Virus record (IMG/VR): IMGVR_UViG_3300023278_002893
Span: 233,726 to 297,725 of that record
Length of the DNA: 64,000 nt
Reading direction: 5' to 3' (one strand)
Source: a virus
Every line of letters begins with the position of its first letter. Positions within the stretch are counted from its first letter, which is position 1. This document shows positions 1 through 64,000 of the stretch, piece after piece. The notes beneath the pieces were generated by a model. It ran no database searches. It saw only the letters and a program-made list of their open reading frames with translations, and was not told the DNA's origin. A program made the position numbers and the translations under genes.

Positions 1-643
1 TACTTTCAACATCTTCGCCTGAAAGATACTTTTGTAGAAGGGTGAGTCCGTCTCGAACACTTCCCTCAGCACGGATTGCAACATCATGAATCACCTCACT
101 CGATAGGCTAAGACCTTCCTTTTCAGATACCTGCTTGTAATACTCATTCAGGGTATCTGTATCTACATCCGTGAATTCATACAAAGCACATCGAGACCTT
201 ACGGTCGGGATAAGCTTGTGCGGTTCCGTGGTGGACAGAATGAAGGTTGTATTGGGCGGTGGTTCTTCCAGGGTCTTGAGTAGGGCATTGAACGCGTTCT
301 TAGAAAGCATGTGCGCTTCGTCAAGGATAATAACCTTGTGACCCTTACTGGAGTACCTAATTCCTTCAATCATCTCTCTCACGCTATCTACGCCTGTGTT
401 AGACGCAGCGTCGACCTCACTTACCACCATTGACATCTCAGCTTCAGATAGTTCTGGATTGAGAAGTCTGGCTACAATCCTGGCGGAGGTGGTCTTTCCA
501 CATCCTCTTGTACCGGCAAAGATAAGGGCGTGGCCAAGGGTACCCTTCGTCAGTGCGCTTTCTAATTGCTTTACTGTCCCATCCTGGCCAATGACCTCAG
601 AGAAATCCTGGGGTCTGTACTTAAGCGCTAATACATCGCTCAT
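1..643 (-). CDS. DnaX-like DNA polymerase III clamp-loader ATPase (3' end outside window)
   Basis: AAA+ clamp-loader subunit related to bacterial gamma/tau, which would load a sliding clamp for phage DNA synthesis. Visible on the minus strand: N-terminal ALKYRPQDFSEVIGQ, Walker A GTRGCGKTT, the DAASNTGVDSVREM segment, Walker B ILDEAHML, sensor 1 STTEPHKLIPTVRSRC with the SRC arginine finger. The four-cysteine zinc module usual between Walker A and B in bacterial DnaX is absent, as in reduced phage versions. The frame is open to the window edge, so the C-terminal part is missing. Start at the ATG read from 643, behind an AAGGA site. First gene of a long minus-strand series. Confidence 0.9.
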   Translation of the reverse strand, partial: MSDVLALKYRPQDFSEVIGQDGTVKQLESALTKGTLGHALIFAGTRGCGKTTSARIVARLLNPELSEAEMSMVVSEVDAASNTGVDSVREMIEGIRYSSKGHKVIILDEAHMLSKNAFNALLKTLEEPPPNTTFILSTTEPHKLIPTVRSRCALYEFTDVDTDTLNEYYKQVSEKEGLSLSSEVIHDVAIRAEGSVRDGLTLLQKYLSGEDVES

Positions 644-665
644 AGTTAAATCCTTTCCTTATGTT

Positions 666-899
666 TTACTCCAACAGACCTAAAGCTGCCTTTACCTTGT
701 CGTTATGTGTGTAGTCCTCGGGATCAACCTTCCAGTTACCCTTCATCCGATGACGTCCCCAATGGGCGCCGCAATCATCACAGATGAACCAACGGGTGTC
801 GGGCATCATTCTTAAGAACCGATAATCTGAGGGCGCGTCCGTCATTGAGGCGTCGCAGCACTTTGAACGGATGTCCTCGTAACTTCTTTCCTCTGCCAT
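666..899 (-). CDS. hypothetical protein with paired-cysteine motifs
   Basis: 77 residues, not recognised. A CC pair near residue 14 and CDDC near residue 41 could bind zinc; the middle is rich in Trp, Arg and His. An AAGGAGAAC site precedes the start and 22 nt separate it from the clamp-loader gene downstream, so it is probably co-transcribed with it. No function can be assigned. Confidence 0.7.
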   Translation of the reverse strand: MAEERSYEDIRSKCCDASMTDAPSDYRFLRMMPDTRWFICDDCGAHWGRHRMKGNWKVDPEDYTHNDKVKAALGLLE

Positions 900-1034
900 G
901 TTGTTCTCCTTAAAACGTAATTTTAGCTAGGTTTATTTGTAGCACACTTTGATGTAGGTACACCAATAGAGAAGAGTGTTATAGGTAACTCTGTAATGTA
1001 AACAGTGAGGGCCTCTAACGAGACCTTTATACTA
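900..1034 (-). other. intergenic stretch with hairpin
   Basis: Short gap without a gene. On the minus strand GGTCTC-GTTA-GAGGCC can form a hairpin (about 1009-1025), flanked by an outer CAGTGA/TCACTG pair. It could end transcripts from the genes to the right; there is no clear U tract. Confidence 0.35.
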
Positions 1035-1301
1035 TCACTGTCGATTGTGTCGCCCATTTATAATATTCCTCAATCTGCGAAGCTTGAAAGGCCATCTGTC
1101 TTTTAGTATCCGGGTACATTGTTCTCGACTAACGGCAGAATACACATCTCCGCCTAAGAGTCTAATAATTATCTTCAGTCGCTCTCGTACTATATAAACA
1201 CCAACTTCAGAAAGGTGCTTTTTATTTACGAGATTGATTACAACACTGATGGACTTATGCAGTCGCTTCTTCTCTACCGGTGTGAGAGTTTTGTAGAGCA
1301 T
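1035..1301 (-). CDS. hypothetical basic protein
   Basis: 88 residues, strongly basic, probably mostly helical (ends LRRLRNIINGRHNRQ). Not recognised; the charge would suit nucleic-acid binding, which is inference only. The ATG sits behind GGAGGAG and overlaps the 3' end of the upstream aldolase gene by 47 nt, indicating translational coupling. Confidence 0.65.
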   Translation of the reverse strand: MLYKTLTPVEKKRLHKSISVVINLVNKKHLSEVGVYIVRERLKIIIRLLGGDVYSAVSREQCTRILKDRWPFKLRRLRNIINGRHNRQ

Positions 1302-1974
1302 TAAACTCCTCCATTATCTTCACACCTGCACTAGTTCCTAGCCTGTCTGCTCCCGCTTCAATCATCGCCAGTGCGGTATCCAAATCACTTATACCCGCCG
1401 AGGCTTTGATCAGGGGGCGAGAAGCATTGCCCCTTAGTTCTGACCAACGCGCAACATCTTCTACCTGGGCTCCGGCACTGCCGAACCCGGTGGAAGTTTT
1501 AATGTAGTCTATGTGCGGCGCGTAGTCCTTGATATAATGGAAAATGGTATCCTTTTCTTTCTCGGTCAGATAGCAAGTCTCCACGATACATTTTAACGTT
1601 CCTCCAGCATTGGAAGCAGTTTTGCCCATCAACTGGAGTTCTTTAATTATAAGATCAAACTTCTTGTTTTTCAATTCACCATAGTTCAGAACAAAGTCAA
1701 TCTCGTCAATCCCACGCCCAAAGAAATAACGTGCCTCTTCCACCTTAAGTTGGAGAGGGATGTTGCCGTGGGGAAATCCTACAACTGTACATACTTTGAT
1801 GTGTGAATAACCTGTTGTATTTAACACCTGTCTAGCAGGCACTGCCATATATGGAGATAAACAGATTGCTGCGAATTCATATTCAATTGCTTCGTCCAGC
1901 AATTTCTCGAACTGTTCTTCAGTGGCATTCGGCTTGAGAAGCGAATGATCTATGTAAGTATTAAGAGGTCTCAT
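1255..1974 (-). CDS. deoC: deoxyribose-phosphate aldolase
   Basis: Cleaves 2-deoxyribose-5-phosphate to glyceraldehyde-3-phosphate and acetaldehyde in deoxynucleoside salvage. Family signatures: N-terminal IDHSLLKPNAT, CTVVGFPHG, DEIDFVLNYG, the Schiff-base lysine in YIKTSTGFG, the proton-relay lysine in LIKASAGI, and RLGTSAG near the C-terminus. 239 residues is normal. An upstream in-frame TTG would add eight mostly Lys/Arg residues, but the ATG at 1974 matches where family members start and has an AGAG site. Overlaps the previous gene by 14 nt. In a phage this may recycle host nucleosides released during host DNA breakdown, together with the nearby NDK. Confidence 0.93.
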   Translation of the reverse strand: MRPLNTYIDHSLLKPNATEEQFEKLLDEAIEYEFAAICLSPYMAVPARQVLNTTGYSHIKVCTVVGFPHGNIPLQLKVEEARYFFGRGIDEIDFVLNYGELKNKKFDLIIKELQLMGKTASNAGGTLKCIVETCYLTEKEKDTIFHYIKDYAPHIDYIKTSTGFGSAGAQVEDVARWSELRGNASRPLIKASAGISDLDTALAMIEAGADRLGTSAGVKIMEEFNALQNSHTGREEATA

Positions 1975-2242
1975 TACGTCTCTCTTTTTCTTTTTCAATG
2001 GCTTGATTGAATACCGTAGATGCTCTATCTAAATGTTCATCGGTCCAATACTGGAGAAAGAATACCTGGTTCCCAAATAAGAGAGCAGTGCCTGCCCCCT
2101 CGACGTCGTAAAAATCAAAACCAAGTTCCTCTCCCCGTTCCTGGGTAAAAGTAAAACCTTTCTCCGTAGTAGTAACCTTATTACCATCAGAATCAACATC
2201 ACCTACTACATAAGTGCCCTTGCTTTCTATAATGTGCGTCAT
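1961..2242 (-). CDS. hypothetical protein
   Basis: 93 residues, not recognised. The first half looks beta-rich (YVVGDVDSDGNKVTTTEKGF), the end is a charged helix (QAIEKEKERRNE). AAAGGG precedes the ATG. Overlaps deoC by 14 nt, so expression is probably coupled. Confidence 0.7.
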   Translation of the reverse strand: MTHIIESKGTYVVGDVDSDGNKVTTTEKGFTFTQERGEELGFDFYDVEGAGTALLFGNQVFFLQYWTDEHLDRASTVFNQAIEKEKERRNETS

Positions 2243-2257
2243 TTTTAATCCCTTTCA

Positions 2258-2629
2258 TTAAAATACTTCATGTCCCATTTCTCTTATGAAGTGTATGATA
2301 TCATCCTCTAAATCATCAAAGGCGGGTCCGTGATCCCATTCTTTCAAATGGGCCAGTTCGTGCGACAACGTTGATAATATAGTCTTACTCGATAGCGCTA
2401 TGCGCGGTTTGTTTAACTGGTGTAATCGAATATATAAAATCTTTTCGTTACAATTCCTTTCGTCAATATGTTTAGCACCAATACATTTTTTACAGGGCCA
2501 GCAAATACCGTAATACTGGGCTAATTTCTTAGTTTCTGGCACGATCTTTCCATAGGTCATTCCGAAATGTGCACATACCTTATCCGCAATTTCGTGCATG
2601 TCTTTCCATAGAATGATACTATTTGTCAT
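2258..2629 (-). CDS. SprT/WLM-like zinc metalloprotease
   Basis: 123 residues. The zincin motif HELAHLKEWDHGPAF (residues about 88-102) has HExxH followed by a third His, as in SprT-like and WLM proteases that act on DNA-protein crosslinks or DNA-bound proteins. A CWPCKKC cluster near residue 45 may bind a structural zinc. Much smaller than full SprT, so assignment rests on the active-site motif and the small-domain size. A role in clearing proteins from DNA is inference. Neighbours are nucleotide-metabolism genes. Confidence 0.75.
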   Translation of the reverse strand: MTNSIILWKDMHEIADKVCAHFGMTYGKIVPETKKLAQYYGICWPCKKCIGAKHIDERNCNEKILYIRLHQLNKPRIALSSKTILSTLSHELAHLKEWDHGPAFDDLEDDIIHFIREMGHEVF

Positions 2630-2678
2630 TTAGGTAGATCACCTCCAGCGTATTTGTTTATCTCCTATAGGTAAATTC

Positions 2679-3155
2679 TCAGACTGCGAATTTTTCGTCA
2701 TTGGCTTGTTCCACGCGGCGGGCCATAGTAATCTCTCTATCAAAGAAGAATCTAATCTCTCTATCAACATCTACATCGTTAGCGCTGCCGTGTATTGCGT
2801 TTAGAGTAATGTTATTGTGATCCCCGAAGTCGTGTCGTATAGTCCCAGCCGTTGCCTCTGCGGGATGTGTCGCACCAATTAATTCCCGAAACTCACTAAT
2901 ACCGTCGTGTTTCATTATTACCATTGGCCATACCGGACCCGCACATATAGTGGTGATCAGGTTAGGAAAGAAATCCTTATCCTTGTGCTCTTCATAGAAG
3001 AACTCCGCGCCCTCCTTGTGAATCTGAACTGATTTGACAATCAATATTGCAAATCCAGCATCTTCGATTCTGGAAATAATCTCACCCACTTTTCTGGCTC
3101 TAACGGCGTGGGGCTTAATCATCCCCAATGTTATGTGATCTACGGTCTCATTCAT
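2679..3155 (-). CDS. ndk: nucleoside diphosphate kinase
   Basis: Transfers the gamma phosphate from ATP to NDPs and dNDPs through a phospho-histidine. Recognised by TLGMIKPHAV (ATP-site lysine), GATHPAEATAGTIRHDFG and the catalytic His in NAIHGSAN. 158 residues, slightly longer than the usual 140-150 because of a C-terminal extension. Overlaps the upstream gene by ATGA. With DeoC and a uracil-DNA glycosylase nearby, it points to dNTP supply during phage replication. Confidence 0.93.
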   Translation of the reverse strand: MNETVDHITLGMIKPHAVRARKVGEIISRIEDAGFAILIVKSVQIHKEGAEFFYEEHKDKDFFPNLITTICAGPVWPMVIMKHDGISEFRELIGATHPAEATAGTIRHDFGDHNNITLNAIHGSANDVDVDREIRFFFDREITMARRVEQANDEKFAV

Positions 3156-3409
3156 TTTGTACGCACCCTAACTCTGACTTTCCACCCTTCATCCGAGGAG
3201 CCCCTCTCCCAGGTACTATCAGGATAGAATATTTTCATTACGTGGATAATATAGTTCCAGTTGTTCTCAGTGTTGGGCATACCACCATTGAGAAGTAATT
3301 CTTTCGCGCTCCAAGTCCCAGCACGCCATTGACCTGCGTTCTCTCCCTCCGTTGATAGGAGAGTATCAATTCCTCTTACTAAACTTTCATGTTCTTGGAC
3401 GGTAGGCAT
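3152..3409 (-). CDS. hypothetical protein
   Basis: 85 residues, not recognised; Trp-rich (five Trp) with a basic end (WKVRVRVRTK). Coupled at both ends: TAATG overlap with the gene before it and ATGA overlap with ndk after it. Confidence 0.7.
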   Translation of the reverse strand: MPTVQEHESLVRGIDTLLSTEGENAGQWRAGTWSAKELLLNGGMPNTENNWNYIIHVMKIFYPDSTWERGSSDEGWKVRVRVRTK

Positions 3410-3921
3410 TAGTCCCAGGCCTCGTATATTAGTTTCTCGATCTTATCTCTGTAATTTCTCATTAAATACATCTCAAATAGCATTCTCTCCCAGAGATCGG
3501 GATTACTGATTCCCAGATACTTATCCCTTTCCAGGGCAAGTTTTATCTTGATCACGTTGGTTAGTTGATGTCGCCAGACAAAGAATTCTAGATATGCGGT
3601 ATCTAAAGTTGAGATTTGTGCCGCATTTCCTTCGTCCAGCGAAGAGCCTGCGGTCAATTCCCATAAGCGCTCACAGCGCGCGTTTCGATCTCTAAGCTCT
3701 TTTATATTGGATGCGTCACCCCCTTCCACTATGAAACGCATAAAAGCACTGTCCATCGCAATTACACAGCTTCTGGCGGACATTAGAGACGTGTGATAGG
3801 TAAATCTTTGTTCGTTCCGCGCCATTTCCTCAGTAAGGGTATCCACACCACTCCTGTACTCTAATCCCAAAGCTCCCAGTAAAACTACAAGCACGAGTAA
3901 TACAGAAAGCACTATTCGCAT
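3409..3921 (-). CDS. membrane-anchored hypothetical protein
   Basis: 170 residues with an N-terminal hydrophobic segment (residues 2-20, VLSVLLVLVVLLGALGL) that would be a signal anchor, followed by a soluble, mainly helical domain with several Cys. Function unknown; if exported, it would face the periplasm. One-nucleotide overlaps with both neighbours. Confidence 0.75.
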   Translation of the reverse strand: MRIVLSVLLVLVVLLGALGLEYRSGVDTLTEEMARNEQRFTYHTSLMSARSCVIAMDSAFMRFIVEGGDASNIKELRDRNARCERLWELTAGSSLDEGNAAQISTLDTAYLEFFVWRHQLTNVIKIKLALERDKYLGISNPDLWERMLFEMYLMRNYRDKIEKLIYEAWD

Positions 3922-4229
3922 CAGAACCTCCCAATATTAAGCAGTTGTGGTTTCTCTTCCTCCATATCTTTTAATGTTCGATTAAGTCCCTCTACTAGTG
4001 TCTTGACTTCTTCCAAAGGTACAGAAACTATGGTAGTAAGTCTTGCGATTTCACTACCAAAATGATCTTTGATTCTCTTCTTATCGGCGGTCATGGTGTC
4101 AGGATCTTCCTTTTGAAATGACACATAGACCTCGCCCTCACCACTAATACCAATGAAATTACAACCAGGACATTCTACCTCTATGAAATCCCCCAAACGC
4201 TTCTGAACAGGATCATTTTTTGAGTTCAT
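3921..4229 (-). CDS. hypothetical protein with CPGC motif
   Basis: 102 residues, not recognised. A single CPGC near residue 20 is followed by a beta-rich stretch and a helical end. The start codon lies inside the last codons of the small gene before it, so it is translationally coupled. Confidence 0.7.
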   Translation of the reverse strand: MNSKNDPVQKRLGDFIEVECPGCNFIGISGEGEVYVSFQKEDPDTMTADKKRIKDHFGSEIARLTTIVSVPLEEVKTLVEGLNRTLKDMEEEKPQLLNIGRF

Positions 4230-4380
4230 CTAGCTCCCTCCATCTGAAATAGAAATCAGACATTGATGTGTGGATCCAAAGAGCCGCGCCCGGATTCTTC
4301 TCTACCGTAGATTTAACTAGTTCCAGCAGCATCATCTTTGTTATATAGTCGAGCATTGGGGGTTTATCTTTAGGAGCCAT
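4213..4380 (-). CDS. hypothetical small protein
   Basis: 55 residues (MAPKDKPPMLDYITKMM...), helical, not recognised. Overlaps the gene downstream by 17 nt and the one upstream by 11 nt. The dense overlaps and sustained open frame support it as real. Confidence 0.6.
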   Translation of the reverse strand: MAPKDKPPMLDYITKMMLLELVKSTVEKNPGAALWIHTSMSDFYFRWRELDELKK

Positions 4381-4522
4381 TATTATTATAAACTTCTTCT
4401 GTTTTATTTACCATGTGGATTAACCAAACAGCCTCTATCATGCAGGCGTTCATATCCTCAAGGGGAATTGAATGGTCATCTAGTACCTCTCGCATATATT
4501 TTAGCATTGGTAGTTGGGCCAT
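4370..4522 (-). CDS. hypothetical small protein
   Basis: 50 residues (MAQLPMLKYMREVLDD...), acidic and helical. It resembles the following 55-residue gene in layout (ML.Y...M..., then a hydrophobic W...H segment) and may be a diverged copy. It begins inside the 3' end of the uracil-DNA glycosylase gene. Confidence 0.6.
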   Translation of the reverse strand: MAQLPMLKYMREVLDDHSIPLEDMNACMIEAVWLIHMVNKTEEVYNNNGS

Positions 4523-5084
4523 AAGCTATCCTCCTCGCCTCTTCCAGATCGTATAGAAAATCCTCTTCGATCTTCGTATTTCGGTTACGTAATACGTAGG
4601 ACGGATGGTATATAATGGAAACTAAGATATCCTCATCAAACGGTAGGGGTTCTACCCTCCCGCGCTCCTTGGTGATCTTGATCTTGCGCCCAAGGAGATG
4701 GCTTGCTGATATTCTACCTAATGTTACTATAAGTTTAGGTTTCAGCACAGATACCTGGTCTTTCAACCAAGGCATACATGCCTCTACTTCTACTGGTAAG
4801 GGATCACGATTATCAGGAGGACGGCACTTGACGATATTAGTAATGAATACATCACTCCTATCTAATCCAACCTTCCTCAGAGATTCGGTCAGTATTTGAC
4901 CGGATCTCCCCACGAAAGGTTCCCCTTGGTTATCTTCATTTTCTCCAGGTGCTTCCCCCACTATCATTATTCCCCTCGAAAGGAGGTTGGTACCGGGAAT
5001 GGGACTCCTGCACGTTTTGTGCAGATCACATTTGGTACATAGTAGGATCTCAGAACTACAAATACTGACCATGTCCTTCACCAT
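4476..5084 (-). CDS. family 4 uracil-DNA glycosylase (Fe-S type)
   Basis: Excises uracil from DNA. Type-4 signatures: CTKC at residues 16-19 plus two later Cys (VKCRPP and EACMPW) that would hold the 4Fe-4S cluster, motif A GEAPGENED, PFVGRSGQ, NIVKCRPPDNRDP, and the motif with the catalytic-loop His, YHPS. 202 residues is normal. The KRRIH insert of the crosslinking UdgX branch is absent. Start ATG at 5084 with GAGGAAG before it. A repair role for incoming or replicating phage DNA is likely. Confidence 0.9.
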   Translation of the reverse strand: MVKDMVSICSSEILLCTKCDLHKTCRSPIPGTNLLSRGIMIVGEAPGENEDNQGEPFVGRSGQILTESLRKVGLDRSDVFITNIVKCRPPDNRDPLPVEVEACMPWLKDQVSVLKPKLIVTLGRISASHLLGRKIKITKERGRVEPLPFDEDILVSIIYHPSYVLRNRNTKIEEDFLYDLEEARRIAYGPTTNAKIYARGTR

Positions 5085-5370
5085 TTACTTCCTCTCCACT
5101 CACCGTAGTGGGTGTTCTCTTTCCTCCCATCATGGAAGGATCCATTTGCATCCCCATGGGCATCCCCTCCATTCCAGGCATTCTGTCGAACATCGAAGGA
5201 TCAACTTCTCCGCTGTCCATCATGTTCTTTAGATTTTCTTCATATTTTTTCTGGATTCGCCGGACATACCACGTGCCAAAAGTTACGCTTATCAATTGAA
5301 GCAAAATGTTGCCTAATACGAACGCAGCCAAAACCGACCAGAATATTTCCCAACTAAAACCAAAGAGCAT
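5056..5370 (-). CDS. membrane protein with Met-rich tail
   Basis: 104 residues: one transmembrane helix (about residues 8-33), a basic-acidic helix, then a Met/Pro/Gly-rich segment (MPGMEGMPMGMQMDPSMM) that might bind metal or be disordered. Function unknown. AAAGGAG precedes the start, and a consensus sigma70 promoter lies 22-50 nt upstream, so this is the first gene of a leftward transcript. Overlaps the glycosylase gene by 29 nt. Confidence 0.75.
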   Translation of the reverse strand: MLFGFSWEIFWSVLAAFVLGNILLQLISVTFGTWYVRRIQKKYEENLKNMMDSGEVDPSMFDRMPGMEGMPMGMQMDPSMMGGKRTPTTVSGEEVNGEGHGQYL

Positions 5371-5391
5371 TTATGGTCTCCTTTATATTCA

Positions 5392-5420
5392 ATTATATTT
5401 ATTTTGGGGGGTGATGTCAA
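5392..5420 (-). promoter_or_regulatory. sigma70-type promoter
   Basis: Read leftward: TTGACA at 5420-5415, a 17-nt spacer, TATAAT at 5397-5392; both hexamers match consensus exactly. Start of transcription expected near 5385, leading into the 104-residue membrane protein and the uracil-DNA glycosylase. Confidence 0.85.
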
Positions 5421-5491
5421 GTCGTTGGTCCTTCCTGACTTAAGTATTGAATTTTTTTTTTAGCGTTTCGAAATCCGACTTCCCCTTTGTG

Positions 5492-5626
5492 TTATCTTAT
5501 CCGTCTGTATTCCCTCTTAAATACATTCAGTTTCAATAAGGTTTTCCGTGATACGCCTGCTCGCTGTCGATCGGAAAATTCTTCCCATAGTTTATCTTCC
5601 GATCTCGTCACCCCCGCATCCCCCAC
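5492..5626 (-). CDS. hypothetical small protein (GTG start)
   Basis: 44 residues, basic, helical (SEDKLWEEFSDRQRAGVSRK). GTG start seven bases after AGAGAGGA. Not recognised. It fills part of the gap between 5371 and 5811; the rest of that gap holds the sigma70 promoter and nothing else that I can identify. Confidence 0.45.
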   Translation of the reverse strand: MGDAGVTRSEDKLWEEFSDRQRAGVSRKTLLKLNVFKREYRRIR

Positions 5627-5811
5627 ACCCAATTCCTCTCTCAGAGCTGCTCACTCTCTTGGTTTCTAAAGACTGGACTCTCTAACCCATATGGTATTCC
5701 CTCTTATGGAGAAGGTATAGATCAGTGGGTGATCCTCTCTCTAAAGGATCTACACTTGCCCCATCAGATTATTTGATACCCGCGCGATAATATTAGGTTT
5801 TTACACCCTTT

Positions 5812-6060
5812 TTACCGCCCACCTTGTCCGCAACCGAGATGCTTGTTTCTCCGGTTCCTAGCATGCGATGTTGTCCGGGGCGCTCCCGCATCATAGGGAC
5901 TCGCTACGCTTCGTCCCGGGGAGCCATTGGGAGGAGGATACACCTTCTCCCATTTCGCCTGATCTTCTCTGTCTCTCTTCTCCATCCTGAAAATTATATC
6001 CTCAAGAACCTCTACCCGTTGCTCCAGAATTTCCATTCTCGACTTCGATGATGCTGGCAT
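5812..6060 (-). CDS. hypothetical coiled-coil protein
   Basis: 82 residues. Residues 8-40 have heptad-like spacing (MEILEQRVEVLEDIIFRMEK) and should form a coiled coil; the rest is Pro/Gly/Arg-rich and probably disordered. GGAGG before the start. Confidence 0.65.
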   Translation of the reverse strand: MPASSKSRMEILEQRVEVLEDIIFRMEKRDREDQAKWEKVYPPPNGSPGRSVASPYDAGAPRTTSHARNRRNKHLGCGQGGR

Positions 6061-6063
6061 ATT

Positions 6064-6363
6064 TTAATCCTCCGCCATTTTGTTCATGACTTCGTAGGCC
6101 ACTTCGGTACAAACCTCAGCTACGGTTTCCATCTCCTCATCAGTTAGGGGATGAAGCTCTTTCATGTTCTTCATCAAAACTCTCCTGACAACACCTGCGA
6201 TCTCGCCTGGGGTTAATTCAGAAACTGGCAAGTAGCCAATTTCTTCTCGGGCCAGGAGAATTTTCTCTTCTATTGTAATCTGCTCGAGGTCTTCCATTGA
6301 ATACTCATCTGGATTGTTTAATTCCGGTCTCATGCTCTTTGGTTCCTCTTCGTTGTTTAACAT
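6064..6363 (-). CDS. hypothetical acidic protein
   Basis: 99 residues, strongly acidic and helical, rich in Glu and Met, not recognised. Three nucleotides separate it from the coiled-coil gene downstream, so they form one operon. Confidence 0.7.
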   Translation of the reverse strand: MLNNEEEPKSMRPELNNPDEYSMEDLEQITIEEKILLAREEIGYLPVSELTPGEIAGVVRRVLMKNMKELHPLTDEEMETVAEVCTEVAYEVMNKMAED

Positions 6364-6435
6364 TTCTTTTCCTTTTCTCGTAAGCGGATAATTTTATTTG
6401 CCGCCTCCAAAAATTCTGCTAAGTGCGGGTAATTA

Positions 6436-6600
6436 CTAACTATCTCTACTTAGAAATTCCTCAATTGCCTTATGTACCCTCTCTTCTGCTTCTAAGATAA
6501 TACGATGGCGTTCTTCCTCAGCCTTCTTCAGTTTTTCTACAATTTCGAAACAAATGCTTCCATTGATTGGAGTATCATCCGTATTTATTCCGATGGACAT
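6436..6600 (-). CDS. hypothetical small protein
   Basis: 54 residues: a short N-terminal segment, then a charged helix (VEKLKKAEEERHRIILEAEE) of coiled-coil type. Start chosen at the ATG behind GAGGGAGATACT; a longer reading would run into the fibre-like gene upstream. Confidence 0.65.
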   Translation of the reverse strand: MSIGINTDDTPINGSICFEIVEKLKKAEEERHRIILEAEERVHKAIEEFLSRDS

Positions 6601-6640
6601 AGTATCTCCCTCTAACTGTTTATTTGTGCTGCGGGAATCA

Positions 6641-8407
6641 TCAAGGCTGATCTGTGACAACACTGTTAATACCCGTAGCTGTGGCCCCTGTACCCGCGGC
6701 AATATCTATAATACCGGCGTAGTCAGTTCCCACATTTGGAAAATCATCTCCGGGCTTCCAATAGTGTATCAAGCTCGCACTACTTGTATAAGTCCCAGAA
6801 TCTGTCGTGAGGTCGTAATCAAAACCTCCCGAAACTAGAGTCGGATACTGCCCCGGCTCTAGCGCTATATCCCATACCCCTATATGTCCTAAACTACCAG
6901 ACCAAGCCGCTAGCGATGGTGCTGTGTCCTCTAAGAGGTCTCCTACGCGGAGTTGACGTCCACCCGTTGGCTCGTTCATGTTGCCAGTTCCGGAAAATAA
7001 TAAGGTTTGGTCCGTGACAAGTAAGCCCTGATCGTATGCGATCAGGTTGGTCCCGTCCCAGACGCATGAGAAATTCCTCCACTGATTATGCTTCTGGATC
7101 TTATTGAAACGCGTTATACGTAATCTACGACCTAGAGAGTTTCCCAATTCTATGACAAGCTCTTCTTCATATTTGGAGTTTTCTAGTTTGGCCGCCCATA
7201 TCAATATCTCACTTCTAGGGGTGCTCCCCTTTAGGTGTAATAACGTTCTATGACTATCAATTGCTGCTTGTGGGACAAACAGGGTGGGTTTCAACCAAAA
7301 ACCAAACGTCCATGCATTCCCGATACCTATTTCTTGATTGGGGGAACTTTCTAATCTATCACTAGATCCCCCAAATTCTGTGGCTACTGAATTAGTTACC
7401 CCTACTCCCCCAGTAGTTAAACTAACCGCCCATTCTTGTGTCGCTGTCCCCGAAAGAGTAGAAGTTACAACAACTTTGAAATCCTGGCTCGGTTGTTGGC
7501 TTACATGTGGTATCCAAGCAACTGACCCTGTTGTGGGGGATATAGTCGCCCCCTCCGGATTAGTTTCGAATGTATAAGTCAAAGTCAGGTCTTCGTCGCT
7601 TCGTGCATCCACTTCATAGGTGTAAGACTGAGACGTTAGACCTGAAGTAGTTGGTATCCCTGAAATTGTTGGATCGTGGTCATTGTATTGTACTATTAGG
7701 CGGAAACCACCCCCCGCGCGATCTTCTGCATCAAAGAAAACCCGTTCTTCGTCCGACCCGTCCCCGCTACTGCTATTATACCAATCCAGGGCAAATGCGA
7801 TTCCTGAGATTGTCGGGTTTGTACCCCGCCACGCTTCTAAGTTCTCAGCAATGGCATTTGTAGGGGCGGCTGAAAGTTCAAAGTCTGGTGAATAGTCCGG
7901 ATCACCGATTGATCCTGAAGTACCCGTCAAGAAGTCACCACTGTCGTAAGTTATTGTACCTAATTCCGCCCCGCCGAAAACGCGTGATCCGCTAATAGTG
8001 TCTGATAACTCACCCGTAGGGAAAGGAAAATCAGTCGAACTTGTATAAGCCCCCCATCCTCCGGAAGTTCCTGAAAGGGGGACAGTCCAAACACCATCAT
8101 CTTCGAGCATAAACACACGGAAACTATTATCAGTATCTGTTATAACTGGATTCAGGAAGAACGTGGTCTTCCAATTAAGCTTTGCTTTAACATATGACGA
8201 CCTGTTGGGGATGATTGATAAATCATAATAAAGAAATACCGCATCCGTTGGCTCAAATCCCTTACCTCCAACAGCCCCTACCCAGAGCTGCTCGGGGGAT
8301 TCCGGGAGAGGCCAATGCGTCTCTTCATCGACATTGACGCGTACATCCCCCAAAAATCCATGACTATCACTTTCGGATACTGCGAAACTAGATTCCCGTA
8401 ATACCAT
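6641..8407 (-). CDS. LamG-domain tail or fibre-like protein
   Basis: 588 residues, beta-rich, low in Cys, many Gly/Ser/Thr. Three parts can be seen: residues 1-240, a jelly-roll-like domain beginning VLRESSFAVSESDSHGFLG; residues 245-335, an immunoglobulin/cadherin-like domain (DPTISGIPTTSG ... FKVVVTSTLSG); residues 350-560, a concanavalin/LamG-like domain (AWTFGFWLKPT, WRNFSCVWDGTNLIAYDQG, LGHIGVWDIAL). Such modules bind sugars in phage fibres and adhesins. No other virion gene is nearby, so a receptor-binding or decoration role is inference. No clear ribosome site, so probably coupled to the gene upstream (4-nt gap). Confidence 0.75.
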   Translation of the reverse strand: MVLRESSFAVSESDSHGFLGDVRVNVDEETHWPLPESPEQLWVGAVGGKGFEPTDAVFLYYDLSIIPNRSSYVKAKLNWKTTFFLNPVITDTDNSFRVFMLEDDGVWTVPLSGTSGGWGAYTSSTDFPFPTGELSDTISGSRVFGGAELGTITYDSGDFLTGTSGSIGDPDYSPDFELSAAPTNAIAENLEAWRGTNPTISGIAFALDWYNSSSGDGSDEERVFFDAEDRAGGGFRLIVQYNDHDPTISGIPTTSGLTSQSYTYEVDARSDEDLTLTYTFETNPEGATISPTTGSVAWIPHVSQQPSQDFKVVVTSTLSGTATQEWAVSLTTGGVGVTNSVATEFGGSSDRLESSPNQEIGIGNAWTFGFWLKPTLFVPQAAIDSHRTLLHLKGSTPRSEILIWAAKLENSKYEEELVIELGNSLGRRLRITRFNKIQKHNQWRNFSCVWDGTNLIAYDQGLLVTDQTLLFSGTGNMNEPTGGRQLRVGDLLEDTAPSLAAWSGSLGHIGVWDIALEPGQYPTLVSGGFDYDLTTDSGTYTSSASLIHYWKPGDDFPNVGTDYAGIIDIAAGTGATATGINSVVTDQP

Positions 8408-8411
8408 TTAG

Positions 8412-9008
8412 TTAAGGGTTGCGGCGGATAGATACGTGCGTGCCATCTCCTAATTTAGTATGTTGGAAATTTCCAACTAGTGGCGTAAGAATGTCAGATA
8501 CTCTGTCTGAACGCCATTGATGTCCAAACTCCGTAGGAAAATCCCACTGCATAAGTCTGAATATTTTATTTCCGCCCTTAAATTCTAGATCCGTCTCAAG
8601 AAATGCCTTCATTAGGAAAGCAAAGGATCTATTAGCGGTATGTCCTGGTATATTGCGAATACCCGGAGTTATCATAGCAGATACTTCCATTAAATTCCCA
8701 TCATCGGATTCTGTACGTACATTATAAAGATTACATGTACCCAGAAGCACATCTCGTTTATTGTTCTGATCTAAGGTATAGACTCCAAAATTGACTACAC
8801 CCAAGTCATCGTCATAAGTAGGGGAATCTCTTCTACAGAGGAAGACGTCAGGTTTATCTGCGAGTTCAATTGCTCGGAATATAACCCTTCTGAGAATTTT
8901 TATCGCCTGATGACGCCGATCTCTAGTCATATCCCTAAAATGAACGAGTCTTATATCCGCGCCGCGGGGATTAGTAATTGTAAAAGGCTTTATGGCAGGT
9001 AATTTCAT
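8412..9008 (-). CDS. hypothetical protein, possibly acetyltransferase-like
   Basis: 198 residues. The central alternation of strands and helices (LLGTCNLYNV, then EVSAMITPGIRN and a helix) faintly recalls the GNAT fold, but no acetyl-CoA motif is clear. Ends four nucleotides before the fibre-like gene and is probably expressed with it. AGAGG before the ATG. Confidence 0.7.
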   Translation of the reverse strand: MKLPAIKPFTITNPRGADIRLVHFRDMTRDRRHQAIKILRRVIFRAIELADKPDVFLCRRDSPTYDDDLGVVNFGVYTLDQNNKRDVLLGTCNLYNVRTESDDGNLMEVSAMITPGIRNIPGHTANRSFAFLMKAFLETDLEFKGGNKIFRLMQWDFPTEFGHQWRSDRVSDILTPLVGNFQHTKLGDGTHVSIRRNP

Positions 9009-9012
9009 TTTA

Positions 9013-9327
9013 CTAACCTCTAGGGTTCCTCAGTTGATTGAGGTGGTGGATTGCCAATACGTCATCCGCCGCATCTGCTAAATTCTTTTCATCTAGGGGA
9101 TCAAGTACTAAACCCAAAAGAGACTCAACCTGACGAGGACCATATTCCTCATTCAGTAGAGCCTCTTCATTTGTTTCGTCAATGGAGATAGAAGTGTGGT
9201 GATGCATTTTATCTCGCCAATCTGCTTCTAGTAAATCCGCATCGTCACACTTTTCAGTTGGCGCAAAAATACTCTGTTTGCGACGCGTCTTCAGTTCCTC
9301 CTGAAATATATCATTGACCTTTGTCAT
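9013..9327 (-). CDS. hypothetical acidic protein
   Basis: 104 residues, acidic, helical, not recognised. A four-nucleotide gap to the next gene places it in the same operon as the fibre-like gene. Confidence 0.7.
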   Translation of the reverse strand: MTKVNDIFQEELKTRRKQSIFAPTEKCDDADLLEADWRDKMHHHTSISIDETNEEALLNEEYGPRQVESLLGLVLDPLDEKNLADAADDVLAIHHLNQLRNPRG

Positions 9328-9331
9328 TGTT

Positions 9332-9703
9332 TTATGTCCTATTTACCGTTATTCCTAGTGGTATTCTAAGCTCCATAACGTTTTCTTGGCTGTACTCCCG
9401 CATATTTGGCGAACTAGACTTACTTGACGCTCGCCTCTCAACCGACCGCTGCAATAGCTGTTCCTCTATTTCTTCAATGGTGAAAGGAAGATCAACAGTC
9501 TTGGCTTCTTTAATCAGACCCCACTTAGGTGTGAGTTTCTTTACGACCCAAGCAGTAAATCGTTCTTTTATGGAAACCGGTTCTGGCGTAAAGGTCACGT
9601 ACCACAATTCGTCTTGGATCGCATCCCGCATAATTTTCTTTTCTTCGGCGGGGAGATTTTCTTCTTCACGTTCCCCCACCTTAGCTACTAGTTGTCTTGG
9701 CAT
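9332..9703 (-). CDS. hypothetical protein
   Basis: 123 residues with a charged N-terminal half and a FTPEPVSIKERFTAW segment; not recognised. Start taken at the ATG behind AAGGAAGGAG rather than an in-frame ATG ten codons earlier. Overlaps the gene upstream by 23 nt. Confidence 0.7.
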   Translation of the reverse strand: MPRQLVAKVGEREEENLPAEEKKIMRDAIQDELWYVTFTPEPVSIKERFTAWVVKKLTPKWGLIKEAKTVDLPFTIEEIEEQLLQRSVERRASSKSSSPNMREYSQENVMELRIPLGITVNRT

Positions 9704-10061
9704 TACCTTCTCCTTCCTTAAATATCTGCCCATCCGCCATCATCTGACGCAGGGAAGAATAATATCCTACGAATCTCTGGAAGATCTCATTGTAAGTCTG
9801 AGTGAGTTCTTCTTTACTTCCCGTGACGGACAATACTCCTTCATTGGCCTCCTCGGCGGTGATGAGGCCCTTCTCGGTGAGAAGGTCTAGTGTCTTAAGG
9901 CTGACTGACATGTTCTCGGTCAGCAAATATAGGAGAGCATTGAAGTTTGCCTTCAGCTCGTCCTTGTCCATGTCCCCTCCTAGCAGGGGCACTACTACAT
10001 CGTCGGGTCTATCCTCTGGTGGGGTTTGGGTCAGATTAAGAGACCCCGTTACGTCAATCAT
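9681..10061 (-). CDS. hypothetical helical protein
   Basis: 126 residues, mainly helical after a Pro-rich start; not recognised. First gene behind the consensus sigma70 promoter at 10167-10195. GAGG before the ATG. With the following genes it forms the fibre-like operon. Confidence 0.7.
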   Translation of the reverse strand: MIDVTGSLNLTQTPPEDRPDDVVVPLLGGDMDKDELKANFNALLYLLTENMSVSLKTLDLLTEKGLITAEEANEGVLSVTGSKEELTQTYNEIFQRFVGYYSSLRQMMADGQIFKEGEGNAKTTSS

Positions 10062-10094
10062 GGTAATCCTCGTGTGTTAGCAAAGTGGCAGCTA

Positions 10095-10137
10095 AATGGT
10101 TGATATCGAAAGGTTTAGTGCGATATCCTTAGCAACA
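10095..10137. other. inverted repeat in leader
   Basis: GATATCG and CGATATC, 12 nt apart, inside a looser GTTG/CAAC pair. It lies between the promoter at 10167-10195 and the 126-residue gene, so it would be in that transcript's 5' leader. It may be regulatory. Confidence 0.4.
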
Positions 10138-10166
10138 TACTAACTATATCGCAGTATCCGCAAACA

Positions 10167-10195
10167 ATTATAAGTTCTGCCGCGCGTAATGTCAA
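10167..10195 (-). promoter_or_regulatory. sigma70-type promoter
   Basis: Read leftward: TTGACA at 10195-10190, 17-nt spacer, TATAAT at 10172-10167, a perfect match in hexamers and spacing. Transcription should start near 10160 toward the 126-residue gene and the fibre-like operon. Confidence 0.88.
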
Positions 10196-10203
10196 TGTAA
10201 CCC

Positions 10204-10386
10204 CTATAATAGTAGGGTGTGGTAAAACCACTTATATAAGGCTAATAGTGAGGTAATACAGATACTTATACCTCCAAGCCAATAACCTAGGTTCCAGGAT
10301 TTCTCACATATATAACACTCCTCTCCGAGCCAATGGATAAGGATCAGCCAGAGCAGAGACACCGCTATGAGCGCCAGATAAATCAA
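10204..10386 (-). CDS. two-helix membrane protein (TTG start)
   Basis: 60 residues with two hydrophobic segments (residues 2-18 and 36-52) around a CYIC pair. TTG start overlapping the stop of the gene before it (TTGA), so translationally coupled. Function unknown; small phage membrane proteins of this shape often affect the host envelope, which is only inference here. Confidence 0.6.
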   Translation of the reverse strand: MIYLALIAVSLLWLILIHWLGEECYICEKSWNLGYWLGGISICITSLLALYKWFYHTLLL

Positions 10387-10550
10387 TCTTCTATGTCCTC
10401 GTCCAGTTCGTCCGAGGTCACACCGACCAGGAGACGAATGGCCTCGAATAGATTTTTCAAATCGGTGGAAGAAACATATCCCTCCCAGATTTTATACTTG
10501 TTCCAGTAAAGACTGGATCTTCCCCTTCTGTCAGTATGTAGTTCGTACAT
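10383..10550 (-). CDS. hypothetical small acidic protein
   Basis: 55 residues starting MYELHTDRRGRSS, acidic end (SDELDEDIED), not recognised. The start overlaps the upstream stop as TAATG and has AAGGAG in front, which decides against a longer reading. Confidence 0.65.
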   Translation of the reverse strand: MYELHTDRRGRSSLYWNKYKIWEGYVSSTDLKNLFEAIRLLVGVTSDELDEDIED

Positions 10551-10858
10551 TAACTGCTCCTTAATGGTCCAAGAACTTTCATGTTCTGTGCGATCAGCCA
10601 CTCCCCGCCTTGGCTGTTCGGTCTCTTGAAACTAACGAAGTCGCGGATCTCAACTTTGTACCACACCCTACCTTTCGTCGAGAGGTGAGGGGCGCTCGGT
10701 TCGCGACCAGCGTGCCAACCGGGACGGTGCGCAAAGCCTTTTGTTGGAATGTCCTCAGCGGGGAGCCACACCCCGATCGGGATCCGTTGTCGTGTTCCGA
10801 TGAACAGAGGCCCGATGGTACCGTCCTTGCGTTGTTTAAACAATTTGTAAGCTTTCAT
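10550..10858 (-). CDS. conserved phage protein of the RPGWH type
   Basis: 102 residues. Segments such as LFIGTRQRIPIGVWL, RPGWHAG, SAPHLSTKGRVWYKVE and MKVLGPL resemble a widespread phage and mobile-element family of unknown function, described from memory and not named more precisely. Start at the ATG behind GAGGAG, about ten nucleotides from the predicted transcription start, so the leader is very short. First gene of its operon. Confidence 0.75.
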   Translation of the reverse strand: MKAYKLFKQRKDGTIGPLFIGTRQRIPIGVWLPAEDIPTKGFAHRPGWHAGREPSAPHLSTKGRVWYKVEIRDFVSFKRPNSQGGEWLIAQNMKVLGPLRSS

Positions 10859-10874
10859 CTTTCTCCTCAAACCA

Positions 10875-10903
10875 ATAATACGAGAAGTGTTCCCCCGTGT
10901 CAA
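10875..10903 (-). promoter_or_regulatory. sigma70-type promoter
   Basis: Read leftward: TTGACA at 10903-10898, 17-nt spacer, TATTAT at 10880-10875. It drives the RPGWH-type gene leftward and marks the point where coding direction switches. Confidence 0.85.
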
Positions 10904-11084
10904 GCACTATCTTCCCCTTTTCACTCGGGGTGGTTTATGATCTATATAGTGGCAAAGAAAGTGATTCCAACGAGAATAATAAGAGAGAATAGAGAGGATG
11001 TCAAATAAATGACTAGGAGGTCAATATACATCTTCCCCCTTGAGATATAATGGGAGATAATATTGCCTTAGGGACCCTAGCATA

Positions 11085-11107
11085 GTTACCTCACCTTGTG
11101 AGGTAAT
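11085..11107 (+). repeat. dispersed stem-loop element, copy 1
   Basis: GTTACCTCAC-CTT-GTGAGGTAAT: nine-base arms around a 3-nt loop. Followed by a TAATCATT that could act as a -10 box. First plus-strand member of the family. Confidence 0.7.
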
Positions 11108-11178
11108 CATTGTTTATACCCCCCTCCTCCGTCGAGGGATATACACATTGATTAACTATGCTACACGCGCTACCACTT

Positions 11179-11201
11179 GTTACCTCACTGCGTGAGCTAA
11201 T
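11179..11201 (+). repeat. dispersed stem-loop element, copy 2
   Basis: GTTACCTCAC-TGC-GTGAGCTAAT, followed by TAATAATTCTCGC. The TCAC/GTGA arms are kept while the 3-nt loop changes. It precedes the 12-codon ORF. Confidence 0.7.
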
Positions 11202-11262
11202 AATTCTCGCTTCGCTCGAATTAGACATGTCGTCTACTTCCAGCAAGCTGAAAGGAGACACC

Positions 11263-11301
11263 ATGTCACGACACGGAGGTCGCAAGCTCCCTCGTCACTG
11301 A
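11263..11301 (+). CDS. 12-codon leader-like ORF
   Basis: MSRHGGRKLPRH, ATG behind GAAAGGAGACACC. Very basic. It is followed by hairpins (GCAGC/GCTGC and GCACGG/CCGTGC with AGAG/CTCT inside) just before the next gene, a layout like a leader peptide, though it may simply be a tiny gene. Confidence 0.4.
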   Translation: MSRHGGRKLPRH

Positions 11302-11370
11302 GCTTGTCTAACGCAGCACTCATGCTGCACCGCACGGAGAGCTACGCTCTACCGTGCAGGAGGTATGACT

Positions 11371-11559
11371 ATGTCATCCCCCACGCTCGTGCTCCGTGTT
11401 CCGACCTGCGACGCTGTCGATTGCATCGACCCCAGCGCAGGGTGCTACCCCGCACTCGATGTCTTCGAAGATATCGAGCTGTGCGTACATCACGAGAGTG
11501 AGTACGCCACTGCGGGTCGCATCAATGAGAGCGATCGACTCGTCGATCACTCTTCCTGA
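11371..11559 (+). CDS. hypothetical small protein, GC-rich island
   Basis: 62 residues starting MSSPTLVLRVPTCDAVDC, acidic, several Cys, not recognised. The ATG seven bases after AGGAGG is preferred over one at 11365 touching the site. A GC-rich hairpin (11565-11588) follows the stop. Codon use (CTC, GTC, CGC) is like its island neighbours and unlike the minus-strand genes. Confidence 0.55.
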   Translation: MSSPTLVLRVPTCDAVDCIDPSAGCYPALDVFEDIELCVHHESEYATAGRINESDRLVDHSS

Positions 11560-11564
11560 TGCTT

Positions 11565-11588
11565 GGGGACCCCCCTCTGGGGGGTCCC
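11565..11588 (+). terminator. GC hairpin after small gene
   Basis: GGGGACCCCCC with GGGGGGTCCC around a short loop; no U tract, so it may be a transcript end or a stability hairpin. Confidence 0.5.
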
Positions 11589-11671
11589 TGTGGTTACCTC
11601 TCCGAGGTACCCTTCTATCCCTCGCTTCGCTCGGGTACCCCATCACCACGTGGATCTCGCTGCGCGAGCCC

Positions 11672-11700
11672 TAGTTGCATCACTTCGTGATACAATCATT
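11672..11700 (+). repeat. dispersed stem-loop element, copy 3
   Basis: TAGTTGCATCAC-TTC-GTGATACAATCATT. TACAAT directly after the palindrome resembles a -10 box. CTCGAAAGGAG and an ATG follow. Nearly identical to the copy at 12175. Confidence 0.75.
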
Positions 11701-11729
11701 TCTCGCTTATCACTCGAAAGGAGTATGAC

Positions 11730-11903
11730 ATGCCCAGTCTCGTCTTCGACTTTGACTGTTCCTGTGAGGTCCTCCCTTCGGGGGACCTCTGGTGCTGCGA
11801 TGTGTGCAGCACCGAAGCTGACCCTTGGGGTCAGCTTGCTACCGAAGAATCCGATCGGATTCTCGGACACAACACCTTCCTCGATATCTCTCGAAAGGAG
11901 TAG
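11730..11903 (+). CDS. hypothetical small Cys-rich acidic protein
   Basis: 57 residues (MPSLVFDFDCSCEVLPSGDL ...) with six Cys (CSC, CCDVC and others), a possible zinc site. AAAGGAG before the ATG. The coding sequence itself contains hairpins (CCTCCC/GGGGGACC, GTGCAGCAC). Its stop is three bases before the next gene's start. Confidence 0.5.
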   Translation: MPSLVFDFDCSCEVLPSGDLWCCDVCSTEADPWGQLATEESDRILGHNTFLDISRKE

Positions 11904-11906
11904 ATC

Positions 11907-12029
11907 ATGCTCGAACAATTCGCTATCGCTCTTGTCCCCACCATCGCGTTGCTCTTGGTGGGTCGCTTGATCTGGATCACCGATCCAGAGGTCAAGCGAC
12001 TGCGCAAAGCTGAGCAGAAGCTCAGCTAG
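11907..12029 (+). CDS. small single-pass membrane protein
   Basis: 40 residues: hydrophobic segment residues 3-21 (EQFAIALVPTIALLLVGRLI), then a basic helix. Shares a transcript with the 57-residue gene and is followed at once by a good terminator. Function unknown. Confidence 0.55.
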   Translation: MLEQFAIALVPTIALLLVGRLIWITDPEVKRLRKAEQKLS

Positions 12030-12035
12030 CGCATC

Positions 12036-12064
12036 GGACCCCCCTAACGGGGGGTCCTCTTTTT
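12036..12064 (+). terminator. rho-independent terminator
   Basis: GGACCCCCC-TAAC-GGGGGGTCC followed by TCTTTTT. It closes the two-gene unit at 11730-12029. Confidence 0.85.
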
Positions 12065-12174
12065 ACAGCACCGACCCGCTTCGCTAAGTCGGTCTTGTTC
12101 ATTTACTCGTGAGTACCCCCTTCGGGGGTACCAACGAGCACCGCTCGTTCCTCGCTCTCGTCGTTCCTCCTCAC

Positions 12175-12203
12175 TAGTTGCATCACTTTGTGATACAATC
12201 ATT
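12175..12203 (+). repeat. dispersed stem-loop element, copy 4
   Basis: TAGTTGCATCAC-TTT-GTGATACAATCATT, the same as copy 3 except one loop base, followed by TCTCGCT and CTCGAAAGGAG before the next ATG. Confidence 0.75.
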
Positions 12204-12229
12204 TCTCGCTATCGCTCGAAAGGAGATCC

Positions 12230-12460
12230 ATGTTTATCATTCTTCTCGATTCCTCGAAGAACGAACTCCGCGTCGTCCGTGCTGACTCTGTCAGCGACTC
12301 CGGGACGCGGGTCGTTGTGGTTCCTCACCACAACGGTCACTCGTACGACTTCGAACTCCCTCCGGGAGTCGAAGCCTTCGCAGACCTCGCTACCTTCGAC
12401 GATGTCGAAGCTGCGTGGTCGTCGGTTCGCACCGACTTCTGCCCCTCGCTCCACCCCTAG
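12230..12460 (+). CDS. hypothetical protein, paralogue of the 20132 gene
   Basis: 76 residues. The C-terminal half (FELPPGVEAFADLATFDDV) matches IALEMPEGFESLADLPSF in the protein at 20132-20500, so the two share a domain of unknown function. AAAGGAG before the ATG, dispersed element upstream. The TAG stop lies in the loop of a GC hairpin (12451-12468). Confidence 0.65.
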   Translation: MFIILLDSSKNELRVVRADSVSDSGTRVVVVPHHNGHSYDFELPPGVEAFADLATFDDVEAAWSSVRTDFCPSLHP

Positions 12461-12487
12461 CGGGGTGGGGTGTCCCCCTTCGGGGGT
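12451..12487 (+). terminator. twin GC hairpins over a stop codon
   Basis: CCACCCC-TAGC-GGGGTGG with the stop codon in the loop, then CCCCC-TTC-GGGGG. There is no U tract, so these may protect mRNA 3' ends as much as terminate. Confidence 0.5.
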
Positions 12488-12488
12488 A

Positions 12489-12511
12489 GTTACCTCACTC
12501 TGTGAGGTAAT
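12489..12511 (+). repeat. dispersed stem-loop element, copy 5
   Basis: GTTACCTCAC-TCT-GTGAGGTAAT, nine-base arms. It precedes CTCTCGAAAGGAG and the 159-residue gene. Confidence 0.72.
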
Positions 12512-12579
12512 ACTTCTCTGGGTACTAGCGTACCCTTTGAAGTATTATCTTTCTCGTTAATCTCTCGAAAGGAGACTCT

Positions 12580-13059
12580 ATGCGTTGCTCGTTCTGTAAC
12601 GATCCCCGTGGGATCATCATGGTTGATGGTATCCCCGAGCCCTGCTGTGATGAGATCATCACGCAGCAAGTCCGCGAAGTACGCGGCATCTGTGTCAATT
12701 GTGGGGAATCCCACACTCGCATGAACGAGGGTGTAGACACCCTCTCCGCCATGTGCTCCGATGAGTGCCTCACCGAAGCCATGGATCGCATCGAAGCAAT
12801 CGCGCTGCGCGACGATTGTGGCGGTGAGATGCCCGACCAGGAGGTCATGGACCTCCATGACTCCGTCGATCGTATCGACGCAGCCAACCTCGCGTGGTAC
12901 CGCCACGCGGGTCAGTACATCGACAACGGTGTCGATGACTGTCTCGGTACTCCTCCCTTCTGGTTGGAGTACTCGATAGAGCGCGACGCTCTGGAGAGCG
13001 ATGCACGCATCGCTAAGCTCCAGAACGACGAGCACAAGTACGGGTGTATCCCGTTCTAG
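12580..13059 (+). CDS. hypothetical Cys-rich protein
   Basis: 159 residues, acidic, with CSFC, CC, CVNC and CSDEC motifs in the first 65 residues that look like two zinc sites; the rest is helical. Not recognised. AAAGGAG before the ATG. Strong C-ending codon bias, as in the SSB gene. Confidence 0.65.
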   Translation: MRCSFCNDPRGIIMVDGIPEPCCDEIITQQVREVRGICVNCGESHTRMNEGVDTLSAMCSDECLTEAMDRIEAIALRDDCGGEMPDQEVMDLHDSVDRIDAANLAWYRHAGQYIDNGVDDCLGTPPFWLEYSIERDALESDARIAKLQNDEHKYGCIPF

Positions 13060-13111
13060 TGCTCTGGTCCCCCTAGCGGGGGACCTACCGCTCCGCTCTC
13101 GCTTCGCTCAC

Positions 13112-13136
13112 TAGTTCCTCCACTTCGTGAAGGAGG
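13112..13136 (+). repeat. dispersed stem-loop element, copy 6
   Basis: TAGTTCCTCCACTTCGTGAAGGAGG. Here the 3' arm contains the AGGAGG of the next ORF, so folding would hide that ribosome site. Confidence 0.6.
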
Positions 13137-13144
13137 TCACTCAC

Positions 13145-13219
13145 ATGACCAAGTTGATCCTGTGCACCTACGCTCCGCTGCTCTACTTGCTTGCGGAATT
13201 CGCTTCACTCATCCCTTAA
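13145..13219 (+). CDS. 24-residue hydrophobic peptide
   Basis: MTKLILCTYAPLLYLLAEFASLIP, mostly hydrophobic and possibly membrane-inserting. AAGGAGG upstream, partly within the arm of dispersed element copy 6. Confidence 0.4.
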   Translation: MTKLILCTYAPLLYLLAEFASLIP

Positions 13220-13237
13220 CCAAGAAGGAGCTACGCT

Positions 13238-13291
13238 ATGGATGATCTCGACCGCGACATCCAGGACGTCATTGACGACCTGTGCGAATAG
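13238..13291 (+). CDS. 17-residue acidic peptide
   Basis: MDDLDRDIQDVIDDLCE, very acidic. GAAGGAG seven bases before the ATG. Followed by a strong hairpin (GTGGGTAGGAGTGCG with CGCACTCCTGCCCAC, 13299-13334). Clean signals but too short for certainty. Confidence 0.4.
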   Translation: MDDLDRDIQDVIDDLCE

Positions 13292-13298
13292 ACCCATG

Positions 13299-13334
13299 TG
13301 GGTAGGAGTGCGTTACCGCGCACTCCTGCCCACC
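13299..13334 (+). terminator. strong hairpin
   Basis: About 14 base pairs around a TTAC loop after the 17-residue ORF. There is no U tract. CGCTTCGCTCGC-type short repeats follow. Confidence 0.5.
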
Positions 13335-13446
13335 CGCTTCGCTCGCTACGCTCGCTCGCTCCTCTAAGAGCAAGGGAGGACTCTGTTGAGTCCTACTCCA
13401 GTACCGCTCGTCCCTCGCTCTCGCTTCGCTCACTCCCCTTCGGGGA

Positions 13447-13469
13447 TAGTCCCATCACTTCGTGATCGG
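13447..13469 (+). repeat. dispersed stem-loop element, copy 7
   Basis: TAGTCCCATCAC-TTC-GTGATCGG, followed by CTCAAAAAGGAG. Confidence 0.65.
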
Positions 13470-13510
13470 TAGTACATTTTTTTCGCTCATCGCTCAAAAA
13501 GGAGTCCTCC

Positions 13511-13576
13511 ATTGGATGGATGACACCCCACAGCTACCTGCCCGAGCACGGCTTGGTAGCACCACGGGGGCCGTAG
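13511..13576 (+). CDS. possible 21-codon ORF with ATT start
   Basis: AAAAAGGAG is spaced six bases from ATT at 13511, not from an ATG (in-frame ATG at 13520; another frame at 13516). Translation gives a peptide whose stop lies in a hairpin (AGCACCACGG with CCGTAGTGCT), as for the 12230 gene. Start and reality are both uncertain. Confidence 0.25.
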   Translation: MGWMTPHSYLPEHGLVAPRGP

Positions 13577-13702
13577 TGCTCCCTCCGCTGCGAGACGCAG
13601 TACAAGCAGTGACCTGCTTGTGGCGGAGGTTGATCAGCTCGCTTCGCTCGCTAACGGATGCTCCGCATCCTTAGAGACCCGGAGCGTCCCCCCTACGGGG
13701 GG

Positions 13703-13726
13703 TAGTTTCACCGCTGCGCGATGAAG
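13703..13726 (+). repeat. dispersed stem-loop element, copy 8
   Basis: TAGTTTCACCGCTGCGCGATGAAG, a diverged copy with TTCA/TGAA arms, in front of the 118-residue SpoVG-like gene. Confidence 0.5.
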
Positions 13727-13799
13727 TATCGGTTCTTGCGAACCTCGTTGTTAGACCACAGTGGTCTGATGCAGGGTTCGCTTGATAGGAGGACATGAC

Positions 13800-14156
13800 A
13801 TGTCCAATGCAGTAAAGACCACGATCAAGAAGTTTTCGTTCACGAAGTGGATCAGTGAGATCGAAGGTTCGGGTGCTCGCGTACTCGGATTCTGTGAGAT
13901 GACGGTCTGCGTCGATGGTCTGGAGTTCACGTTCAGTGACCTGAAGGTTCGCGTGAATCAGAAGGGTGAGCATCACCTGTGCGCACCGAGTCGTCGCTAC
14001 AAGAACTCCGAAGGTGCCTGGAGGACGTCGAGCGCGTACAAGTTCGACAATTCGACGTATGCTGCTCTGCGCAGTTTCGTCTACGGTCGCGACGAAGTGA
14101 AGGTCGCGATCGACGAAGCCGCGGATCTCGAAAAGGAGATTCCGCTGAGCGCGTAG
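13800..14156 (+). CDS. possible SpoVG-like nucleic-acid-binding protein
   Basis: 118 residues. The core (VLGFCEMTVCVDGLEFTFSD, then a PSRR turn and SSAYKF) follows the beta-hairpin and PS-K/R pattern of SpoVG, a small RNA/DNA-binding regulator, but similarity is weak. Start at the ATG behind AGGAGGACATGAC. C-ending codon bias suggests high expression. Followed by two perfect hairpins. Compare the proteins at 19034 and 36761. Confidence 0.65.
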   Translation: MSNAVKTTIKKFSFTKWISEIEGSGARVLGFCEMTVCVDGLEFTFSDLKVRVNQKGEHHLCAPSRRYKNSEGAWRTSSAYKFDNSTYAALRSFVYGRDEVKVAIDEAADLEKEIPLSA

Positions 14157-14160
14157 TACA

Positions 14161-14222
14161 TAGCAGTACCTCTAAGTAGGGGTACTGCTAGTCCCACCCC
14201 ACCGCTTCCCGGGGGGTGGGAC
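14161..14222 (+). terminator. two adjacent perfect hairpins
   Basis: TAGCAGTACC pairs with GGTACTGCTA (14161-14190), directly followed by GTCCCACCCC with GGGGTGGGAC (14191-14222). They end the SpoVG-like transcript or shield its 3' end. Confidence 0.6.
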
Positions 14223-14771
14223 CTCGCTCTCTTTCTGCTATCACGCGTGCTCATTGAGAAATGAAGGACTCTGATGAGTCCTCCTTTATTGACGTTCGCT
14301 TCGCTCTCTCTCAGTTCCTCCGCTTCGCTCCCCCCTTCGCTATAGTCTCCGCATTCTCTGGATGCGGTTACTATTATAAGAGACCCTCTAACGAGGAGTC
14401 TCTTTTTTTATTGACGCGCGCTGTTGCTCGGTGGATTCGTTCGGTACTGTTCATTCGGTGGTTGATTCGTTTACTCTCATTTGTTAGGGCACCACCCCAG
14501 TAGACGAAACTAATTACGGAGATATCAATTCCTTACGGAAACGCTGATTTACTCGTCGTCGCTGTGCTCCTCGTTGTTCCTTCTTTTTTTGATCTTTCAT
14601 CTCGGTGCACCATTCGTAGAGATATCTATGGATGCACGCCCGTCGGATACGTAAGTACTTGCAATACTCCGACAGTGCTTTATCGATACGTCTAGGTAGT
14701 TCCTAGCGGACGAGATGGGAGATCTTTTTTCGCGGCCGCTCAAAAAAGCCTATTACAAGGAGATTAGAAAC
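14223..14771. other. gene-poor stretch
   Basis: Contains AGGACTC-TGAT-GAGTCCT followed by CCTTTATT (14264-14288), the terminator at 14379-14409 and AT-rich sequence; ORFs here lack ribosome sites and look spurious. No promoter could be assigned. Confidence 0.45.
14379..14409 (+). terminator. rho-independent terminator
   Basis: AGAGACCCTC-TAAC-GAGGAGTCTCT followed by seven T. Confidence 0.85.
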
Positions 14772-14903
14772 ATGGAACACATCCTCAAGAAGATGGCTGT
14801 ACCCAACATCTTGCACTGCGCAGAACTAGTGGTTCTGACCATCGTCGTGCATTTGGCCTCAGGATTGGTATTCTTACCATTATTCATCCCGAGGCAAGAA
14901 TAA
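14772..14903 (+). CDS. small single-pass membrane protein
   Basis: 43 residues with a hydrophobic segment from residue 17 to 38 (LVVLTIVVHLASGLVFLPLF). AAGGAG nine bases before the ATG. Not recognised. Confidence 0.5.
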   Translation: MEHILKKMAVPNILHCAELVVLTIVVHLASGLVFLPLFIPRQE

Positions 14904-14936
14904 ACCCAACCCCGAAGAAGATAGGAGATCAAACCC

Positions 14937-15002
14937 ATGTTCTACACAATACTACTAATGGTACTGAAAGAATACAAGGACAGCAACAATCCATTCACCT
15001 GA
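14937..15002 (+). CDS. 21-residue peptide
   Basis: Begins MFYTILLMVLKEYK. A weak AGGAGA site precedes it. Short and uncertain; probably shares a transcript with the membrane peptide upstream. Confidence 0.35.
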   Translation: MFYTILLMVLKEYKDSNNPFT

Positions 15003-15818
15003 GAGACCCCTCAGTTGAGTTAGACCACCCAGGAGGGATGGGACACTGGTAGGTGGTGGTCAGCTTTTACCAGGCGGTGACATCATTTTGCTCGGCGGAC
15101 AAATCAATAGTAATTTCAAATAGATAGAGTAAATATGTAGGGCTCTGACGTTACTACAGTAGGGGGTTTCGCGCGTCCCTGTCCAGGTGACTCATTCATT
15201 AGGAGATCGATCTCTGGGTGAAACCCTTCTGTATTGCTTCTTACGAATTATTCACTATACTCAGAATTTTCACCCGCCGGATAAAACACCCAATATCACC
15301 CTGTACTCAAACTGAATAAGGCTAGAACCCCCCTAGACAAGAAGAACTCCAGTAGTGCCCTCTGTTAGAGCCAATTGTATTACTGCTTTAGCAGATTCAT
15401 TGCAAGCATGGTGATGATTTACCTGTTGTACTCCCAGTATGCCTCTGTATCGATCCATGCTCATCGATCGATGTAGTTGATTTCATTGAGGAATTTAGTG
15501 TAGTGAAATGGTAAATGCCAATAGGTCGATCAAGTGGGTGTGATCGAGTACCCCGTATTAGTTGAATAGGTCGGTCTGTGTTGGTGCTTTGGCACCCCAT
15601 GAGGGGTCTAGGTTGTTCCTTCATTTTGATGTTCTGTGCTCCCATGTGCTTGGTTTCGTTGATGATTGGAGCCGGGGGTGGAGTGTGAGGGGAACGTGTA
15701 GGAGAAGCGAAGTGTGAGCGTCTCAGGTACCACCTGTGAGAGCTAGTGAGTACAGAGGAGAGTTAATCCATTACCGGTTTCTACCGGGAACATGCCTATT
15801 AGAGGCGGGAGAACTATT
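15003..15818 (+). other. long stretch without a convincing gene; several hairpins
   Basis: About 800 nt. Paired segments include GACCACC/GGTGGTC (15023-15061), TCGATC/GATCGA, GGTGC-TTTG-GCACC and CCCC-ATGA-GGGG (about 15580-15606). It also carries a TTTCGCGCGTC...ATTCATTAGGAG motif shared with 35388-35418 and a weak dispersed-element copy (about 15612). A 33-codon GTG ORF at 15218-15319 is weak. It may hold a structured or regulatory RNA; nothing firmer can be said. Confidence 0.4.
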
Positions 15819-16109
15819 ATGTTGGAGAAGAGACAGCCGAGAGGAAAGACAATAAGATGCTGGAGCAGGAACGGTGAGCCCCTCGATCCCGGTGCAGAAC
15901 TCCACATGGAGCTGTTAAAACTAGAACACGTGTACTGGCGCAATGAGCTGACAGCGTGCGACGATTGCGGCACAGCTATACCCAATCGCGATCTTCGACT
16001 TACTCCATATGGATTGGTATGTGAGGATTGCAGAGAGACCGTCAAGAAGACAAGAATCAACTTGGGTAGGTTTCTACGTAAATGGGAACCTAGCGGAGAG
16101 GCATGCTAG
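15819..16109 (+). CDS. zinc-ribbon protein
   Basis: 96 residues. CDDC (about residue 47) and CEDC (about residue 69) form a treble-clef or zinc-ribbon site, with basic residues on both sides, as in DksA/TraR-like or nucleic-acid-binding ribbons. No DksA coiled coil is seen. Start uncertain: 15819 (GGGAG upstream) is preferred over 15792. Confidence 0.65.
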   Translation: MLEKRQPRGKTIRCWSRNGEPLDPGAELHMELLKLEHVYWRNELTACDDCGTAIPNRDLRLTPYGLVCEDCRETVKKTRINLGRFLRKWEPSGEAC

Positions 16110-16117
16110 ACTGTTTT

Positions 16118-16143
16118 ATCCGCCGCTGAAAAATGCCAATAAC
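16118..16143 (+). repeat. 26-nt duplicated segment, copy A
   Basis: Matches 19756-19781 at 24 of 26 positions (begins ATCCGCCGCTGAAAAAT). In copy B it encodes PPLKN-T-N inside a 53-codon gene; here it lies just upstream of the 62-residue gene and may be the remnant of a paralogous ORF. Confidence 0.55.
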
Positions 16144-16167
16144 CCTGGGAGGGGAAAGGAGAGAATC

Positions 16168-16356
16168 ATGGACAGAACACTACTGGAAGCATCTGGACTG
16201 GCCTGTCATCGTAGTACCTGTGAGGAGCAGGCTCAATGGGAAGGCTACGCTGACACCTACAGGCCTATTACAGGAGAGAAGATTGGCTTCATCCTGATAC
16301 GCGTCTGTAACGATCATAAGAAGCTCCTGAATGGAGCGAAGGGAGAATCCTCATGA
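16168..16356 (+). CDS. small Cys/His protein, paralogue of the 22803 gene
   Basis: 62 residues: CHRSTCEEQAQWEGYADTY, then ITGEK-G and RVCNDH...L. The same skeleton (C...C..W.GWAY, TGEK.G, VCTYH...L.G) appears in the 60-residue protein at 22803. The Cys/His placement suggests a zinc site. AAAGGAG before the ATG. Function unknown. Confidence 0.65.
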   Translation: MDRTLLEASGLACHRSTCEEQAQWEGYADTYRPITGEKIGFILIRVCNDHKKLLNGAKGESS

Positions 16357-16421
16357 AGGACACCACTACAGGTGATCAGCCGCTGCGTGAGTTGTGCGAA
16401 AGGTTTCGAGCAGCAGTGTAA
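16353..16421 (+). CDS. 22-residue peptide
   Basis: Begins MKDTTTGDQPLRELCERF. ATGA overlap with the previous gene argues for translation. Followed by a gap and then a terminator. Confidence 0.4.
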   Translation: MKDTTTGDQPLRELCERFRAAV

Positions 16422-16503
16422 GGGGGCTCTACCAGATAGACTGTCTGGTATCCCCACTGTGGTCATCCCTAGTCAGGGTGAGCGCAGGATAAAGAACCCC
16501 TAA

Positions 16504-16536
16504 GCTCCCCTTGGGTTAAACGGGGAGCACCTTTTT
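16504..16536 (+). terminator. rho-independent terminator
   Basis: GCTCCCC-TTGGGTTAAA-type loop-GGGGAGC followed by ACCTTTTT. Confidence 0.8.
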
Positions 16537-16558
16537 ACCTTTCACAGAGGAGATCCAA

Positions 16559-16732
16559 ATGAATGAGGAGTTCGTATTCATCGTGGTCGAGGATGTATCC
16601 CCGGCCCCAGATGACCCCAAGAGTGACGTTTCATACTTCGAGACGGAAGAAGAAGCGGACACATACGCTGAAAATGCAGCAGCATCGAACAATGCACGCG
16701 TCTTCGTAGATGCCAGCCTCCTCCGCGAGTAG
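16559..16732 (+). CDS. hypothetical acidic protein
   Basis: 57 residues, acidic (MNEEFVFIVVEDVSPAPDDP ...), beta strand then helix; not recognised. GAGGAG before the ATG. Stands alone between a terminator and a long non-coding stretch. Confidence 0.55.
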   Translation: MNEEFVFIVVEDVSPAPDDPKSDVSYFETEEEADTYAENAAASNNARVFVDASLLRE

Positions 16733-17110
16733 CGGACGAGCTAAAAGAATCTTCGACACCGCGAAATGCGTCAAAGGGTAAGCCTTTCAACCTTACCCGC
16801 GCCACTCGCAAAGAGGTATTAGCACAATGCGTTAATCGTTAGAACCGCACGACCTTGAACAAACAACTGAATAGTACCAAGTGCTAGATGTCTCTGCCAT
16901 GGGACAGGTGGTAATGTCTAGGCAGGCGCGTAACGGAACAGCTGACCGCTAACCTTAAGGTTATGTTATGCCTGACGACTCGTCATACGGTTCATTGCCC
17001 CATTAGAGAGCAAGTTTAACGACGCACGGCAACTTCCTTTAAACAGGACAGTAGCTAGATGCCGGAACCTCTGCTCTCTCAATCTATTCGTAGGGATGGT
17101 TCTGTTTCCT
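16733..17110 (+). ncRNA. candidate structured RNA with pseudoknot
   Basis: No ORF. Helices: GGGTAAG/CTTACCC (16776-16798), TAACCTTAAGGTTA (16950-16963), GACGA/TCGTC (16974-16984). AGAGAGCA (17005-17012) pairs with TGCTCTCT (17072-17079) and encloses interleaved pairs GTTTAA (17014-17019)/TTAAAC (17039-17044) and CGGCA (17027-17031)/TGCCG (17060-17064), an H-type pseudoknot. Ends are uncertain. Family unknown; not matched to any RNA I know. Confidence 0.5.
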
Positions 17111-17112
17111 TG

Positions 17113-17135
17113 CGTTGTTTCTTCGTTTTCTGAAT
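17113..17135 (+). repeat. dispersed element, weak copy
   Basis: CGTTGTTTCTTCGTTTTCTGAAT: the GTTGTTTCTTC lead is kept, the palindrome is poor. Followed by about 130 nt without a gene containing GGCGA/TCGCC, then the zinc-ribbon gene. Confidence 0.4.
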
Positions 17136-17265
17136 TTTAATTGGGTCGGTTGCCAGCCGTTAAAGGTGTGATAAGGTGTGTATCACGTGGCGAAGATGGA
17201 AGCATCGCCTGATTGATTTTGATTTTGATTTGCGGCTGACAAAATCGGCCAGAGAGGACTAATCA

Positions 17266-17454
17266 ATGGAAAGCAGTAAGCCTCGTTGCACGAGGTGTAA
17301 GAAGCGAAGCAGATGGGGGAATAGCGAGAAATGCCTCATCTGCCTCTCCGACATTCAAGGACTGAGGGATAAACTCATTGGAAGATCCTGCGCGGAAACG
17401 CCGGAGCCTTCTGATACCCAACCCAAGTCTCGCCATTGGCCAGACAATCATTGA
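17266..17454 (+). CDS. small zinc-ribbon protein
   Basis: 62 residues. CTRC and CLIC spaced by 13 residues form a four-Cys zinc site in a Lys/Arg-rich context; Pro-rich tail. Probably nucleic-acid or protein binding, unspecified. GAGAGGA before the ATG. Confidence 0.65.
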   Translation: MESSKPRCTRCKKRSRWGNSEKCLICLSDIQGLRDKLIGRSCAETPEPSDTQPKSRHWPDNH

Positions 17455-17465
17455 GGAGAATCATC

Positions 17466-18044
17466 ATGTCCAACCCCATCGTATCGAATATCACACTAGC
17501 AACACAAGCAGAGGTCGATGCTTTCAGGGGCACCTCGGTAACGGGGAACCTTACGATCAGCGGGGCTGACATCACGAACCTCGGCCCGCTGTCTTCGGTG
17601 ACCTCGGTCGGAGGAGACCTGTACATCGACAGCAACGACGCACTGACGAATCTCCTCGGGCTGGGCGGCATCACTTCGGTCGGAGGAGACCTGGACATCT
17701 CCGACAACGCCGCGCTGATGAATCTCGACGGGCTGAGCGGCATCACCTCGGTCGGAAGTGACCTGAGGATCGAAACCAACTTCTGGTTGACGAATCTCGA
17801 CGGGCTGGGCGGCATCACTTCGGTCGGAGAAAACCTGTATATCCTTGACAACGACGTGCTGACGAATCTCGACGGTCTGGGCGGCATCACTTCGGTCGGA
17901 GGAGGGCTGGACATCCGCTCCAACGCCGCGCTGATGAATCTCGACGGGCTGAGCGGCATCACTTCTTCGCTCGGAGGAAGCCTCAATATCTCGAATAATG
18001 CGGTCGGTGATAAGATAGCACGACTAAAGAAACTCATTCACTAA
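17466..18044 (+). CDS. leucine-rich-repeat protein with tandem 72-nt repeats
   Basis: 192 residues built from five near-identical 24-residue LRR units (LTNLDGLGGITSVGGDLDI.) in residues about 40-170; each unit is exactly 72 nt and DNA identity between units is high. The type resembles receptor-L-like LRRs of bacterial surface proteins. No signal peptide or anchor is seen. Binding to a protein ligand is likely, target unknown. GAGGAG before the ATG. The DNA repeats allow gain or loss of units by recombination. Confidence 0.8.
   Translation: MSNPIVSNITLATQAEVDAFRGTSVTGNLTISGADITNLGPLSSVTSVGGDLYIDSNDALTNLLGLGGITSVGGDLDISDNAALMNLDGLSGITSVGSDLRIETNFWLTNLDGLGGITSVGENLYILDNDVLTNLDGLGGITSVGGGLDIRSNAALMNLDGLSGITSSLGGSLNISNNAVGDKIARLKKLIH
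17645..17985 (+). repeat. 72-nt tandem coding repeats
   Basis: The GCGGCATCAC block recurs at 17665, 17737, 17809, 17881 and 17953, always 72 nt apart, within the LRR gene. Confidence 0.85.
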
Positions 18045-18055
18045 GGAGAACCATC

Positions 18056-18274
18056 ATGTACGTATGGATCTGTTTTGTATCAACCATCGCCGCCCTCGGG
18101 CTGCTAGCCTTCGTCACAATCATGTGCTACCCGTTCAACCGATCAACTTCCATCCGAGTACTCGCCCGGGCAGAAGAGCCACCACACTGCACCCTCTGTG
18201 CCACCCGTCACTGGGAACTGGACGAAGGATGTCCAGTGAATGCAGAAGACGAGGTCGTCTTCGTTCTGAGTTAG
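18056..18274 (+). CDS. membrane protein with CTLC motif
   Basis: 72 residues: N-terminal transmembrane helix (residues 3-25), then a soluble tail with CTLC and further Cys. Function unknown. GGAG before the ATG; eleven nucleotides after the LRR gene. Confidence 0.65.
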   Translation: MYVWICFVSTIAALGLLAFVTIMCYPFNRSTSIRVLARAEEPPHCTLCATRHWELDEGCPVNAEDEVVFVLS

Positions 18275-18307
18275 ACAATCCCTAGAAGGAGAAATGAGGA
18301 GAGAGAC

Positions 18308-18679
18308 ATGAGTGGATGGCACGGAGACACCGAGCACTCGGGATTCAACCCCGACATAGCCAGCCATGAAGCCAGGTTTGGATCGGCGGTTGGCTGTACC
18401 TGCACCACTGGTAAGTGTGAGATCCACTGCGAGTGCGGCTCACACATCTCCAATCACCCCGAACACGTGCCTAACAGGCACGAGTTCAAGCCGTTGGGAC
18501 ACACTTCCAGCGAATCACTCGGCGAACCAGCAGAAATCACTACCCCACCCGATGAGGAAGTACCTCGCCGGTCAAATCATGCAGCACCTTTCTACTGTGT
18601 CGTGTGCCAAGAGCAACACGAACCAGGTCAGGTGCTGTGCAACAACGTACGTCGATTCGTGGAAGGAGAGTTGAAGTAA
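18308..18679 (+). CDS. hypothetical Cys/His-rich protein
   Basis: 123 residues with CTC, CEIHCEC and CVVC plus several His, suggesting one or two zinc sites; a Pro/Glu-rich linker lies between. Not recognised. GAGGAGAG before the ATG. Confidence 0.65.
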   Translation: MSGWHGDTEHSGFNPDIASHEARFGSAVGCTCTTGKCEIHCECGSHISNHPEHVPNRHEFKPLGHTSSESLGEPAEITTPPDEEVPRRSNHAAPFYCVVCQEQHEPGQVLCNNVRRFVEGELK

Positions 18680-18680
18680 C

Positions 18681-18797
18681 ATGCACAGAGAAATACACTT
18701 GAGCACGAAGGAACTCGAATCCATCGTGATGGAACACTATGCTCGTGAAGGTCATGAGCCTCGATTGGTGCGTCTATTTCTGAATCAGCCGAGTTAG
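18681..18797 (+). CDS. hypothetical small basic protein
   Basis: 38 residues (MHREIHLSTKELESIVMEHY ...). One nucleotide after the previous stop, with GGAGAG inside its 3' end. Plausible, not recognised. Confidence 0.5.
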   Translation: MHREIHLSTKELESIVMEHYAREGHEPRLVRLFLNQPS

Positions 18798-19033
18798 TAG
18801 GAGGGGAAGTACTTACCGGTAGGGGTGTAAGTAATCCTCACTGGTGCTTGGTAGTGCCTATCATTACGTTTGCTACCTGTCAGATATACACGAGGGGGGT
18901 TGTCCCCTCGTTTCTCGGGGATCGTCGCTAACGCTCCTCGTTGTTTCCTCACTTTGTGAGGAGCCTCGCTCTCGCTCGGTCGGTGTCACGAGCAAGAGCA
19001 TATATGTAATAGACACCAGGAGAACCATCAAAC
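18798..19033 (+). promoter_or_regulatory. leader region of the 189-residue gene
   Basis: Holds TTAC...GTAA and GAGGGGG-type hairpins and the dispersed element at 18940-18963, then TATATGTAATAGAC before CAGGAGAACC. Likely the control region of the highly biased gene that follows. Confidence 0.5.
18940..18963 (+). repeat. dispersed stem-loop element, copy 9
   Basis: GTTGTTTCCTCAC-TTT-GTGAGGAG; arms CCTCAC (18947-18952) and GTGAGG (18956-18961). Confidence 0.72.
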
Positions 19034-19603
19034 ATGAGTGAGCAAACAGCCAAAGTTGATCGAACCACGGACAAGTACCGCCGGCAGTGCGAAGCCATCT
19101 GGGAGGATTACGCGCCCCATTCGGTCATCGAGGACTTCGTCGAGTGCATTCGATTCGACCCGAAGTCGACCCTCCTCGGTTTCGTCAATCTCACGATTGG
19201 AATCAAGACCGCATGTGGGCACATCGCGAAGTTCGGGGTGATTGGAATCAAGGTGAAGTGCCTCAATAGAAAGTTCATCCTCGACTTCCCGTCTCAGAAG
19301 TCGAAGACCGACGGCAACTACTACCCGGTCTGCTTTCCGTACACGCCGTGGGAGCGTGACGTGATCACCACCATGGTCATGAACACCGCCAGCGTGCAGG
19401 AAGCGGCGAAGCATGCAGAAGAACAGGCGAAGGCGAACGAAGTCGCGCAAGACACAGCCACACCCGTGGATGCCGTCCATGCCGAGGAGAACCTCTTCGG
19501 AGACGAACTCGATCTCGAACCCGCAACCGAGGTGCCCGCCGACCTGGATCTCTCCGAGGACACGGCAACCGCCGTCGCAAGTGAAAATCCGTTCGAAGCG
19601 TAA
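19034..19603 (+). CDS. abundant-type protein with acidic NPF tail (SpoVG/SSB-like features)
   Basis: 189 residues. Residues 40-115 are beta-rich (LLGFVNLTIG, FGVIGIKVKCLNRKF, DGNYYPVCFPYT) and resemble the protein at 36761; about 70 acidic, low-complexity residues follow, ending ENPFEA. The phage SSB at 39668 likewise ends in an acidic linker with DNPFGEA, so this may be a nucleic-acid-binding protein that recruits the same partners. Strong C-ending codons, dispersed element upstream and terminator downstream suggest high expression. Confidence 0.8.
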   Translation: MSEQTAKVDRTTDKYRRQCEAIWEDYAPHSVIEDFVECIRFDPKSTLLGFVNLTIGIKTACGHIAKFGVIGIKVKCLNRKFILDFPSQKSKTDGNYYPVCFPYTPWERDVITTMVMNTASVQEAAKHAEEQAKANEVAQDTATPVDAVHAEENLFGDELDLEPATEVPADLDLSEDTATAVASENPFEA

Positions 19604-19623
19604 GCACGACGCTCGGTAAGACT

Positions 19624-19655
19624 GGGGGGACCCCTAACGGGGTCCCCTTCTTTTT
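19624..19655 (+). terminator. rho-independent terminator
   Basis: GGGGGACCCC-TAAC-GGGGTCCCC followed by TTCTTTTT. Confidence 0.88.
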
Positions 19656-19685
19656 GGCACCTAACTTTCAACCGGAAGAAGAAAG

Positions 19686-19847
19686 ATGACTCGAAACATT
19701 TCTATCCGCACACTCCTGCTGAAATGGACGTGCGGGCTACACCAGTGGCCGTTTGATCCGCCGCTGAAAAATACCAATCACGAGGAGAACGAGATGAAGG
19801 ATGGGTACATGATTACGAATGGATTCATGAAGTATGGATTCACTTGA
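19686..19847 (+). CDS. hypothetical small protein
   Basis: 53 residues (MTRNISIRTLLLKWTC ...). Carries copy B of the 26-nt duplicated segment (PPLKNTN). GAAGAAGAAAG before the ATG. Not recognised; an internal ATG behind CGAGGAG could start a shorter product. Confidence 0.45.
   Translation: MTRNISIRTLLLKWTCGLHQWPFDPPLKNTNHEENEMKDGYMITNGFMKYGFT
19756..19781 (+). repeat. 26-nt duplicated segment, copy B
   Basis: Pairs with 16118-16143 (24 of 26 identical); lies within the 53-codon gene. Confidence 0.55.
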
Positions 19848-19889
19848 CTGAGGCGGCCGCGAGAGCTGAAGCGGATAAGGAGTGACACC

Positions 19890-20117
19890 ATGAGTGTAGA
19901 AACGATCGAGTGGTGTCTTGTGATAGCTCTCATCGGCTTCATGGTGTGGGCGGTGTGGTATTGCATGGGCTATCCCAAGAAATGCCAGTATTGCGGAAGG
20001 GACATTCGCTGGTCGGAACGAAAGGATGTATCGGGACTTGCCAACATCATGAGACACAAGATGTGTGCTGATCGATATCGAGCAGAAATCGATATAAAAA
20101 TACGCAAACGATCGTAA
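19890..20117 (+). CDS. membrane protein with zinc knuckle
   Basis: 75 residues: transmembrane helix at residues 8-28, then CQYC and a later C near the basic tail. Same design (one helix plus Cys pair on the other side) as the proteins at 18056 and 21398. Function unknown. AAGGAG before the ATG. Confidence 0.65.
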   Translation: MSVETIEWCLVIALIGFMVWAVWYCMGYPKKCQYCGRDIRWSERKDVSGLANIMRHKMCADRYRAEIDIKIRKRS

Positions 20118-20131
20118 AGAGGAGGGTAGCC

Positions 20132-20500
20132 ATGAGTGAATGTCTCCGGTCATGTACCAGACTGTTGCGAGAACGAGATACCGTGGTAATACACAGTATT
20201 CTATGCCCCAATCGGGGACTGAAAGGATTCGACATGGTTGAGCCCTCCAGTAGGTGCCCAGAAGGTGTATGGACTATCATGATCTGGGTAGCAAGAGGTA
20301 TGCTTCGACCCGTACCTCTGGCCTTCATTCAAGAGCTGGGTGAGGGGAAATATCAAATAGCCACCAAAGGCATCGACGCCGAGGACATAGCCTTGGAGAT
20401 GCCGGAAGGATTCGAATCGCTAGCAGATCTACCGTCATTCGAAACTCCCGAAGCTGCCGCTGGTGCTCTTGAAGACTTCTACGAAAAGTATCCACCATGA
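20132..20500 (+). CDS. hypothetical protein, paralogue of the 12230 gene
   Basis: 122 residues. The C-terminal 50 residues (IALEMPEGFESLADLPSF ... ALEDFYEKYP) match the protein at 12230; the N-terminus with several Cys is extra. Unknown function. GGAGGG before the ATG. Confidence 0.7.
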   Translation: MSECLRSCTRLLRERDTVVIHSILCPNRGLKGFDMVEPSSRCPEGVWTIMIWVARGMLRPVPLAFIQELGEGKYQIATKGIDAEDIALEMPEGFESLADLPSFETPEAAAGALEDFYEKYPP

Positions 20501-20607
20501 TTGGAAAATCAACCCGACAACAAGTCAATACCGCCCTTCGAAAGGAAGCGTGGTATATCGTAGCCACGTTAGTAACGCTGTTAGTCGCACTACGCATCAT
20601 CTATTAG
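20497..20607 (+). CDS. small membrane protein
   Basis: 36 residues, basic start then a hydrophobic helix (AWYIVATLVTLLVALRIIY). ATGA overlap with the gene before it. Confidence 0.55.
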   Translation: MIGKSTRQQVNTALRKEAWYIVATLVTLLVALRIIY

Positions 20608-20647
20608 GGGATATCCCAGCGTGTGACTCATTCCTTGAATGCGCAAG

Positions 20648-20672
20648 GGTTGTTGCTTCATTTTGTGAGTTG
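20648..20672 (+). repeat. dispersed element copy before the 20707 gene
   Basis: GGTTGTTGCTTCATTTTGTGAGTTG followed by TAATATT, which could be a -10 box. Confidence 0.55.
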
Positions 20673-20706
20673 TAATATTAACCTCCCAGAGTAAGGAGCT
20701 ACTACG

Positions 20707-20961
20707 ATGAATAACGGACAAAACTGTGAAGGAAAGAAGATGATCGCGGGATCTTTTGTTAGACCCCACGTGCTGGTCAAATTCGCCTTCACCTCGAAGC
20801 ACCCCAATGGCAGACCGAACGGGAAAACATTCATCCGGACATTCAAAGCTGACTTCCAACCTTCACGCGTTAGCGAGAAGCAGACGGTAAGTGAGCTGTG
20901 CGCGATGATCAGCGCCCAGCGTCCCGATGGCAAAGTGCTGGAAGTCGTTCGACGGGGATAG
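20707..20961 (+). CDS. hypothetical basic protein
   Basis: 84 residues, Lys/Arg-rich and beta-rich, not recognised. AAGGAGC before the ATG; a dispersed element lies 35 nt upstream. Confidence 0.65.
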   Translation: MNNGQNCEGKKMIAGSFVRPHVLVKFAFTSKHPNGRPNGKTFIRTFKADFQPSRVSEKQTVSELCAMISAQRPDGKVLEVVRRG

Positions 20962-20998
20962 ACATCCCAACCACACAAGTCAAATGAAGGAAGTCAGT

Positions 20999-21394
20999 AT
21001 GCACCATGTAATGGAGCAGTTCCAAGGTGAGATCTTTGTTGCGGGTATAATTCTCGCGTTCAGTCTCACAGGGGTCGTTGGTATTTACCGAGGACGGATC
21101 GAGCAACTCGTTGCCCGGAAACGACATCGGTATCTACCTCCCAACTCCCGAGTATTGGGGAACGATGGAGTTTATTACAGTCCCATCAACCGAGAGTTGG
21201 GAATACACATGACTATCCTGAGCTTCATGGCCCAAGTGGAGAACGGATTCATCGCTAACGGTGATGGCGAAGGTCGCTACGCCAACGTACTTGAGGAGAC
21301 CAACGTCGTTGTATTGCCATCGGACGTTACTACCTTCGGACGATTAGATCTGAGCTTCACCCACGTGGTGTGGTATCAGAAAGAAGGAAGCTAA
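20999..21394 (+). CDS. membrane-anchored protein
   Basis: 131 residues: N-terminal helix (residues 12-32, FVAGIILAFSLTGVVGIYRG), then a soluble beta-rich domain. Start chosen at the ATG behind GAAGGAAG. Unknown function. Confidence 0.65.
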   Translation: MHHVMEQFQGEIFVAGIILAFSLTGVVGIYRGRIEQLVARKRHRYLPPNSRVLGNDGVYYSPINRELGIHMTILSFMAQVENGFIANGDGEGRYANVLEETNVVVLPSDVTTFGRLDLSFTHVVWYQKEGS

Positions 21395-21397
21395 GAT

Positions 21398-21856
21398 ATG
21401 AATACCAACCCCGAGTATCTAGATCTGACGATCTTGGCAACCACCGCGTTGCTATTGGTTGTCATCTACATCTGGACAGCAGTCCTCAAGCCGGAAGCAG
21501 TGACCGACGCGACGCGAAGCATTACTCAGTGGTGGCGTGCCTGGAACTACAAGTGCGTCGACTGCGGCATCCAGCTGCCTTACGACAACGTAATCAGCCA
21601 GTGTACCGTTTGTTCAATCCAGTATGTGGGAGATACCGTCGAGTCCCTCTCAGTACCCTTCGATCTCGATACTCCCGTCTATCACGACCCTATTCCAGGA
21701 AGCGAATTCGTTCAGCTTCGCGACATACCGACCGGCGGGATTCCACTCCGAGCAGTGGTAGTTCCCAAGTGGGATGGGATCGAACGCCGACGGAATAGAC
21801 GGGTACCTTTCCGCGGGTCGATTGATATCCTCCGGCTTAACGATGGCAAAAAGTGA
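21398..21856 (+). CDS. membrane protein with zinc ribbon
   Basis: 152 residues: transmembrane helix at residues 10-30, then CVDC and CTVC (spaced for a zinc ribbon) and a basic tail. Three nucleotides after the previous gene. Function unknown. Confidence 0.65.
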   Translation: MNTNPEYLDLTILATTALLLVVIYIWTAVLKPEAVTDATRSITQWWRAWNYKCVDCGIQLPYDNVISQCTVCSIQYVGDTVESLSVPFDLDTPVYHDPIPGSEFVQLRDIPTGGIPLRAVVVPKWDGIERRRNRRVPFRGSIDILRLNDGKK

Positions 21857-22172
21857 TCGAATAGGTCGCAGCTGGGCCGCCTATGATGCATTCATGGGTA
21901 GGCCCAGCGCCGGTGCTCATAGAAAGGGCGCCGGCGGTGATACTAACGAATCGAGAGATCTAATCCACGAACATCGTGCCGAACAGGAAGAGGGCGGTAT
22001 CATCAAACACGAGCGCGTATCAATTACAACTCAGCCGATCGATATAGATGGAGAAGAAGGTATCACTACGGTGGTGGAGAATCATCTCGCCGCCAGTGGT
22101 ATCAACTACTCCGAAATTATCTCGATTAACGTTGAGGGTGGAGGCTGGGTACTCGTCGAATACAAGGAGTGA
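21843..22172 (+). CDS. hypothetical protein
   Basis: 109 residues; the first 30 are Gly/Ala/Arg-rich and possibly disordered, the rest is an alternating strand-helix domain ending in ISINVEGGGWVLVEYKE. Overlaps the previous gene by 14 nt. No clear ribosome site, so coupling is likely; a start at 21894 is possible. Confidence 0.6.
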   Translation: MAKSDRIGRSWAAYDAFMGRPSAGAHRKGAGGDTNESRDLIHEHRAEQEEGGIIKHERVSITTQPIDIDGEEGITTVVENHLAASGINYSEIISINVEGGGWVLVEYKE

Positions 22173-22178
22173 GATGAA

Positions 22179-22391
22179 ATGAAGAAAACAATTCTGTTTG
22201 GACTGATGGTGGGGATGCTATTCCTCCTTACAACTCAAGTAAAGGTCAAAAGTATAGGACCTTGGACTTCGTACCGAGTGGTAAATACCATCGTGGATGG
22301 TGTCATCCGCGAAGCGGGAGCCTGGATCGCAGGTCCAAAGGTAAACGGAAAGGATGAGGAAGTGCCTGTTGACAGGCGAGCCGGGATATGA
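22179..22391 (+). CDS. small exported or membrane protein
   Basis: 70 residues with a signal-type N-terminus (MKKTILFGLMVGMLFLLTTQ). Unknown function. An overlapping ATGA at 22388 could start a 23-codon peptide. Confidence 0.6.
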   Translation: MKKTILFGLMVGMLFLLTTQVKVKSIGPWTSYRVVNTIVDGVIREAGAWIAGPKVNGKDEEVPVDRRAGI

Positions 22392-22434
22392 GTTCTTTGC
22401 CCAGCACAAAGAGGACGCAAAGGAGTAAGGTAGC

Positions 22435-22806
22435 GTGCAAACCGCCAAGAAGCATCTAGTCCGGTGGGTATGCTTGTGTGGGAACCTCATCAAGAAAGAA
22501 CCTCAGTTCGAATCACTGAAGCCCCAGACTCTACGAGCAGTAGGATCGTGTTGTCCCCATCTTATAACGAGACCGGGGATCGACTCTGTAATGCAAATCG
22601 TTGAGCTACCCATACGAGACGAACGACATCCGAAGGAGACAGTGATGGAAAATTCAAGGCGAGAGCCAGACCCGGGAGATTCTTTGGGTAAGGAGGAACC
22701 CGACATCGAGAGCCCCTTCTCTGATGATGACCTAGAAGGACTGACCGACGAGATTCTGCTCACCGAAGTGGTGAAGGAAGGAACCCCAGGAGTGGCGCTG
22801 CCATGA
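22435..22806 (+). CDS. hypothetical Cys-containing protein (GTG start)
   Basis: 123 residues: N-terminal CLCG and CC with basic residues, then an acidic C-terminal half. AAGGAG before the GTG. A second site (AAGGAGACAGTG) at 22634-22644 precedes an in-frame ATG at 22645, so a short acidic product of about 53 residues may also be made. Confidence 0.6.
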   Translation: MQTAKKHLVRWVCLCGNLIKKEPQFESLKPQTLRAVGSCCPHLITRPGIDSVMQIVELPIRDERHPKETVMENSRREPDPGDSLGKEEPDIESPFSDDDLEGLTDEILLTEVVKEGTPGVALP

Positions 22807-22985
22807 ATGGTGAAGCCCTGAATGACGTAGTTGGTGTCAAGTGTAGCCTCACGCGCTGCACCGATCTTACAGGGTGGAAAGGATGGGCCTACAAAACTGA
22901 TCCTTTCACTGGGGAAAAGAGCGGAATGCTGCGACAGGTCGTCGTATGTACCTACCACAGGTATATCTTGAGGGGTAAGGACTAA
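22803..22985 (+). CDS. small Cys/His protein, paralogue of the 16168 gene
   Basis: 60 residues, CSLTRCTDLTGWKGWAYKT, TGEK-G, VCTYH; same plan as the protein at 16168. ATGA overlap with the gene before. Unknown function. Confidence 0.65.
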   Translation: MNGEALNDVVGVKCSLTRCTDLTGWKGWAYKTDPFTGEKSGMLRQVVVCTYHRYILRGKD

Positions 22986-23037
22986 GATACCCTGAAAGAA
23001 ATGAAGAAGAAAGTCAAACTGAATAAAGGAGTGAAAA

Positions 23038-23235
23038 ATGAAACGTCTCTTAGTACTGGCGTTCATCACCAGTGTCACCATCGTGGCATACCAGAAGATT
23101 TATCCAACGGCGCCGGCCGAAAAGACTCCCGTGGTGGTGAAGGCTACGCCGAAACCACGTCCCTCCAGTCGCGCCGTGAGTATCTCACGGATCAACACGG
23201 ATGGAAGTGAGACCAAATTGTGGGACAAGAAGTAA
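23038..23235 (+). CDS. small exported protein
   Basis: 65 residues: signal-type N-terminus (MKRLLVLAFITSVTIVAYQ), then a Pro/Lys-rich segment and polar tail. AAAGGAG before the ATG. Followed by a strong hairpin. Confidence 0.6.
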   Translation: MKRLLVLAFITSVTIVAYQKIYPTAPAEKTPVVVKATPKPRPSSRAVSISRINTDGSETKLWDKK

Positions 23236-23283
23236 AACTAAGCAGTTGAGGTGCTCCACCTCTTGCACTTGAATCCCCAAGGT

Positions 23284-23317
23284 CGGGGTGGGTGTCCCAC
23301 TCGGGATACTCACCCCG
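23284..23317 (+). terminator. strong hairpin
   Basis: CGGGGTGGGTGTCCC pairs with GGGATACTCACCCCG around CACTC; AT-rich sequence follows but no U run. Probable transcript end. Confidence 0.65.
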
Positions 23318-23489
23318 ATTAGTTTATACCACCGGTAGAAATATGAATCTCCTACAGGGATGAATTATTTCTACCCTCCATGGATTATATCAACTTAGTG
23401 GCCTAGTAATGCTTACTGGTGTGTATTGTTGCGCGATCCTGGTTGAACAGGTAGTTCCTTCTCGTTCCGACAGATAGGAGAGTATCATC

Positions 23490-23861
23490 ATGTGTAGTAC
23501 GTGTGACCTAGAATTACAAGAACCGTGCCCTCCAGAGGACAATCTGGGAGGCCACATACCCCTCAAGTGCGGACCCCAGAAAGATGGACACCCCGCCCAT
23601 TCCAACAGTGGCGCACACTGCCCCTTCTGCGAAGAAGAGATCTTGGCATGTGCTACATGTGGGGGCGCAGAAGGATCGCTTCCGAAACAGTGTCCGGGGG
23701 TCAAGATTTCCGAAGATGATCAGCAGTTGATCTACAAGGGAGTACTAGACTTCACCAGAGAGAGACGATGGCATGTTCGGGGGTGGAATTCTTGGGAGAC
23801 TCCCGATCTCCACAAGGAGTTCGAAGCCCGAGCAGCAGCCGAAAGGCTGAACAACGAGTAA
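23490..23861 (+). CDS. phage zinc-ribbon protein, LP-x-CPG family
   Basis: 123 residues: CSTC, CPFCEEE and CATCGG pairs, then GSLPKQCPG, a helix, and GVLDFTRERRWH. The CGGAEGSLPKQCPG...G.LDF..RRW block recurs in many phage proteins of unknown function (family known to me, not its role). AGGAGAG before the ATG. A long hairpin follows the stop. Confidence 0.75.
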   Translation: MCSTCDLELQEPCPPEDNLGGHIPLKCGPQKDGHPAHSNSGAHCPFCEEEILACATCGGAEGSLPKQCPGVKISEDDQQLIYKGVLDFTRERRWHVRGWNSWETPDLHKEFEARAAAERLNNE

Positions 23862-23867
23862 TCGCGA

Positions 23868-23936
23868 GGCACCCCGACTAATCAACTCAGTACATCTAAG
23901 TCGCCATGTTGGTAGCTTGGATGTGGTCGGGGTGTC
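23868..23936 (+). terminator. long hairpin terminator
   Basis: GGCACCCCGAC pairs with GTCGGGGTGTC; inner CATCTAAG/CTTGGATG extends it. Followed by TCCTGTTTTC. Likely end of the 23490 transcript. Confidence 0.7.
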
Positions 23937-23968
23937 TCCTGTTTTCGATAACGTATTGAGGAAACCAA

Positions 23969-25063
23969 ATGAATACCATCGCAGCTCTTTTGACCATACT
24001 TTGTATCGGTGATTCGATTACCGCGTGGGAGGATTCCTACTGCGATCAGTCGGTTCATCAGACCCTCAACGTAGGAGTCGATAGCACCCTCACAGAGACA
24101 TGGGCTGACCGTGCCTATTTCGATGAGTACGCTGGAACCGTGCTACTGGCTGAGAACATCGACGTTGTATCGATCCTGCTCTCGACCAATGACGCCTCTC
24201 GGGAGAAATCAGCAGAGAGCGTCGGCATGAACATGCAACTGATTATCGATTACCTGAAGGATTACGGTGTAGATAACATCGTGATCTCCCTTCCACCCTG
24301 GTTTCAGGATCCTACCAACTATTGGAGTAGCCTGTATAACCCATACTTGGTTGCGTCTCGTCCTGTTATTCTGGCAGTAATCGATGCCAATCCGGAGGTA
24401 AATCTCGGGGTAGATTGGACTGAGCTGGATTTACCCTTCCCCGAGATGTGGGAAGATCGAGTCCATCCCAACCCGGCAGGACATACGGTTGCGACGCCAT
24501 TCATGGACGCAGCGTTTGAGAGATACGTCCTGGAGCCTATCCCAGTTCCTGGGCTCAGTATAACGGCAATCAATAGCCTGACCATTATCCTCCTCGTGAT
24601 TGGGTATTACGGTTATTTGGAAAAGGCAAAAGCAGCGAGATCAAAACCTGACCGGAACTGGGTAGGAGTGCTTCCTCTTTTAGGCTCTACCATGTTGGGT
24701 CTGGTCGTCATCGCAGTTACGTTGTGGGGAAAACCCGCCCAAGGAAGGATCGACTATGCGCCTGTCTCAGCAGAACCTATCTGTCGTAATATGGCTTGGA
24801 TGTCGGGAGAAGGTATTTCCTGTGACTATGTCCCCAGTAAGGGTCAGGTACATTTGGTCTTCATCAGTTTTGAGTGGCATCTGGACTTCTGGTTAGAGCC
24901 CCTGGTGAGGCCGGTGTTGGATTCTCTTTGCGACGATCGTGCTGTTCACGAAATACGTGAAACAGTAGTGGATTTTGGATACACCCAAACTCGACTTGTT
25001 GCGTGTGATACCCGTTTGGGTGGAGCATGGAGCATCGTCGCAACAGGAGACGAAGATGAATAA
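23969..25063 (+). CDS. SGNH/GDSL hydrolase with membrane segments
   Basis: 364 residues. SGNH blocks: I GDSIT (residues 14-18), II LNVGVDS, III STND in place of GxND, V VHPNPAGH with the catalytic His. Residues about 192-220 (VPGLSITAINSLTIILLVIG) and 232-255 are transmembrane; the first, followed by KAKAARSK, looks like a VP-type C-terminal sorting segment lying internally. A further domain of about 105 residues with four Cys follows. Could deacylate or deacetylate an envelope polymer. No classical signal peptide. Confidence 0.75.
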   Translation: MNTIAALLTILCIGDSITAWEDSYCDQSVHQTLNVGVDSTLTETWADRAYFDEYAGTVLLAENIDVVSILLSTNDASREKSAESVGMNMQLIIDYLKDYGVDNIVISLPPWFQDPTNYWSSLYNPYLVASRPVILAVIDANPEVNLGVDWTELDLPFPEMWEDRVHPNPAGHTVATPFMDAAFERYVLEPIPVPGLSITAINSLTIILLVIGYYGYLEKAKAARSKPDRNWVGVLPLLGSTMLGLVVIAVTLWGKPAQGRIDYAPVSAEPICRNMAWMSGEGISCDYVPSKGQVHLVFISFEWHLDFWLEPLVRPVLDSLCDDRAVHEIRETVVDFGYTQTRLVACDTRLGGAWSIVATGDEDE

Positions 25064-25463
25064 GCGTAAGTTGAGTGAAATGGGAGTCTGGCTGGGACTC
25101 GTTGGTCTCCTTTGTTGGATCTGGTCGCCTGTATTTATGGCAAGAGGTGGTGAAATTGATCCGGCGGCCGAAAAAATCGTTACCCAGGTATCTGCCGAAC
25201 AGGGTACTGAGCTATCCGTTGAATCAGAACTCAACGATCGGATTACCGTGTTCTTCAGTAAAATCGGAGACCAACTCCAAGCTAACGTGGAGTTGAACCG
25301 ACGAGGAACACAGTTCCAGTGGGTCATTGATCGCCCACAGGACGGCACCAATACTCCCATCTACGTAGAGCTTGAAGGACCAGTCATCGCTCCTGCGAAG
25401 GGTGGCCGTAGCGGTGATCCCAAACACGTAAATACAGGAGCCGTCATAACTATCCGTTGGTGA
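25056..25463 (+). CDS. exported protein, first of a tandem pair
   Basis: 135 residues: N-terminal membrane or signal segment (residues 9-25), then DRITVFFSKIGDQLQANVEL, RRGTQFQWVIDR, and a TGAV-I-I-W end, shared with the next gene. Overlaps the hydrolase gene by 8 nt. Function unknown; periplasmic location inferred. Confidence 0.7.
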   Translation: MNKRKLSEMGVWLGLVGLLCWIWSPVFMARGGEIDPAAEKIVTQVSAEQGTELSVESELNDRITVFFSKIGDQLQANVELNRRGTQFQWVIDRPQDGTNTPIYVELEGPVIAPAKGGRSGDPKHVNTGAVITIRW

Positions 25464-25465
25464 TT

Positions 25466-25487
25466 GGTTGTTTCTTCGTTTCATGAA
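25466..25487 (+). repeat. dispersed element, weak copy
   Basis: GGTTGTTTCTTCGTTTCATGAA between the two paralogous exported genes. Confidence 0.45.
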
Positions 25488-25522
25488 TACCCAACTAGTG
25501 AGTAAATCGAAAGGATCGAATA

Positions 25523-25903
25523 ATGCAAGGTAAATACGTAATAATGTACACTCTGATGTTTCTCTTGGGGATCTTGCTGACCGCTCTGCATTCCCCGGCG
25601 CATCCGGAAGTAATCACCAACATCACCGCAGATGCGGGAGCTGAGATGGTTCTCGATGCGGATCCCGACGATCGAATCACTGTGTTCTTCAGCACGATCG
25701 GAGAACAGGTTCAAGCCAACGTGGAGTTGAATCGAAGAGGTGTGAGGTTCGGGTGGGTCATCGACCGCGCGCACGATGAAGCAGGTTTGCCTGTTTATAT
25801 CGACATCCAAGGCCCAATCATCGAGAAGGCCAAGGGTGGCCATTTAAGCAAGGGAGACCCCGCCAGAGTCAGGACAGGGGCTGTCGTAATTATCCACTGG
25901 TAA
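25523..25903 (+). CDS. exported protein, second of a tandem pair
   Basis: 126 residues: signal-type helix (residues 6-22), then DRITVFFSTIGEQVQANVEL and RRGVRFGWVIDR, nearly the same core as the gene before. A clear tandem duplication with diverged leaders. GAAAGGA before the ATG. Unknown function. Confidence 0.7.
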   Translation: MQGKYVIMYTLMFLLGILLTALHSPAHPEVITNITADAGAEMVLDADPDDRITVFFSTIGEQVQANVELNRRGVRFGWVIDRAHDEAGLPVYIDIQGPIIEKAKGGHLSKGDPARVRTGAVVIIHW

Positions 25904-25918
25904 AGGAGCAGGAAAGAC

Positions 25919-26248
25919 GTGAGCGATGACGATATACCAGAGCAGCACCCGGTAGTGGAAACGATTGAGTCCTTCGAGATGGTATTTGACATCATCGCGG
26001 GGATTGGCGCAATTGGACAATTGAGTCCGTTAGAAGATCTGAAGCTGTCGAAGATTGCCAAACAGATCCACAATCTCCATGAGGAATTCGGTGATCGAGT
26101 TCGATGCGATGCGGGAGACGAGGATCCGGATTTGGTCAATCGAAGATTCGTCCGGCTGACTCACGATGTTGATGAAGGTGAGAGCGAAGTGGCCAGATTG
26201 GCACTCAAACAACTGGGAGGACTACCCTATCCAGGAAAACCCAACTGA
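25919..26248 (+). CDS. hypothetical acidic protein (GTG start)
   Basis: 109 residues, acidic, with a hydrophobic helix at residues 20-40 and a charged end; not recognised. AAGGAGCAGGAAAGAC precedes the GTG. Confidence 0.65.
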   Translation: MSDDDIPEQHPVVETIESFEMVFDIIAGIGAIGQLSPLEDLKLSKIAKQIHNLHEEFGDRVRCDAGDEDPDLVNRRFVRLTHDVDEGESEVARLALKQLGGLPYPGKPN

Positions 26249-26286
26249 TCAGACCAACGAGTCTGACTATATCAAGTGAGAACATC

Positions 26287-26712
26287 ATGAAGAAAATAAG
26301 AGCAGCACTATTCGCCGGTTGGGATTCACTCACCGCATTGGCTCAGAATCCCGCCCTGAAGTCGGCGGAACCGTCGCAGGCGGACATCAAGATCCTGATC
26401 GAGAACCTGAACACTTTGGAGGAGATGATTCGCCAGGCGCGCTTCTTGGCCTCCAAACACGTCGAGACCATACGGTTCGCGCTCGGTGTGGAGACAGCCG
26501 CCAATGAGTATGAAGAGTTCAGTCACGGGCCTTGTTTGACTCGGGAAGAACTCCTCGCCTGCTGCGACTTGTCAAAACTCCCGAACGAAACGGCCCTGAT
26601 AAGGATCACTCGGAAGGGAAGGAGCGTCGTCTTCGATTCCGAGGCGATCCTCCTCAACAACGCGTGGAACAAGGTAGAAGGCGGCGCTCCCGCTCGAAGG
26701 ACAGCAGCATGA
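26287..26712 (+). CDS. hypothetical protein
   Basis: 141 residues: helical N-terminal half, then CLTREELLACC and an RITRKGRSVVFDS hairpin. C-ending codon bias. Not recognised. Weak ribosome site. Confidence 0.65.
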   Translation: MKKIRAALFAGWDSLTALAQNPALKSAEPSQADIKILIENLNTLEEMIRQARFLASKHVETIRFALGVETAANEYEEFSHGPCLTREELLACCDLSKLPNETALIRITRKGRSVVFDSEAILLNNAWNKVEGGAPARRTAA

Positions 26713-27053
26713 AAAAGGTCGGGATAACCAAAGACTTTCCCGAACTGATGACCATCGCGGACGCGATCTTCGCCCACAAGGCGGAGTTCGTGCTCCCCGA
26801 TGGTAATCGGGTTCAAACTTGTATTTTCAAGAATACCCTCTACGCAGTAGATTACAAGGGTGTTCGTTACGTAGAGCAGAATCCAAAGACCAGTAGTGTT
26901 TTTGCTCAGCGGGTAAGAGAAGAAGGCGCTCGCATCCTTTGGGTTATTAGAACGCATAGGAAAATTATTGATGCGGCCGACAAAATTCAATACGTGCCTT
27001 GCGCGGATGAATGGTTGGGACGCGTTGAAGGTGATGTAATATTCATGAAATGA
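26709..27053 (+). CDS. hypothetical protein
   Basis: 114 residues, helix then beta-rich core (FVLPDGNRVQTCIFKNTLYAV); not recognised. ATGA overlap with the gene before, which sets the start. Confidence 0.65.
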   Translation: MKKVGITKDFPELMTIADAIFAHKAEFVLPDGNRVQTCIFKNTLYAVDYKGVRYVEQNPKTSSVFAQRVREEGARILWVIRTHRKIIDAADKIQYVPCADEWLGRVEGDVIFMK

Positions 27054-27065
27054 GAAGGAGAGCAC

Positions 27066-27227
27066 ATGAGTATTCGTAGCTTCCTCTCGGGATTCCTCCT
27101 GGGAGGAAGTCTTATTAGTGTTGGAAGCTATTGCTACTTCTACAGCTTAGGCTTCTTCGGGAAGATTAAGCTAGCATGGTGGATGTGGTCTGCCGAAATA
27201 CCGGGCTGGGAAAGAATGTTCGGATAA
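27066..27227 (+). CDS. small membrane protein
   Basis: 53 residues with a Gly/Ser-rich hydrophobic helix (residues 5-30) and an aromatic tail (LAWWMWSAEIPGWE). AAGGAGAG before the ATG. Confidence 0.6.
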   Translation: MSIRSFLSGFLLGGSLISVGSYCYFYSLGFFGKIKLAWWMWSAEIPGWERMFG

Positions 27228-27252
27228 CAAGAGTGAGTGAAAGGAGAGTGTT

Positions 27253-27555
27253 GTGTATAAAGCTAAACTGACCTATTTCACCTTTCATGGTAAATACAAG
27301 CATGAGGGGGAAACCGAAGTCGATAGCAAGGTGGAAGGAGGCCGGGGAGATAAGCTCGTGTGTGAGATCTTCACCGAGATCGAGAAATTGATCTGGGAGA
27401 AGAAAACTCCTCCCGGACTCGTGAGTGGAGGCGACTGCGAGTATATCGTTCTCCTCGAACTGCCCGACCATCCGATGGGATACCCCGCAATGCTTGTACC
27501 TCCCTACATGAGGGAGTTCATGGGTGCGGTGTCAAAAATGAGAGCGGAGAGATAG
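27253..27555 (+). CDS. hypothetical protein (GTG start)
   Basis: 100 residues, mixed alpha/beta, not recognised. AAGGAGAG before the GTG. Its end overlaps a frame carrying a DUF4326-like fragment. Confidence 0.65.
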   Translation: MYKAKLTYFTFHGKYKHEGETEVDSKVEGGRGDKLVCEIFTEIEKLIWEKKTPPGLVSGGDCEYIVLLELPDHPMGYPAMLVPPYMREFMGAVSKMRAER

Positions 27556-27713
27556 ATGGCACACATCAATCTATCGAGTTGTTCAGAAAGCACCTCGAAT
27601 TTTCCGACGCACTACAAGAAGCACTCCCTGAGTTGAAAGGTAAAATCCTGGTGTGTTACTGCAAGCCTCAGGACTGCCACGGGGACGTACTAGCCGAGTT
27701 TGCCGATAGATAA
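27552..27713 (+). pseudogene. C-terminal fragment of a DUF4326-like protein
   Basis: An open frame gives IDGTHQSIELFRKHLEF, then LPELKGKILVCYCKPQDC and HGDVLAEFADR, a clear match to the C-terminal half of DUF4326. The N-terminal VYIGR and GNPF part is missing: upstream, the frame stays open but has no such motifs. No ATG, GTG or well-placed TTG starts it. Either a remnant or a product initiated at a non-standard codon (ATA at 27552, overlapping the previous stop). Confidence 0.5.
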
Positions 27714-27736
27714 ACCAACAAGGAGCTGAGAATAAC

Positions 27737-28021
27737 ATGCCAGGAATGTTGGACAACTTGAAGATCACCGGAGATATGGGGCCTGAACGTGCGGCGGTGC
27801 TGAACCACAGCATCGTCCATGGATTCTCTTTCTTGGCCGCGCAAATTCTGGAGAAGGAATATCTCCAGATTGTGTGCTCTGGTGTGAGTGGGTTTTACAT
27901 CGGGTGTGAAGAACCCGACGGTGTGCATGTCATTCGTGACTCTCAGGAGTTTTGGGCCACCAAGTTCGGTGCGGAGCAGGCACTGAAAGCAAGAAGTTGG
28001 ACTCAACGCCTGAACCCGTAA
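27737..28021 (+). CDS. hypothetical protein
   Basis: 94 residues, helical start then beta-rich (YLQIVCSGVSGFYIGC); not recognised. AAGGAGC before the ATG. Confidence 0.65.
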   Translation: MPGMLDNLKITGDMGPERAAVLNHSIVHGFSFLAAQILEKEYLQIVCSGVSGFYIGCEEPDGVHVIRDSQEFWATKFGAEQALKARSWTQRLNP

Positions 28022-28047
28022 GCGACCTACTGAATGAGGAAAATCAT

Positions 28048-28485
28048 ATGACTATCATCGAATTATTGGAGCGGCCTAAAGGAAGTTCCGAAGTGAATAC
28101 CCTTTCGATTACAGGAGTATCCTCTCTCGATCTGAACTTCTTGCTCGAACTGAGTGGGGGGATGGTGAGTGAAATCTATCGGTCTTCTAACCGTAATGGT
28201 CTGACAAGACAGATACTGCGTATGGAAGATACAATCTTTTGCCGCGAAAGTTCTCGTACCATCAAAATCAACAATATCCTGCTGTTGCGCACCGTGCTTC
28301 AAGGACATGTGAGGCATCGTCCCGACCTGAAGATCTTGGTCAAAAGGCTGGAAGGTGAGAATACCCATCTCAGTGAGATATGGATTCGCGAGTTGAATAC
28401 CCAATCAACTCTCGAAGAAGAGGTTGGCCAAATGACTGACGCCTTCTTCGAGGAGTATCTGCCCCAGGGAGAGTGTAGTGTCTAA
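28048..28485 (+). CDS. hypothetical protein
   Basis: 145 residues, mixed alpha/beta with a charged C-terminal helix; not recognised. Start at the ATG behind GAGGAAAA rather than an upstream frame extension. Overlaps the next gene by 8 nt. Confidence 0.65.
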   Translation: MTIIELLERPKGSSEVNTLSITGVSSLDLNFLLELSGGMVSEIYRSSNRNGLTRQILRMEDTIFCRESSRTIKINNILLLRTVLQGHVRHRPDLKILVKRLEGENTHLSEIWIRELNTQSTLEEEVGQMTDAFFEEYLPQGECSV

Positions 28486-29170
28486 CGTTCCCGGTACTTT
28501 TGAGGAAGCCGCAAGGCGGGTGGCTGCAATGGAAGCCACCATGGCAGGACAACTTAATGCTTACGAAGACGAAACATCGACGGCGAGTATAAAAGCTGCC
28601 GTCATCGAGAGCATCGCAGAGCACGAAGAGCCTGACCAGACCCTCGGCGCCGTGGAAAACATGCCGAGGATGAATGCTATAAAGAAGCAGGAAGATGACT
28701 TCTTCCGGGAGATGGGGCTTCCTCAGCCGGAGGACATGCCTCTCGATCCCAAGGAGTGTGAGAAAGACGGGATGTGGTGGGGTGACATGACCGCAATGGT
28801 CTTGATGCCGCAAGCCCCGAAGCCTATCGAAGAGGGCTACGAATGTAGAGGCACCGTCTATGCCCATCACGATCTTAAGGCAGTGTATCAAGCCTTCAAG
28901 TTCGCGAACGCCACGGGCGAAGCTCAGATGGTGGGATTGGACAATGGCTCGTTCTTGATGTCCGCGGAACTTGGTACGCATCAGGATCAGTGGATCTTGA
29001 GAGATACGGTCAGGGAACGTACCTATGTACAACAAGACCTTCGATTGATACCCAGTGGTGTTGGAGAGGAGATCGATCGAGACGAGGATATCGTCGTATG
29101 GGTTCTCCCGTTCGATGATGAACTCGAAGGACTTGGGTATATCCACAACCAGTGGGTATTCACCAGGTAG
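28478..29170 (+). CDS. hypothetical acidic protein (GTG start)
   Basis: 230 residues: helical acidic N-terminal half, then an alternating domain ending in a Trp-containing strand (WVLPFDDELEGLGY). Not recognised. GGAGAG before the GTG, which lies inside the previous gene. Confidence 0.7.
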   Translation: MSNVPGTFEEAARRVAAMEATMAGQLNAYEDETSTASIKAAVIESIAEHEEPDQTLGAVENMPRMNAIKKQEDDFFREMGLPQPEDMPLDPKECEKDGMWWGDMTAMVLMPQAPKPIEEGYECRGTVYAHHDLKAVYQAFKFANATGEAQMVGLDNGSFLMSAELGTHQDQWILRDTVRERTYVQQDLRLIPSGVGEEIDRDEDIVVWVLPFDDELEGLGYIHNQWVFTR

Positions 29171-29171
29171 A

Positions 29172-29192
29172 GTTGTTTCTGCACTTAGTGAG
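29172..29192 (+). repeat. dispersed element copy
   Basis: GTTGTTTCTGCACTTAGTGAG: CAC-TTA-GTG core. It immediately precedes the candidate RNA at 29199. Confidence 0.5.
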
Positions 29193-29198
29193 TTCCAT

Positions 29199-29313
29199 GG
29201 TATCCCGAAGGTGTTTGTCCTCACCTTCCGCGTTCAAGCCGCGATCATTAGATGGGATACCAACAAGGTGGCGTACGCCGGGAGTGCCTGCATTCACTCC
29301 TGGGGTGCGCCAC
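29199..29313 (+). ncRNA. candidate two-domain structured RNA
   Basis: Domain 1: GGTATCCC (29199-29206) pairs with GGGATACC (29254-29261) and encloses two perfect hairpins, GAAGGTG/CACCTTC (29207-29228) and CGCG/CGCG (29229-29243). Domain 2: GTGGCG (29268-29273) pairs with CGCCAC (29308-29313) and encloses GGAGTG/CACTCC (29281-29300). An ORF across it (29211-29435, GTG) has no ribosome site and reads through the stems, so RNA is the better reading. Confidence 0.55.
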
Positions 29314-29458
29314 TAGTAGGAATATCTTTTTTTGTAAGTGTGCTGAAGATCGCGCTTATAGTTCATGCAATTCGTTCGATGATTTACACTCTGTACCATC
29401 AAGTAGTGCTAACTAGTGAGTTTGCGCGTACCTGATTGGTCTTTACTGAGGTGCCAAC

Positions 29459-30028
29459 ATGTCAGATCCATTCGATCTAGTTGTACCAAGACGTCGTGAG
29501 GTAGCTCTGAATACCTTCCAACAAGCCTCAGAGAAGATCGCAAAACAAGAAAGATATCTTGCAAGAACCATCGCTGCGGTGCCTCCCAAGGAGCATCCAG
29601 ACCTCATCGTAGGTCATGAGTACGATCAACTAGAACCCGAATCAGAAGAGAAGTCGGAACAAGACCATCTCGATGCTGATCGATTCGCCACTACTCAACT
29701 GATCGGTCTGCGCTATCTGCAAACTCACGAGGAGCGGGTGCGGGCGGCGTATGCTATTGCCAGGCGCGAACGTAATGTTGATGAGTCCGCGGTGACTATG
29801 TTGGTAAGCGATGCCGAAGCGTTCATCAAAGAGCAGAAGATCAAGACTCGGTATTGGTGGGGAGTATCTCTAATCACGTTCTTCTTCTTCGCCGATGGAG
29901 TTAGTGAGGGTCGTGGCTTCGGTACAGCCCTTGGTTCTTCCTTGCTGGCATTTATCTCTGTCCTCCTGATATCCTGGGTGGCAGGTAATGTCTGGAGGAT
30001 GGGGGAATCATCAGGACGAGCGGTGTAG
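29459..30028 (+). CDS. membrane protein with long cytoplasmic helix
   Basis: 189 residues: charged helical N-terminal 120 residues, then a hydrophobic pair (residues about 130-150 and 158-178) near the C-terminus. Unknown function. The start has a GAGG site nine bases upstream. Confidence 0.65.
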   Translation: MSDPFDLVVPRRREVALNTFQQASEKIAKQERYLARTIAAVPPKEHPDLIVGHEYDQLEPESEEKSEQDHLDADRFATTQLIGLRYLQTHEERVRAAYAIARRERNVDESAVTMLVSDAEAFIKEQKIKTRYWWGVSLITFFFFADGVSEGRGFGTALGSSLLAFISVLLISWVAGNVWRMGESSGRAV

Positions 30029-30133
30029 AAAGGAGCAGTAAGAGGAGGTAGACGCACAGGCCAGTTCGAAATCGAAGAACAAGCGAAATGTATCGCTGAC
30101 GCGCATCATAAAGAATAAGGAGCGAGGAAATCA

Positions 30134-30988
30134 TTGACACGGGATGTTGACGAGCAGGTTGTAGAAATGAGAACGGTTGGGACGGTAGATTACGTCGATG
30201 AGATCGCTATAAGAATCGTAAAGACATACGCCACTGCCCGTTTCATCCGCGACCGCTTGATGTTTAGAGTATCTTGGACAGAGGAGGACATAGCCCAGGA
30301 AATGATCTTGGGTCTCATGGCGCAAGCCGAAACGGGACACCTACCGGCTATGCTAGGTAAGACCACTCTTGAGAGAAGGTGGATTGATGCCTTCAGAAAG
30401 CTCACTACCGATTTAGAATACCGCCGGGATGGCAACACCAAGCACGACAGGGCAGTTAGAGCAGGAGACGCCCGGCGATATAGTCGAAGCGACTTGGACG
30501 TGATAAGTCCTCAAAAGTTTGATGTCGAGAAAAGCGACAGGCGTGAAACTGCAAACAGGGGGGTGAGTGTTTTGGAATTGCTAGAAGAACAAGAAATACC
30601 CCAGACTCCCGCTGAAGAATTGCGAAAGATGTATGAAGAGGCAGGTGGATGGACGAGAGCATTCCATGATAGCCTGGATATCATCCTCGCGAAGAAGATA
30701 CATGTTGCTGCTCTTAAGCTAGCCAAGGTAAGAAGTACTACGGAAAGAGCAGTTGATGCGGTATTCGAGTGGATCAAGAATCATCCGGGAGAAAATCCCA
30801 CCAGTGAATGGTTGGGTTACGAACTCAACCTTTCGCGTGAAACAGTTATCCGGAGGTTTGCCCGTCTACGTAAGGGAGAAAAGATTACACGCGAACTCGT
30901 CGAAGATAGAGAAAGCCAAACTGAGGATAACGGTCGGGTTCGTGGTCAGTATCGTTATTTTCCCGCCGAAGAAAAACAGGAGAGGTAA
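30134..30988 (+). CDS. sigma-factor-like or HTH transcription regulator (TTG start)
   Basis: 284 residues. Residues 30-100 resemble sigma region 2 (SWTEEDIAQEMILGLM is like the EDLVQEG-GL helix, followed by RRWIDAFRKL), and residues 225-250 form a helix-turn-helix (TSEWLGYELNLSRETVIRRF) in the region-4 position. The middle is long and charged. Could direct host RNA polymerase to phage promoters such as the dispersed elements; that link is inference. TTG start behind AAGGAGCGAGG. Confidence 0.55.
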   Translation: MTRDVDEQVVEMRTVGTVDYVDEIAIRIVKTYATARFIRDRLMFRVSWTEEDIAQEMILGLMAQAETGHLPAMLGKTTLERRWIDAFRKLTTDLEYRRDGNTKHDRAVRAGDARRYSRSDLDVISPQKFDVEKSDRRETANRGVSVLELLEEQEIPQTPAEELRKMYEEAGGWTRAFHDSLDIILAKKIHVAALKLAKVRSTTERAVDAVFEWIKNHPGENPTSEWLGYELNLSRETVIRRFARLRKGEKITRELVEDRESQTEDNGRVRGQYRYFPAEEKQER

Positions 30989-31044
30989 TTAGTACCCAGC
31001 TAGTTGGGCCCCTTCCCCGTAAAAGAAGAAAGGAATGCCGTAAG

Positions 31045-31284
31045 ATGCGGAAGATCATAAGAGTAGGGTTGTTGCTTCTGGTTGTGCTGTCATCTACAGC
31101 CCAGAAGTGCGACGATGGAATGTCGGGAGAGTCCCGCCAAGGTAATGCTGTAGGGGTGAAAGATCACTACAAGCAGATAGATAGACCGGTAAGTGCTGTC
31201 CCTGAGCCCTCAGCTTGGATAATGTTTCTGGCCGGGGGAATCATCATCTACAAGTCAGTTGGGAAAAACAAGAAGAAGGAGTAG
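31045..31284 (+). CDS. exported protein with PEP-CTERM sorting signal
   Basis: 79 residues: signal peptide (MRKIIRVGLLLLVVLSSTA), a 30-residue polar middle with one Cys, then VPEPSAW, a hydrophobic helix (IMFLAGGIIIY) and a Lys-rich tail (KNKKKE). VPEP plus helix plus basic cluster is the tripartite signal cut by exosortase in exopolysaccharide-making Gram-negatives. A phage carrying it implies a host with EpsH-type exosortase. AAGGA before the ATG. Confidence 0.8.
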   Translation: MRKIIRVGLLLLVVLSSTAQKCDDGMSGESRQGNAVGVKDHYKQIDRPVSAVPEPSAWIMFLAGGIIIYKSVGKNKKKE

Positions 31285-31305
31285 CTATGTCCTACTGTGT
31301 AGTAG

Positions 31306-31398
31306 GTGAAGAATTTCAGTAACAACTTCGCATTGATGACCATCGCGATCGGGGTTATTGCCGCAGCGCAGATGGTCAGCTGTATGCGAGGGAATTGA
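31306..31398 (+). CDS. possible 30-residue membrane peptide (GTG start)
   Basis: KNFSNNFALMTIAIGVIAAAQ plus a short basic tail, a single hydrophobic helix. A competing 11-codon ORF with a better ribosome site lies at 31287-31322. Weak. Confidence 0.3.
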   Translation: MKNFSNNFALMTIAIGVIAAAQMVSCMRGN

Positions 31399-31399
31399 T

Positions 31400-31663
31400 A
31401 TGCCGGATCCAAAATCCGAAAGTGAGAAGAAACCCTTCAGAGTAGGTGATGTGTGTGAGTACGTGGGCAGTGATGGCCACTGGAGCAAACGTCACATTAT
31501 CGAAGAGTGCAAGGTTCGCGGCCCCGAATTCTTTGAGTATTGCACCTCGCAGGGTGCGTGGATTCCCCACGAGTGCTTGAAACTCACTGAGGAATCCTCG
31601 GTGGAATCCAGAGCAGAGCTTTGGAGATTGATGGTAGAAGAGTGTGAGGAACTTTCTGAGTGA
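31400..31663 (+). CDS. hypothetical protein
   Basis: 87 residues with a beta-barrel-like middle (RVGDVCEYVGSDGHW ... GAWIPHECL), as in small SH3-like domains, and an acidic helical end. Not recognised. Start by ATG behind GAGGGA. Confidence 0.65.
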   Translation: MPDPKSESEKKPFRVGDVCEYVGSDGHWSKRHIIEECKVRGPEFFEYCTSQGAWIPHECLKLTEESSVESRAELWRLMVEECEELSE

Positions 31664-31673
31664 GAGGAGTACC

Positions 31674-32246
31674 ATGAAAGAAATATTCGGGAATCTGTTC
31701 AAATGTGTGAAAGCCGAAGCCATCTGTATTACCACCAATGGATACGTGAAGAAGAACGGTGGTGTGGTAATGGGACGAGGATGTGCGTTGGAAGCAACCA
31801 AGCGTTGGCCCGGGGTTGAGGATCTGGTAGCACACAGCCTGAGTGGGGGTAAGAACGTCCCGACCCTGCTTACCCTGCCGCAGGAGGAGAATCCAAATAT
31901 CACTCTCCTGCCCACGCCAATGGCCAATTACATCGTTCCGTATCACGTCGTGACCTTCCCTGTGAAGCCAATCAGATGTGGTGGAGACCAGTTGTTGCCC
32001 CGTTTTCAGAACGACAACACCAGCAGGACCTCGGTTCATCCAGGGTGGATGAGCCAAGCCAAACCCTCCCTCATCCAGCACTCTGCGAAGCTCCTGGTTG
32101 AGCTGACAGACAAGCATGGGTGGAGTAGTGTCATCATACCCAAGCCGGGATGCGGAGCTGGTGGCCTCGATTGGAAGGATGTCAAGCCTTTGATAGCCGA
32201 CATTCTGGATGACAGGTTCTATCTGATCACTTTTCCAAAGAGGTAA
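31674..32246 (+). CDS. macro-domain (ADP-ribose binding) protein
   Basis: 190 residues. Macro-domain features: CITTNGYVKKNGGVVMGRGCALEA (ADP-ribose-binding loop 1) and VIIPKPGCGAGGLDW (loop 2). Such proteins bind or hydrolyse ADP-ribose derivatives, ADP-ribosylated targets or ADP-ribose-1''-phosphate. In a phage this could reverse host ADP-ribosylation defence or recycle NAD, which is inference. Start at the ATG behind GAGAGGAG. Confidence 0.82.
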   Translation: MKEIFGNLFKCVKAEAICITTNGYVKKNGGVVMGRGCALEATKRWPGVEDLVAHSLSGGKNVPTLLTLPQEENPNITLLPTPMANYIVPYHVVTFPVKPIRCGGDQLLPRFQNDNTSRTSVHPGWMSQAKPSLIQHSAKLLVELTDKHGWSSVIIPKPGCGAGGLDWKDVKPLIADILDDRFYLITFPKR

Positions 32247-32342
32247 GTAGCAGGCGAGGGAAAATAAGACACACACCCCAGTTAGTAGCCACATAGGATA
32301 CGTGGTCTCAGGAGAGCCCACGTTCTACGAATAGGAGAGGTA

Positions 32343-33569
32343 ATGCCCCAGGTAAAGCTGAACTCAGAACAGAAAGCCGCGCTGGATATCGCGCTCAATA
32401 CCCGTGATCATCTGTTCATCACGGGAGGGCCAGGTACTGGTAAGTCTGTCTTGATGGAGCAAATCATCAGAGGTCTCCGGCGGCAGGGAAAGAGGGTGCG
32501 AGTAGCCGGTCCGACTGGGTTGGCGGCTCTTGCTCTGCGTGGTACTACTCTTGCCCGTTTGTTGGGCACTGGTATTGCTAAGAACACTTCGGAACTGGGT
32601 AGGATGGATATTTCTCGGGCCGAAGAAAATCTACATAAGGTCACTGATCTTATCGTAGATGAGATCAGCATGGTGTCCGGAGACTATCTGAACGTGATGG
32701 ATACCGTAATGAGAGAAGCCACTGGTGAGAAGGAACCCTTCGGAGGAATTCGAATCATCCTCTGCGGTGACTTCCTTCAGCTGCCTCCAGTACATCGACG
32801 TACCGAGCCTGATCCTGAATGGAGATGGGCATTCCAACATCCACTCTTTGCACTGACCAAGAAGATCTCTCTGGTCAAGTCAATGAGACAAGCAGACCCG
32901 CTGGACATCAAGATACTCACCGAGTTGCGTCATGGTATCATCTCCCCTCAGGGCGCTGATGTAATGGCAGACATGGTGGGGCGGCAGCTCAAACTCCCGA
33001 CCGAACTCTATCCCATCAACAAGACAGTGCATGAGATCAACGCCGAGCGATTGGCAGCACTGAAAGGGAAAGAGAAGGTGTATCGAACAGGGTATTCGCC
33101 TGGGAAATACAAGAACGTATTCGTAGATCAGGTTCCCATTGGAGAGAGGGTTGTTCTCAAGGTGGGTGTTCCGGTGATTATTCTAGCGAATAACCCCGCC
33201 CAGAGATACGCCAATGGTTCCCAAGGTGTTGTTGTTTCGATGGATTTTGATCGAGTTCGGGTGAAGCTTTCTGCTAACCGGATGGTCTCGGTTGAGAAGA
33301 AGGTATGGGAAATCACCGATGCGCGAGGTAATCGCATGGGTGAGGTGGAAGGTCTTCCGGTCCATCTCGGATGGGCTGCTACCATTCATCGTGCTCAGGG
33401 TATGACTTTGAACGAGGTGAAGACAGATATATCCAAGTGCTTTGAACCAGGTCAGGCATGTGTTGGTATGTCCAGGACGAGAAGTCTCAGCAACATCTCT
33501 CTCACCGCGCCGGTAACAGAGTTTCAAGTAGATTCAGATGCACTCAAGTTCATGATGAGCATGACATAA
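32343..33569 (+). CDS. PIF1/RecD2-like SF1 DNA helicase
   Basis: 408 residues. Q-motif region LNSEQKAALD, Walker A GGPGTGKS, motif Ia AGPTGLAALAL, Walker B LIVDEISM, motif III CGDFLQLPPV, then a C-terminal SH3-like insert and motif V/VI region (WAATIHRAQGMTL, VGMSRTRS). Unwinds DNA 5'-3', like T4 Dda, in replication initiation or recombination. AGGAGAGG before the ATG. Confidence 0.92.
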   Translation: MPQVKLNSEQKAALDIALNTRDHLFITGGPGTGKSVLMEQIIRGLRRQGKRVRVAGPTGLAALALRGTTLARLLGTGIAKNTSELGRMDISRAEENLHKVTDLIVDEISMVSGDYLNVMDTVMREATGEKEPFGGIRIILCGDFLQLPPVHRRTEPDPEWRWAFQHPLFALTKKISLVKSMRQADPLDIKILTELRHGIISPQGADVMADMVGRQLKLPTELYPINKTVHEINAERLAALKGKEKVYRTGYSPGKYKNVFVDQVPIGERVVLKVGVPVIILANNPAQRYANGSQGVVVSMDFDRVRVKLSANRMVSVEKKVWEITDARGNRMGEVEGLPVHLGWAATIHRAQGMTLNEVKTDISKCFEPGQACVGMSRTRSLSNISLTAPVTEFQVDSDALKFMMSMT

Positions 33570-33578
33570 AGGAGAACC

Positions 33579-33965
33579 ATGAGTATGAAAAGAAATGAAG
33601 GTATTGAGTTCCTGATCGCGCGCGGGCAGACTCGGGAAAATGCCGAGACCTTCATCGACAGCAAGGACATTCAGACCAAGGGTCTCCAACTCCCTCCCGA
33701 ATCAGCCATGGAGGTCATGACGGAACTTACCAAGATGGGCCTACTCGTAGGGCCGGTTCGTTTCTACGTGAAGATCCCCGTCGAACACGAACGTGCCCTG
33801 TTGGGCGCACTCGAAGCCGTCTCGGATGGACCTGTCGCAACCGAGGGTACATTCGATGTAGCGAACATCGGAGAGAATCCGATCGGTGATGAAGCGGCCA
33901 GGCTTGCGGCGGGTTATTCCGGTGATGCCGGATTGGCCGGACTTGACAAGTCGAAGGTGCATTAG
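33579..33965 (+). CDS. hypothetical protein
   Basis: 128 residues: helical N-terminus (IEFLIARGQTRENAETFI), a beta segment with KIPVEHE and an Ala/Gly-rich tail containing GENPIGDEAARLA. The tail resembles the NPF tails of the SSB and the 19034 protein only loosely. C-ending codon bias. AAAGGAG before the first ATG; a second ATG two codons on is possible. Confidence 0.65.
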   Translation: MSMKRNEGIEFLIARGQTRENAETFIDSKDIQTKGLQLPPESAMEVMTELTKMGLLVGPVRFYVKIPVEHERALLGALEAVSDGPVATEGTFDVANIGENPIGDEAARLAAGYSGDAGLAGLDKSKVH

Positions 33966-33967
33966 CC

Positions 33968-34633
33968 ATGAGTGTGGTGATGAGACTACTAATCTATGTG
34001 TTCATCGCCATCGGTTTCATTATGAGGTTTCTACCGAAGCGACGAGGTAGAAGAAGGATACCCCAACCCCCTATGTTCGTCGCGGCGAGACATAGATCAA
34101 CACCGCTTCGGCCTATGCGAGTGCCATGGACTGGTTCGACTGCTACGCGAAGATCAGTAGGATACTGCGAACAGACGGATTGCGAAAACTATGCGAAGGG
34201 AGTATTCCTTCTCAACCACGGCCAGCACTTCTACTGCCCTCGATGTCGAGAACCGGGGCGCATGGTGAGGGAGAGGGGTCACTATGAAGGCAGCTCCAAC
34301 GTCTTCAAGGAAGTGCGCTGCGAGTTCAACTACGACCCACTGAATGACAAGTATCGGGAGATTGGAATCGTACGCGACGACAGCCTTTGGGGAGACCACA
34401 ACGTCTATACGTTGCAATCGCCCCTCATCAAGACCGAGAAGCGGGCGCTCAAAGTGGCCGAGGCGATCCTCGCCAACCTCAACCGAGGGGGCGGGGTTGT
34501 ACAGGGAGAAGTACCTCATACCAATGAAGTAATCCTCTCCTTCGACGATTCACCAGAAGATTTCTCTCGTAAGCTCGCTGTGTTGGCGAAAGAATGGGAG
34601 AACAGTTCAATATCACAAGGAAGAAGAGCATGA
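33968..34633 (+). CDS. membrane protein with zinc ribbon, paralogue of the 46438 gene
   Basis: 221 residues: N-terminal transmembrane helix and Arg-rich stretch, then VGYCEQTDCENYAKG, a CPRC pair and a domain with YTLQSPLIKTEKRALKVAE. The soluble part aligns with the protein at 46438 (VGYCENDKCSDYGKG, YTVQNPLCKTSERAFKIAE). Function unknown. Confidence 0.72.
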   Translation: MSVVMRLLIYVFIAIGFIMRFLPKRRGRRRIPQPPMFVAARHRSTPLRPMRVPWTGSTATRRSVGYCEQTDCENYAKGVFLLNHGQHFYCPRCREPGRMVRERGHYEGSSNVFKEVRCEFNYDPLNDKYREIGIVRDDSLWGDHNVYTLQSPLIKTEKRALKVAEAILANLNRGGGVVQGEVPHTNEVILSFDDSPEDFSRKLAVLAKEWENSSISQGRRA

Positions 34634-34842
34634 GTTTGGTGACCCGTGCCCTGATCTTTGCTGCCGCTCACCACGAGGAGCAGAGGGATCGGGGAGGCAA
34701 TCCCTACATCTGGCATCCAATCCGCGTCGCCCTCTTTCTCCAAAAGAAAGGATATGTAGAGACCTATCAAGCTGTGGCTCTCCTTAGAACTATTCGATCA
34801 GCATCAGAGGATGCGATTGGAAAACAGGTGGCTCCATCGTAG
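34630..34842 (+). pseudogene. truncated HD-domain (SpoT-like) protein
   Basis: 70 residues. The first 48 match the start of SpoT/MESH-type HD hydrolases (ALIFAAAHHEEQRDRGG, NPYIWHPIRVALFL, AVALL) but where the HD motif should follow (ALLHD..ED) the text reads ALLRTIRSASEDA, and the frame stops soon after. The metal-binding HD is lost. Starts by ATGA overlap with the gene before. Probably a remnant; binding without catalysis cannot be excluded. Confidence 0.6.
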
Positions 34843-34949
34843 CCAAAAGAGTCTGGCACGTCGAGTAGAAACACTACGCAGCAAAAGCAAACTAAAGCTG
34901 CGCAATCGCGCTACTCGTTGCAGGGCAATCTTCTATAGAAGGAAAAAGA

Positions 34950-35018
34950 ATGGACATCGCCCGAGGTAGAGCATTCGCCTTTGGCCGACGGATGTACCAC
35001 GAGGAGAATACACCATGA
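34950..35018 (+). CDS. possible 22-residue basic peptide
   Basis: Begins MDIARGRAFAFGRRMY. GAAGGAAAAAG before the ATG. An overlapping ATGA at 35015 could start a 38-codon ORF behind GAGGAG. Weak. The GGTAGAGC segment inside looks tRNA-like but no full cloverleaf forms. Confidence 0.3.
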   Translation: MDIARGRAFAFGRRMYHEENTP

Positions 35019-35087
35019 GACTTATAGCCGCCTCCTACTCAAGCCTGTATGCTCCTCATCCACAAACTATAACCGAAGGATCGAAAG

Positions 35088-35279
35088 ATGAAAGAGGGAG
35101 ACAAGGTATGGTATTCCATACCGGGCGATGAACCAAGGCAGTGGTCGATCACGAAGATTTGGGATACGAACACCGCAGATGGAATGATTGCCTGCCTCTC
35201 AAGGACGGACAAAAGCAAGAGACTCAAAACAGATAGGTGCAATGCGCCATTAGGAGATATCAGTGTCGAAACGAATTGA
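35088..35279 (+). CDS. hypothetical small protein
   Basis: 63 residues beginning MKEGDKVWYSIPGDEP, which looks like a small beta-barrel. Not recognised. The 3' end overlaps the next ORF. Confidence 0.55.
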   Translation: MKEGDKVWYSIPGDEPRQWSITKIWDTNTADGMIACLSRTDKSKRLKTDRCNAPLGDISVETN

Positions 35280-35349
35280 GAGAGTTGAGTTATCCAACGG
35301 GTGGTACTTCCTCGTGAAAGAGGAACTCCAGAGTAATCAAGTAAGATAA
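35263..35349 (+). CDS. 28-residue protein (GTG start)
   Basis: Begins MSKRIERVELSNGWYFLV, beta-type. TTAGGAGATATCA before the GTG, overlapping the previous gene by 17 nt. Confidence 0.45.
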   Translation: MSKRIERVELSNGWYFLVKEELQSNQVR

Positions 35350-35424
35350 TCCTACTAGAATCTCAAAAAAGAAGTGCTGCTGGGTAGTTTCGCGCGTCGG
35401 TAGCCATTCATTAGGAGGTGTCCT

Positions 35425-35868
35425 ATGATGTTCGTAAATGTCTATAACCAAGACCAGGCATGCGAGTTGGAACCTATCGAAGGCACCGCCATGGTATCCA
35501 TCACCTCACCAGGACAACCTGCCCCCTTGAAGGAGGGTTGGGACCCTCTCCTCCGGGTTGAGTTTCACGATATCGTGATACCCAGAGCTGAGATGCCTGT
35601 GCTAGTAGATCCCATCTCTGGTGGGGTTGTCCTCTTCGATGAAGAAATTGCTGAACAAATCGATGCCTTCTGTTGGAAGCACAAAAGGTTGAACTTCATC
35701 ATACATTGTGCAGCTGGTCAGAGTAGATCAGTAGCTGTTGCTATGTTCCTGAAAGATATTTACAAAGCAGAGGTTATACTCCACGCTGTGAAGACTACCG
35801 CGGGCGCCAATGCGCTAGTCCATCGCACACTGATGAGGAAATACTGGGAGGAAAGACTAACGACATGA
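35425..35868 (+). CDS. dual-specificity/tyrosine phosphatase-like protein
   Basis: 147 residues. The active-site loop HCAAGQSRS matches HCxxGxxRS (catalytic Cys and Arg), preceded by a strand (FIIHCA) and followed by a helix, as in DSP phosphatases. A general-acid Asp is not obvious. Would dephosphorylate phospho-Tyr/Ser/Thr, a phospho-lipid or an RNA 5' end; substrate unknown. ATTAGGAGG before the ATG; the leader shares TTTCGCGCGTC...ATTCATTAGGAG with 15167-15206. Confidence 0.8.
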   Translation: MMFVNVYNQDQACELEPIEGTAMVSITSPGQPAPLKEGWDPLLRVEFHDIVIPRAEMPVLVDPISGGVVLFDEEIAEQIDAFCWKHKRLNFIIHCAAGQSRSVAVAMFLKDIYKAEVILHAVKTTAGANALVHRTLMRKYWEERLTT

Positions 35869-36251
35869 GAACACAACAAGTGCGACAAAATGCCACCAAT
35901 AACACGGTAAATATACAGGTTATCTCCCTAGATGAGCTAGATCCGGAGCTGATTGCGGTAGATGATCAACTGAACATTCTCATGGTTAATGATCGCGGGC
36001 AACTTGATTGGGAGACAATCGGGATCATGTTTGGTCCCATGGAGGAAGGAGAGATGATTATCCTCGCCGATCGTGATCTGAATTGGCCCAGATTACTTCC
36101 GCGGATCAACACGACCCTTACTCCCAACATCGTAGCTCGACGGCTGAGGGAGGCAAAAGTAGCTTTCGAAATTGAGGAGGGTTGGGACACTTTCAATCTG
36201 AGCCATCCAGAGGGCGCCATTGTAAATCTCTGGAAAAGCCGCAATCCATAA
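35865..36251 (+). CDS. hypothetical protein
   Basis: 128 residues, alpha/beta, not recognised. ATGA overlap with the phosphatase gene suggests linked expression. Confidence 0.65.
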   Translation: MRTQQVRQNATNNTVNIQVISLDELDPELIAVDDQLNILMVNDRGQLDWETIGIMFGPMEEGEMIILADRDLNWPRLLPRINTTLTPNIVARRLREAKVAFEIEEGWDTFNLSHPEGAIVNLWKSRNP

Positions 36252-36267
36252 GAATAGGGGTATTATT

Positions 36268-36690
36268 TTGTCAGCTCGACGCGACGCCACCAGAGCGAAA
36301 TGGTACAAGAGAGATCGAATCCTCAACACCCGGGAGCATGTAACCAAGAAGGGACGTATCGCCTGCTTGAGGTGTGAGAAGAAGTTCAACTCCGAGCATA
36401 CGACTAACATTCGCCTCTGTCCAAGATGCAAGGGAAGTGATGATTGGGAAGGAAGTGATGCCTCCCATGCCCAGTTTGGAAGCACCAAATACGAAGGGTT
36501 CAAAATCCCCACTGACGCCGAGCACGCTAAGAAGTTGGGAGTGGAGGCACCGAAAAAGCCGGGTCTTGGAAGAGCAACCCGCAGCTTTCAATTGAAAGCG
36601 TCTAAAGCCCGAGCAGAGCTGAACGATAGGGAGAACTTCTGTCGAGAACAGGCGGGGCTGGATCAGATTTCGATGGATCCTTACGAGTAG
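36268..36690 (+). CDS. zinc-ribbon protein (TTG start)
   Basis: 140 residues: basic N-terminus, CLRC and CPRC 19 residues apart (zinc ribbon), then a charged helical C-terminus. Nucleic-acid binding is likely, role unknown. TTG start without a strong ribosome site. Confidence 0.6.
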   Translation: MSARRDATRAKWYKRDRILNTREHVTKKGRIACLRCEKKFNSEHTTNIRLCPRCKGSDDWEGSDASHAQFGSTKYEGFKIPTDAEHAKKLGVEAPKKPGLGRATRSFQLKASKARAELNDRENFCREQAGLDQISMDPYE

Positions 36691-36760
36691 CCAGGGTAGG
36701 GGGGTTTTTCCTTTGTGAAGGGTGGATTTTAGTTTTTCATCTGAAAAAGGAATCCCTATT

Positions 36761-37168
36761 ATGAGTACGAAGCCTTTTAGTAAAGAAATAGCCGGTCATC
36801 TCTGGGAACTGATGCAAGTGACCACAACGAACCGTCGCTTGCACCCCAAGATGCACGAAGGTAGTGTCTTATTCGTAGGATACGCCGATATGATCCTGTC
36901 AGTTGGAGGGATTGACGTTATTGCCCTTCCGGGGAGTAGCATCAAGTTGATCGGGGATCAGATTCATTTTGATCCTAAGCAGGAAAGGGCCAGAGATGGG
37001 AAGCGTTTCTTCCCAGTTTGGTGTCCTATCCTCGCCGAATCGAGAGCAGTCTTCACAGAGTGCCTCAAGAACGATCCGAAAATCATTGAAATGTGCGACC
37101 ATGCCGTTGCCCAGGTGACTCCCGGAACGGCGGCCGCAAACGAAAACCCAAACCCCTTTTTTGGATAA
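36761..37168 (+). CDS. SpoVG/19034-like protein with NPF tail
   Basis: 135 residues: core GSVLFVGYADMILSVGG, GSSIKLIGDQIHF, DGKRFFPVWCP resembles residues 45-110 of the 19034 protein; the end is ANENPNPFFG. Shared fold and an NPF-type tail suggest a paralogue, perhaps nucleic-acid binding. AAAAAGGAA before the ATG, which is preferred over one 13 codons earlier. Confidence 0.65.
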   Translation: MSTKPFSKEIAGHLWELMQVTTTNRRLHPKMHEGSVLFVGYADMILSVGGIDVIALPGSSIKLIGDQIHFDPKQERARDGKRFFPVWCPILAESRAVFTECLKNDPKIIEMCDHAVAQVTPGTAAANENPNPFFG

Positions 37169-37195
37169 AGGGTAGTAAGGAGAGTTGGTAATAAA

Positions 37196-37717
37196 ATGGG
37201 TACCAAAAACTTGGTTCTTGGCGTAGTTGTCTTCGCATACTTGGCGGCGATCGTGGTCCCACTCACCCTCTTTGCGACGTCGCACGCAAGGGCCGAAGAA
37301 ACACCTCAGACATACCATCATTACGTTTCGGAATCGGGAACCCTTTCCTTCACCAACAATGTGGATCGTATCCCCGCGGCGTATAAAGACGCTGCCGTGG
37401 TGAAAAAGTTCGATCCTACGGTTCCCAACCCCCGACACACTCCGGGCGAGGTTTATGAATTTGTGCCGGCGCGTGAACGGTTGAAAGCACGCCTTGATCT
37501 TCTTCAATCTGCGGCTTCGGATCAATCCACGTACAGGGCGGCAGATCCGTGTGCCGGATCAGTGACCGTGCGTCAAGAAAGACGTGATTACCGAGAAAGG
37601 GGGCAACAGCGCAACAGCCTCTTTTACGTTGTGGTCGACCACTGCGGGAACGAAAGATCCGCAACAAGATCAGATCCGAGAGCGCTTATCGTTCCGGGGC
37701 ATCCCGATATTAAGTAA
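37196..37717 (+). CDS. exported DUF4124-like protein
   Basis: 173 residues: Sec signal peptide (residues 1-33, ending SHARA), then HHYVSESGTLSFTNNVDRIP, the usual start of DUF4124 domains in proteobacterial periplasmic proteins, and a polar tail with two Cys. Function unknown; it supports a Gram-negative, proteobacterial-type host. AAGGAGAG before the ATG. Confidence 0.75.
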   Translation: MGTKNLVLGVVVFAYLAAIVVPLTLFATSHARAEETPQTYHHYVSESGTLSFTNNVDRIPAAYKDAAVVKKFDPTVPNPRHTPGEVYEFVPARERLKARLDLLQSAASDQSTYRAADPCAGSVTVRQERRDYRERGQQRNSLFYVVVDHCGNERSATRSDPRALIVPGHPDIK

Positions 37718-37779
37718 ACGGATATCGGAGGCTGCCTCATCCGGGGCAGCTCGCCCGGTTCCCATTCCAGGAGTCATTC

Positions 37780-38280
37780 GTGTCCGGCGAAGATGAAGTT
37801 AGTGGTAAATTGATTCAGCTGAATGTCCATCCAAAGTATCGGGATCCCAGCGCTGATGAACCTCTCAACTTTGACCTCGCACTATCCGAAGAAGAACAGC
37901 GGGATCTCGATGACTTCATGTCGGGAGAGGTGGTGGACTTAGATCTACCCGAGCTGAATGAACCGAGCGCAGCCTGCTACCAAGGAATAGGGAACAGCGC
38001 CTGCTACCTTTGCGTACACTGCGAAGATACTCGGCGATGGTGGGAAAGAATACGCACCACTCTTACCAAAGACTTCGTCTGCACAGCAACCCGACTGGAG
38101 GCCACACGTCATCCCGTCAGCGGAGAAAAAAAATACCTGGAAAGAGTAAGGGGAGCACTCGGCTGGGTAGATGCATTGGTAGATGTCCCACATCAGCTTT
38201 GTCAGGCACTAAATCCGGATGGACATTGTCCTGAGTTTCTTTTGAGTCTCCCAAAGAGCAGGCGATCCGAGAAGGAATAA
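37780..38280 (+). CDS. hypothetical Cys-rich protein (GTG start)
   Basis: 166 residues: acidic N-terminal 60 residues, then CYQG, CYLCVHC, later single Cys residues and PVSGEK, which could form a metal or Fe-S site. Not recognised. TTCCAGGAG before the GTG. Confidence 0.65.
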   Translation: MSGEDEVSGKLIQLNVHPKYRDPSADEPLNFDLALSEEEQRDLDDFMSGEVVDLDLPELNEPSAACYQGIGNSACYLCVHCEDTRRWWERIRTTLTKDFVCTATRLEATRHPVSGEKKYLERVRGALGWVDALVDVPHQLCQALNPDGHCPEFLLSLPKSRRSEKE

Positions 38281-38284
38281 CTAA

Positions 38285-38307
38285 GGTTGTTTCTTCATTT
38301 GTTGATC
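38285..38307 (+). repeat. dispersed element, extended copy
   Basis: GGTTGTTTCTTCATTTGTTGATC. The 15 bases before it (GAAGGAATAACTAAG) also match those before the copy at 39554, so the repeat is longer here. Confidence 0.65.
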
Positions 38308-38308
38308 A

Positions 38309-38364
38309 CATTTCTGAGTGCGTTACATGGACGCACTGAGAAAGAATCCACTAGGGATTCTTTT
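38309..38364 (+). promoter_or_regulatory. hairpin-rich leader
   Basis: GAGTGCG/CGCACT within TTTC/GAAA, then AGAATCC/GGATTCT followed by TTTTC. Lies between the element at 38285 and the GTG of the next gene; attenuator or processed leader. Confidence 0.45.
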
Positions 38365-38415
38365 CATACCGAGGATATCTTAGGATATTCTCTCAAGAGC
38401 ACGTAGGAGATATCA

Positions 38416-38919
38416 GTGAACACTGCTGACCGGAAGTTTGAATTGAGAACATCGTCCCGCAGAAATGGCATCACTGCCGTTCTCGCCGAGGGTTTGGAAA
38501 TGACAGTCACCGTCATTGGATTGACGGATCCCCGTCGGTTGACTCGGAACGAACATGCATATGCCGTTCTGGACATCAATACCGGTTTGGTTCCAATTCG
38601 TGTGCGAGACATCAAGCTCGTGTTCAGTCCGAACAAGAAACGGCTCATCGTCAAGTGGCGGAAGTGGAAGACGGGTTTCAGGCGGGGCGACTGCGACGAG
38701 TGGCTCGACATCGCCGGCCCGCCGAAGCAGGAAGACAGAGAGGCTCTCGATGAGATAATCATTGCGGTCTACAAGCAGATCGTTCAGGAGAGCGAGAACG
38801 GAACGTTGGGGCAGAACAACCTCGACAAGCTGGAAGAGCTGAGAGCCTCCCTGGAAGCGGATAGTTCGGACTCGGCGCCCGCCGGCGATCCCGATACCGA
38901 AGCGGAGCAGAGCGCGTAA
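38416..38919 (+). CDS. hypothetical highly biased protein (GTG start)
   Basis: 167 residues: N-terminal 100 beta-rich (AVLDINTGLVPIRVRDIKLVF), then an acidic helical tail. Not recognised. Strong C/G-ending codons, dispersed element upstream and hairpin downstream, as for the SSB and 19034 genes. AGGAGATATCA before the GTG. Confidence 0.72.
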   Translation: MNTADRKFELRTSSRRNGITAVLAEGLEMTVTVIGLTDPRRLTRNEHAYAVLDINTGLVPIRVRDIKLVFSPNKKRLIVKWRKWKTGFRRGDCDEWLDIAGPPKQEDREALDEIIIAVYKQIVQESENGTLGQNNLDKLEELRASLEADSSDSAPAGDPDTEAEQSA

Positions 38920-38951
38920 ACCTCGACGTAAGAGAAGATCGAGGATCAAGT

Positions 38952-38996
38952 GTCGGGTGAAGAGGAGGAGGCGCACGTCTCCTCTTCTTCCCCGAC
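38952..38996 (+). terminator. strong hairpin
   Basis: GTCGGG..AAGAGGAG pairs with CTCCTCTT..CCCGAC. No U tract. It lies between the 38416 and 39009 genes. Confidence 0.55.
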
Positions 38997-39008
38997 AAAG
39001 GAGTAGGC

Positions 39009-39458
39009 ATGGAAGCCAAAAGGTTCCAACGATTAGATCCCTACTGGCAGGGAATCTCCGCGAGTCGGAGAGAAGGAACTCTCTATGTGAAGATGTCAAG
39101 AGCGCTTGCACTATCCATTTGCTCTCAGTGGACGTTGTTAATCCATGAGCACAAGGAAATTCCACGCGGGGGTCTACCCAAACTATTCGCACTCCTCCAA
39201 GACGAAGAAGCCGGCAGTAGCGCCTACGGTATCAGATCTGTGTTCTACTCCTCTCCTGTAGATGAGTGTAAAGCAGACATCGAAGCAATTGATGCCTTCA
39301 CTTTATTCATGCGATCTGATAGTTATCTCGTCTTACTTAGAAGGACTCTTGAGCTGGGCTTGGAGTCTGATCCGTCTGTGGATTGGATTGCTCGTGTTGG
39401 CGGTGGCCCTGAGCCCGATACCGACCAAGTGGTCTGTAAAGAACGGTGTGGGACGTAA
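39009..39458 (+). CDS. hypothetical protein
   Basis: 149 residues, alpha/beta, not recognised. AAAGGAG before the ATG. Codon use is ordinary, unlike its two neighbours. Confidence 0.65.
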   Translation: MEAKRFQRLDPYWQGISASRREGTLYVKMSRALALSICSQWTLLIHEHKEIPRGGLPKLFALLQDEEAGSSAYGIRSVFYSSPVDECKADIEAIDAFTLFMRSDSYLVLLRRTLELGLESDPSVDWIARVGGGPEPDTDQVVCKERCGT

Positions 39459-39553
39459 TTTGATCGCGCCGATAAAAATTCCATCTGAAAGCCCTTTGAA
39501 CTAAAGGGTGGAACCAGAAGGAAGTAATAGGTACTACCCGAAGGAATAACTAG

Positions 39554-39576
39554 GGTTGTTTCTTCACTTCGTGAAG
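39554..39576 (+). repeat. dispersed stem-loop element before the SSB gene
   Basis: GGTTGTTTCTTCAC-TTC-GTGAAG, the most complete form (CTTCAC/GTGAAG). About 90 nt upstream of the SSB start; CGGC/GCCG hairpin and GAGGAG follow. Confidence 0.75.
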
Positions 39577-39667
39577 TAGGAACCGACGAGTTGGAGGCAG
39601 TCTTCAAGTCGTCACCAAAACGCAACAAGTTGTCCCGGCTAAGCGCCGGGATGAGGAGACCAAGTAT

Positions 39668-40198
39668 ATGAACGCCAACAATTGCATCATTGTGGGACGC
39701 CTCGCGCGTGCCCCGGAACTGAATATGGGCTTCAAGACCAGCGCCGGCGAGCAAGGCTACCGCTGTTTCATGAGGATCGCGGTCACTCGGATGAGCGATC
39801 TCGCAAAGCCGCGGAAGGAGCAGCGCGCCAACTTCGTCCCCGTTGTTTGCTGGGGGAAGCTCGCGAAGAACAGCGCCGAGTATCTCGATGTGGGTACGGA
39901 GGTGACGGTCATCGGTGAGTTCATGGCCGACAGCCGCCCGAAGCTCAACGGCGCCGGGGAGCACATCGTCGTCGAGGGGAAGAAGCAGTATCACCCCGAG
40001 TCGCTCCACCTCAACGCCTCGTCGATCCAGTTCGGACAGCGCTCGCTGAAGAACAAGAACGGAGGTACCGAGGTTGGTGCCGATGTGAGCACGGAGACTC
40101 CCGCCGGAGAACCCGCCGCTGCCGAGGCTCCGACGCCTGCCGCAGCCGGAGCGAACGGAGACAACCCGTTCGGAGAAGCCGACGCCGCCACGGCGTAG
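39668..40198 (+). CDS. ssb: single-stranded DNA-binding protein (main SSB)
   Basis: 176 residues. OB-fold start NCIIVGRLARAPEL, FVPVVCWGKLAKN, VGTEVTVIGEFMADS; then a flexible Ala/Pro/Glu linker and the tail GDNPFGEAD, comparable with the acidic DIPF tail of bacterial SSBs that recruits partners. Coats ssDNA at phage forks. Strong C-ending codons, own leader with dispersed element and own terminator indicate high expression. GAGGAG before the ATG. Confidence 0.92.
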   Translation: MNANNCIIVGRLARAPELNMGFKTSAGEQGYRCFMRIAVTRMSDLAKPRKEQRANFVPVVCWGKLAKNSAEYLDVGTEVTVIGEFMADSRPKLNGAGEHIVVEGKKQYHPESLHLNASSIQFGQRSLKNKNGGTEVGADVSTETPAGEPAAAEAPTPAAAGANGDNPFGEADAATA

Positions 40199-40234
40199 CG
40201 GTCTCTCACAAGCAGTAAATTGCAGTAATAAATT

Positions 40235-40278
40235 GGGGGGTTCCCTGGGTGTATGCCTAGGGAGCCCCCTTTTTTTTC
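40235..40278 (+). terminator. rho-independent terminator
   Basis: GGGGGTTCCCT pairs with AGGGAGCCCCC, followed by eight T. Ends the SSB transcript. Confidence 0.9.
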
Positions 40279-40295
40279 GTCAGGATAGCGACCGC

Positions 40296-40376
40296 GTGCT
40301 GGCATACAAGATCGCGACGGAATGCGCTGAAAAGATTATTCTGGATAATGCCCAACCCGAGCAAGAAGGAGGTTGA
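40296..40376 (+). CDS. possible 26-residue protein (GTG start)
   Basis: Begins MLAYKIATECAEKIIL. Weak AGGA upstream; its 3' end holds the AGGAGG of the next gene, a common arrangement for coupled genes. Confidence 0.35.
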   Translation: MLAYKIATECAEKIILDNAQPEQEGG

Positions 40377-40382
40377 ACGAAA

Positions 40383-40493
40383 ATGTTTGATCCATTGGGA
40401 GTAATTCTGTATCTTCTGATAAGTATCGGCACTGTCGGTATTCTCTTGGAGAATCCGAATTTTCAAGCGTGGAATATCACATCATTTCAGTGA
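40383..40493 (+). CDS. small membrane protein
   Basis: 36 residues with one hydrophobic helix (LGVILYLLISIGTVGILL). GAAGGAGG nine bases before the ATG. Confidence 0.5.
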   Translation: MFDPLGVILYLLISIGTVGILLENPNFQAWNITSFQ

Positions 40494-40565
40494 ACTTCTG
40501 GGTAGAAGTAGAGAAGTTTCCAGAGAAGAGAGGTCGAGTAAGATGCGTGCCGGGAGAAAGAAACA

Positions 40566-40628
40566 ATGAATGAAACCATTCGCACAATAGTCGCATCCAG
40601 CCATTATAAAGGGACAATAAGAACATGA
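40566..40628 (+). CDS. 20-residue peptide
   Basis: Begins MNETIRTIVASSHYKG. GGGAGAAAG before it and ATGA overlap with the next gene support translation. Confidence 0.4.
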   Translation: MNETIRTIVASSHYKGTIRT

Positions 40629-40849
40629 CCACACGTATGAGTTTCCCAGAAAGACGTGAGCTGCGTCGTAAAGAAGCAGAAGCGCGGCAGGTAGAGAAAG
40701 ACCAACGCGGAGACGCTGGTCAGCTCAGACACTTAGAAAGTAATGGCTTCGGAGATTGTAAGGAGGCACGTCGCCTTCGTATCGCACTCCTCGGAGGTGA
40801 GCCGGAAGCAATTGAAATTGCGCCGGACAAGGAGCGGAAAGTTGAGTAA
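40625..40849 (+). CDS. hypothetical charged protein
   Basis: 74 residues, Arg/Glu-rich helix (PERRELRRKEAEARQVEK), likely coiled coil; not recognised. Contains the ribosome site of the next gene. Confidence 0.6.
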   Translation: MTTRMSFPERRELRRKEAEARQVEKDQRGDAGQLRHLESNGFGDCKEARRLRIALLGGEPEAIEIAPDKERKVE

Positions 40850-41042
40850 CGGAAACATCAGTGGTGGGAAGATCGCGCCGGTGATCGCCCTCGTCTTCTT
40901 CATGTTCGCAGGTTTCGCCGTCATGGGCGGTGTGAGTTTCTTCAACGAATCGACCCGGCAGATGAACGCCTATCAAGGCAAGCTCGATGCCAACAACGCC
41001 GACTTCGACAAGATGTGGAAGGTGGGCTTGGAGTTGATCTAA
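40842..41042 (+). CDS. membrane protein (TTG start)
   Basis: 66 residues with one hydrophobic helix (residues 11-31, VIALVFFMFAGFAVMGGVSF) and a polar tail. AAGGAG seven bases before TTG. C-ending codon bias. Confidence 0.6.
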   Translation: MSNGNISGGKIAPVIALVFFMFAGFAVMGGVSFFNESTRQMNAYQGKLDANNADFDKMWKVGLELI

Positions 41043-41047
41043 ATTAT

Positions 41048-41123
41048 TCCGGAGTAGCTCAGCTGGTAGAGCATCTGACTCTGAATCAGAAGGTCGAAGG
41101 TTCGAATCCTTCCTCCGGATCCA
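41048..41123 (+). tRNA. tRNA-Gln (CTG)
   Basis: Full cloverleaf: acceptor TCCGGAG/CTCCGGA, anticodon arm TCTGA-CTCTGAA-TCAGA with CTG, T arm GAAGG-TTCGAAT-CCTTC, encoded CCA. Confidence 0.95.
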
Positions 41124-41169
41124 TAAAAAACAAATAGGTATCAGGGCAGAGGAAGAAAGGACTTTACAA

Positions 41170-41490
41170 ATGACTAATGCTGAAACTCTGATAAGTTTTC
41201 CCTGGGCTGTGATGGATATTGTAAGTAATTACACCATCCAAATAATTCACGACAGCTCTGATCTAGCCAATGATCTACTTCTAACTCCGCCCAATCGAAG
41301 TGCAATTCTGGAGGAGTGTTTTCTCCGCCTCCTTCCGGAATATGAATGGACGCAGGAAGAACACCTCCAAGGTATGTGGTGCAATACAGTGGAAGATTTG
41401 GTTGAATTCTTCGAGGACATCATTGTTGGTGAAAAGAAAGAAAAGCCGGCGGCGGGAGATTTCTTTTTCAACTTCGCCGGATGTAAATAG
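41170..41490 (+). CDS. hypothetical acidic protein
   Basis: 106 residues, helical, acidic, lies alone between two tRNA-Gln genes. Not recognised. GAAGAAAGGA upstream. Confidence 0.65.
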   Translation: MTNAETLISFPWAVMDIVSNYTIQIIHDSSDLANDLLLTPPNRSAILEECFLRLLPEYEWTQEEHLQGMWCNTVEDLVEFFEDIIVGEKKEKPAAGDFFFNFAGCK

Positions 41491-41498
41491 TTCCCTAT

Positions 41499-41572
41499 TC
41501 CCCGGTCGTCTAACGGCAGGACAGTAGCCTTTGAAGCTGCGCATCGTGGTTCAAATCCACGTCGGGGATCCA
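41499..41572 (+). tRNA. tRNA-Gln (TTG)
   Basis: Acceptor TCCCCGG/TCGGGGA, anticodon loop CTTTGAA with TTG, T arm GTGG-TTCAAAT-CCAC, encoded CCA. Together with the Gln-CTG gene it covers both Gln codons. Confidence 0.93.
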
Positions 41573-41612
41573 TAAGCCAGGAGACGGCTAGCAACCCATG
41601 AAAGGAAAAATC

Positions 41613-42608
41613 GTGACTAACGAAAGAGAAGCGGAGCTTCGCAAATTTGAATCCCAAGCCATGCGCATGGTTAGGGCTTACTTACTAAAAGAAGTTTATC
41701 ACGATGCCGATCACGAAGAACTCGCCAAGACCTGGGGTGTAAAAATTCGCAAGGTCAGGCAGCTTTTACTCTTCGAGATCCCGAAGTTTCATGAAATAGT
41801 ACAACTTCTCGATCTCGCTGGTTTTGATCTTGGTATTGCTATCCACGATCCGGGTTCCGGCAAAGAAGTGACTCTTTACGCCGCAAATAATCTATCAGGG
41901 GAAGCGCCCATTGTTCCCAGAATCAAGGAACAAACTCCTAAGTATAAAACTCCAGACACGATCGCGACGGGTTCCGAGGAAGGATTGGATTTCCTCCCCG
42001 TCACGAACGAGAGAGCCGTAGATGGCTCCTTCGACATCGGCACGGAGCTAGGTCCCGATGCCATCGAGGGAGAATTCCAAGAAATCGACTCCAGAGACCT
42101 GCTAACTGTGATGATCGAAGAAGGTCAGCCTTGTGGTGGCTGCGGCCATCAGCCCCGGATGGCAGGTTCCACAATGTGTGAAAACTGTACTCGGGGTACA
42201 GATGTATCGGAGTCATCTCCCACAGAGGTTCAATTCTGCGAGAGATGTAAGTCCGCCGATCATCACGGTGAGGCGTTCTTCTGCGGTGAGTGCGGAACGA
42301 CCTTGGTTTGGAAAGCGACCAACCTCGTAGAGATGTATCTGAGAACGGGTCACCAAGCGGAGCTTGACCGCACTCGGGAATCGGATCTCTGCCATAACTG
42401 CCTGAATCATGCACCGATCCCTGATTCCGATCTTTGTCACTATTGCACCGTGATGGGAGTAGAGTGCGACATTCCAGAAGAGCCGGAAGAATCGGAATAT
42501 CCCCTCAGTTTGAACGCGAGGGTTGATCTGCACAAGGCAGACCAGTCGCGTTCGTCACATACAGAGAGACTCCTACGTCAGTCGGGTCTCATTGAAAGCG
42601 AGGAATAG
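41613..42608 (+). CDS. helix-turn-helix protein with multiple zinc ribbons
   Basis: 331 residues. N-terminal 70 residues contain an XRE-like HTH (HEELAKTWGVKIRKVRQLL). Residues 170-290 carry CGGC...CENC, CERC...CGEC and CHNC...CHYC, three zinc-ribbon pairs. Likely a DNA-binding regulator with a protein- or RNA-contacting zinc part. GTG 41613 is preferred because AAAGGAAAAATC fits it; ATG 41598 would place the ribosome site inside the gene. Confidence 0.7.
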   Translation: MTNEREAELRKFESQAMRMVRAYLLKEVYHDADHEELAKTWGVKIRKVRQLLLFEIPKFHEIVQLLDLAGFDLGIAIHDPGSGKEVTLYAANNLSGEAPIVPRIKEQTPKYKTPDTIATGSEEGLDFLPVTNERAVDGSFDIGTELGPDAIEGEFQEIDSRDLLTVMIEEGQPCGGCGHQPRMAGSTMCENCTRGTDVSESSPTEVQFCERCKSADHHGEAFFCGECGTTLVWKATNLVEMYLRTGHQAELDRTRESDLCHNCLNHAPIPDSDLCHYCTVMGVECDIPEEPEESEYPLSLNARVDLHKADQSRSSHTERLLRQSGLIESEE

Positions 42609-42612
42609 AACC

Positions 42613-43038
42613 ATGAAATTGACCTTCGAACAGACCCAAGGCACTCGAACTTTTTATTTCCCCCTCGATCGTGACAAGGTCACTCCCCCGGAGTTCACCG
42701 TGGTCATCCGACCTCTCAACGGTGAGGACTTCGACTTTGATCCCAACGAAGACCAGTACGAAGCCGGAGTGGCTTTCTGCTCCAAGGACGACCAGTTCTC
42801 CAAGAGGAGAGGACGTCTTCTGGCGTACCACAGAATGTTCGGCAAGAATGCTTTCGTAGGCACCTCGACGGAAATCGCCCACGCAATCGAAGCCAAGCTA
42901 GATTTGTTGGTGTCCCGCCGGCCTTTCTCATTCAGTGCCCCTGCAATTCAGGACGTGCTGCACGTCATCGCGGCCGACGCTCTGGCCGGATACTTCAAGG
43001 CCAAGAAGGAGAATCGCGAAGCGGCGGCGAACGCCTAG
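42613..43038 (+). CDS. hypothetical highly biased protein
   Basis: 141 residues, alpha/beta, Ala-rich helical tail; not recognised. C-ending codons as in the SSB. Four nucleotides after the HTH gene. The dispersed-like hairpin at 43051 follows. Confidence 0.68.
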   Translation: MKLTFEQTQGTRTFYFPLDRDKVTPPEFTVVIRPLNGEDFDFDPNEDQYEAGVAFCSKDDQFSKRRGRLLAYHRMFGKNAFVGTSTEIAHAIEAKLDLLVSRRPFSFSAPAIQDVLHVIAADALAGYFKAKKENREAAANA

Positions 43039-43050
43039 AAGGAAACACAG

Positions 43051-43074
43051 TAGTTTCTTCAGGTAGTGAAGAAG
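43051..43074 (+). repeat. dispersed-like hairpin
   Basis: TAGTTTCTTCAGGTAGTGAAGAAG; arms CTTC/GAAG. Lies between the 42613 and 43113 genes. Confidence 0.5.
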
Positions 43075-43112
43075 TTTCTGTTTAGTGTGTTATAAAAAAC
43101 CTTTCAGAAGGA

Positions 43113-43565
43113 GTGGTGATACCCTTGAAAGATGGGATTACGGTAGGTGAGGCCAGGGAGCAAGTCTCTGGTTTCTTGAGCGAGACAGGCTGCTACGACA
43201 TCTGTGCCAGTTGTCCTGTCTATGGGGAAGATGGCTGTTGCGATGGGTGTGATCATTTGGTGAAGGGTAAAGGATGCGGCCAGCCAAATTTGTCCTGCCT
43301 TTCCTACACCTGTGGGGTGCTGAACATGCACCTAAGTCGCCAGGATGCGAGTGGGAGTCTGTTTCCTAATAGGTTGGATGAACTGACCGATCTGCTCTAC
43401 GGTCTCCCAAGGGAGGGATACCGAGGATGTGAGCGAAGGGACGAGATGGAGGTGCTGATCATCGAAGATCCTCTGAAAATCAATCGAGTTGGTCTCGTGG
43501 CCTTGATCGATGCAGGAATCGCAGACATGATCGAGTCGGACGCAGAGGAGAAAGACAAGCAATGA
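43113..43565 (+). CDS. Cys-rich phage protein
   Basis: 150 residues. CDICASCPV, CCDGC, GCG and CLSYTC form a dense Cys region (residues 25-70), then a helical part and DALIDAGIADMIES-like end. Resembles a recurring phage/prophage family with clustered Cys, role unknown. Start uncertain: GTG 43113 or 43116 sits almost on AAGGAG, TTG 43125 is 11 bases away. Confidence 0.65.
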   Translation: MVIPLKDGITVGEAREQVSGFLSETGCYDICASCPVYGEDGCCDGCDHLVKGKGCGQPNLSCLSYTCGVLNMHLSRQDASGSLFPNRLDELTDLLYGLPREGYRGCERRDEMEVLIIEDPLKINRVGLVALIDAGIADMIESDAEEKDKQ

Positions 43566-43927
43566 GCACCGAATTCGAACTCGGCGTCGAGGGAGTGGCC
43601 CAGCTCAGGCGGAAGATCCAGGGAGTCCGAAAAGAAAAGGACGGCGTTTATTCCGAACGTAATAGACTGGTAGCAGCTCTCTCCAAACTCTTTCCCTCTT
43701 GGTTGGAAGATCATCCAGCAGAAGATAAGGAGTGGGCAGAGCATTGGAGAACCATCGTGTTCATCGACGGGCCCGGCGGTCAGATGTCTTGGCACATTCA
43801 CTTCTCCGAGATCGAGATGTTCTCACATCTGGAACACCGCGGGGGCGATAGTTGGGACGGGCACACCACCGAACAGAAGTACGAGAGGCTGGCTAGCCTA
43901 ACCGTACTCGAAAGGGCGAGGGAATAA
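43562..43927 (+). CDS. conserved phage protein of the WDGHTTEQKY type
   Basis: 121 residues with VYSERNRLVAALSKLFPS, a SWHIHFSEIEMFSHL segment and WDGHTTEQKYERL. This is a widespread phage family known to me, without an assigned function. ATGA overlap with the gene before. Confidence 0.8.
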   Translation: MSTEFELGVEGVAQLRRKIQGVRKEKDGVYSERNRLVAALSKLFPSWLEDHPAEDKEWAEHWRTIVFIDGPGGQMSWHIHFSEIEMFSHLEHRGGDSWDGHTTEQKYERLASLTVLERARE

Positions 43928-44230
43928 ATGAGTGAGATGCGACTGCAGGAGGTGTCTCTGATCGGACGGATGAAGAGCGATCCGATCTCCACGGACAGCA
44001 AGGAATGTTATTTCAAGATCGATGCTGGGGGTAATCTTCCCTTCCCCTGCTTTTGTAACGGAAAGACTGCCGAGAACGCAACCAAGTTCCTGAAGGACGG
44101 GGATGAGGTTGCGATCGAGGGTAAGCTACACATGAAGCAGTTCAGGGGTGAAAAGCAACCCATACTGCTTGTATTTGCGAGGCACATTAGTTATGGCAGG
44201 AAGACGCACTCGTTGGTATCCAACTATTAG
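43928..44230 (+). CDS. SSB-like OB-fold protein
   Basis: 100 residues: VSLIGRMKSDP, CYFKIDAG, FPCFCNGKTAENATKFL, DGDEVAIEGKLHMKQF follow the SSB OB-fold order, without an acidic tail. One of three SSB-type proteins in the window. It may bind ssDNA or modulate the main SSB. Starts directly after the previous stop. Confidence 0.72.
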   Translation: MSEMRLQEVSLIGRMKSDPISTDSKECYFKIDAGGNLPFPCFCNGKTAENATKFLKDGDEVAIEGKLHMKQFRGEKQPILLVFARHISYGRKTHSLVSNY

Positions 44231-44636
44231 CGGAATCTTTGCGATCTATATAGGTGTGGATGCTCTAAATTATTCTGGAATAAAGGGTCTAATTCTTTGG
44301 CCCTTCTTATTATTAGCTTGGGCGGTATCGTACAAAGTATATTTATTTGTCTGTGAAGGCGATGAGGAAATTATTTATGAAACCAAAGGTAATGGTGGAG
44401 GATCGGGAGAATCTGAGGCTGGTATCGCTCGTCCGAAAGATAGACGAATACCTTCTGCAGCGCCAAACAGCGGAAATCTTCGGACAGCAAGCCGAATCAC
44501 GAGCCGGATTATCGGAGAGGTTGCCCAACGGCAATCTCTTCGTACAAAAGAAGCTGAGTCACGGACTTCGGATTCGAGCCGAGATAGAGAACGACAAACA
44601 GACCGTGACTTTGCGGATTTTCTTAGATCCTCTTAG
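44193..44636 (+). CDS. membrane protein overlapping two genes
   Basis: 147 residues: two hydrophobic helices (residues 12-30 and 33-55), then a Gly/Ser/Arg-rich tail. The membrane half is convincing; the last 85 codons lie over the next gene in another frame and look like low-complexity read-through, so the real stop being so late is unusual. Confidence 0.5.
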   Translation: MAGRRTRWYPTISGIFAIYIGVDALNYSGIKGLILWPFLLLAWAVSYKVYLFVCEGDEEIIYETKGNGGGSGESEAGIARPKDRRIPSAAPNSGNLRTASRITSRIIGEVAQRQSLRTKEAESRTSDSSRDRERQTDRDFADFLRSS

Positions 44637-44844
44637 ATTCAATAATTGGACTAAAGCCTTAGGGCCGGTGGAGTTCTTTTATATGGATCCTTTTGGAGTG
44701 GAAGTTTATTTTAAGGCTGGTAAATGGGCGATATCTATAGATAAGAAGGTAGTTCCTTTCAAGAACACCAACGAAATCTATGAAATGGCCCGCATTGAAG
44801 TCCAGACCAGAGGTAATGCACGGAAGCTAGTGCGTGTAGCCTAG
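44377..44844 (+). CDS. hypothetical protein
   Basis: 155 residues, alpha/beta, with EVYFKAGKWAISIDKKVV near the end; not recognised. Start uncertain (44362, 44377 or 44392); GAGGAAATT favours 44377. Overlaps the membrane protein by 260 nt. Confidence 0.65.
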   Translation: MKPKVMVEDRENLRLVSLVRKIDEYLLQRQTAEIFGQQAESRAGLSERLPNGNLFVQKKLSHGLRIRAEIENDKQTVTLRIFLDPLRFNNWTKALGPVEFFYMDPFGVEVYFKAGKWAISIDKKVVPFKNTNEIYEMARIEVQTRGNARKLVRVA

Positions 44845-44853
44845 GAGGTCTCC

Positions 44854-45561
44854 GTGGAAAAATGCAGACCTATTATTTTCTTGATCTTATTAGGATCGTC
44901 TTTGTTTGCGCTCTATTCGAACAGAAGACAGCCTGAGATTATACCCCCATCCCTCATCGAAGAACCAAAACTCCGGTGGTCAGAGCTATCCTTTGAATAC
45001 CGGTTCGTGGTAATGAGTGAGCTTCGTGCAAACCACTTAGTGAAGATCTGCCATGCAGATCCTGAACTAGCATCCCGTATAGTAGCTGCGGTGGAAGAGG
45101 GCGCCGAACTATACAGCTTGGATATCGATCTCGTTCTGGGTCTTATCCTGGTGGAATCTCACTGCTCTCCCGAAGCCGTGAGTTTTATGGGAGCACTGGG
45201 GCTGATGCAGGTCATGCCCGCAACTGGGAAGTTCATCTCACACTCGTTGGGATTCAAATGGTCAGGTGATGGGGTTCTTCGGGCGATAGAAAGCAACATC
45301 GCTTATGGAACTTGGTATCTACATTACTTACGGACACGCTTTCCGAAAAACGAACATGCTGTTATCGCCTCCTATAATTGGGGGCCGGAACACATACAAG
45401 GAAGGATAAATCGATCCGAGCCTCTTCCCCAAGTTTATCCGGGGAAAGTGTATGAAGCCACAGAAAAACTCCGTCAATATATCTGGAGCGACGAATACAA
45501 TAAGATATATTGGCAAGGTGTGGATAAATACATCGAGAACGCTCGAAGAGAGGGAAGATAA
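44854..45561 (+). CDS. membrane-anchored lytic transglycosylase (SLT type)
   Basis: 235 residues: N-terminal anchor (residues 6-22), then the SLT domain: VLGLILVESHC with the catalytic Glu, GALGLMQVMPATG, NIAYGTWYLHYL, VIASYNWGP. Cleaves peptidoglycan glycan strands. The anchor suggests periplasmic action in lysis or wall remodelling, but virion delivery is also possible. GGAGGT before the GTG. Confidence 0.88.
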   Translation: MEKCRPIIFLILLGSSLFALYSNRRQPEIIPPSLIEEPKLRWSELSFEYRFVVMSELRANHLVKICHADPELASRIVAAVEEGAELYSLDIDLVLGLILVESHCSPEAVSFMGALGLMQVMPATGKFISHSLGFKWSGDGVLRAIESNIAYGTWYLHYLRTRFPKNEHAVIASYNWGPEHIQGRINRSEPLPQVYPGKVYEATEKLRQYIWSDEYNKIYWQGVDKYIENARREGR

Positions 45562-45565
45562 TAAT

Positions 45566-46450
45566 ATGTTGGTAGCATTTTTTGGAGATACACATGGCAA
45601 TCTAAATATCATGTACGCCATGTCTTTGGCCTGGGAAAAAAGGACAGGCTTCGAGATAGATTTGATTGTACAAGTTGGAGACTTCGGATTCTGGCTCTCA
45701 GAAAATACTGTAGATAAGATGACCGCCAAGCACCGGAAAAGAAATAACGACCGAAGAACACAGGTAGGTGAAGAACAAAGAGCCATTTGCGGGGACTACC
45801 CCGAATACGTGCTGGGAGAACTTACTGCACCCAAGAAAACCCTGGTCATTCGTGGCAACCACGAAGATCAAGGATACCTGATGCTGAGAGAAAGGAAACA
45901 TCAGAAAGAGAATCCCGATGATTACATGAACCGGGCGATTGAAATGGTTCCCAACATCTACTATCTACCTGATGGGCATGTGGTTGATATAGAGGGTGTG
46001 AAATTCGGAGGCCTGGGAGGAAACTTCTCCTATAAGACCTTCCACACTTGGAACTACTGGGACGAACACCGAACGCTTCGTTCAAAGCGGCACGGGGGTG
46101 AGCAACGTCGCCTGAACCATTTTACACGAGATCGTTGGGAAATGCTGTCTCGTAGAAAGATGGATGTCCTGCTCCTCCATGATGCTCCCAGTGGTATCGG
46201 AGTTGTAGGTGCTTCGTCCTTGAAGGGTAAGATGCCTGAGGACGAGATGACCAGCCTTATATACGGGTCGTGTGGTAGCCCTCAGCTACTAGAGCTGATC
46301 GAAGCAATAGCCCCCAAGCATGTCTATTGCGGACATTGGCATCAGTTTCGAAAAGCGAAGTTCGGAGAAACTCACACCACTGTGTTGAATCTAACAGGTA
46401 ACCCTCCCACAGAAGATTGTATGGAGGTAATAGAACTATGCCCCGAGTAG
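45566..46450 (+). CDS. calcineurin-type metallophosphoesterase
   Basis: 294 residues. Metal-binding motifs in order: GDTHGN, GDFG, GNHED, a mid-domain LLHDAP, and GHWHQ. Hydrolyses phosphate esters or cyclic nucleotides; substrate unknown. In phages such enzymes include nucleases and cyclic-nucleotide phosphodiesterases. GGGAAG before the ATG; overlaps the next gene by 13 nt. Confidence 0.87.
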   Translation: MLVAFFGDTHGNLNIMYAMSLAWEKRTGFEIDLIVQVGDFGFWLSENTVDKMTAKHRKRNNDRRTQVGEEQRAICGDYPEYVLGELTAPKKTLVIRGNHEDQGYLMLRERKHQKENPDDYMNRAIEMVPNIYYLPDGHVVDIEGVKFGGLGGNFSYKTFHTWNYWDEHRTLRSKRHGGEQRRLNHFTRDRWEMLSRRKMDVLLLHDAPSGIGVVGASSLKGKMPEDEMTSLIYGSCGSPQLLELIEAIAPKHVYCGHWHQFRKAKFGETHTTVLNLTGNPPTEDCMEVIELCPE

Positions 46451-47196
46451 ATTTGGGAGACGTCTTCGACTTCCCCACCATTTCCGATACCGAACTCGCG
46501 GCAGGTTTGTTGGATCCCATCGGCCTTCCGGAAATAAATCTTACGGAAGAAGATACAGTAAATCTGGACATCCCACTTTTAGAGTTGAGTGAGGATGAGT
46601 GGATAACTGAACTAGATGATGCGTTCCAAGATATATTTATCCCAACCACCGTGATAACCAGAGGGGTTGGATACTGCGAGAATGATAAGTGCTCTGATTA
46701 TGGTAAGGGTAGCTTCTTGTTCATGCATGAGGGTAACACTTTCACCTGTGTTACCTGTAATAAAACAAGCGACCATGTGTTATCGGAAAGAGGTATCCCG
46801 GAAAGGGAAGGTAACATCCCTTTTGCTACTGTTCGTATAGAATACGCATACGCGCCTGCTCGCCGTGAATACACAGAGATAGCTGTGCTCACCGACGAGG
46901 GATATAATGGACCGAGTGGTACTTATACAGTCCAAAATCCTTTATGTAAGACTTCCGAGCGCGCGTTCAAAATTGCCGAAACTCACCTATCCATAATAAA
47001 CCAAACGGGAGCATTCAGCGACGATGATTTGTCCGAAGTTCCGAAGTGTCATGAGATCCTCCTCAGTTTCGATAAACCGATCGTTGAACTAAGGAAAGAT
47101 CTGGAAAGACTAGAACGAAGATTAAGTAGTACACCTTTCCTCCAGAAAGAATTAGTAGTTTCAGATTTCATTGAAGTGGAATCTGACCCAAAATAA
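46438..47196 (+). CDS. zinc-ribbon protein, paralogue of the 33968 gene
   Basis: 252 residues: acidic N-terminal 80 residues in place of the partner's membrane helix, then VGYCENDKCSDYGKG, CVTC, YTVQNPLCKTSERAFKIAE and ILLSFDKPI. Aligns through most of its length with 33968-34633. Unknown function. Confidence 0.7.
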   Translation: MPRVDLGDVFDFPTISDTELAAGLLDPIGLPEINLTEEDTVNLDIPLLELSEDEWITELDDAFQDIFIPTTVITRGVGYCENDKCSDYGKGSFLFMHEGNTFTCVTCNKTSDHVLSERGIPEREGNIPFATVRIEYAYAPARREYTEIAVLTDEGYNGPSGTYTVQNPLCKTSERAFKIAETHLSIINQTGAFSDDDLSEVPKCHEILLSFDKPIVELRKDLERLERRLSSTPFLQKELVVSDFIEVESDPK

Positions 47197-47211
47197 GAAG
47201 AGGAGAAGCAC

Positions 47212-47613
47212 GTGGATCAAAATCGAGTAGTGCTGGCAGGACGATTGACGCGCGCGGCGGAGTTTCACCCCCCAGGACAAGTAGGACAAGCCCACTGCAC
47301 ATTCACACTTGCTATCAATAGAGTGGTAGTAGATAAGGGTGGTCCAAAAGCAGATTTCATTCCCTGTTCTTTGTGGGGTGACGCTGCCCAGAAATTCGTT
47401 GAGGAGCGTGCGAAGGGCGATTCGGTTGGTGTAATAGGAAGACTTAGGGCCAATTCCGTACTACAACCTGATGGGAAAAATCGCTGCTTCTTCGAAATCA
47501 GAGTAGAGGAATTTTCGAGTGGGTGCAAGTCCTTGAAGAATCTCCAGCCCGCCCCAAAGGCGACTACCGCAACTAAAGCAGTAAGTTTGCTTCAGAAAGA
47601 ATTCACCCCATGA
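47212..47613 (+). CDS. second SSB homologue (GTG start)
   Basis: 133 residues: RVVLAGRLTRAAEF, HCTFTLAINRVV, DFIPCSLWGDAAQKF, DSVGVIGRLRANS follow the SSB OB fold. The acidic tail is missing; the end is KEFTP. May serve a different step or stage than the SSB at 39668. GGAGAAG before the GTG. Confidence 0.85.
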   Translation: MDQNRVVLAGRLTRAAEFHPPGQVGQAHCTFTLAINRVVVDKGGPKADFIPCSLWGDAAQKFVEERAKGDSVGVIGRLRANSVLQPDGKNRCFFEIRVEEFSSGCKSLKNLQPAPKATTATKAVSLLQKEFTP

Positions 47614-48545
47614 GCAATAAATCTCAGTCGAAATCTGAACGCACGGAGGCGATTTCGCCCGAAGATCTTCTAGACGCCGCTTTTACAGAGGCCGATCTGA
47701 GAGAACTACACAGCATCAAACACGAGTTAGGTACCTGTGTGAGGTGGGGTACTCTGGTTGCACAAATTTTTACTTCCCTGCGAATTGGAGTAGATACTCT
47801 GGTTTTTCTGGAACATCCAGGTCAAAACCCGGCTGCAGTAAAAGTGAATCCCTATGAATCTTTATTTCCAATTGATCAGGAAAAGATCAACGGCCCCTCG
47901 AAGAAATCCAAGATGTGTAGAGAGTATGTACTGCTACATATAATAAAGAAGCTCCTCGGGGCACTGAAGACACACGTAAATCAAAAATTGGCTGAGTTCG
48001 ATGTAGTTGATGCGGAGACTGAAGGGCAACTTCGAGATCTCCTCGCCGAGAGCTACATCGCCAATGCCTACGACAGTGCTGATGAAGAGGAGATGGATCT
48101 CGTGGCCAGTACCGACGGCGAAATACCCATACCCAGTGAAGAATGCGTACACGACGACAGCAGTTTTCACGGAGTATCTGCCGAAGAGTCCGAATCGGGT
48201 AAAGACGAACTTCACAGGTTTTGTAGAACCTGCAACACTTGGCTTAGCAGACAGGTCTTGAAGAATAGGCTCAGTGATCAGTCTCGCTTCCGACAGAAAC
48301 GGAGAAAGCGGGAGTGTAGTCATCAAGGTGAGTGGGTAGAAGGTGGGGAGGGAAAAACAGCAATCTGCTCCAACTGCAAGGAGACAATCTCGAACCCTAG
48401 CGAATATAGTTGGGTGAAGGCGGGGTTGGAACCCTTTGGAGACGATCCTGATCAAGATGAGATTATGGAAATCCCGGTCGGACAATCGAGACGGGAGATC
48501 TCAGCAACAGTTAGAGCTAACGCTGCAACGAAGGAGTCGGTGTGA
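47610..48545 (+). CDS. hypothetical protein with zinc pairs
   Basis: 311 residues: helical N-terminal 200, then CRTCNTW and CSNCKET pairs with a basic linker. Not recognised. ATGA overlap with the SSB gene and GTG overlap with the receiver gene, so all are co-translated. Confidence 0.7.
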   Translation: MSNKSQSKSERTEAISPEDLLDAAFTEADLRELHSIKHELGTCVRWGTLVAQIFTSLRIGVDTLVFLEHPGQNPAAVKVNPYESLFPIDQEKINGPSKKSKMCREYVLLHIIKKLLGALKTHVNQKLAEFDVVDAETEGQLRDLLAESYIANAYDSADEEEMDLVASTDGEIPIPSEECVHDDSSFHGVSAEESESGKDELHRFCRTCNTWLSRQVLKNRLSDQSRFRQKRRKRECSHQGEWVEGGEGKTAICSNCKETISNPSEYSWVKAGLEPFGDDPDQDEIMEIPVGQSRREISATVRANAATKESV

Positions 48546-48976
48546 GGGTACTAATCGTAGAGGATAACGTTGCGCTGATCCCTGAATATCTGAGAATCTT
48601 CAAGGAAATACTAGGAGATGGCGATACTTATACTCACGTTGCGTCCGTCCACGACGCCATCGAGTCGCTTTTCGAAGAAAATTGGGATGTCATCTTAGTC
48701 GATACTGATCTTGGAGTCGCTGGAAAATTCAAGAGTGGAATTGAGGGAGGGGACGAGTTAACTCTGAGGAATGGTTATGATTTGGTCAGATTCAGACGTC
48801 GGGTAGAACAATTGGAATCAGACCGCATCGTTCCTGCCAAGATTATTGGGTTAGCACCCAATCGGTCAGCTTTGCCTGCTTTTGACACAGTTGGAACCAA
48901 CCATCGACTCTTCAAGTTGGATATCCCTGGAATTGCCAAACAGATCCGCGCATACTCCGACGAAGTACAGGCCTAG
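48542..48976 (+). CDS. stand-alone response-regulator receiver domain (GTG start)
   Basis: 144 residues. RVLIVEDN (acidic pair), WDVILVDTDLG (phospho-acceptor Asp) and a Lys in HRLFKLDIPGI match the CheY-like fold. No output domain. Could intercept phosphoryl groups from host kinases or act as a binding module. The start overlaps the previous stop. Confidence 0.78.
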   Translation: MRVLIVEDNVALIPEYLRIFKEILGDGDTYTHVASVHDAIESLFEENWDVILVDTDLGVAGKFKSGIEGGDELTLRNGYDLVRFRRRVEQLESDRIVPAKIIGLAPNRSALPAFDTVGTNHRLFKLDIPGIAKQIRAYSDEVQA

Positions 48977-48986
48977 GGAGAAGACC

Positions 48987-49271
48987 GTGAATGACGTGAT
49001 TGAGACTACAGGTATAGTCGTGGATGTCCTGGGTAGCAACAATTACCGGGTGGAAGTAGGTCCCGACGATGCTAGTAAGAGAACGATTCTCTGTTACCTG
49101 GGTGGCCGGATGCGCAGATATCGAATCAATATTCTTCCCGGTGATGAAGTAACAATCACGACATCCCCTCCGTTTGAACGAGGAAGGATCACCTACCGCG
49201 GAAAGAAGTTGGATCGGACAGAAAAGTCCGGGAAGCGTCCCAAGGGACGTGGTGCCCGGAGGAGAAGGTAA
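48987..49271 (+). CDS. infA: translation initiation factor IF-1 homologue
   Basis: 94 residues. IETTGIVVDVLGSNNYRVEV, CYLGGRMRRYRINILPGDEV and GRITYR follow bacterial IF-1 (GTV-E-LPN-FRVE, SGKMRKNYIRIL-GD-V, GRI-FR) through the OB fold. A basic C-terminal tail of about 20 residues (GKRPKGRGARRRR) is extra. IF-1 blocks the ribosomal A site during initiation. GTG start behind GGGAGAAGACC. A tRNA-Leu gene follows 11 nt later. Phage-borne initiation factors are rare. Confidence 0.85.
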   Translation: MNDVIETTGIVVDVLGSNNYRVEVGPDDASKRTILCYLGGRMRRYRINILPGDEVTITTSPPFERGRITYRGKKLDRTEKSGKRPKGRGARRRR

Positions 49272-49282
49272 TACTTAGTTGC

Positions 49283-49367
49283 GGGGAAGTGGTGAAATTG
49301 GCAGACACGCGGGATTCAAGATGCCGTGCCTTCGGGCGTGAGGGTTCGACTCCCTCCTTCCCCACCA
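49283..49367 (+). tRNA. tRNA-Leu (CAA)
   Basis: Acceptor GGGGAAG/CTTCCCC, anticodon loop TTCAAGA with CAA, long variable arm, T arm GAGGG-TTCGACT-CCCTC, encoded CCA. One mismatch in the anticodon stem. Confidence 0.92.
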
Positions 49368-49382
49368 AGCAAAGGAGAAGAC

Positions 49383-49562
49383 ATGACAGTTGAAGAAATG
49401 CGAGAGAAAACAGTGGGCCTGAAGTCCGCCGACCGGCTCGCCGGGGCAGCTGATCTTTGGAATGTAACTGCCGAGATCTGTGAGAGATTGGAAGCCATTC
49501 AGAAACGCCTGGATGAACCCATGAACGTATATACGAAATCCGATCCGGGGATAACAGAGTAG
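49383..49562 (+). CDS. hypothetical small protein
   Basis: 59 residues, helical (MTVEEMREKTVGLKSADRL ...). AAAGGAGAAG before the ATG. Followed by a T run and a GGGTAA-TCAT-TTACCC hairpin in front of the next gene's ribosome site. Confidence 0.6.
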   Translation: MTVEEMREKTVGLKSADRLAGAADLWNVTAEICERLEAIQKRLDEPMNVYTKSDPGITE

Positions 49563-49607
49563 AGGATTTTTTTTTGGGTAATCATTTACCCAGGAGAAAG
49601 AAAAGAA

Positions 49608-50033
49608 ATGCCGAAAGTATTCGTGTACGGAACCCTTCGTAAGGGTGATTGTCGAAACCGCATGCTCGTCGAGGCGACCTGCGTTGCCGCCGAAGCCTAT
49701 CTCGACGGATTTGATCTGCTCGACATGGGATCCTTTCCAGGAATCGTTCCCACCGAGTCCGCATCTGTCACTCGCGTGAGGGGGGAAGTCTATGATGTCT
49801 CCGACGATCTGCTCGCCGATCTCGATGTAGTGGAGGGTTTCCAGGAAGATCGACCAGATGATTCTTTGTACCTTCGACAAGAAGTGACTGTCAAGATCTT
49901 CGGCAGTGAGGATATCGAAGTCCTTACCTACATTTACAATGAAAGAAGATATCGACGACACGATCGTCACAACATCATCGAGTCGGGTGACTGGTTCGAT
50001 ACCAAAGCACAGCCGCCACCGCCCAACTTCTAG
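49608..50033 (+). CDS. gamma-glutamylcyclotransferase-like protein
   Basis: 141 residues. VFVYGTLRKGD, DGFDLLDMGSFPGIVP, VRGEVYDV and DVVEGF define the GGCT/AIG2 fold, which releases 5-oxoproline from gamma-glutamyl amides. The catalytic acid may be the Glu of GEVYDV or VVEG; this needs alignment. First gene of a cassette with an amidoligase and a glutamine amidotransferase, where GGCT-like enzymes are known partners. Confidence 0.85.
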   Translation: MPKVFVYGTLRKGDCRNRMLVEATCVAAEAYLDGFDLLDMGSFPGIVPTESASVTRVRGEVYDVSDDLLADLDVVEGFQEDRPDDSLYLRQEVTVKIFGSEDIEVLTYIYNERRYRRHDRHNIIESGDWFDTKAQPPPPNF

Positions 50034-50148
50034 AGGTAGATTTTATATACGAGGGCACCGTCGCGTTCGGGCTACCAGACTACGGGGGATCGTCTCACGT
50101 TAGAGTCTGGAAATACTTAGACCGTTAGTTGAAGGAGTAGTTTCCATT
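50034..50148 (+). promoter_or_regulatory. leader with hairpin
   Basis: CCAGACT pairs with AGTCTGG (about 50080-50112), just before GAAGGAG of the 50149 gene. Possible attenuation or processing site between the GGCT gene and the ligase genes. Confidence 0.4.
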
Positions 50149-50952
50149 ATGGGTGCCAAAGTAAAGGACGAAACACCAAAGACCAAGTTCGGTGGTGATT
50201 ACAAGACAGCTCAGATCTACAGCATGGGGTATGAGTTCGCATTCATGTCTCAGAAGCGAAAGGGTGCGGTCTATGAACAGGCCACCCCCATGGTGTATTG
50301 CAAGGACTTCCTCCACGACGCTCTCTGGGCTTTCATCAACCAGACGAATTGGCAGATCCACAGCTTCAAGTACAACTACGGGAAGAACCCGCCCTTGATG
50401 CTCGACCATACCGCGCTCGCCTTCCAGAACACCCAGTTCAAGGGTAATGAAGACGAGTTCCATGGGAAGATGGACGCGTGTTTGGAATTCCTTCGTCTCT
50501 GTGAGCGTCAGTTGAACCTGCGCCCCTCGGAGATCCACCAGGTCGAAAACAAGAACGGTCCGTGTTGGTTGGTGCTTGGTGACGCGGGATGGCAGCATTC
50601 CCCCACCATGATTTCCCTCTACACGCTCTTCATCCGACTAGGCTGCTTCCACACGCCAGGAGCTAAGCTCGAAGATACGTTGAAGTTGGCAAAGTCAGGG
50701 AAGATCAAGATCGGTCAGTCCGGCTATGCAGGCAACAACGACGGGAGCTACGTCAAGCAGGGTTGGAAGGGGATCGAATTGATCTTGAAGCACGGGATGG
50801 GTATCTGGCATCCTAAGCAGGCGGACAACTACCCAATGTCTCTCAGGGATGCCGGGCTTCATGACAACTACGGGATCGTCAACTTCACCGCCAAACGTCC
50901 CCTGGAAACGATGCCACACTGGTACCGTAAGGAAATCTGGGGCAAAAAGTAA
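50149..50952 (+). CDS. amidoligase-cassette protein, paralogue of the 53532 gene
   Basis: 267 residues, unknown fold. Shares with 53532-54284 a central region (CLEFLRLCERQLNLRPSEI, CWLVLGDAGWQHSPTMISLY) and overall length; both are the outer genes of the cassette. No ATP-grasp motif recognised. Could be a substrate-binding or ligase partner. GAAGGAG before the ATG. Confidence 0.72.
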   Translation: MGAKVKDETPKTKFGGDYKTAQIYSMGYEFAFMSQKRKGAVYEQATPMVYCKDFLHDALWAFINQTNWQIHSFKYNYGKNPPLMLDHTALAFQNTQFKGNEDEFHGKMDACLEFLRLCERQLNLRPSEIHQVENKNGPCWLVLGDAGWQHSPTMISLYTLFIRLGCFHTPGAKLEDTLKLAKSGKIKIGQSGYAGNNDGSYVKQGWKGIELILKHGMGIWHPKQADNYPMSLRDAGLHDNYGIVNFTAKRPLETMPHWYRKEIWGKK

Positions 50953-50962
50953 GGAGAGATCG

Positions 50963-51859
50963 ATGGAAGGGTGTTTCGTCGCCGGGGCCGACCCCGAGCT
51001 GATGCTGGTAGATGCGCAGGGAGTTCTAGTTAGTGCCATTGGGATCGTCCCGGGAACCAAAGAAGATCCCCATCCCCTGACTTGTGGGGCGGTACAACAT
51101 GACAATGTCCTGGGCGAGTTCAATGTCAATCCTTCGGAAACCAGTGAAGAACTGGTACACAATTTTCGGGAAGTCCTACGGGAACTCTCGGAGATGATAG
51201 CTCCTCTGTCTTTGGTGGCCAGAGCCAGTGCCGAATACCCAAAGTCTGCATTGGAAGATGACGTGGCTAAGATCTTCGGATGCGATCCAGACTTCAATGC
51301 CTGGACCATGATGAGGAACTCCGTCGACGGCACTGCTGCCATGAAGAGATTCCGATCTGCCGGAGGTCACTTCCATGTGGGAATGGCCGACTCGACCAGG
51401 GAGATGCTCGCCGATCCTTACGGAAAAGTCGAGGTCGTGAAGATGATGGATATCTTCATGGGTATTCCCAGTGTCCTTATCGACGACGACCCGACCGCCC
51501 CTGCTCGAAGGAAGCTCTATGGAGGAGCGGGCGCCCACCGACCCAAGGACTACGGAGTGGAATACCGAGCCTTGGGCAACTTCTGGGTCAGATCGCCCGA
51601 TCTCGTGGAGCTGATGTACGAGCTAGCCAATGTAGCGGTGTCTCTGACTCTGGACGGAAAAAGCAGCGAGATTATCGAGGCAGTGAGTGAAGAAACCGCT
51701 CAGCAGGTAATCAACAAATCCGATCGCTCCGTGGCGGGAAAGATCGTTGAGAATCATCTGAAGAAATGGATCGATTCCACGATCTACCAATGTCTCGTCT
51801 CTAAGTCACCAATCGCTAACATAAAGGGACTAACCTTGAAAGAGGCCTGGGGAATCTAG
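50963..51859 (+). CDS. COOH-NH2 ligase (phiEco32 type 2 amidoligase)
   Basis: 298 residues. GADPELMLVD, AIGIVPGTKEDPH, GAVQHDNVLGEFNV, AGGHFHVGMAD, EYRALGNFW match the phage phiEco32-like COOH-NH2 ligase family of the glutamine-synthetase-like fold. It joins a carboxylate to an amine using ATP, forming an amide or peptide bond. Substrate unknown. AAGGAGAG before the ATG; TAGTG overlap with the next gene. Confidence 0.88.
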   Translation: MEGCFVAGADPELMLVDAQGVLVSAIGIVPGTKEDPHPLTCGAVQHDNVLGEFNVNPSETSEELVHNFREVLRELSEMIAPLSLVARASAEYPKSALEDDVAKIFGCDPDFNAWTMMRNSVDGTAAMKRFRSAGGHFHVGMADSTREMLADPYGKVEVVKMMDIFMGIPSVLIDDDPTAPARRKLYGGAGAHRPKDYGVEYRALGNFWVRSPDLVELMYELANVAVSLTLDGKSSEIIEAVSEETAQQVINKSDRSVAGKIVENHLKKWIDSTIYQCLVSKSPIANIKGLTLKEAWGI

Positions 51860-52761
51860 TGCAACGTTTGTTACCGGGGAATAAAAAGGCTCGTCGCGGA
51901 TGGGATGTCGAGATTCCAGACCACCTTTCCTGCGAGATAGGCGACCACGTCGTATATCGCGCAGTTAATCGCCTCGGCGGTGAGCACACGTTCTCAGATA
52001 AAGAAACCGCTCCCGTCAGCACAAGAGTTTGTTACGCCGAGTGTCGGCCGAAATACAACAACTACGATATCGAATGTATGCCCCACAATATGAAGAAGAG
52101 AGGTGTTATCACAATCGACGATGTGATTACCTTCTTCAATTACTTCGATGCTCTGGAAATGCTTCCAGAAGGGATTGAAATGTGGGAGAAAGCTCCCGGA
52201 TCAGGAACTCACATCCTCATCAAGGCTGACTCGAAGACCAATCCCCACTACTATTACGTCGCCCTGACTTTGTATCGGTGGGTGGATTCCCATCCCGTAC
52301 TGGTTTGGAAATTCTTGAGACTTATGGAATCCAATCCCGAACTCCACCCCATGCAGGTGCTACCCCATCTGATCGAGAAGTATATCAACAATAGTAATCA
52401 CAGCTTCATCGAAGTAGGGCTAGCATATACAGCCGCTATCAATCCTCTATCGGGACTGTCGGCCAAATTATACTTCGATTCGTCCTCTAAGTTTGGTAAG
52501 AAAGCGCTGGCCGAACCAACGAAGTATGTCCTCGATGGCATCAAAGAGATATGTGAGAAGATAACTCCCATGATCAAGCTCAAGGTACCTGTGAGTAAAC
52601 ATCCCTGGTCTCCTACTTACACCACAGAACCGCTATACGTGTTAGAACAGGGTGTAGATTGTCTAAGCCCTGTACTGACCGAGTTGTACAATCTCACCAA
52701 CCCAAACAAGAAAACAATCGTGGAGTTTCTAGAAGAAAACTTCACCAAGGAGCGAAGGTAA
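51859..52761 (+). CDS. amidoligase-cassette protein, unknown
   Basis: 300 residues (GTG start inside the ligase stop). Helical and alpha/beta, no motif that I recognise (YYYVALTLYRWVDSHPVLVW central). Position suggests a second ligase or an adaptor of the cassette. Confidence 0.7.
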   Translation: MQRLLPGNKKARRGWDVEIPDHLSCEIGDHVVYRAVNRLGGEHTFSDKETAPVSTRVCYAECRPKYNNYDIECMPHNMKKRGVITIDDVITFFNYFDALEMLPEGIEMWEKAPGSGTHILIKADSKTNPHYYYVALTLYRWVDSHPVLVWKFLRLMESNPELHPMQVLPHLIEKYINNSNHSFIEVGLAYTAAINPLSGLSAKLYFDSSSKFGKKALAEPTKYVLDGIKEICEKITPMIKLKVPVSKHPWSPTYTTEPLYVLEQGVDCLSPVLTELYNLTNPNKKTIVEFLEENFTKERR

Positions 52762-52764
52762 GCA

Positions 52765-53469
52765 ATGCTGATTTACGTCGAGGATGATTACGATGGACAA
52801 TACGGAACTTTTTGGTCGGAACTCGGCGAAATCATTCGCGATCCCGCGATCTTCAAGGCCCGCCCTCAAGACTTCGGACTAGTCTGCTTCACGGGTGGTT
52901 CCGATGTGAGCCCCGAACTGTATGACCACCAGAATCTGGGCAGTCACAACAGCCTCTCCCGCGACAAGACGGAGATGCGAGTCTACGAGCTGGCGTTGGA
53001 ACATGGAATCCCCATGACCGGCATCTGCCGGGGCAGCCAGTTCCTGAATGTCCAGATGGGCGGAACCATGGTTCAGGATCTAGGCGCGAGCCACGGTGGT
53101 AGCCCGCACCTCGCACTGACCATCCAAGCCGACGATGACGTCCGGGACATGCAGGTTACCAGTTCTCATCATCAGATGAGTGTGTTGGGTGAAGGAGGAA
53201 TCCTGCTGGCCCACTCCGAGATCTCGATCCCTTGGGACGCTTGTGCGTACGACGGAGAATTCCCGGCTGGAGCAGAGTGCCTGCTCGACGAACGCGGTGA
53301 CGATCCGGAGAAGCGCATCTACATGACCGAAGCCTTCGCCTATCCCGAAGCCAGGATCTTTGCCGTCCAGCATCATCCCGAATGGCAGGATGTCAGTTGC
53401 AAAGCGGCTCAATGGACTCTTCGCAAGATTCGCGAGATTTGTCTGGGAGAAAAAGAAGCAGCGGTTTGA
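52765..53469 (+). CDS. class I glutamine amidotransferase (peptidase C26-like)
   Basis: 234 residues. Nucleophile Cys in TGICRGSQFLNV, DLGASHGG, SHHQMSV and AVQHHPEW (catalytic His) fit gamma-glutamyl hydrolases such as PuuD. Could cleave a gamma-glutamyl amide or supply ammonia for the ligase. Short ATG behind AAGG; the end is coupled to the last cassette gene. Confidence 0.88.
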   Translation: MLIYVEDDYDGQYGTFWSELGEIIRDPAIFKARPQDFGLVCFTGGSDVSPELYDHQNLGSHNSLSRDKTEMRVYELALEHGIPMTGICRGSQFLNVQMGGTMVQDLGASHGGSPHLALTIQADDDVRDMQVTSSHHQMSVLGEGGILLAHSEISIPWDACAYDGEFPAGAECLLDERGDDPEKRIYMTEAFAYPEARIFAVQHHPEWQDVSCKAAQWTLRKIREICLGEKEAAV

Positions 53470-53531
53470 AGACCGTAATAATTCGTTGGTTCCAGCGAAT
53501 AGGTAAAAGACCCAGAACGAAGAGGTGCTAC

Positions 53532-54284
53532 GTGACAGAAGAGACAGAAGTAGATTGGAACGCCGACGGGATTAACGAGTGCGATAGTTATTTCGAGGGG
53601 CCTGTGTTTGCTTGGCTATCCCCCAAGTCGAAAGGTAAGTTGAAACAGGCTCACCAATGGACAAGGTGCCGCGACATCGTCGGGTCGTATTTTTCAGGAG
53701 CCCTAAGAAGCACTTCCACAGAGTATGGGGGCATCGCGTGGAAAAAGAATTACCCGCTGCCCTCTTTTGATCAGACCGTTGTGGGAGTCAAGTTGAACTC
53801 CCAAGACAGCAAGACTTTGACTTACGACTCCAATAACATGGAGACGATCGTCTGGGCAATCGAAGATAAGCTCGGTCTCAAAAGGACTGAACTGATCCCG
53901 ATGGAGAACCCCCAGACCTATCCTGAGGGATGCCAACTCTGGGCATTTGTCGGGGACCCGTTCTGGCAGAAAGCACCTCCACTGCTCAGCATGTACCTTC
54001 TGCTAATCAGAACCACCCCATACCTCGATCCCGACGTCGGCAGCCTGACGAAGATCATCGGACAGAATCTCAGGGAGCGGAATGCTGGCGAAGATTGTCT
54101 CGCCGCTGCTAAGACCACCATCATGCGCATCGTTAAGGAAGGAACGGAAGTCTGGACTGGTGAGCAAGAAGAATACTACACAGGTAGGAAGTTCCAATAC
54201 CTCGGCTTGAAGTACTTCACCGCCCTAAGTCCGCGAGAAAGGAAACACTTCCTAGCCCACGGAAAGCCAGACACGATACTGTAA
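53532..54284 (+). CDS. amidoligase-cassette protein, paralogue of the 50149 gene
   Basis: 250 residues from the GTG at 53532 (AGAGG six bases before). It aligns with 50149-50952: IVWAIEDKLGLKRTELI, LWAFVGDPFWQKAPPLLSMY. A longer TTG start at 53466 overlapping the previous stop is possible but does not match the partner's N-terminus. Function unknown. Confidence 0.7.
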   Translation: MTEETEVDWNADGINECDSYFEGPVFAWLSPKSKGKLKQAHQWTRCRDIVGSYFSGALRSTSTEYGGIAWKKNYPLPSFDQTVVGVKLNSQDSKTLTYDSNNMETIVWAIEDKLGLKRTELIPMENPQTYPEGCQLWAFVGDPFWQKAPPLLSMYLLLIRTTPYLDPDVGSLTKIIGQNLRERNAGEDCLAAAKTTIMRIVKEGTEVWTGEQEEYYTGRKFQYLGLKYFTALSPRERKHFLAHGKPDTIL

Positions 54285-54289
54285 AGTTC

Positions 54290-54318
54290 TTGACATTCGA
54301 GGCCTAATAACGTATCAT
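54290..54318 (+). promoter_or_regulatory. sigma70-type promoter of the tRNA array
   Basis: TTGACA at 54290-54295, 17-nt spacer, TATCAT at 54313-54318. Start expected near 54325, ahead of the tRNA-Arg and the interleaved genes. Confidence 0.85.
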
Positions 54319-54388
54319 TGTATTTCAATCTCCCCCCTAAGGAGTCGGAAATTACCACCCTCCCGGACACGAGTAAAGGAAATAATAT

Positions 54389-54465
54389 GCCCCCTTCGTC
54401 TAATTGGATAAGGCCCTGGTTTTCTAAACCAGTTATTGCAGGTTCGAGTCCTGCAGGGGGTGCCA
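54389..54465 (+). tRNA. tRNA-Arg (TCT)
   Basis: Acceptor GCCCCCT/AGGGGGT, anticodon arm CTGGT-TTTCTAA-ACCAG with TCT, T arm GCAGG-TTCGAGT-CCTGC, encoded CCA. Confidence 0.95.
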
Positions 54466-54493
54466 AATACAAATCCATCCAAAGGAGAAGTAG

Positions 54494-54745
54494 ATGCCGA
54501 AAAATATCAGTAAATGGCATTCTCGTGCGGTCTGCCCCTTCTGTGGTTGGCACACATACGCCCCCTTCGGAAATGTTTTCCACGTACACATCGATTGCTG
54601 CCCAGAATGTGGTCACAAGAAATACGATAGTTTTCTTCGCGACGGAAATAAAGTGTGGTACGTAAAGACCATGCGACGTGTGAATGGCGCGGAACTATGG
54701 AAGCCCAAGACTTGGGGTACCCATCACTGGGAGACAAGGGACTAA
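54494..54745 (+). CDS. zinc-ribbon protein
   Basis: 83 residues. CPFC and CCPEC flank a beta hairpin as in a zinc ribbon, basic and Trp-rich C-terminus. Common phage type, role unknown. AAAGGAG before the ATG. Confidence 0.72.
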   Translation: MPKNISKWHSRAVCPFCGWHTYAPFGNVFHVHIDCCPECGHKKYDSFLRDGNKVWYVKTMRRVNGAELWKPKTWGTHHWETRD

Positions 54746-55011
54746 TGAATAAGATACAACGACCGACCGATATCGGAATGACTGGAGTCATGCTCCATCT
54801 GGCCGAATACTTTCTGTCTCAAGCCGTCGATATCCTGGCGCACATCATGATTGCGCCAAGCTCAGCATCCACCGATTGCATTCTCGAAAGAGCAGGGGAC
54901 GCAAACGAGGTATTCACTTTCACCTGGGAATGCTACATCAAACACACGAACTGTGCCTTAGAGACAACCAGCCTTACGTTGGGCGATCTCCACGAGGGAA
55001 AAACGACATGA
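54745..55011 (+). CDS. hypothetical protein
   Basis: 88 residues, helical hydrophobic middle (GVMLHLAEYFLSQAVDIL), not clearly membrane; not recognised. TAATG overlap sets the start. Confidence 0.65.
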   Translation: MNKIQRPTDIGMTGVMLHLAEYFLSQAVDILAHIMIAPSSASTDCILERAGDANEVFTFTWECYIKHTNCALETTSLTLGDLHEGKTT

Positions 55012-55433
55012 GTGTAAGATGCGGACATATTATGCGCCTCGAGGACCTCCACGGAGTGAGTGGGACGGGCAAGATCGCCGATGTCTTCGAAGCCTCCAAT
55101 GGTAAGTGCATTGTGGTTTGGATCTCGGCTCATTCTAGCACCAATATTTACGACAATGTGAAGCACGTTGAATCCACCCATAGCCATGGAGGTAAGACTC
55201 TGGTGATCTGGGACTGGGAATCTCCGCCCGATCCAGATCCCATGGATGCGCTCAAGAAGGACGATATCGACAAGCCGGAATTCAGTGCCGCTGAGATCGA
55301 AGAAATCTCGAAAGACGAAGCAGAGGACGTCCAGAAGCGTATTGCGCATAAGATTGCGGAGAAGTTGAGTGATCCCGCCCCAATCGAAGAATCTCCCGAG
55401 AAAAAGGAAGAAGAGAGGGACGAAAAGACGTAA
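55008..55433 (+). CDS. hypothetical acidic protein
   Basis: 141 residues: beta-rich N-terminal 65, then a strongly acidic, probably coiled or disordered tail. ATGA overlap with the gene before. Followed by a GGCGG/CCGCC pair without a tRNA fold. Confidence 0.65.
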   Translation: MSVRCGHIMRLEDLHGVSGTGKIADVFEASNGKCIVVWISAHSSTNIYDNVKHVESTHSHGGKTLVIWDWESPPDPDPMDALKKDDIDKPEFSAAEIEEISKDEAEDVQKRIAHKIAEKLSDPAPIEESPEKKEEERDEKT

Positions 55434-55520
55434 GGCGGTAGAGAAGTTGGTAATGACAGAGTAGAGGATAACACCCTCCACCCCGTCCGCCCCCGAACCC
55501 AAATTTAGAAGGAGAACACA

Positions 55521-55952
55521 ATGCCCGACCAAATCAACCCCGTAGATGCAATCGGAATGGCCCTAACCCCCGGAACAATCTTCAACCAGGGAGGTAACAT
55601 CTGGCGCTCAGCAAGTGCTCTCGGCCAGTTCGCCGCACTTGGCAGTCGAGAGGTTCTGGCATTGATCGTTGCCCACCTGTCGGATAAGGTGACCATCCGA
55701 CCCAGCGCCAAGAATCCCCAAAATGGACCCCTCATTGCTCTCACCGAGTTCATCCCCGACGATCTGGTCGATGGAGAAGGCGTGGTCCAGGTGAAGATAA
55801 TGGGAGGTAACGCAGTCGCACCAGACCCCGCTCCCGCAGCAGCGCTGTCCAAGATCGTAGAGAATGCGGGCCAAGTCGGCGGTGATCCGATCAAGGTGAA
55901 TGAAGTTGGTCCAGCACTGGCTGGGCTGGCAATACAAGGACCTCAGGAATAA
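55521..55952 (+). CDS. hypothetical Ala/Pro-rich protein
   Basis: 143 residues, few charged residues, balanced C-ending codons; reads as a stable, possibly abundant protein. Not recognised. GAAGGAG before the ATG. After it, TATCCGA and TCGGATA form a hairpin (about 55974-56020). Confidence 0.68.
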   Translation: MPDQINPVDAIGMALTPGTIFNQGGNIWRSASALGQFAALGSREVLALIVAHLSDKVTIRPSAKNPQNGPLIALTEFIPDDLVDGEGVVQVKIMGGNAVAPDPAPAAALSKIVENAGQVGGDPIKVNEVGPALAGLAIQGPQE

Positions 55953-56026
55953 TCGAACCACCTGGGTGATTAGATATCCGAACGAGGTGTGCGATGTAGC
56001 GCAATCCTAGTAAATCGGATAATCAC

Positions 56027-56281
56027 ATGCGAAGAATCTTAGAAATGCTCATTTCGAAGAAGAATCGCGATGATCTTTGGTACAATCTCGAACGAGTATG
56101 GGTGGAACACCTGTACTACGACGAACTCAGACGCCTTTGGGACCTAATCGGGTCAGGGGCGCTTGAAGACGCAGAAAAGTTGATGAAAATGCTTCACCAG
56201 GAGCACCATCACTTGGAACCAGAATTAGTGCGTGCCAGAGCATTGATACGACGCCAATGTAACTCAACTGGATTAGAGTAG
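56027..56281 (+). CDS. hypothetical helical protein running into a tRNA
   Basis: 84 residues, helical (RRLWDLIGSGALEDAEKLM). Its last nine codons and stop lie inside the tRNA-Thr gene. Processing of the tRNA would remove the stop, so the protein may be made only from unprocessed RNA. Confidence 0.6.
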   Translation: MRRILEMLISKKNRDDLWYNLERVWVEHLYYDELRRLWDLIGSGALEDAEKLMKMLHQEHHHLEPELVRARALIRRQCNSTGLE

Positions 56282-56330
56282 CCGTCTCGTAAGCGGCAAG
56301 TTCTCGGTTCGAATCCGAGCATTGGCTCCA
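56253..56330 (+). tRNA. tRNA-Thr (CGT)
   Basis: Acceptor GCCAATG/CATTGGC, anticodon loop CTCGTAA with CGT, T arm CTCGG-TTCGAAT-CCGAG, encoded CCA. Confidence 0.93.
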
Positions 56331-56345
56331 CATAAGGACTTGAGT

Positions 56346-56540
56346 ATGTTACCTGGAGATATCCGGAACGAGTTGGAGAAAACGCTCGCGGGTATGACCG
56401 CATTGGAAAGACATTTCGACGCAATGATCGGTAAAGGAGTAGATAAACTCCGACCTGTCCGATTGGAGTTGGAAGAAGCAGTTGATGCAATCGGTCGTGC
56501 CATAAACGAGCTGGATGACGCATTCAGTAAGATCAATTAG
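56346..56540 (+). CDS. hypothetical coiled-coil protein
   Basis: 64 residues, one long amphipathic helix (LRPVRLELEEAVDAIGRAI). Its TAG stop shares the G with the first base of the next tRNA. AAGGA before the ATG. Confidence 0.62.
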   Translation: MLPGDIRNELEKTLAGMTALERHFDAMIGKGVDKLRPVRLELEEAVDAIGRAINELDDAFSKIN

Positions 56541-56616
56541 CGCCCGTAATTCAACTGGATAGAATGACAGACTTCGAATCTGTTCGTTGGAGGTTCGAAT
56601 CCTCCCGGGCGTGCCA
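56540..56616 (+). tRNA. tRNA-Arg (TCG)
   Basis: Acceptor GCGCCCG/CGGGCGT, anticodon arm ACAGA-CTTCGAA-TCTGT with TCG, T arm GGAGG-TTCGAAT-CCTCC, encoded CCA. Confidence 0.94.
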
Positions 56617-56629
56617 GACAGGAGGCGTG

Positions 56630-56866
56630 ATGAGAAAAGGGTATCGGAAAATCGTAGTCTGCGGAATGGATTTCGAATATAAGGTAGGCAAGACGATGGT
56701 AGATATTCGAGGTCTCGGACATGACTACCACGAAGCCGGGAATTTCCCCGAATTGACTGGAATGACCTGGAATGACATCGAACGTGCCCGGCACAAGGGT
56801 AATTTCTCCATCACACCGAAGATGATAGCCAAGATTATCGAATCAGAGATACCGACGGAGAATTAA
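56630..56866 (+). CDS. hypothetical protein
   Basis: 78 residues, small alpha/beta, not recognised. AGGAGGCGTG before the ATG, which rules out a longer frame running through the tRNA. Confidence 0.65.
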   Translation: MRKGYRKIVVCGMDFEYKVGKTMVDIRGLGHDYHEAGNFPELTGMTWNDIERARHKGNFSITPKMIAKIIESEIPTEN

Positions 56867-56870
56867 CGTT

Positions 56871-57167
56871 ATGGGAAAAGTCATAATTGCCGTACCTTGC
56901 CACCGATGTAAAGGAAGTGGGTGGTTATTGTTTCGTGAAGGAACCAACGAATCACAACTCCAATTAGATCCAGGACACCGCAAACGTCAGAAAAGAGCGG
57001 GTAATTTCTTCATCCCCAGACCTGGTTGGTTTCGTCAATCCGATTGGGTCGCGCCTGGGTCATCGAAACGCTCGTATTACAGATTGGATGCGACCAAAGA
57101 ATGCTTTACCTGCAAGGGCCGGGGAGAGGTGCCTCAAAAAGCTAAGCTGTACGAAGAGGTATCTTGA
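56871..57167 (+). CDS. DnaJ-type zinc-finger protein
   Basis: 98 residues with two CxxCxGxG motifs (CHRCKGSG and CFTCKGRG) 70 residues apart, which form the zinc centre of DnaJ-like domains. No J domain. Probably a protein-binding or RNA-binding zinc module. Confidence 0.75.
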   Translation: MGKVIIAVPCHRCKGSGWLLFREGTNESQLQLDPGHRKRQKRAGNFFIPRPGWFRQSDWVAPGSSKRSYYRLDATKECFTCKGRGEVPQKAKLYEEVS

Positions 57168-57355
57168 TGAATTGGATTAATCGGGCTGATGAAATACCTC
57201 CTGATATGGTGCGAATCTTGGTATTCAGCCCCGAGCATGAAGAAGGGCATTCGATGCGATACAGGGTCATGGATAGTCAGTTCTTCCACCTCTCAGGAGA
57301 CGGAACCCACTGGGCATTGCTTGAACCTCCTAGCTCCGATAGCTCAGTAGGATAG
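57167..57355 (+). CDS. DUF551-like protein overlapping a tRNA
   Basis: 62 residues: NWINRADEIPPDMVRILVF and THWALLEPP match the DUF551 pattern (W...P...VLV, ITHW..LP.PP), phage-common, unknown role. The last seven codons and stop are inside tRNA-Arg(CCT). Confidence 0.68.
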   Translation: MNWINRADEIPPDMVRILVFSPEHEEGHSMRYRVMDSQFFHLSGDGTHWALLEPPSSDSSVG

Positions 57356-57406
57356 AGCGTCGGTTTCCTAAACCGTAGGCCGGGGGTTCGAATCCTCCTC
57401 GGAGCA
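57333..57406 (+). tRNA. tRNA-Arg (CCT)
   Basis: Acceptor GCTCCGA/TCGGAGC, anticodon loop TTCCTAA with CCT, T arm GGGGG-TTCGAAT-CCTCC with one weak pair. CCA is not encoded (ACAA follows), unlike most others here. Confidence 0.9.
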
Positions 57407-57410
57407 CAAA

Positions 57411-57609
57411 ATGACACCAACCGAACAGGATGCTATAATACGCGCGACTGGTGTACCGCTGTCAAATGGCACCATTCTGCTCGTACTACTTGGACTTATA
57501 ATAAGCGTTCTTGTTGTTGGTATTCTAACCACTTGTTGGGAAGAATATCAAGACAGAAAAGGATACAGACGACATCCTCGCGGCCACCGCGGCGCACGGC
57601 CAACAAAAC
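57411..57609 (+). CDS. membrane protein frame without a stop before tRNA-Lys
   Basis: ATG at 57411 starts a frame with a transmembrane helix (residues 20-42, TILLVLLGLIISVLVVGILT) and a basic tail. No stop occurs before the tRNA at 57610; the frame continues through the tRNA into the next gene and ends at 58361. Either tRNA release leaves a non-stop message, or a 316-residue fusion is made. Confidence 0.5.
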
Positions 57610-57687
57610 GGGCCCCTAGCTCAATAGGCTCAGAGCAGCTGGCTCTTAACCAGCAGGTTCCGGGTTCGAATCCCGGGGGGCTCACCA
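57610..57687 (+). tRNA. tRNA-Lys (CTT)
   Basis: Acceptor GGGCCCC/GGGGCTC, anticodon arm GCTGG-CTCTTAA-CCAGC with CTT, T arm CCGGG-TTCGAAT-CCCGG, encoded CCA. Lies within an open reading frame. Confidence 0.94.
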
Positions 57688-57704
57688 ATTTGAATGGAGA
57701 AGGT

Positions 57705-58361
57705 GTGAGACGCCGAATAAAGTGGTATTTGGATCAACGTGTTGCGATCGCGAATGTGCCTGGAGGAGGTCAGCCGCAAAGATTCGAATGGAAAGACATC
57801 CCCCGGCCGCGAATCGATCCAAATGATGCAAGCAGGGGGTTTCGAGACTTCCGCAAAGGCGAGAATCGGGTATTTCTCCATTGGGGATCTGGCGATGGTG
57901 GAATTGGAACCGTGGACGATTTCTTGGATGAAGTAGAACTTCAAACGTACATTATCCGTTTAGTCTATGATATCCAAAGCAGGCACCTAATTCCTTCGGA
58001 AATCCTCGCAGATGCTAAGTTGGTCTACGAAAATCATTCTTGGGTGGATTCTTGGTCGCGTCGCCGTAATACAAATGGAAAGATTATCTATACGGATGCG
58101 ACGATTTGTCCCCCACCGAATCGCCATATCCAGTTTTCGGGGTACTGTAATAATCCGATCGGTAGGAATGTAAGATCATCAGTCCAAAGAGCGCAGAGGA
58201 GAACAAGAGTTATTGGAAAAATACACTCGGCGCAGAAAAAAGTAGAAATACCGGAAATTCCCGACGATGCGTGCTTTTTCGCCTTCAAAGCGGGTGCTTT
58301 TTATGAAAAAGATCAAAAACCTGGAAAATCTGCTTGCCGCGAAGAAGAAAAACAAGTATAA
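57705..58361 (+). CDS. hypothetical protein (GTG start)
   Basis: 218 residues, basic and aromatic, FEWKDIPRPRIDPNDASRG and CFFAFKAGAFYEK near the ends; not recognised. GGAGAAGGT before the GTG, just after the tRNA. In frame with the membrane ORF upstream. Confidence 0.65.
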   Translation: MRRRIKWYLDQRVAIANVPGGGQPQRFEWKDIPRPRIDPNDASRGFRDFRKGENRVFLHWGSGDGGIGTVDDFLDEVELQTYIIRLVYDIQSRHLIPSEILADAKLVYENHSWVDSWSRRRNTNGKIIYTDATICPPPNRHIQFSGYCNNPIGRNVRSSVQRAQRRTRVIGKIHSAQKKVEIPEIPDDACFFAFKAGAFYEKDQKPGKSACREEEKQV

Positions 58362-58372
58362 TTGTTGTGCTT

Positions 58373-58446
58373 GGCGATGTAGCTCAGCTTGGAAGAGCGT
58401 CCCCTTCATATGGGGAAGGTCGGGATTTCGAAATTCCCCATCGCCA
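58373..58446 (+). tRNA. tRNA-Met (CAT), elongator type
   Basis: Acceptor GGCGATG/CATCGCC with normal G1-C72, D stem GCTC/GAGC, anticodon loop TTCATAT with CAT, CCA not encoded. A lysidine-modified tRNA-Ile with CAT cannot be excluded. Confidence 0.9.
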
Positions 58447-58471
58447 CAAGTAGAAGAAAAGGGAACTTATT

Positions 58472-58723
58472 ATGAGTTATTGCAGAAATAACGGAATCAA
58501 CAGTGACGTTTATGTCATCGCAACCAAAAACGGTGAAAAAGAGGTATGGGAGTGCGTAGGATGCACCCTAACGGAAAGAAGATACGGAAAGACCCTTGAT
58601 ACCCGATCGAAGATGCTGACCCACCTGGAGCATCACAGGGTTTTGGGCGATAAAGTTCCCATTTGTGCCACATCAAGGCTACAACGGGAAATACAAGAAA
58701 TGTTAAGCAACGACATAGAATGA
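58472..58723 (+). CDS. hypothetical protein with CVGC motif
   Basis: 83 residues: one CVGC pair and a later Cys and His residues (HLEHH), perhaps a zinc site. AAAAGGGAAC before the ATG. Not recognised. Confidence 0.65.
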   Translation: MSYCRNNGINSDVYVIATKNGEKEVWECVGCTLTERRYGKTLDTRSKMLTHLEHHRVLGDKVPICATSRLQREIQEMLSNDIE

Positions 58724-58734
58724 ATACAATTTGA

Positions 58735-58809
58735 CGCGGAATAGAGAAGTCAGGTCATCTCATCAGGTTCATAACCTGAAAATCGGAGGTTCAAATCCTT
58801 CTTCCGCTA
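58735..58809 (+). tRNA. initiator-like tRNA-fMet (CAT)
   Basis: CGCGGAA pairs with TTCCGCT except that C1 faces T72, an unpaired acceptor end as in bacterial initiator tRNA; the D stem GAGA/TCTC has A11-T24, another initiator mark; anticodon stem TCAGG-TTCATAA-CCTGA has two of the three G-C pairs. CCA not encoded. Distinct from the elongator tRNA-Met 290 nt upstream. Confidence 0.8.
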
Positions 58810-58813
58810 CAAG

Positions 58814-58936
58814 GTGAGAATTTGCTCAGGATTCGAGACTTTGCTGTTCCAGACCAAAAGGGATCTGGAAGGTTCCTATCGACATCCCGATCCAGAGGAA
58901 GAAGAGGATCATCCCCTAAGAGATTCCACGACTTAG
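58814..58936 (+). CDS. possible 40-residue acidic protein (GTG start)
   Basis: Acidic tail HPDPEEEEDHP. Only a weak ribosome site next to the tRNA end; a longer ORF in another frame overlaps. Uncertain. Confidence 0.35.
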   Translation: MRICSGFETLLFQTKRDLEGSYRHPDPEEEEDHPLRDSTT

Positions 58937-58973
58937 AAAAAAAAGTAGGCTCCCACTACCAAGGATTAGTTTT

Positions 58974-59378
58974 ATGCGGATACCGACCCAACACGTGCCT
59001 AACTTGGCGCACCATGCGATTGTACACAAAGAAGGCATCGGCGTTATTCACTATAAGTGTAATGGGTTATTGATACGCGCGGGGGGTCGTACCCGGGATG
59101 AGACTTCCGGAATTCCGAGAAATGCGCCGGGAAAAATATTCTGCTCAACCTGTGGGTGTAAAGTAGGGCGTTCAGTAACCGCTCTACTCAAGAACGATTC
59201 TGAGCGTGAAAGTCTCTACGGTTTGGGGGGAGGATTAGAACTAAATGTAGGTGTCTACGTGACGGATCTGAAGGGGGGCGGGCAAGGTTTTTACCAATTC
59301 TGGTATTGGAGCAAGATTAAGAAGGTCAGTCGGTCTGAACATGATGCTCCAGTTTTGATCGGCCGAAAAAAAAGTTAG
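58974..59378 (+). CDS. hypothetical protein with CSTCGC motif
   Basis: 134 residues: His-rich start, CSTCGC in the middle, basic end. Not recognised. The G of its TAG stop is the first base of tRNA-Asp. Confidence 0.65.
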   Translation: MRIPTQHVPNLAHHAIVHKEGIGVIHYKCNGLLIRAGGRTRDETSGIPRNAPGKIFCSTCGCKVGRSVTALLKNDSERESLYGLGGGLELNVGVYVTDLKGGGQGFYQFWYWSKIKKVSRSEHDAPVLIGRKKS

Positions 59379-59455
59379 CCCCGGCGGTCCAGCATGGAGT
59401 GGACGCTGCCCTGTCACGGCGGAGATCGCGGGTTCAAATCCCGCTCGGGGCGCCA
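59378..59455 (+). tRNA. tRNA-Asp (GTC)
   Basis: Acceptor GCCCCGG/TCGGGGC, anticodon loop CTGTCAC with GTC, T arm GCGGG-TTCAAAT-CCCGC, encoded CCA. Confidence 0.94.
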
Positions 59456-59482
59456 GATCGTCTATAAAAAGGAGAGCCAATT

Positions 59483-59734
59483 ATGAAAGAAGTATTATAC
59501 TTTTCAGCTAACTGGTGTGTGCCCTGTAAGCAGATGAAGCCAATCGTAAAGCAAGTCGAAGAAGCCACGGGTGTGTCTTTCAGATTACTGGATGCGGATA
59601 CCGAATCAGAGCTGTCATTCACACATAAGGTCAGAGCGGTACCAACTTTCGTCTATCTAGAAGACGGAGTAGAGATTTCCCGCGCCACTGGCGCGCAAAC
59701 AGCAAACGAGCTGACATCTGCCTTGTCGCTCTAA
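59483..59734 (+). CDS. thioredoxin-like protein
   Basis: 83 residues, shorter than host thioredoxin. Active site WCVPCK, then VRAVPTFVYLEDG with the cis-Pro, the order of a thioredoxin fold. Could reduce phage ribonucleotide reductase or other disulfides. AAGGAGAG before the ATG. Confidence 0.9.
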   Translation: MKEVLYFSANWCVPCKQMKPIVKQVEEATGVSFRLLDADTESELSFTHKVRAVPTFVYLEDGVEISRATGAQTANELTSALSL

Positions 59735-59738
59735 ACAT

Positions 59739-59815
59739 GCTCCTGTAGGCTAGTGGATAAGGCCGTCAGTCTTTCAAGCTGAAGATCGCGGGTTCAAATC
59801 CCGCCAGGAGCACCA
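59739..59815 (+). tRNA. tRNA-Glu (TTC)
   Basis: Acceptor GCTCCTG/CAGGAGC, anticodon arm TCAGT-CTTTCAA-GCTGA with TTC, T arm GCGGG-TTCAAAT-CCCGC, encoded CCA. Confidence 0.94.
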
Positions 59816-59820
59816 ATTTC

Positions 59821-60306
59821 GGGGCATTACCCGGCGCACCTCATTCCTGCTAAGGATGGGCATGAGCCGGGTAACCCCCACCAATTTGACGGGCTTCGCG
59901 CGAGGAAAACTGCAAACTTTTGCCTGTGAGAAGAAGCAGATACAGGTACTCTTCGGTCTGGTCAGGAGACTCAGCCAGACCCCGTCAATATTTACCACCC
60001 TGATTAGTTGGTGAGGCTTACCCTTGCATCCTGCTCGCAAATGGATGGCTAGTCAGACAATTATGACCGTGGAGCAGAGGAAGAGCTGCCCCTGACTATC
60101 AATGACGCGCCGGTTCATCCCAGGTATCATCAAAGACTCCCGTGCTTGGCTCGCGACTCGAACGGAAAGTCTGGTATCTGTAGTGGTGTAAAAGGCACCA
60201 TCCCTAAGGGGAGGGTACGGAGTCGTCCTGCGTGGGTTTGCGCTGTGCCCTAAACGGCGACAGGGATTTCGACGGGATAGCCGGGAGAGAAACCGGACAC
60301 GGGCAC
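59821..60306 (+). ncRNA. candidate large structured RNA inside the tRNA array
   Basis: About 490 nt without a convincing ORF but with many helices: GGGG/CCCC with TTACCCGG/CCGGGTAA (59821-59878) enclosing CTCAT/ATGAG; TTGACGGG/CCCGTCAA (59886-59988) enclosing CCTGT/ACAGG and GGTCTGG/CCAGACC; CACC/GGTG; TAGTCAG/CTGACTA (60050-60098); CCCT/AGGG; GTGCCC/GGGCAC (60245-60306) with an inner CCGG/CCGG stem. Size and tRNA neighbourhood recall GOLLD and ROOL phage RNAs, but membership is untested. A GGATTTCGACGGG string resembles tmRNA; no acceptor or T arm supports that. Confidence 0.6.
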
Positions 60307-60329
60307 CCTAAAGCAAGAGGAGAAAAATC

Positions 60330-60374
60330 ATGCACTATTTCAAAGGAGAGACCATGAACACAATTCAGGACTAG
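60330..60374 (+). CDS. 14-residue leader peptide of an attenuator
   Basis: MHYFKGETMNTIQD, ATG behind AAGAGGAG. Its last codons and TAG stop form the 5' arm of a hairpin whose 3' side holds the next gene's ribosome site. Translation or stalling here would open that hairpin. A regulatory rather than enzymatic product. Confidence 0.6.
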   Translation: MHYFKGETMNTIQD

Positions 60375-60430
60375 GAATAAGTTAGGTCTGCACTGAAGCA
60401 GATCCCTCCTAGTCCAGGAGGTTGTGTTCA
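60354..60430 (+). promoter_or_regulatory. ribosome-site-sequestering hairpin
   Basis: GAACACAA (60356-60363) pairs with TTGTGTTC, and GGACTAGGA (60368-60376) pairs with TCCTAGTCC; AGGAGG of the 60430 gene lies between the two 3' arms. The start codon directly follows the stem. Layout of translational attenuators such as erm leaders. Confidence 0.65.
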
Positions 60431-60573
60431 TGAACAAGAAGAACGAGAGCGTGCGCTGGGTTTATAACAAGAGCCGTGTCAATGAGCCCTTCAAGAAGAT
60501 CGCTGGTTTCGAGGCCTGGTTCTATACGGGCGGATCGCAGCACTTCGGACATTATCCCGGCAAGAAGCGCTAG
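60430..60573 (+). CDS. small basic protein under attenuator control
   Basis: 47 residues, basic and aromatic (MNKKNESVRWVYNKSRVNEP, ending GHYPGKKR). Not recognised. AGGAGG is eight bases before the ATG but within the hairpin. Followed by a TTCG-capped hairpin. Confidence 0.65.
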   Translation: MNKKNESVRWVYNKSRVNEPFKKIAGFEAWFYTGGSQHFGHYPGKKR

Positions 60574-60581
60574 TACATCGA

Positions 60582-60603
60582 GGGAGATCCTTCGGGATCT
60601 CCC
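60582..60603 (+). terminator. TTCG-loop hairpin
   Basis: GGGAGATCC-TTCG-GGATCTCCC, nine perfect pairs with a stable UUCG tetraloop; no U tract. 3' end or processing structure of the small gene. Confidence 0.6.
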
Positions 60604-60624
60604 TCCCAAGGAAGGAAAAATCAG

Positions 60625-60954
60625 ATGGGAACTAAGAAGGAAGTAGAACCAGTTCCAAGAAGACAGGAAAAGGTTCTTGCCTATTGGGTAATCTTCAAGG
60701 GCAAGAAGAGGGACACCAATCGAAGATACTTCATGTCAAACAACTACGAGGGGTGGTACTGCACAGGCCCTCCCGTACTACGGAGCGTTCCCAGACCCCA
60801 CAACGCTGCCCACTACAAAACTGAAAGGGAAGCCATCGAGGTGATGGAGTCGGAATGGGAAGTTCCCGATGCGAGCGCAAACAGTCTGAAAGCTGCGGGA
60901 TTCGAGTTCGTCTGTGAGGTGACCCAGACAACTTGCTTGGAGACCTCCGCATAA
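60625..60954 (+). CDS. hypothetical protein
   Basis: 109 residues, basic start, alpha/beta, not recognised. AAGGAAGG before the ATG. Confidence 0.65.
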   Translation: MGTKKEVEPVPRRQEKVLAYWVIFKGKKRDTNRRYFMSNNYEGWYCTGPPVLRSVPRPHNAAHYKTEREAIEVMESEWEVPDASANSLKAAGFEFVCEVTQTTCLETSA

Positions 60955-61004
60955 GGGATTGAAGTGGTCAGAGCGTAGTGCTCCCTCTCCACGAAGAAGA
61001 CTAA

Positions 61005-61081
61005 GCTCCTGTCGTCTAACGGCTTAGGACACCGCCCTCTCAAGGCGGAGACTGCGGGTTCGAATCCCGCCAGGAGTACCA
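61005..61081 (+). tRNA. tRNA-Glu (CTC)
   Basis: Acceptor GCTCCTG/CAGGAGT, anticodon arm CCGCC-CTCTCAA-GGCGG with CTC, T arm GCGGG-TTCGAAT-CCCGC, encoded CCA. Confidence 0.94.
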
Positions 61082-61091
61082 GGAGATAAAG

Positions 61092-61298
61092 ATGCCAAAA
61101 GTTCACGGTGTCCACATGAGATGGACGCACCAGGAAGGGTCTTGCTTCAAGTGTGGCAAGAAGAAAGATCCCAAACACTACATGGTGGAAGTAGAAAAGA
61201 CGATCATCTTGTGCTACGATTGCGTTCAAGCTTTTAGGGAGAGGTTCAGTAATGGAAACAGTAATTCTGGCCGGCGGACAAAGATTCCTCGCACATGA
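61092..61298 (+). CDS. zinc-ribbon protein
   Basis: 68 residues. CFKC and CYDC 20 residues apart make a zinc ribbon with basic flanks. AGGAG right after the tRNA serves as ribosome site. Overlaps the next gene by 47 nt. Confidence 0.68.
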   Translation: MPKVHGVHMRWTHQEGSCFKCGKKKDPKHYMVEVEKTIILCYDCVQAFRERFSNGNSNSGRRTKIPRT

Positions 61299-61521
61299 CG
61301 AGGGTGATTGTATCGGAGAGTTTTGCTGCATCCACAATCCCAGCGACCACCACATGAAAGACTGGCCCCAGTTCTGGAGAGCAGATAAAGGAGTAATGGA
61401 GAGACTCTGTGAGCACGGAATAGGTCATCCAGATCCCGACGATCTTCTCATCAGCGGGCCAGTAGAAGGTAGATCCCAATGGGCTTCGATACATGGATGC
61501 GATGGGTGTTGCCGTGGATAA
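61252..61521 (+). CDS. hypothetical Cys/His-rich protein
   Basis: 89 residues with CIGEFCCIHNP and CDGCC, several His; metal binding is likely, function unknown. Starts inside the gene before. Confidence 0.62.
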   Translation: METVILAGGQRFLAHDEGDCIGEFCCIHNPSDHHMKDWPQFWRADKGVMERLCEHGIGHPDPDDLLISGPVEGRSQWASIHGCDGCCRG

Positions 61522-61882
61522 TCCTCTCTGGTGTGAAGTAGCAACCCAATACGACAAGGATTACAAGAAGCTGGACGCTGATGAACCTTTCGCCTCCTTT
61601 AGTTTCATCCGGCTGACCAATCTCTATGCTGTGGCGTGTGTTTGCTATTACGAATACGATTTCTCGCCGGTGGAAGATCATATCTTCGATGGCCTGTGTC
61701 ATTACCTCCTGGAATTCTACGATGAAGCCATGTCTGCGGGAGTGTGGGGAGGAGTCCTCGAAAAAGAAATGTTGAAGGCCGGTTCCGGATACCACTGCAA
61801 AGGATTCCGGCTCGCCATTCACAATATCGCCCACTACGTACGACAAATTACCGCAAGGAGAAAATATGTCGCCGCGACGTAA
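61493..61882 (+). CDS. hypothetical helical protein
   Basis: 129 residues, aromatic and acidic, helical end (CKGFRLAIHNIAHYVRQITA). Not recognised. Overlaps both neighbours, so one translation-coupled run of genes. Confidence 0.62.
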   Translation: MDAMGVAVDNPLWCEVATQYDKDYKKLDADEPFASFSFIRLTNLYAVACVCYYEYDFSPVEDHIFDGLCHYLLEFYDEAMSAGVWGGVLEKEMLKAGSGYHCKGFRLAIHNIAHYVRQITARRKYVAAT

Positions 61883-62042
61883 AAGATGTGCATATTGTAA
61901 CATGCTCACGTATAAGTGGCAGAGCTACAACGGAAGCGTCACTCACTGCTACGATGGGTGCTATTCCACAACAGGAATCGATCACCGAACCGAAGACGGG
62001 AAACCTCTTTGGAAGGGTGGTAAAGCAAAAAAGGTAAGGTGA
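61866..62042 (+). CDS. small zinc-ribbon protein
   Basis: 58 residues: CAYC and CYDGC, Lys/Arg-rich ends. AAGGAGAAAAT before the ATG. Its last codons and TGA lie in the acceptor stem of tRNA-Ser. Confidence 0.6.
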   Translation: MSPRRKRCAYCNMLTYKWQSYNGSVTHCYDGCYSTTGIDHRTEDGKPLWKGGKAKKVR

Positions 62043-62124
62043 CCGAGAGGCCGATGGTAACGGTTTGCTAAACCGTCGTGGTCTGACAATGCCACCGTGG
62101 GTTCGAATCCCACCCTTACCGCCA
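62033..62124 (+). tRNA. tRNA-Ser (GCT)
   Basis: Acceptor GGTAAGG/CCTTACC, anticodon arm ACGGT-TTGCTAA-ACCGT with GCT, long variable arm, T arm GTGGG-TTCGAAT-CCCAC, encoded CCA. Confidence 0.94.
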
Positions 62125-62134
62125 AGGAGATAAC

Positions 62135-62248
62135 ATGAACAGACTTAGAGGCGCGTTAGACTCTTTCTTCGCGGGGATTATGATCCTCCTCATCACTGTG
62201 TCTGAACAGCTCGCACGTAGGAGACGGAAGAAGAATGCCGATCTATGA
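62135..62248 (+). CDS. small membrane protein
   Basis: 37 residues: hydrophobic helix ([16 protein letters not shown]) then Arg/Lys-rich tail. AAGGAG before the ATG; its end overlaps the next gene. Confidence 0.5.
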
Positions 62249-62441
62249 ATACCTGTGCGAGCACGGGCACAAGTTCGAAGAGGTTCAGTCCATCAAGGAC
62301 GAGCCGATCAAGACTTGTCCCGAGATCATACCTTTTTCCGGACCAGACTTCACAAAATGTGACGGCGCGGTCAAAAGACTCATCAGCCGCACCTCTTTCA
62401 TCCTCAAGGGTGATAGTTGGGCCAAGGACGGATACAAGTGA
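62235..62441 (+). CDS. FmdB-like zinc-ribbon protein
   Basis: 68 residues. [33 protein letters not shown] and [14 protein letters not shown] match the FmdB/CxxC-SSSS family of putative regulators; the first Cys pair is partly replaced (C.HGH). Overlaps the membrane peptide by 14 nt. Confidence 0.8.
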
Positions 62442-62692
62442 TCCTGGTAGATGGCGTGCTACGAATTCTCGACGGGGAAGAAGGAGAGGTTACTTCTTTC
62501 AAGGCAATACATGCGGACGCTCTACGGATCTGCAAAGAGACAGGTTCGGTACTAGATCTGGCCGTTTCTGATGTAGATCTGTATCTGGAAACTTCAGATC
62601 TGGATGTAGCAAAGAGGGTCGCTGTCTGCTACAGTCCTAGTCTGAAGGTCGAGCGGGTTGGTCCGAAAGAATACCGTATCTTTTGGCCCTGA
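62438..62692 (+). CDS. hypothetical protein (GTG start)
   Basis: 84 residues, acidic alpha/beta, not recognised. GTGA overlap with the FmdB-like gene. Confidence 0.62.
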
Positions 62693-62747
62693 AATGGTCA
62701 ATTTAGGTAAGTAATTATGCCCGTATGGCGGAATAGGAGTACGTATT

Positions 62748-62915
62748 ATGGAAATATTTATCTTTATAGCGGGTATGGTAATACCTGTAGCAATAAATTT
62801 ACTATGCTTCAGAACCTATAGCGGCCTCGGCGTCCTCGTGACCGTCTTTATGGAGTGGAAGATCATTAGAGTGGGTAAAGATTGGCGCTGGAAACCGTAC
62901 ATCAAGCCGGAATGA
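62748..62915 (+). CDS. small membrane protein
   Basis: 55 residues with two hydrophobic stretches (residues 2-20 and 25-36) and a basic tail. TAGGAG before the ATG. Confidence 0.55.
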   Translation: MEIFIFIAGMVIPVAINLLCFRTYSGLGVLVTVFMEWKIIRVGKDWRWKPYIKPE

Positions 62916-62919
62916 CTTT

Positions 62920-63492
62920 ATGGTAAAGTATACAAGAGAACTACTACAGAAAGCAGCTAAGGAGAGTGAGTCCATAGCTGGAGTCATGCGTGCCCTCGGA
63001 ATAAAGAAGTAGGCAGGTGGAACCCATGCGTGGATCAAGAACAGGTTGCTGCACTTCGAAATAAATACTTCTCACTTTACCGGACAGGGACACAACAGGG
63101 GCAGCGAGGCTCCCAATCGATTGAATCCTGAGGACGTGTTTGTACTCAGGGAAGAGGGTGCTCGCCAGAAAAGGAATATCCTCTGGAGATGCCTGATTGA
63201 AGTAGGTCGAGGTGGTGTATGTGAAGAGTGTGGTCAGGGACCCATTTGGAAGGGTAAAGACCTCGTTCTTCAGATAGATCATATTGATGGAAATTTCTTG
63301 GACGACAGGGAGGAGAACCTCAGAATCCTGTGTCCTAATTGTCACACACAAACTCCTACGTTTGGTAGGAACAAAAACAGAGCAGGAGTGGCGGAATTGG
63401 TCTACGCAGCGGTTTTAGGGGCCGTACCCGAAAGGGCTGAGGGTTCGAGTCCCTCCTCCTGTACCAGTAATCAAAACAAATTATTTGAGTAA
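62920..63492 (+). pseudogene. HNH endonuclease frame interrupted by TAG
   Basis: From ATG 62920: an N-terminal HTH-like part (YTRELLQKAAKESESIAGVM-ALGIKK), an in-frame TAG at 63010-63012, then AGGTHAWIKNRLL, NTSHFTGQGHNRG and the HNH core CEECGQG, LQIDHIDGN, NLRILCPNCH. One frame throughout, so only the TAG breaks it. Many neighbours end in TAG, so reassignment is unlikely; suppression, restart at 63046 (TTG), or decay are possible. The 3' end runs through tRNA-Leu to 63492 without an earlier stop. Confidence 0.75.
63382..63466 (+). tRNA. tRNA-Leu (TAG)
   Basis: Acceptor GCAGGAG/CTCCTGT, anticodon loop TTTAGGG with TAG, long variable arm, T arm GAGGG-TTCGAGT-CCCTC, encoded CCA. Confidence 0.93.
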
Positions 63493-63515
63493 GTCAACCA
63501 GCACAGGAGATCATT

Positions 63516-63941
63516 ATGTTTTACTTCGTTAGTTGGTACAAAGATTCGATCGACGACGCAATGCAAAAAGGTAATTTTTTCACTGCTCTTGGCTGCGGCG
63601 CCAAAGCCTACCCTGTAGGTGCGCGAATGCGAGAAATGCCCCCCGGCAGTTTGGTCATATTGGCTTCCGCCAGGACACGTGATGATGGGGATGACGTGTA
63701 TAAAGGTTATGCGGTTGTGCGGGTAGAGAACCCAATCGAACGTGCACTTGGCCTGATACTTGCCAAAGTTATCTGGCCTAACTCAGGTTACCAAGCGACC
63801 AACGAATCAATCCCTCTGGTAGTGAGGCCTGAAGGAGTAGAGCTGGATAAGAACCTTTGGAAACCCTTAGGTAAAACTTTCAACCGCACCATATATGAGA
63901 TGGAACAGGGAGATTTTGAGGCAGCAATAACCTGCTTCTAA
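63516..63941 (+). CDS. hypothetical protein
   Basis: 141 residues, beta-rich (GARMREMPPGSLVILASA, YKGYAVVRVENPI), faintly like EVE/PUA-type domains; not recognised. AGGAG before the ATG. Confidence 0.62.
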   Translation: MFYFVSWYKDSIDDAMQKGNFFTALGCGAKAYPVGARMREMPPGSLVILASARTRDDGDDVYKGYAVVRVENPIERALGLILAKVIWPNSGYQATNESIPLVVRPEGVELDKNLWKPLGKTFNRTIYEMEQGDFEAAITCF

Positions 63942-64000
63942 TCCTCTCCCTCTACGGGCACCAGTAGTTAACATAAATTATTCGGGGATTAGAATAAAGG

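What the first reader, a model, noticed from the sequence alone, without database searches (positions are those of the whole stretch)
58735..58809. Initiator-like tRNA-fMet beside an elongator tRNA-Met
C1 faces T72 (no pair) and D-stem A11-T24 is present, both identity marks of bacterial initiator tRNA; anticodon stem has two of three G-C pairs. The elongator at 58373 has a normal G1-C72. Combined with the IF-1 homologue it suggests control of initiation; many genes here start with GTG, TTG or perhaps ATT.
Basis: partly seen in the sequence, partly recalled or inferred. Interest (0 to 1): 0.7.

Follow-up and report, generated by a model that had tools for sequence, protein, structure and literature searches.

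The report
Jumbo phage's own initiator tRNA gene
A very large bacterial virus carries its own copy of the special tRNA that starts every bacterial protein, as part of a nearly complete private tRNA set, plus a small initiation factor; both things are already known from other large phages, so this is a well-supported new example and not a new kind of system.

Summary
Window 58735-58809 is a tRNA gene (ARAGORN; Rfam 60.5 bits) with C1xU72 unpaired, A11-U24, G2-C71/C3-G70/G4-C69, CAU anticodon and A29-U41/G30-C40/G31-C39. Class-specific covariance models built here type it as initiator: 76.0 bits, against 58.9 for elongator Met and 49.6 for Ile2. Its neighbour at 58373 is typed as elongator Met (70.1, against 57.8 and 57.4). 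The window lies in a 297,725-bp tailed-phage record with 29 tRNAs, a CCA-adding enzyme and a real IF-1 (window 48987-49271). No IF-3, MetRS, formyltransferase or deformylase was found. "Two of three GC" is not unusual: A29-U41 is common in alphaproteobacterial and verrucomicrobial initiators. The unusual-start-codon suggestion fails: about 75% ATG, and ATT shows no Shine-Dalgarno enrichment. Initiator-type tRNAs are widespread in phages (phi92, Atu_ph07, Caulobacter phages, 735-kb phages), and huge-phage IF1 is published. Most likely host enzymes charge and formylate it, keeping fMet-tRNA available during infection. One detail is less ordinary: U32 in the anticodon loop, against C32 in 119 of 119 comparable bacterial initiators, recurs in 45 IMG/VR initiator-like tRNAs and could reflect evasion of tRNA-cutting defences. 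Verdict: new member of a known kind, modest interest.

The parts
58735..58809 (+). initiator-type tRNA (tRNA-fMet), anticodon CAU; positions 1-73, with CAA and not CCA at 74-76
   Evidence: ARAGORN, Rfam 60.5 bits, initiator model 76.0 bits against 58.9 and 49.6, sequence
58373..58446 (+). elongator-type tRNA-Met, anticodon CAU
   Evidence: ARAGORN; elongator model 70.1 bits against initiator 57.8 and Ile2 57.4
48987..49271 (+). IF-1 homologue, 94 aa, GTG start, basic C-terminal tail (KRPKGRGARRRR)
   Evidence: PF01176 52.3 bits, E 4.5e-14; sequence with upstream GGGAGAAG
58334..58362 (+). promoter-like TTGCCG-17-TATAAT ending 10 nt before tRNA-Met(e); could drive the Met(e)-ORF-Met(i) stretch (consensus match only)
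   Evidence: 7 promoter-like sites found against 2.8 +/- 1.7 in shuffles
58472..58723 (+). 83-aa ORF of unknown function between the two Met tRNAs
   Evidence: no Pfam match; position

Best explanation
A tailed jumbo phage encodes a genuine bacterial-type initiator tRNA. Shown: the gene, its class, the MTF and P-site determinants in its sequence, and its place in a set of 29 tRNAs with a CCA-adding enzyme and IF-1. Inferred: it is transcribed with its neighbours, trimmed at its 3' CAA end and given CCA by the phage's or host's nucleotidyltransferase. Host MetRS then charges it (CAU anticodon) and host Fmt formylates it (1x72 mismatch, G2-C71, C3-G70, G4-C69, A11-U24). It binds IF2 and the P site and keeps fMet-tRNA available for phage protein synthesis while host tRNA genes or tRNAs are lost or cut.
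For: Initiator model 76.0 bits, 17 bits above elongator Met. Held-out phage initiators give the same ordering. The formylation determinants match those in PMC9976931 and PMC7949028. The record is a tailed phage (terminase large subunit, phage DNA polymerase, clamp, DnaB) with 29 tRNAs covering 17 amino acids, including Ile(GAT) and Ile(TAT), so no CAU Ile2 is needed. CCA-adding enzyme: PolyA_pol 68.9 bits plus the RNA-binding, HD and NucTran2 domains. A second IMG/VR record carries the identical stretch. Many phages carry the same class of tRNA.
Against: No expression or charging data. The host is unknown. The gene differs from typical bacterial initiators in A13-U22, a 10-nt D loop, U32 and no templated CCA; its best identity to the bacterial initiators compared is 83%. 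It could be transcribed but poorly used.
Confidence: 0.82

Rival explanations
1. It is a defence-resistant replacement. Host anticodon nucleases such as VapC cut the host initiator tRNA during infection, and the phage copy, altered in its anticodon loop (U32) and elsewhere, resists the cut.
For: U32 is absent from 119 of 119 bacterial A29-U41 initiators matched with N at position 32 and from every listed C/T-32 match (about 150) in a Pseudomonadota sample. It is present in 45 initiator-like tRNAs of IMG/VR and in phi92 and LR745208. The general hypothesis is published (PMC10264068).
Against: The same paper finds that phages generally avoid encoding tRNA-fMet where host VapC targets it. No host and no nuclease is identified. 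Position 32 has not been shown here to matter for cleavage.
Confidence: 0.2
2. Active takeover of initiation: phage IF-1 and phage initiator tRNA together bias ribosomes toward phage mRNAs or non-AUG starts.
For: IF-1 is present. It has a basic C-terminal tail that extends past the Pfam domain. One other IF-1-bearing huge phage, LR756511, also has an initiator-like tRNA.
Against: Start codons are ordinary and ATT is not enriched. IF-1 and initiator tRNA mostly occur apart: 11 of 12 initiator-bearing phages lack IF-1, and Phosso has IF-1 but its best initiator-model hit is tRNA-Pro.
Confidence: 0.12
3. It is a second elongator Met or a lysidine-type tRNA-Ile2 that only looks like an initiator.
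For: The CAU anticodon is shared by all three classes, and ARAGORN calls both genes tRNA-Met.
Against: Models: initiator 76.0, elongator 58.9, Ile2 49.6 bits. C1xU72 and A11-U24 are wrong for both elongator classes. tRNA-Ile(TAT) is already present.
Confidence: 0.04
4. It is captured host DNA or an integration-site remnant with no function in the phage.
For: fMet genes are known prophage integration sites (own knowledge), and some IMG/VR single-tRNA hits may be of this kind.
Against: It sits inside a phage tRNA-rich region interleaved with phage ORFs. The sequence is diverged from every bacterial initiator compared (at most 83%), and its 22-nt arm was found in none of the GTDB species contigs scanned. 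The record has phage replication and packaging genes.
Confidence: 0.04

Closest known systems
Bacterial initiator tRNA-fMet, A29-U41 form of Alphaproteobacteria and Verrucomicrobiota
   Same: 1x72 mismatch, G2-C71/C3-G70/G4-C69, A11-U24, A29-U41 G30-C40 G31-C39, CAU, A37 A38, TTCAAAT loop
   Different: U72 instead of the usual A72 (U72 also occurs in bacteria), A13-U22, 10-nt D loop, U32, A-rich variable loop (AAATC), no templated CCA
Phage initiator-type tRNAs of phi92, Agrobacterium phage Atu_ph07, Caulobacter phages (CcrRogue, CcrPW), S-CRM01, Myrna, phiAS5, 735-kb LR756501
   Same: initiator features in phage tRNA arrays; the annotators of CcrPW and JohannJBalmer wrote tRNA-fMet
   Different: about 73-82% identity over the BLAST-matched part; most of these phages lack IF-1
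Huge-phage translation kit (Al-Shayeb et al. 2020, PMC7162821)
   Same: large tRNA sets, IF1, CCA-adding enzyme
   Different: in the passages read the paper does not single out initiator tRNA; this record lacks several kit members tested (IF-3, MetRS, PDF)
Bacterial IF-1 (PF01176)
   Same: whole domain matched, ending in the GRITYR motif
   Different: about 33-44% identity to the nearest phage-collection hits; basic C-terminal tail of about 20 residues

Membership tests
bacterial initiator tRNA (tRNA-fMet) | no Watson-Crick pair at 1-72 | tested here: met
   C1xU72 (alignment)
bacterial initiator tRNA (tRNA-fMet) | formylation determinants G2-C71, C3-G70, G4-C69, A73 and A11-U24 | tested here: met
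   all present in sequence; determinants from PMC9976931 and PMC7949028
bacterial initiator tRNA (tRNA-fMet) | three G-C pairs 29-31/39-41 in the strict form; natural initiators with A29-U41 are accepted members | tested here: inconclusive
   A29-U41, then two G-C pairs: the strict 3GC form is absent, but A29-U41 is a common natural form in bacterial initiators (119 or more bacterial stretches; many Pseudomonadota matches), so it does not exclude membership
bacterial initiator tRNA (tRNA-fMet) | scores best with an initiator model | tested here: met
   76.0 bits against 58.9 (elongator) and 49.6 (Ile2)
bacterial initiator tRNA (tRNA-fMet) | is methionylated, formylated, and initiates | not testable with these tools
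   needs biochemistry
elongator tRNA-Met (for 58735) | 1-72 pair and Y11-R24 | tested here: not met
   C1xU72, A11-U24
elongator tRNA-Met (for 58373) | scores best with the elongator model; 1-72 paired | tested here: met
   70.1 against 57.8 and 57.4 bits; G1-C72
tRNA-Ile2 (CAU, lysidine) | C4-G69 and C5-G68, best score with Ile2 model | tested here: not met
   neither tRNA; scores 49.6 and 57.4 bits
IF-1 (PF01176) | full-length domain above curated cut-off | tested here: met
   52.3 bits, cut-off 30.2, profile 1-64 of 64

The most novel reading that the evidence does not exclude
The phage initiator tRNA is specialised and not merely a supplement. Its U32 loop (absent from the bacterial initiators compared but recurrent in viral ones), untemplated CCA and co-resident IF-1 and CCA-adding enzyme form a phage initiation module that stays active when host initiator tRNA is cleaved.
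Probability: 0.12. Interest if true: 0.6.

Novelty: new member of a known kind. Interest (0 to 1): 0.3.

Why it matters
Initiator tRNA is needed once per protein and decodes no internal codon, so codon-usage compensation cannot explain why a phage carries one. Phages that encode it are therefore good test cases for rival ideas: supply after host shut-off, defence evasion, or takeover of initiation. The recurrent U32 change gives a specific, testable handle.

Tried and rejected
1. Unusual start codons (ATT): no Shine-Dalgarno enrichment. 2. Formyltransferase, deformylase, IF-3 and MetRS in the record: none found. 3. "Two of three GC pairs" as an oddity: it is a common form in several bacterial groups. 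4. Exact 22-nt arm in bacterial genomes, to find a host: none. 5. Close DNA relatives of the region in INPHARED: only a 58-nt tRNA-Asp match. 6. Close IF-1 relatives in IMG/VR: only the same virus. 7. Intron-containing tRNAs for the missing Gly, Val and Trp: none. 8. BLAST typing of the elongator against E. coli: no match. 10. I first took the best initiator-model hit in Phosso for an initiator; it is tRNA-Pro.

Full report
WHAT WAS CHECKED. ARAGORN finds 15 tRNAs in the window, among them tRNA-Met(CAT) at 58373 and 58735. Rfam gives 60.5 bits for 58735-58809. It also shows G2-C71, C3-G70, G4-C69 and A73, the minor determinants for methionyl-tRNA formyltransferase listed in PMC9976931, and see PMC7949028.

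WHERE IT LIES. The window is the last 64 kb of a 297,725-bp IMG/VR virus record. A second record (IMGVR_UViG_3300023278_003531, 196,567 bp) carries the same DNA without a mismatch over 13.4 kb, so the locus is not an isolated assembly accident. The record holds a terminase large subunit, phage DNA polymerase, DnaB-type helicase, sliding clamp, Dda-like helicase and ribonucleotide reductase: a tailed jumbo phage. It has 29 tRNAs for 17 amino acids (none found for Gly, Val or Trp), all on one strand, at the two ends of the linear record. They would form one region if the genome is circular or circularly permuted (the joining is inference).

TYPING TEST. I built three covariance models from bacterial tRNAs only: initiators (18 sequences), elongator Met (12) and Ile2 (11). 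The tRNA at 58735 scores 76.0, 58.9 and 49.6 bits in that order; the one at 58373 scores 57.8, 70.1 and 57.4. Twelve phage loci that were not used to build the models served as held-out controls: their initiator-like tRNAs scored higher with the initiator than with the elongator model (for example Myrna 95.2 against 71.8, CcrPW 97.6 against 69.3). The initiator set was collected partly with an A29-U41 pattern, which favours that feature, but the margin also rests on 1-72, the D stem and other positions. The presence of tRNA-Ile(TAT) in the record removes the need for a CAU Ile2.

"TWO OF THREE GC". The A29-U41 form is also common in a Pseudomonadota sample. So this feature is ordinary. It hints weakly at the host range and says nothing firm, since viral initiators of several kinds show it too (48 of 115).

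IF-1 AND OTHER INITIATION GENES. Window 48987-49271 encodes a 94-aa IF-1 (52.3 bits) with a basic tail. No PDF, formyltransferase, IF-3 or MetRS family was found; the record may be incomplete. A CCA-adding enzyme is encoded at record position 44945-46426. Of 14 other phage records searched, two carry IF-1: Sinorhizobium phage Phosso and the 595-kb LR756511. LR756511 also has an initiator-like CAU tRNA (77.1 bits), while Phosso's best initiator-model hit is a tRNA-Pro. Coupling of IF-1 with initiator tRNA is therefore not a rule.

START CODONS. A simple ORF caller over the record gives 242 ATG, 44 GTG and 36 TTG. In-frame ATT near ORF starts has an upstream Shine-Dalgarno-like motif in 8.8% of cases, below the background of 11.1%, while ATG has one in 37.9%. 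The caller is crude and gives ATG a small bonus, but the ATT test does not depend on that.

KNOWN RELATIVES. BLAST against INPHARED finds 213 records with similarity; these are not all initiators. The twelve inspected initiator-bearing phages are phi92, Atu_ph07, CcrRogue, CcrPW, Bajun, S-CRM01, Myrna, phiAS5, Vibrio D479, LR756501 (735 kb), LR745208 and LR756511. One INPHARED hit labelled Acinetobacter phage is bacterial contamination. The Erwinia jumbo phage paper names tRNA-fMet (PMC7760394). IF1, IF3 and the CCA-adding enzyme in huge phages are published (PMC7162821). So the kind is known.

A LESS ORDINARY DETAIL. The anticodon loop is TTCATAA (U32). All 119 bacterial A29-U41 initiators have C32, and so do all listed matches of a C/T pattern in 200 Pseudomonadota genomes (list cut at about 150). 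In IMG/VR the T32 pattern gives 57 stretches, of which 45 (the window's own virus included) are CAU tRNAs with initiator features; phi92 and LR745208 share it. Some of those IMG/VR contigs could be host DNA. U32 thus looks like a recurrent phage variant. Whether it blunts anticodon nucleases, as proposed for other phage tRNAs (PMC10264068), changes the 32-38 pair in the P site, or is drift is not decided here.

3' END. Twenty-two of the 29 tRNAs have a templated CCA. The other seven, including both Met tRNAs, read CAA at 74-76 and run into purine-rich, often Shine-Dalgarno-like sequence of the next gene. By analogy with T4 tRNAs whose non-CCA ends are trimmed before CCA addition (own knowledge), these would need trimming and the CCA enzyme.

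VERDICT. It is a real initiator tRNA gene of a jumbo phage and a new member of a known kind. Its function is inferred as supply of fMet-tRNA during infection; specialised control of initiation is not excluded but lacks positive evidence.

Noticed in passing
G000:C1:1116-1192 (locus L010, outside the window): A tRNA with an 8-nt anticodon loop (CTTTCAAT; ARAGORN 'ttca'): possibly Glu UUC, an opal/Trp-like UCA tRNA or a frameshift type. Trp is otherwise missing from the set.
   Followed up: no
Seven tRNAs of the record, in the window 57333-57407 (Arg-CCT), 58373 and 58735: Positions 74-76 read CAA instead of CCA and run straight into purine-rich, often Shine-Dalgarno-like sequence of the next gene, while 22 other tRNAs have a templated CCA. 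The phage carries its own CCA-adding enzyme (L012:4945-6426).
   Followed up: partly
L011:6725-9898 (+), G000:C1:26725-29898: A 1057-aa protein with weak matches to phage RNA polymerase beta-subunit families (E about 1e-6): a possible diverged phage RNA polymerase.
   Followed up: no
window 59483-59734: A short thioredoxin (83 aa, PF00085 56.6 bits) between tRNA-Asp and tRNA-Glu.
   Followed up: no
window 50849-51859: phiEco32-like COOH-NH2 ligase family protein (PF14395, 53.4 bits).
   Followed up: no
L027:1396-1660 (735-kb phage LR756501): Three adjacent CAU tRNAs that all look initiator-like, one with an extended variable region.
   Followed up: no
L025:1840-1926, L033:2031-2117, L030:1720-1804 (Caulobacter and Brevundimonas phages): CAU-anticodon tRNAs with long, Leu/Ser-like variable arms next to the initiator tRNA.
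   Followed up: no
L028 (INPHARED CAKLQF020000005, 'Acinetobacter phage MD-2021a'): The stretch carries tpiA, secG, rimP and nusA beside the tRNA hit: bacterial chromosome deposited as a phage record.
   Followed up: partly

Follow-up and report, generated by a model that had tools for sequence, protein, structure and literature searches.

A conserved structured RNA within the tRNA arrays of two related jumbo phages

Genomic setting of the locus

The window, i.e., the whole stretch of 64 kb that was analysed, represents the end of a 297.7-kb IMG/VR contig of a jumbo phage (G000). This phage carries 29 tRNA genes, and the array extends from 41 kb of the window to the end of the contig and continues at the contig start. 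Over positions 50625-63941, the window is identical to a second contig (IMGVR_UViG_3300023278_003531). In a DNA similarity search, named phages showed no similarity to the stretch apart from tRNAs, and a search with the phage's own terminase protein retrieved about 40 relatives. One of these, G008 (IMGVR_UViG_3300022719_000329; 295.8 kb), was used for comparison; it is a distantly related jumbo phage, whose terminase is 68% identical, whose array of 33 tRNAs nearly matches that of the window phage in order and whose neighbouring proteins are mostly 30 to 60% identical. The tRNA array is preceded, at window 50849-53469, by neighbouring genes for an amidoligase (COOH-NH2 ligase) and a glutamine amidotransferase, which are conserved in G008 with 53 to 59% identity.

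The locus begins behind a tRNA-Glu(UUC) gene, which is followed by about 490 nt without a convincing open reading frame (ORF), as stated in the preliminary description, and then by small ORFs. Its main features are as follows.

59739-59815, plus strand: tRNA-Glu(UUC), the upstream neighbour, conserved in G008
59821-59878, plus strand: very stable hairpin directly after tRNA-Glu (z -4.8), with no counterpart in G008, outside the conserved RNA
59886-59988, plus strand: TTGACGGG/CCCGTCAA domain of ordinary stability (z -1.5), not conserved
60062-60308, plus strand: conserved structured RNA of about 240 nt, identified by the G008 alignment, pair counts and a model match; its ends are approximate and derive from homology and the closing helix
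60214-60307, plus strand: best conserved 3' core, non-coding, 74% identical to G008:91195-91287 over 96 columns

A small thioredoxin-like gene (59483-59734; PF00085, E 3e-15) is flanked by tRNA-Asp and tRNA-Glu; no homologue of it was seen in the array of G008.

Folding of the region and its nonconserved 5' part

The preliminary description had interpreted 59821-60306 as one large RNA because of its many long helices, but their number and the stability of the region do not exceed those of shuffled sequence. The minimum free energy of 59816-60330 on the plus strand is -179.8, compared with a shuffled mean of -175.4 (z -0.71; 24 of 100 shuffles were at least as stable), and the minus strand folds with a z of -1.27. 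Perfect helices of at least 6 bp number 9 (8.8 expected from shuffled sequence), those of at least 7 bp number 4 (2.0 expected), and those of at least 8 bp number 2 (0.5 expected), a count that was reached in 15 of 200 shuffles. Helix counts and folding are thus ordinary, and the helix argument alone is no proof of an RNA; the case for its reality rests on the sequence comparison with a related phage and not on folding.

That comparison divides the region. A structured RNA is supported by homology at approximately 60062-60308, whereas the 5' half of the proposed molecule (59821-60061, about 240 nt) lacks conservation. The complementary strings TTGACGGG (59886-59893) and CCCGTCAA (59981-59988) are present as described, and so are GTGCCC and GGGCAC, but upstream of 60062 the phage G008 carries a 53-aa open frame in place of the TTGACGGG/CCCGTCAA domain and of the strong hairpin before it. 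Because the two phages differ here, neither of these structures belongs to the conserved RNA. The arms of the hairpin, the only structure of the region to stand out by its stability, consist of GGGG (59821-59824) paired with CCCC (59875-59878) and UUACCCGGC (59827-59835) paired with GCCGGGUAA (59866-59874). The 9 bases CACCAATTT at the 3' end of tRNA-Glu (59811-59819) recur 68 bases further on (59879-59887) and thereby bracket the hairpin, as though it had been inserted here or had arisen as a copy of the tRNA end.

Conservation in a related phage

The DNA of G008 matches window positions 60219-60294 with an E value of 9e-6, and in both phages the element is located between tRNA-Glu(UUC) and tRNA-Glu(CUC), with one copy per genome. 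Both arrays have 24 conserved non-tRNA blocks in common, and for 23 of them the two phages encode a common protein at the corresponding position; block 60214-60307 is the only one without a shared protein in any frame, and its alignment with G008 contains five 1-nt indels in 96 columns.

A covariance model was built from the window phage alone, using the helices CCUG/CAGG, Pb and Pc of the 3' part of the RNA. This single-phage model finds the G008 copy with an E value of 2.4e-14 and every pair intact, while the next best hit is no better than E 0.6; run over 16 records, it matched in G008 only. Between the window and G008, four helices keep their pairing through seven distinct two-sided changes (two each in Pb, Pc and P1, one in P2). 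Displacing every partner by one to three columns reduced the paired cells to 20 to 52% and left at most one two-sided change. A shuffle control for covariation, which is weak with only two sequences, gave 16/500 and 26/500, and with two sequences the covariation is suggestive rather than proven. The folding energy of the conserved domain is ordinary in both phages (z 0.05 in the window, -1.6 in G008).

The preliminary description had made its RNA depend on compensatory changes in homologues and on the absence of protein coding conserved across the stretch. Compensatory changes are present in the G008 homologue, and no protein shared with this phage was found across the stretch. With helices kept by compensatory changes in two sequences and no protein in common, positions 60062 to 60308 very probably represent a real structured non-coding RNA, and the proposal of such an RNA inside a phage tRNA array, without a match to a known family, is supported in this shortened form.

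Architecture of the RNA

The RNA was placed at approximately 60062-60308 because its closing helix P1 encloses 60067-60302. Inside P1 follow, in order, P2, an invariant CCCUGA, a variable middle domain, CGUCCUG, GUGGGU, Pb, CAGGGAU..CGACGGGAUAG and Pc.

60067-60071, plus strand: P1 5' arm CCGUG of the 5-bp closing helix, paired with 60298-60302
60074-60089, plus strand: P2 hairpin GCAG (60074-60077)/CUGC (60086-60089); GCGG/CCGU in G008, one two-sided change
60121-60180, plus strand: variable middle domain, from the predicted folds of both sequences
60227-60264, plus strand: possible helix CCUG (60227-60230)/CAGG (60261-60264), invariant in both phages
60234-60250, plus strand: possible H-type pseudoknot GGGU (60234-60237)/GCCC (60247-60250) with an A-rich third loop, invariant in both phages
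60241-60259, plus strand: hairpin Pb CGCUG (60241-60245)/CGGCG (60255-60259); CGAGG/CCUCG in G008, two two-sided changes
60261-60280, plus strand: nearly invariant strand CAGGGAU..CGACGGGAUAG, from the G008 alignment
60281-60296, plus strand: hairpin Pc CCGG (60281-60284)/CCGG (60293-60296); UGGG/CCCA in G008, two two-sided changes
60298-60302, plus strand: P1 3' arm CACGG, paired with 60067-60071

P1 reads CGCUG/CAGCG in G008, with two two-sided changes, and is also part of each sequence's own minimum-energy fold. The nested GTGCCC/GGGCAC helix that had been proposed is not the conserved pairing: the domain is closed by CCGUG/CACGG, and GCCC is situated in the loop of another hairpin. The middle domain is closed by the 9-bp helix CAGGUAUCA/UGGUAUCUG (60121-60129/60172-60180) in the window and by the 7-bp helix GAGAAGU/ACUUCUC in G008; since the sequences are not alignable here, the correspondence of the two domains is presumptive. 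In the 3' core, an H-type pseudoknot between GGGU and GCCC, the latter lying in the loop of Pb, is probable, and CCCUG (60090-60094) is a rival partner for CAGGG (60261-60265). As the strands concerned are without variation, the GGGU/GCCC, CCUG/CAGG and CCCUG/CAGGG pairings are putative.

Searches for known families and further members

At gathering scores, Rfam 15 recovered only tRNAs in the whole window, and no family matched the region at E<=10; for the G008 element, the only Rfam hit was a chance antisense match to NsiR4 (E 8.6). The Infernal searches proposed in the preliminary description, with models of GOLLD, ROOL, tmRNA and RNase P, yielded no match at the element. With the GOLLD model (RF02032), neither G000 nor G008 gave a hit at E<=10. 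The ROOL model (RF03087) had no match in either phage, nor was one obtained by cmscan, and it was also silent in its control genomes. The RNase P model (RF00010) found nothing in G000 or G008 and matched in 11 of 14 control genomes. The suggested kinship to GOLLD or ROOL is accordingly unsupported.

No third member was found in scans of viral and bacterial collections, so that two members are known. Fifteen further relative or neighbour records, mostly fragments, gave no covariance-model match; protein scans with the neighbouring ORFs of 129 aa and 109 aa brought no further phages, and a scan for an 89-aa HGCDGCC family led to 40 phages, all of them without the RNA. The DNA patterns AGGGATN{1,3}CGACGGGATAG and GTCCTGNGTGGGTN{18,40}CAGGGA in viral contigs and CAGGGATN{0,3}CGACGGGATAG in genome contigs also matched outside the two phages, but all of these hits lacked the remainder of the element and are regarded as chance matches.

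Genes downstream of the RNA

The genes that follow the RNA are unrelated, with 112 aa (Phage_L5_gp82 family) and 154 aa in G008 and 49 and 109 aa in the window, and neither phage has the other's ORF; a shared downstream gene, as it would be expected for a cis-acting leader, was thus not found between these two phages. In both, a start codon is located about 20 to 28 nt after P1, that of a 14-aa ORF from window position 60330 and that of the 112-aa ORF in G008. The Shine-Dalgarno sequence of the G008 ORF is covered by a predicted helix (CUCCUAG/CUAGGGG) immediately outside P1, to which the window sequence offers no counterpart. No convincing promoter or terminator was found around the RNA.

Another arrangement occurs behind the element in both phages, where a short upstream ORF runs into a hairpin, behind which AGGAGG and the beginning of an unrelated gene are located (window 60330-60432, MNTIQD*; G008 L064 ~2001-2085, MIVHQ*). 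The two start regions complement each other, ATGAACACAA (60354-60363) with TTGTGTTCAT (60422-60431) in the window and ATGAT with ATCAT in G008. This arrangement looks like a translation-attenuation leader that is attached to different genes.

Discussion

Several explanations of the conservation at 60062-60308 have to be weighed. That it reflects a peptide, e.g., one encoded on the minus strand, is very improbable: the minus strand does contain open frames here in both phages, but the indels break the frame, none of the frames at the homologous position is preserved as a protein and the base pairs are kept by double changes. A remnant or mimic of a tmRNA, which a resemblance of the string UUUCGACGGGAU to the tmRNA 5' signature might suggest, has next to no probability, given that neither tmRNA nor permuted tmRNA models match the element even at E<=10 and that it has neither an acceptor stem nor a T arm. 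Moreover, a genuine permuted tmRNA is encoded elsewhere in both genomes, and the element is therefore not their tmRNA.

A cis-acting leader, either riboswitch-like or in translational control, in which the fold of the RNA gates the ribosome-binding site of the small ORF, is conceivable but rather doubtful. It draws its plausibility from the start codon close behind P1 in both phages and from the covered Shine-Dalgarno sequence in G008. The ORFs are unrelated, however, the covering helix is restricted to G008, and in the window a separate leader-like hairpin (60354-60431) already precedes the next gene. The element might also act in cis on the tRNA operon itself, in antitermination or in the processing of the tRNA precursor. 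Consistent with such a role, it has a fixed place in a long array on one strand, with no evident terminators around it, and is retained whichever gene comes next. The put RNAs of phage HK022, e.g., keep RNA polymerase from terminating. Nevertheless, this explanation is unlikely, since the element occupies a position in the middle of the array and not at its start, and is present only once per genome.

The differing downstream genes favour a trans-acting RNA over the leader of one gene, and the retention of position and structure while the neighbours were exchanged fits an RNA that acts by itself better than a one-gene switch. As no convincing promoter or terminator is present, such an RNA would derive from the tRNA transcript and be excised by tRNA-processing nucleases. 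Our preferred reading, to which we assign about an even chance as a whole, is a free-standing RNA that is cut from the tRNA transcript and acts in trans. It would be part of a polycistronic transcript of the array, be freed by the same nucleases that process the adjacent tRNAs and, as a stable RNA, act in trans during infection, presumably on a target in translation or tRNA metabolism. All three components, i.e., the separate processed RNA, its action in trans and the nature of its target, are what we infer.

Small RNAs among phage tRNA genes have precedents. The tRNA cluster of phage T4 encodes the stable RNAs C and D, which are small and located between tRNA genes, a placement that the element shares; no Rfam family of any kind matched the latter. 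GOLLD, which forms a 14-mer nanocage, is likewise a phage or prophage RNA adjoining tRNAs, but many of its members exceed 800 nt, whereas the element comprises about 240 nt and does not match the model. ROOL is a phage or prophage RNA with pseudoknots that often occurs near tRNA islands (PMC12286853). The element resembles both GOLLD and ROOL in its position in a tRNA array and in layout, but the ROOL model has 574 positions and does not match it either.

We class the element, which is absent from Rfam, as a new family among the phage RNAs associated with tRNA arrays. Phage tRNA arrays keep yielding large RNAs of obscure role, such as GOLLD and ROOL, to which a separate, smaller family is now added. 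The array of a jumbo phage can conserve a non-tRNA RNA while adjacent ORFs turn over, and the defined boundary and the alignment now in hand make focused testing possible. Only tentatively, the element may exemplify a novel class of trans-acting phage RNAs with a pseudoknot, which originate from the tRNA array, are directed at the translation or tRNA machinery of the host and are retained by a jumbo-phage family as the genes around them turn over.

The permuted tmRNA (RF04321) of the same two phages is likewise a structured RNA with a CGAC..GG strand, but it is sited elsewhere in both genomes, and the element lacks its acceptor stem, T arm and tag frame. In the window phage it is located outside the window on the minus strand (L013 14154-14429, corresponding to G000:C1 ~74154-74429; 78.3 bits), and in G008 also on the minus strand (L173 1301-1564; 83.5 bits), with a model cut-off of 47 bits. 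Both were missed by ARAGORN. Their tag frames seem to be of unusual length, about 30 residues, and terminate in ..FAFAA* in the window phage and ..EAIAA* in G008.
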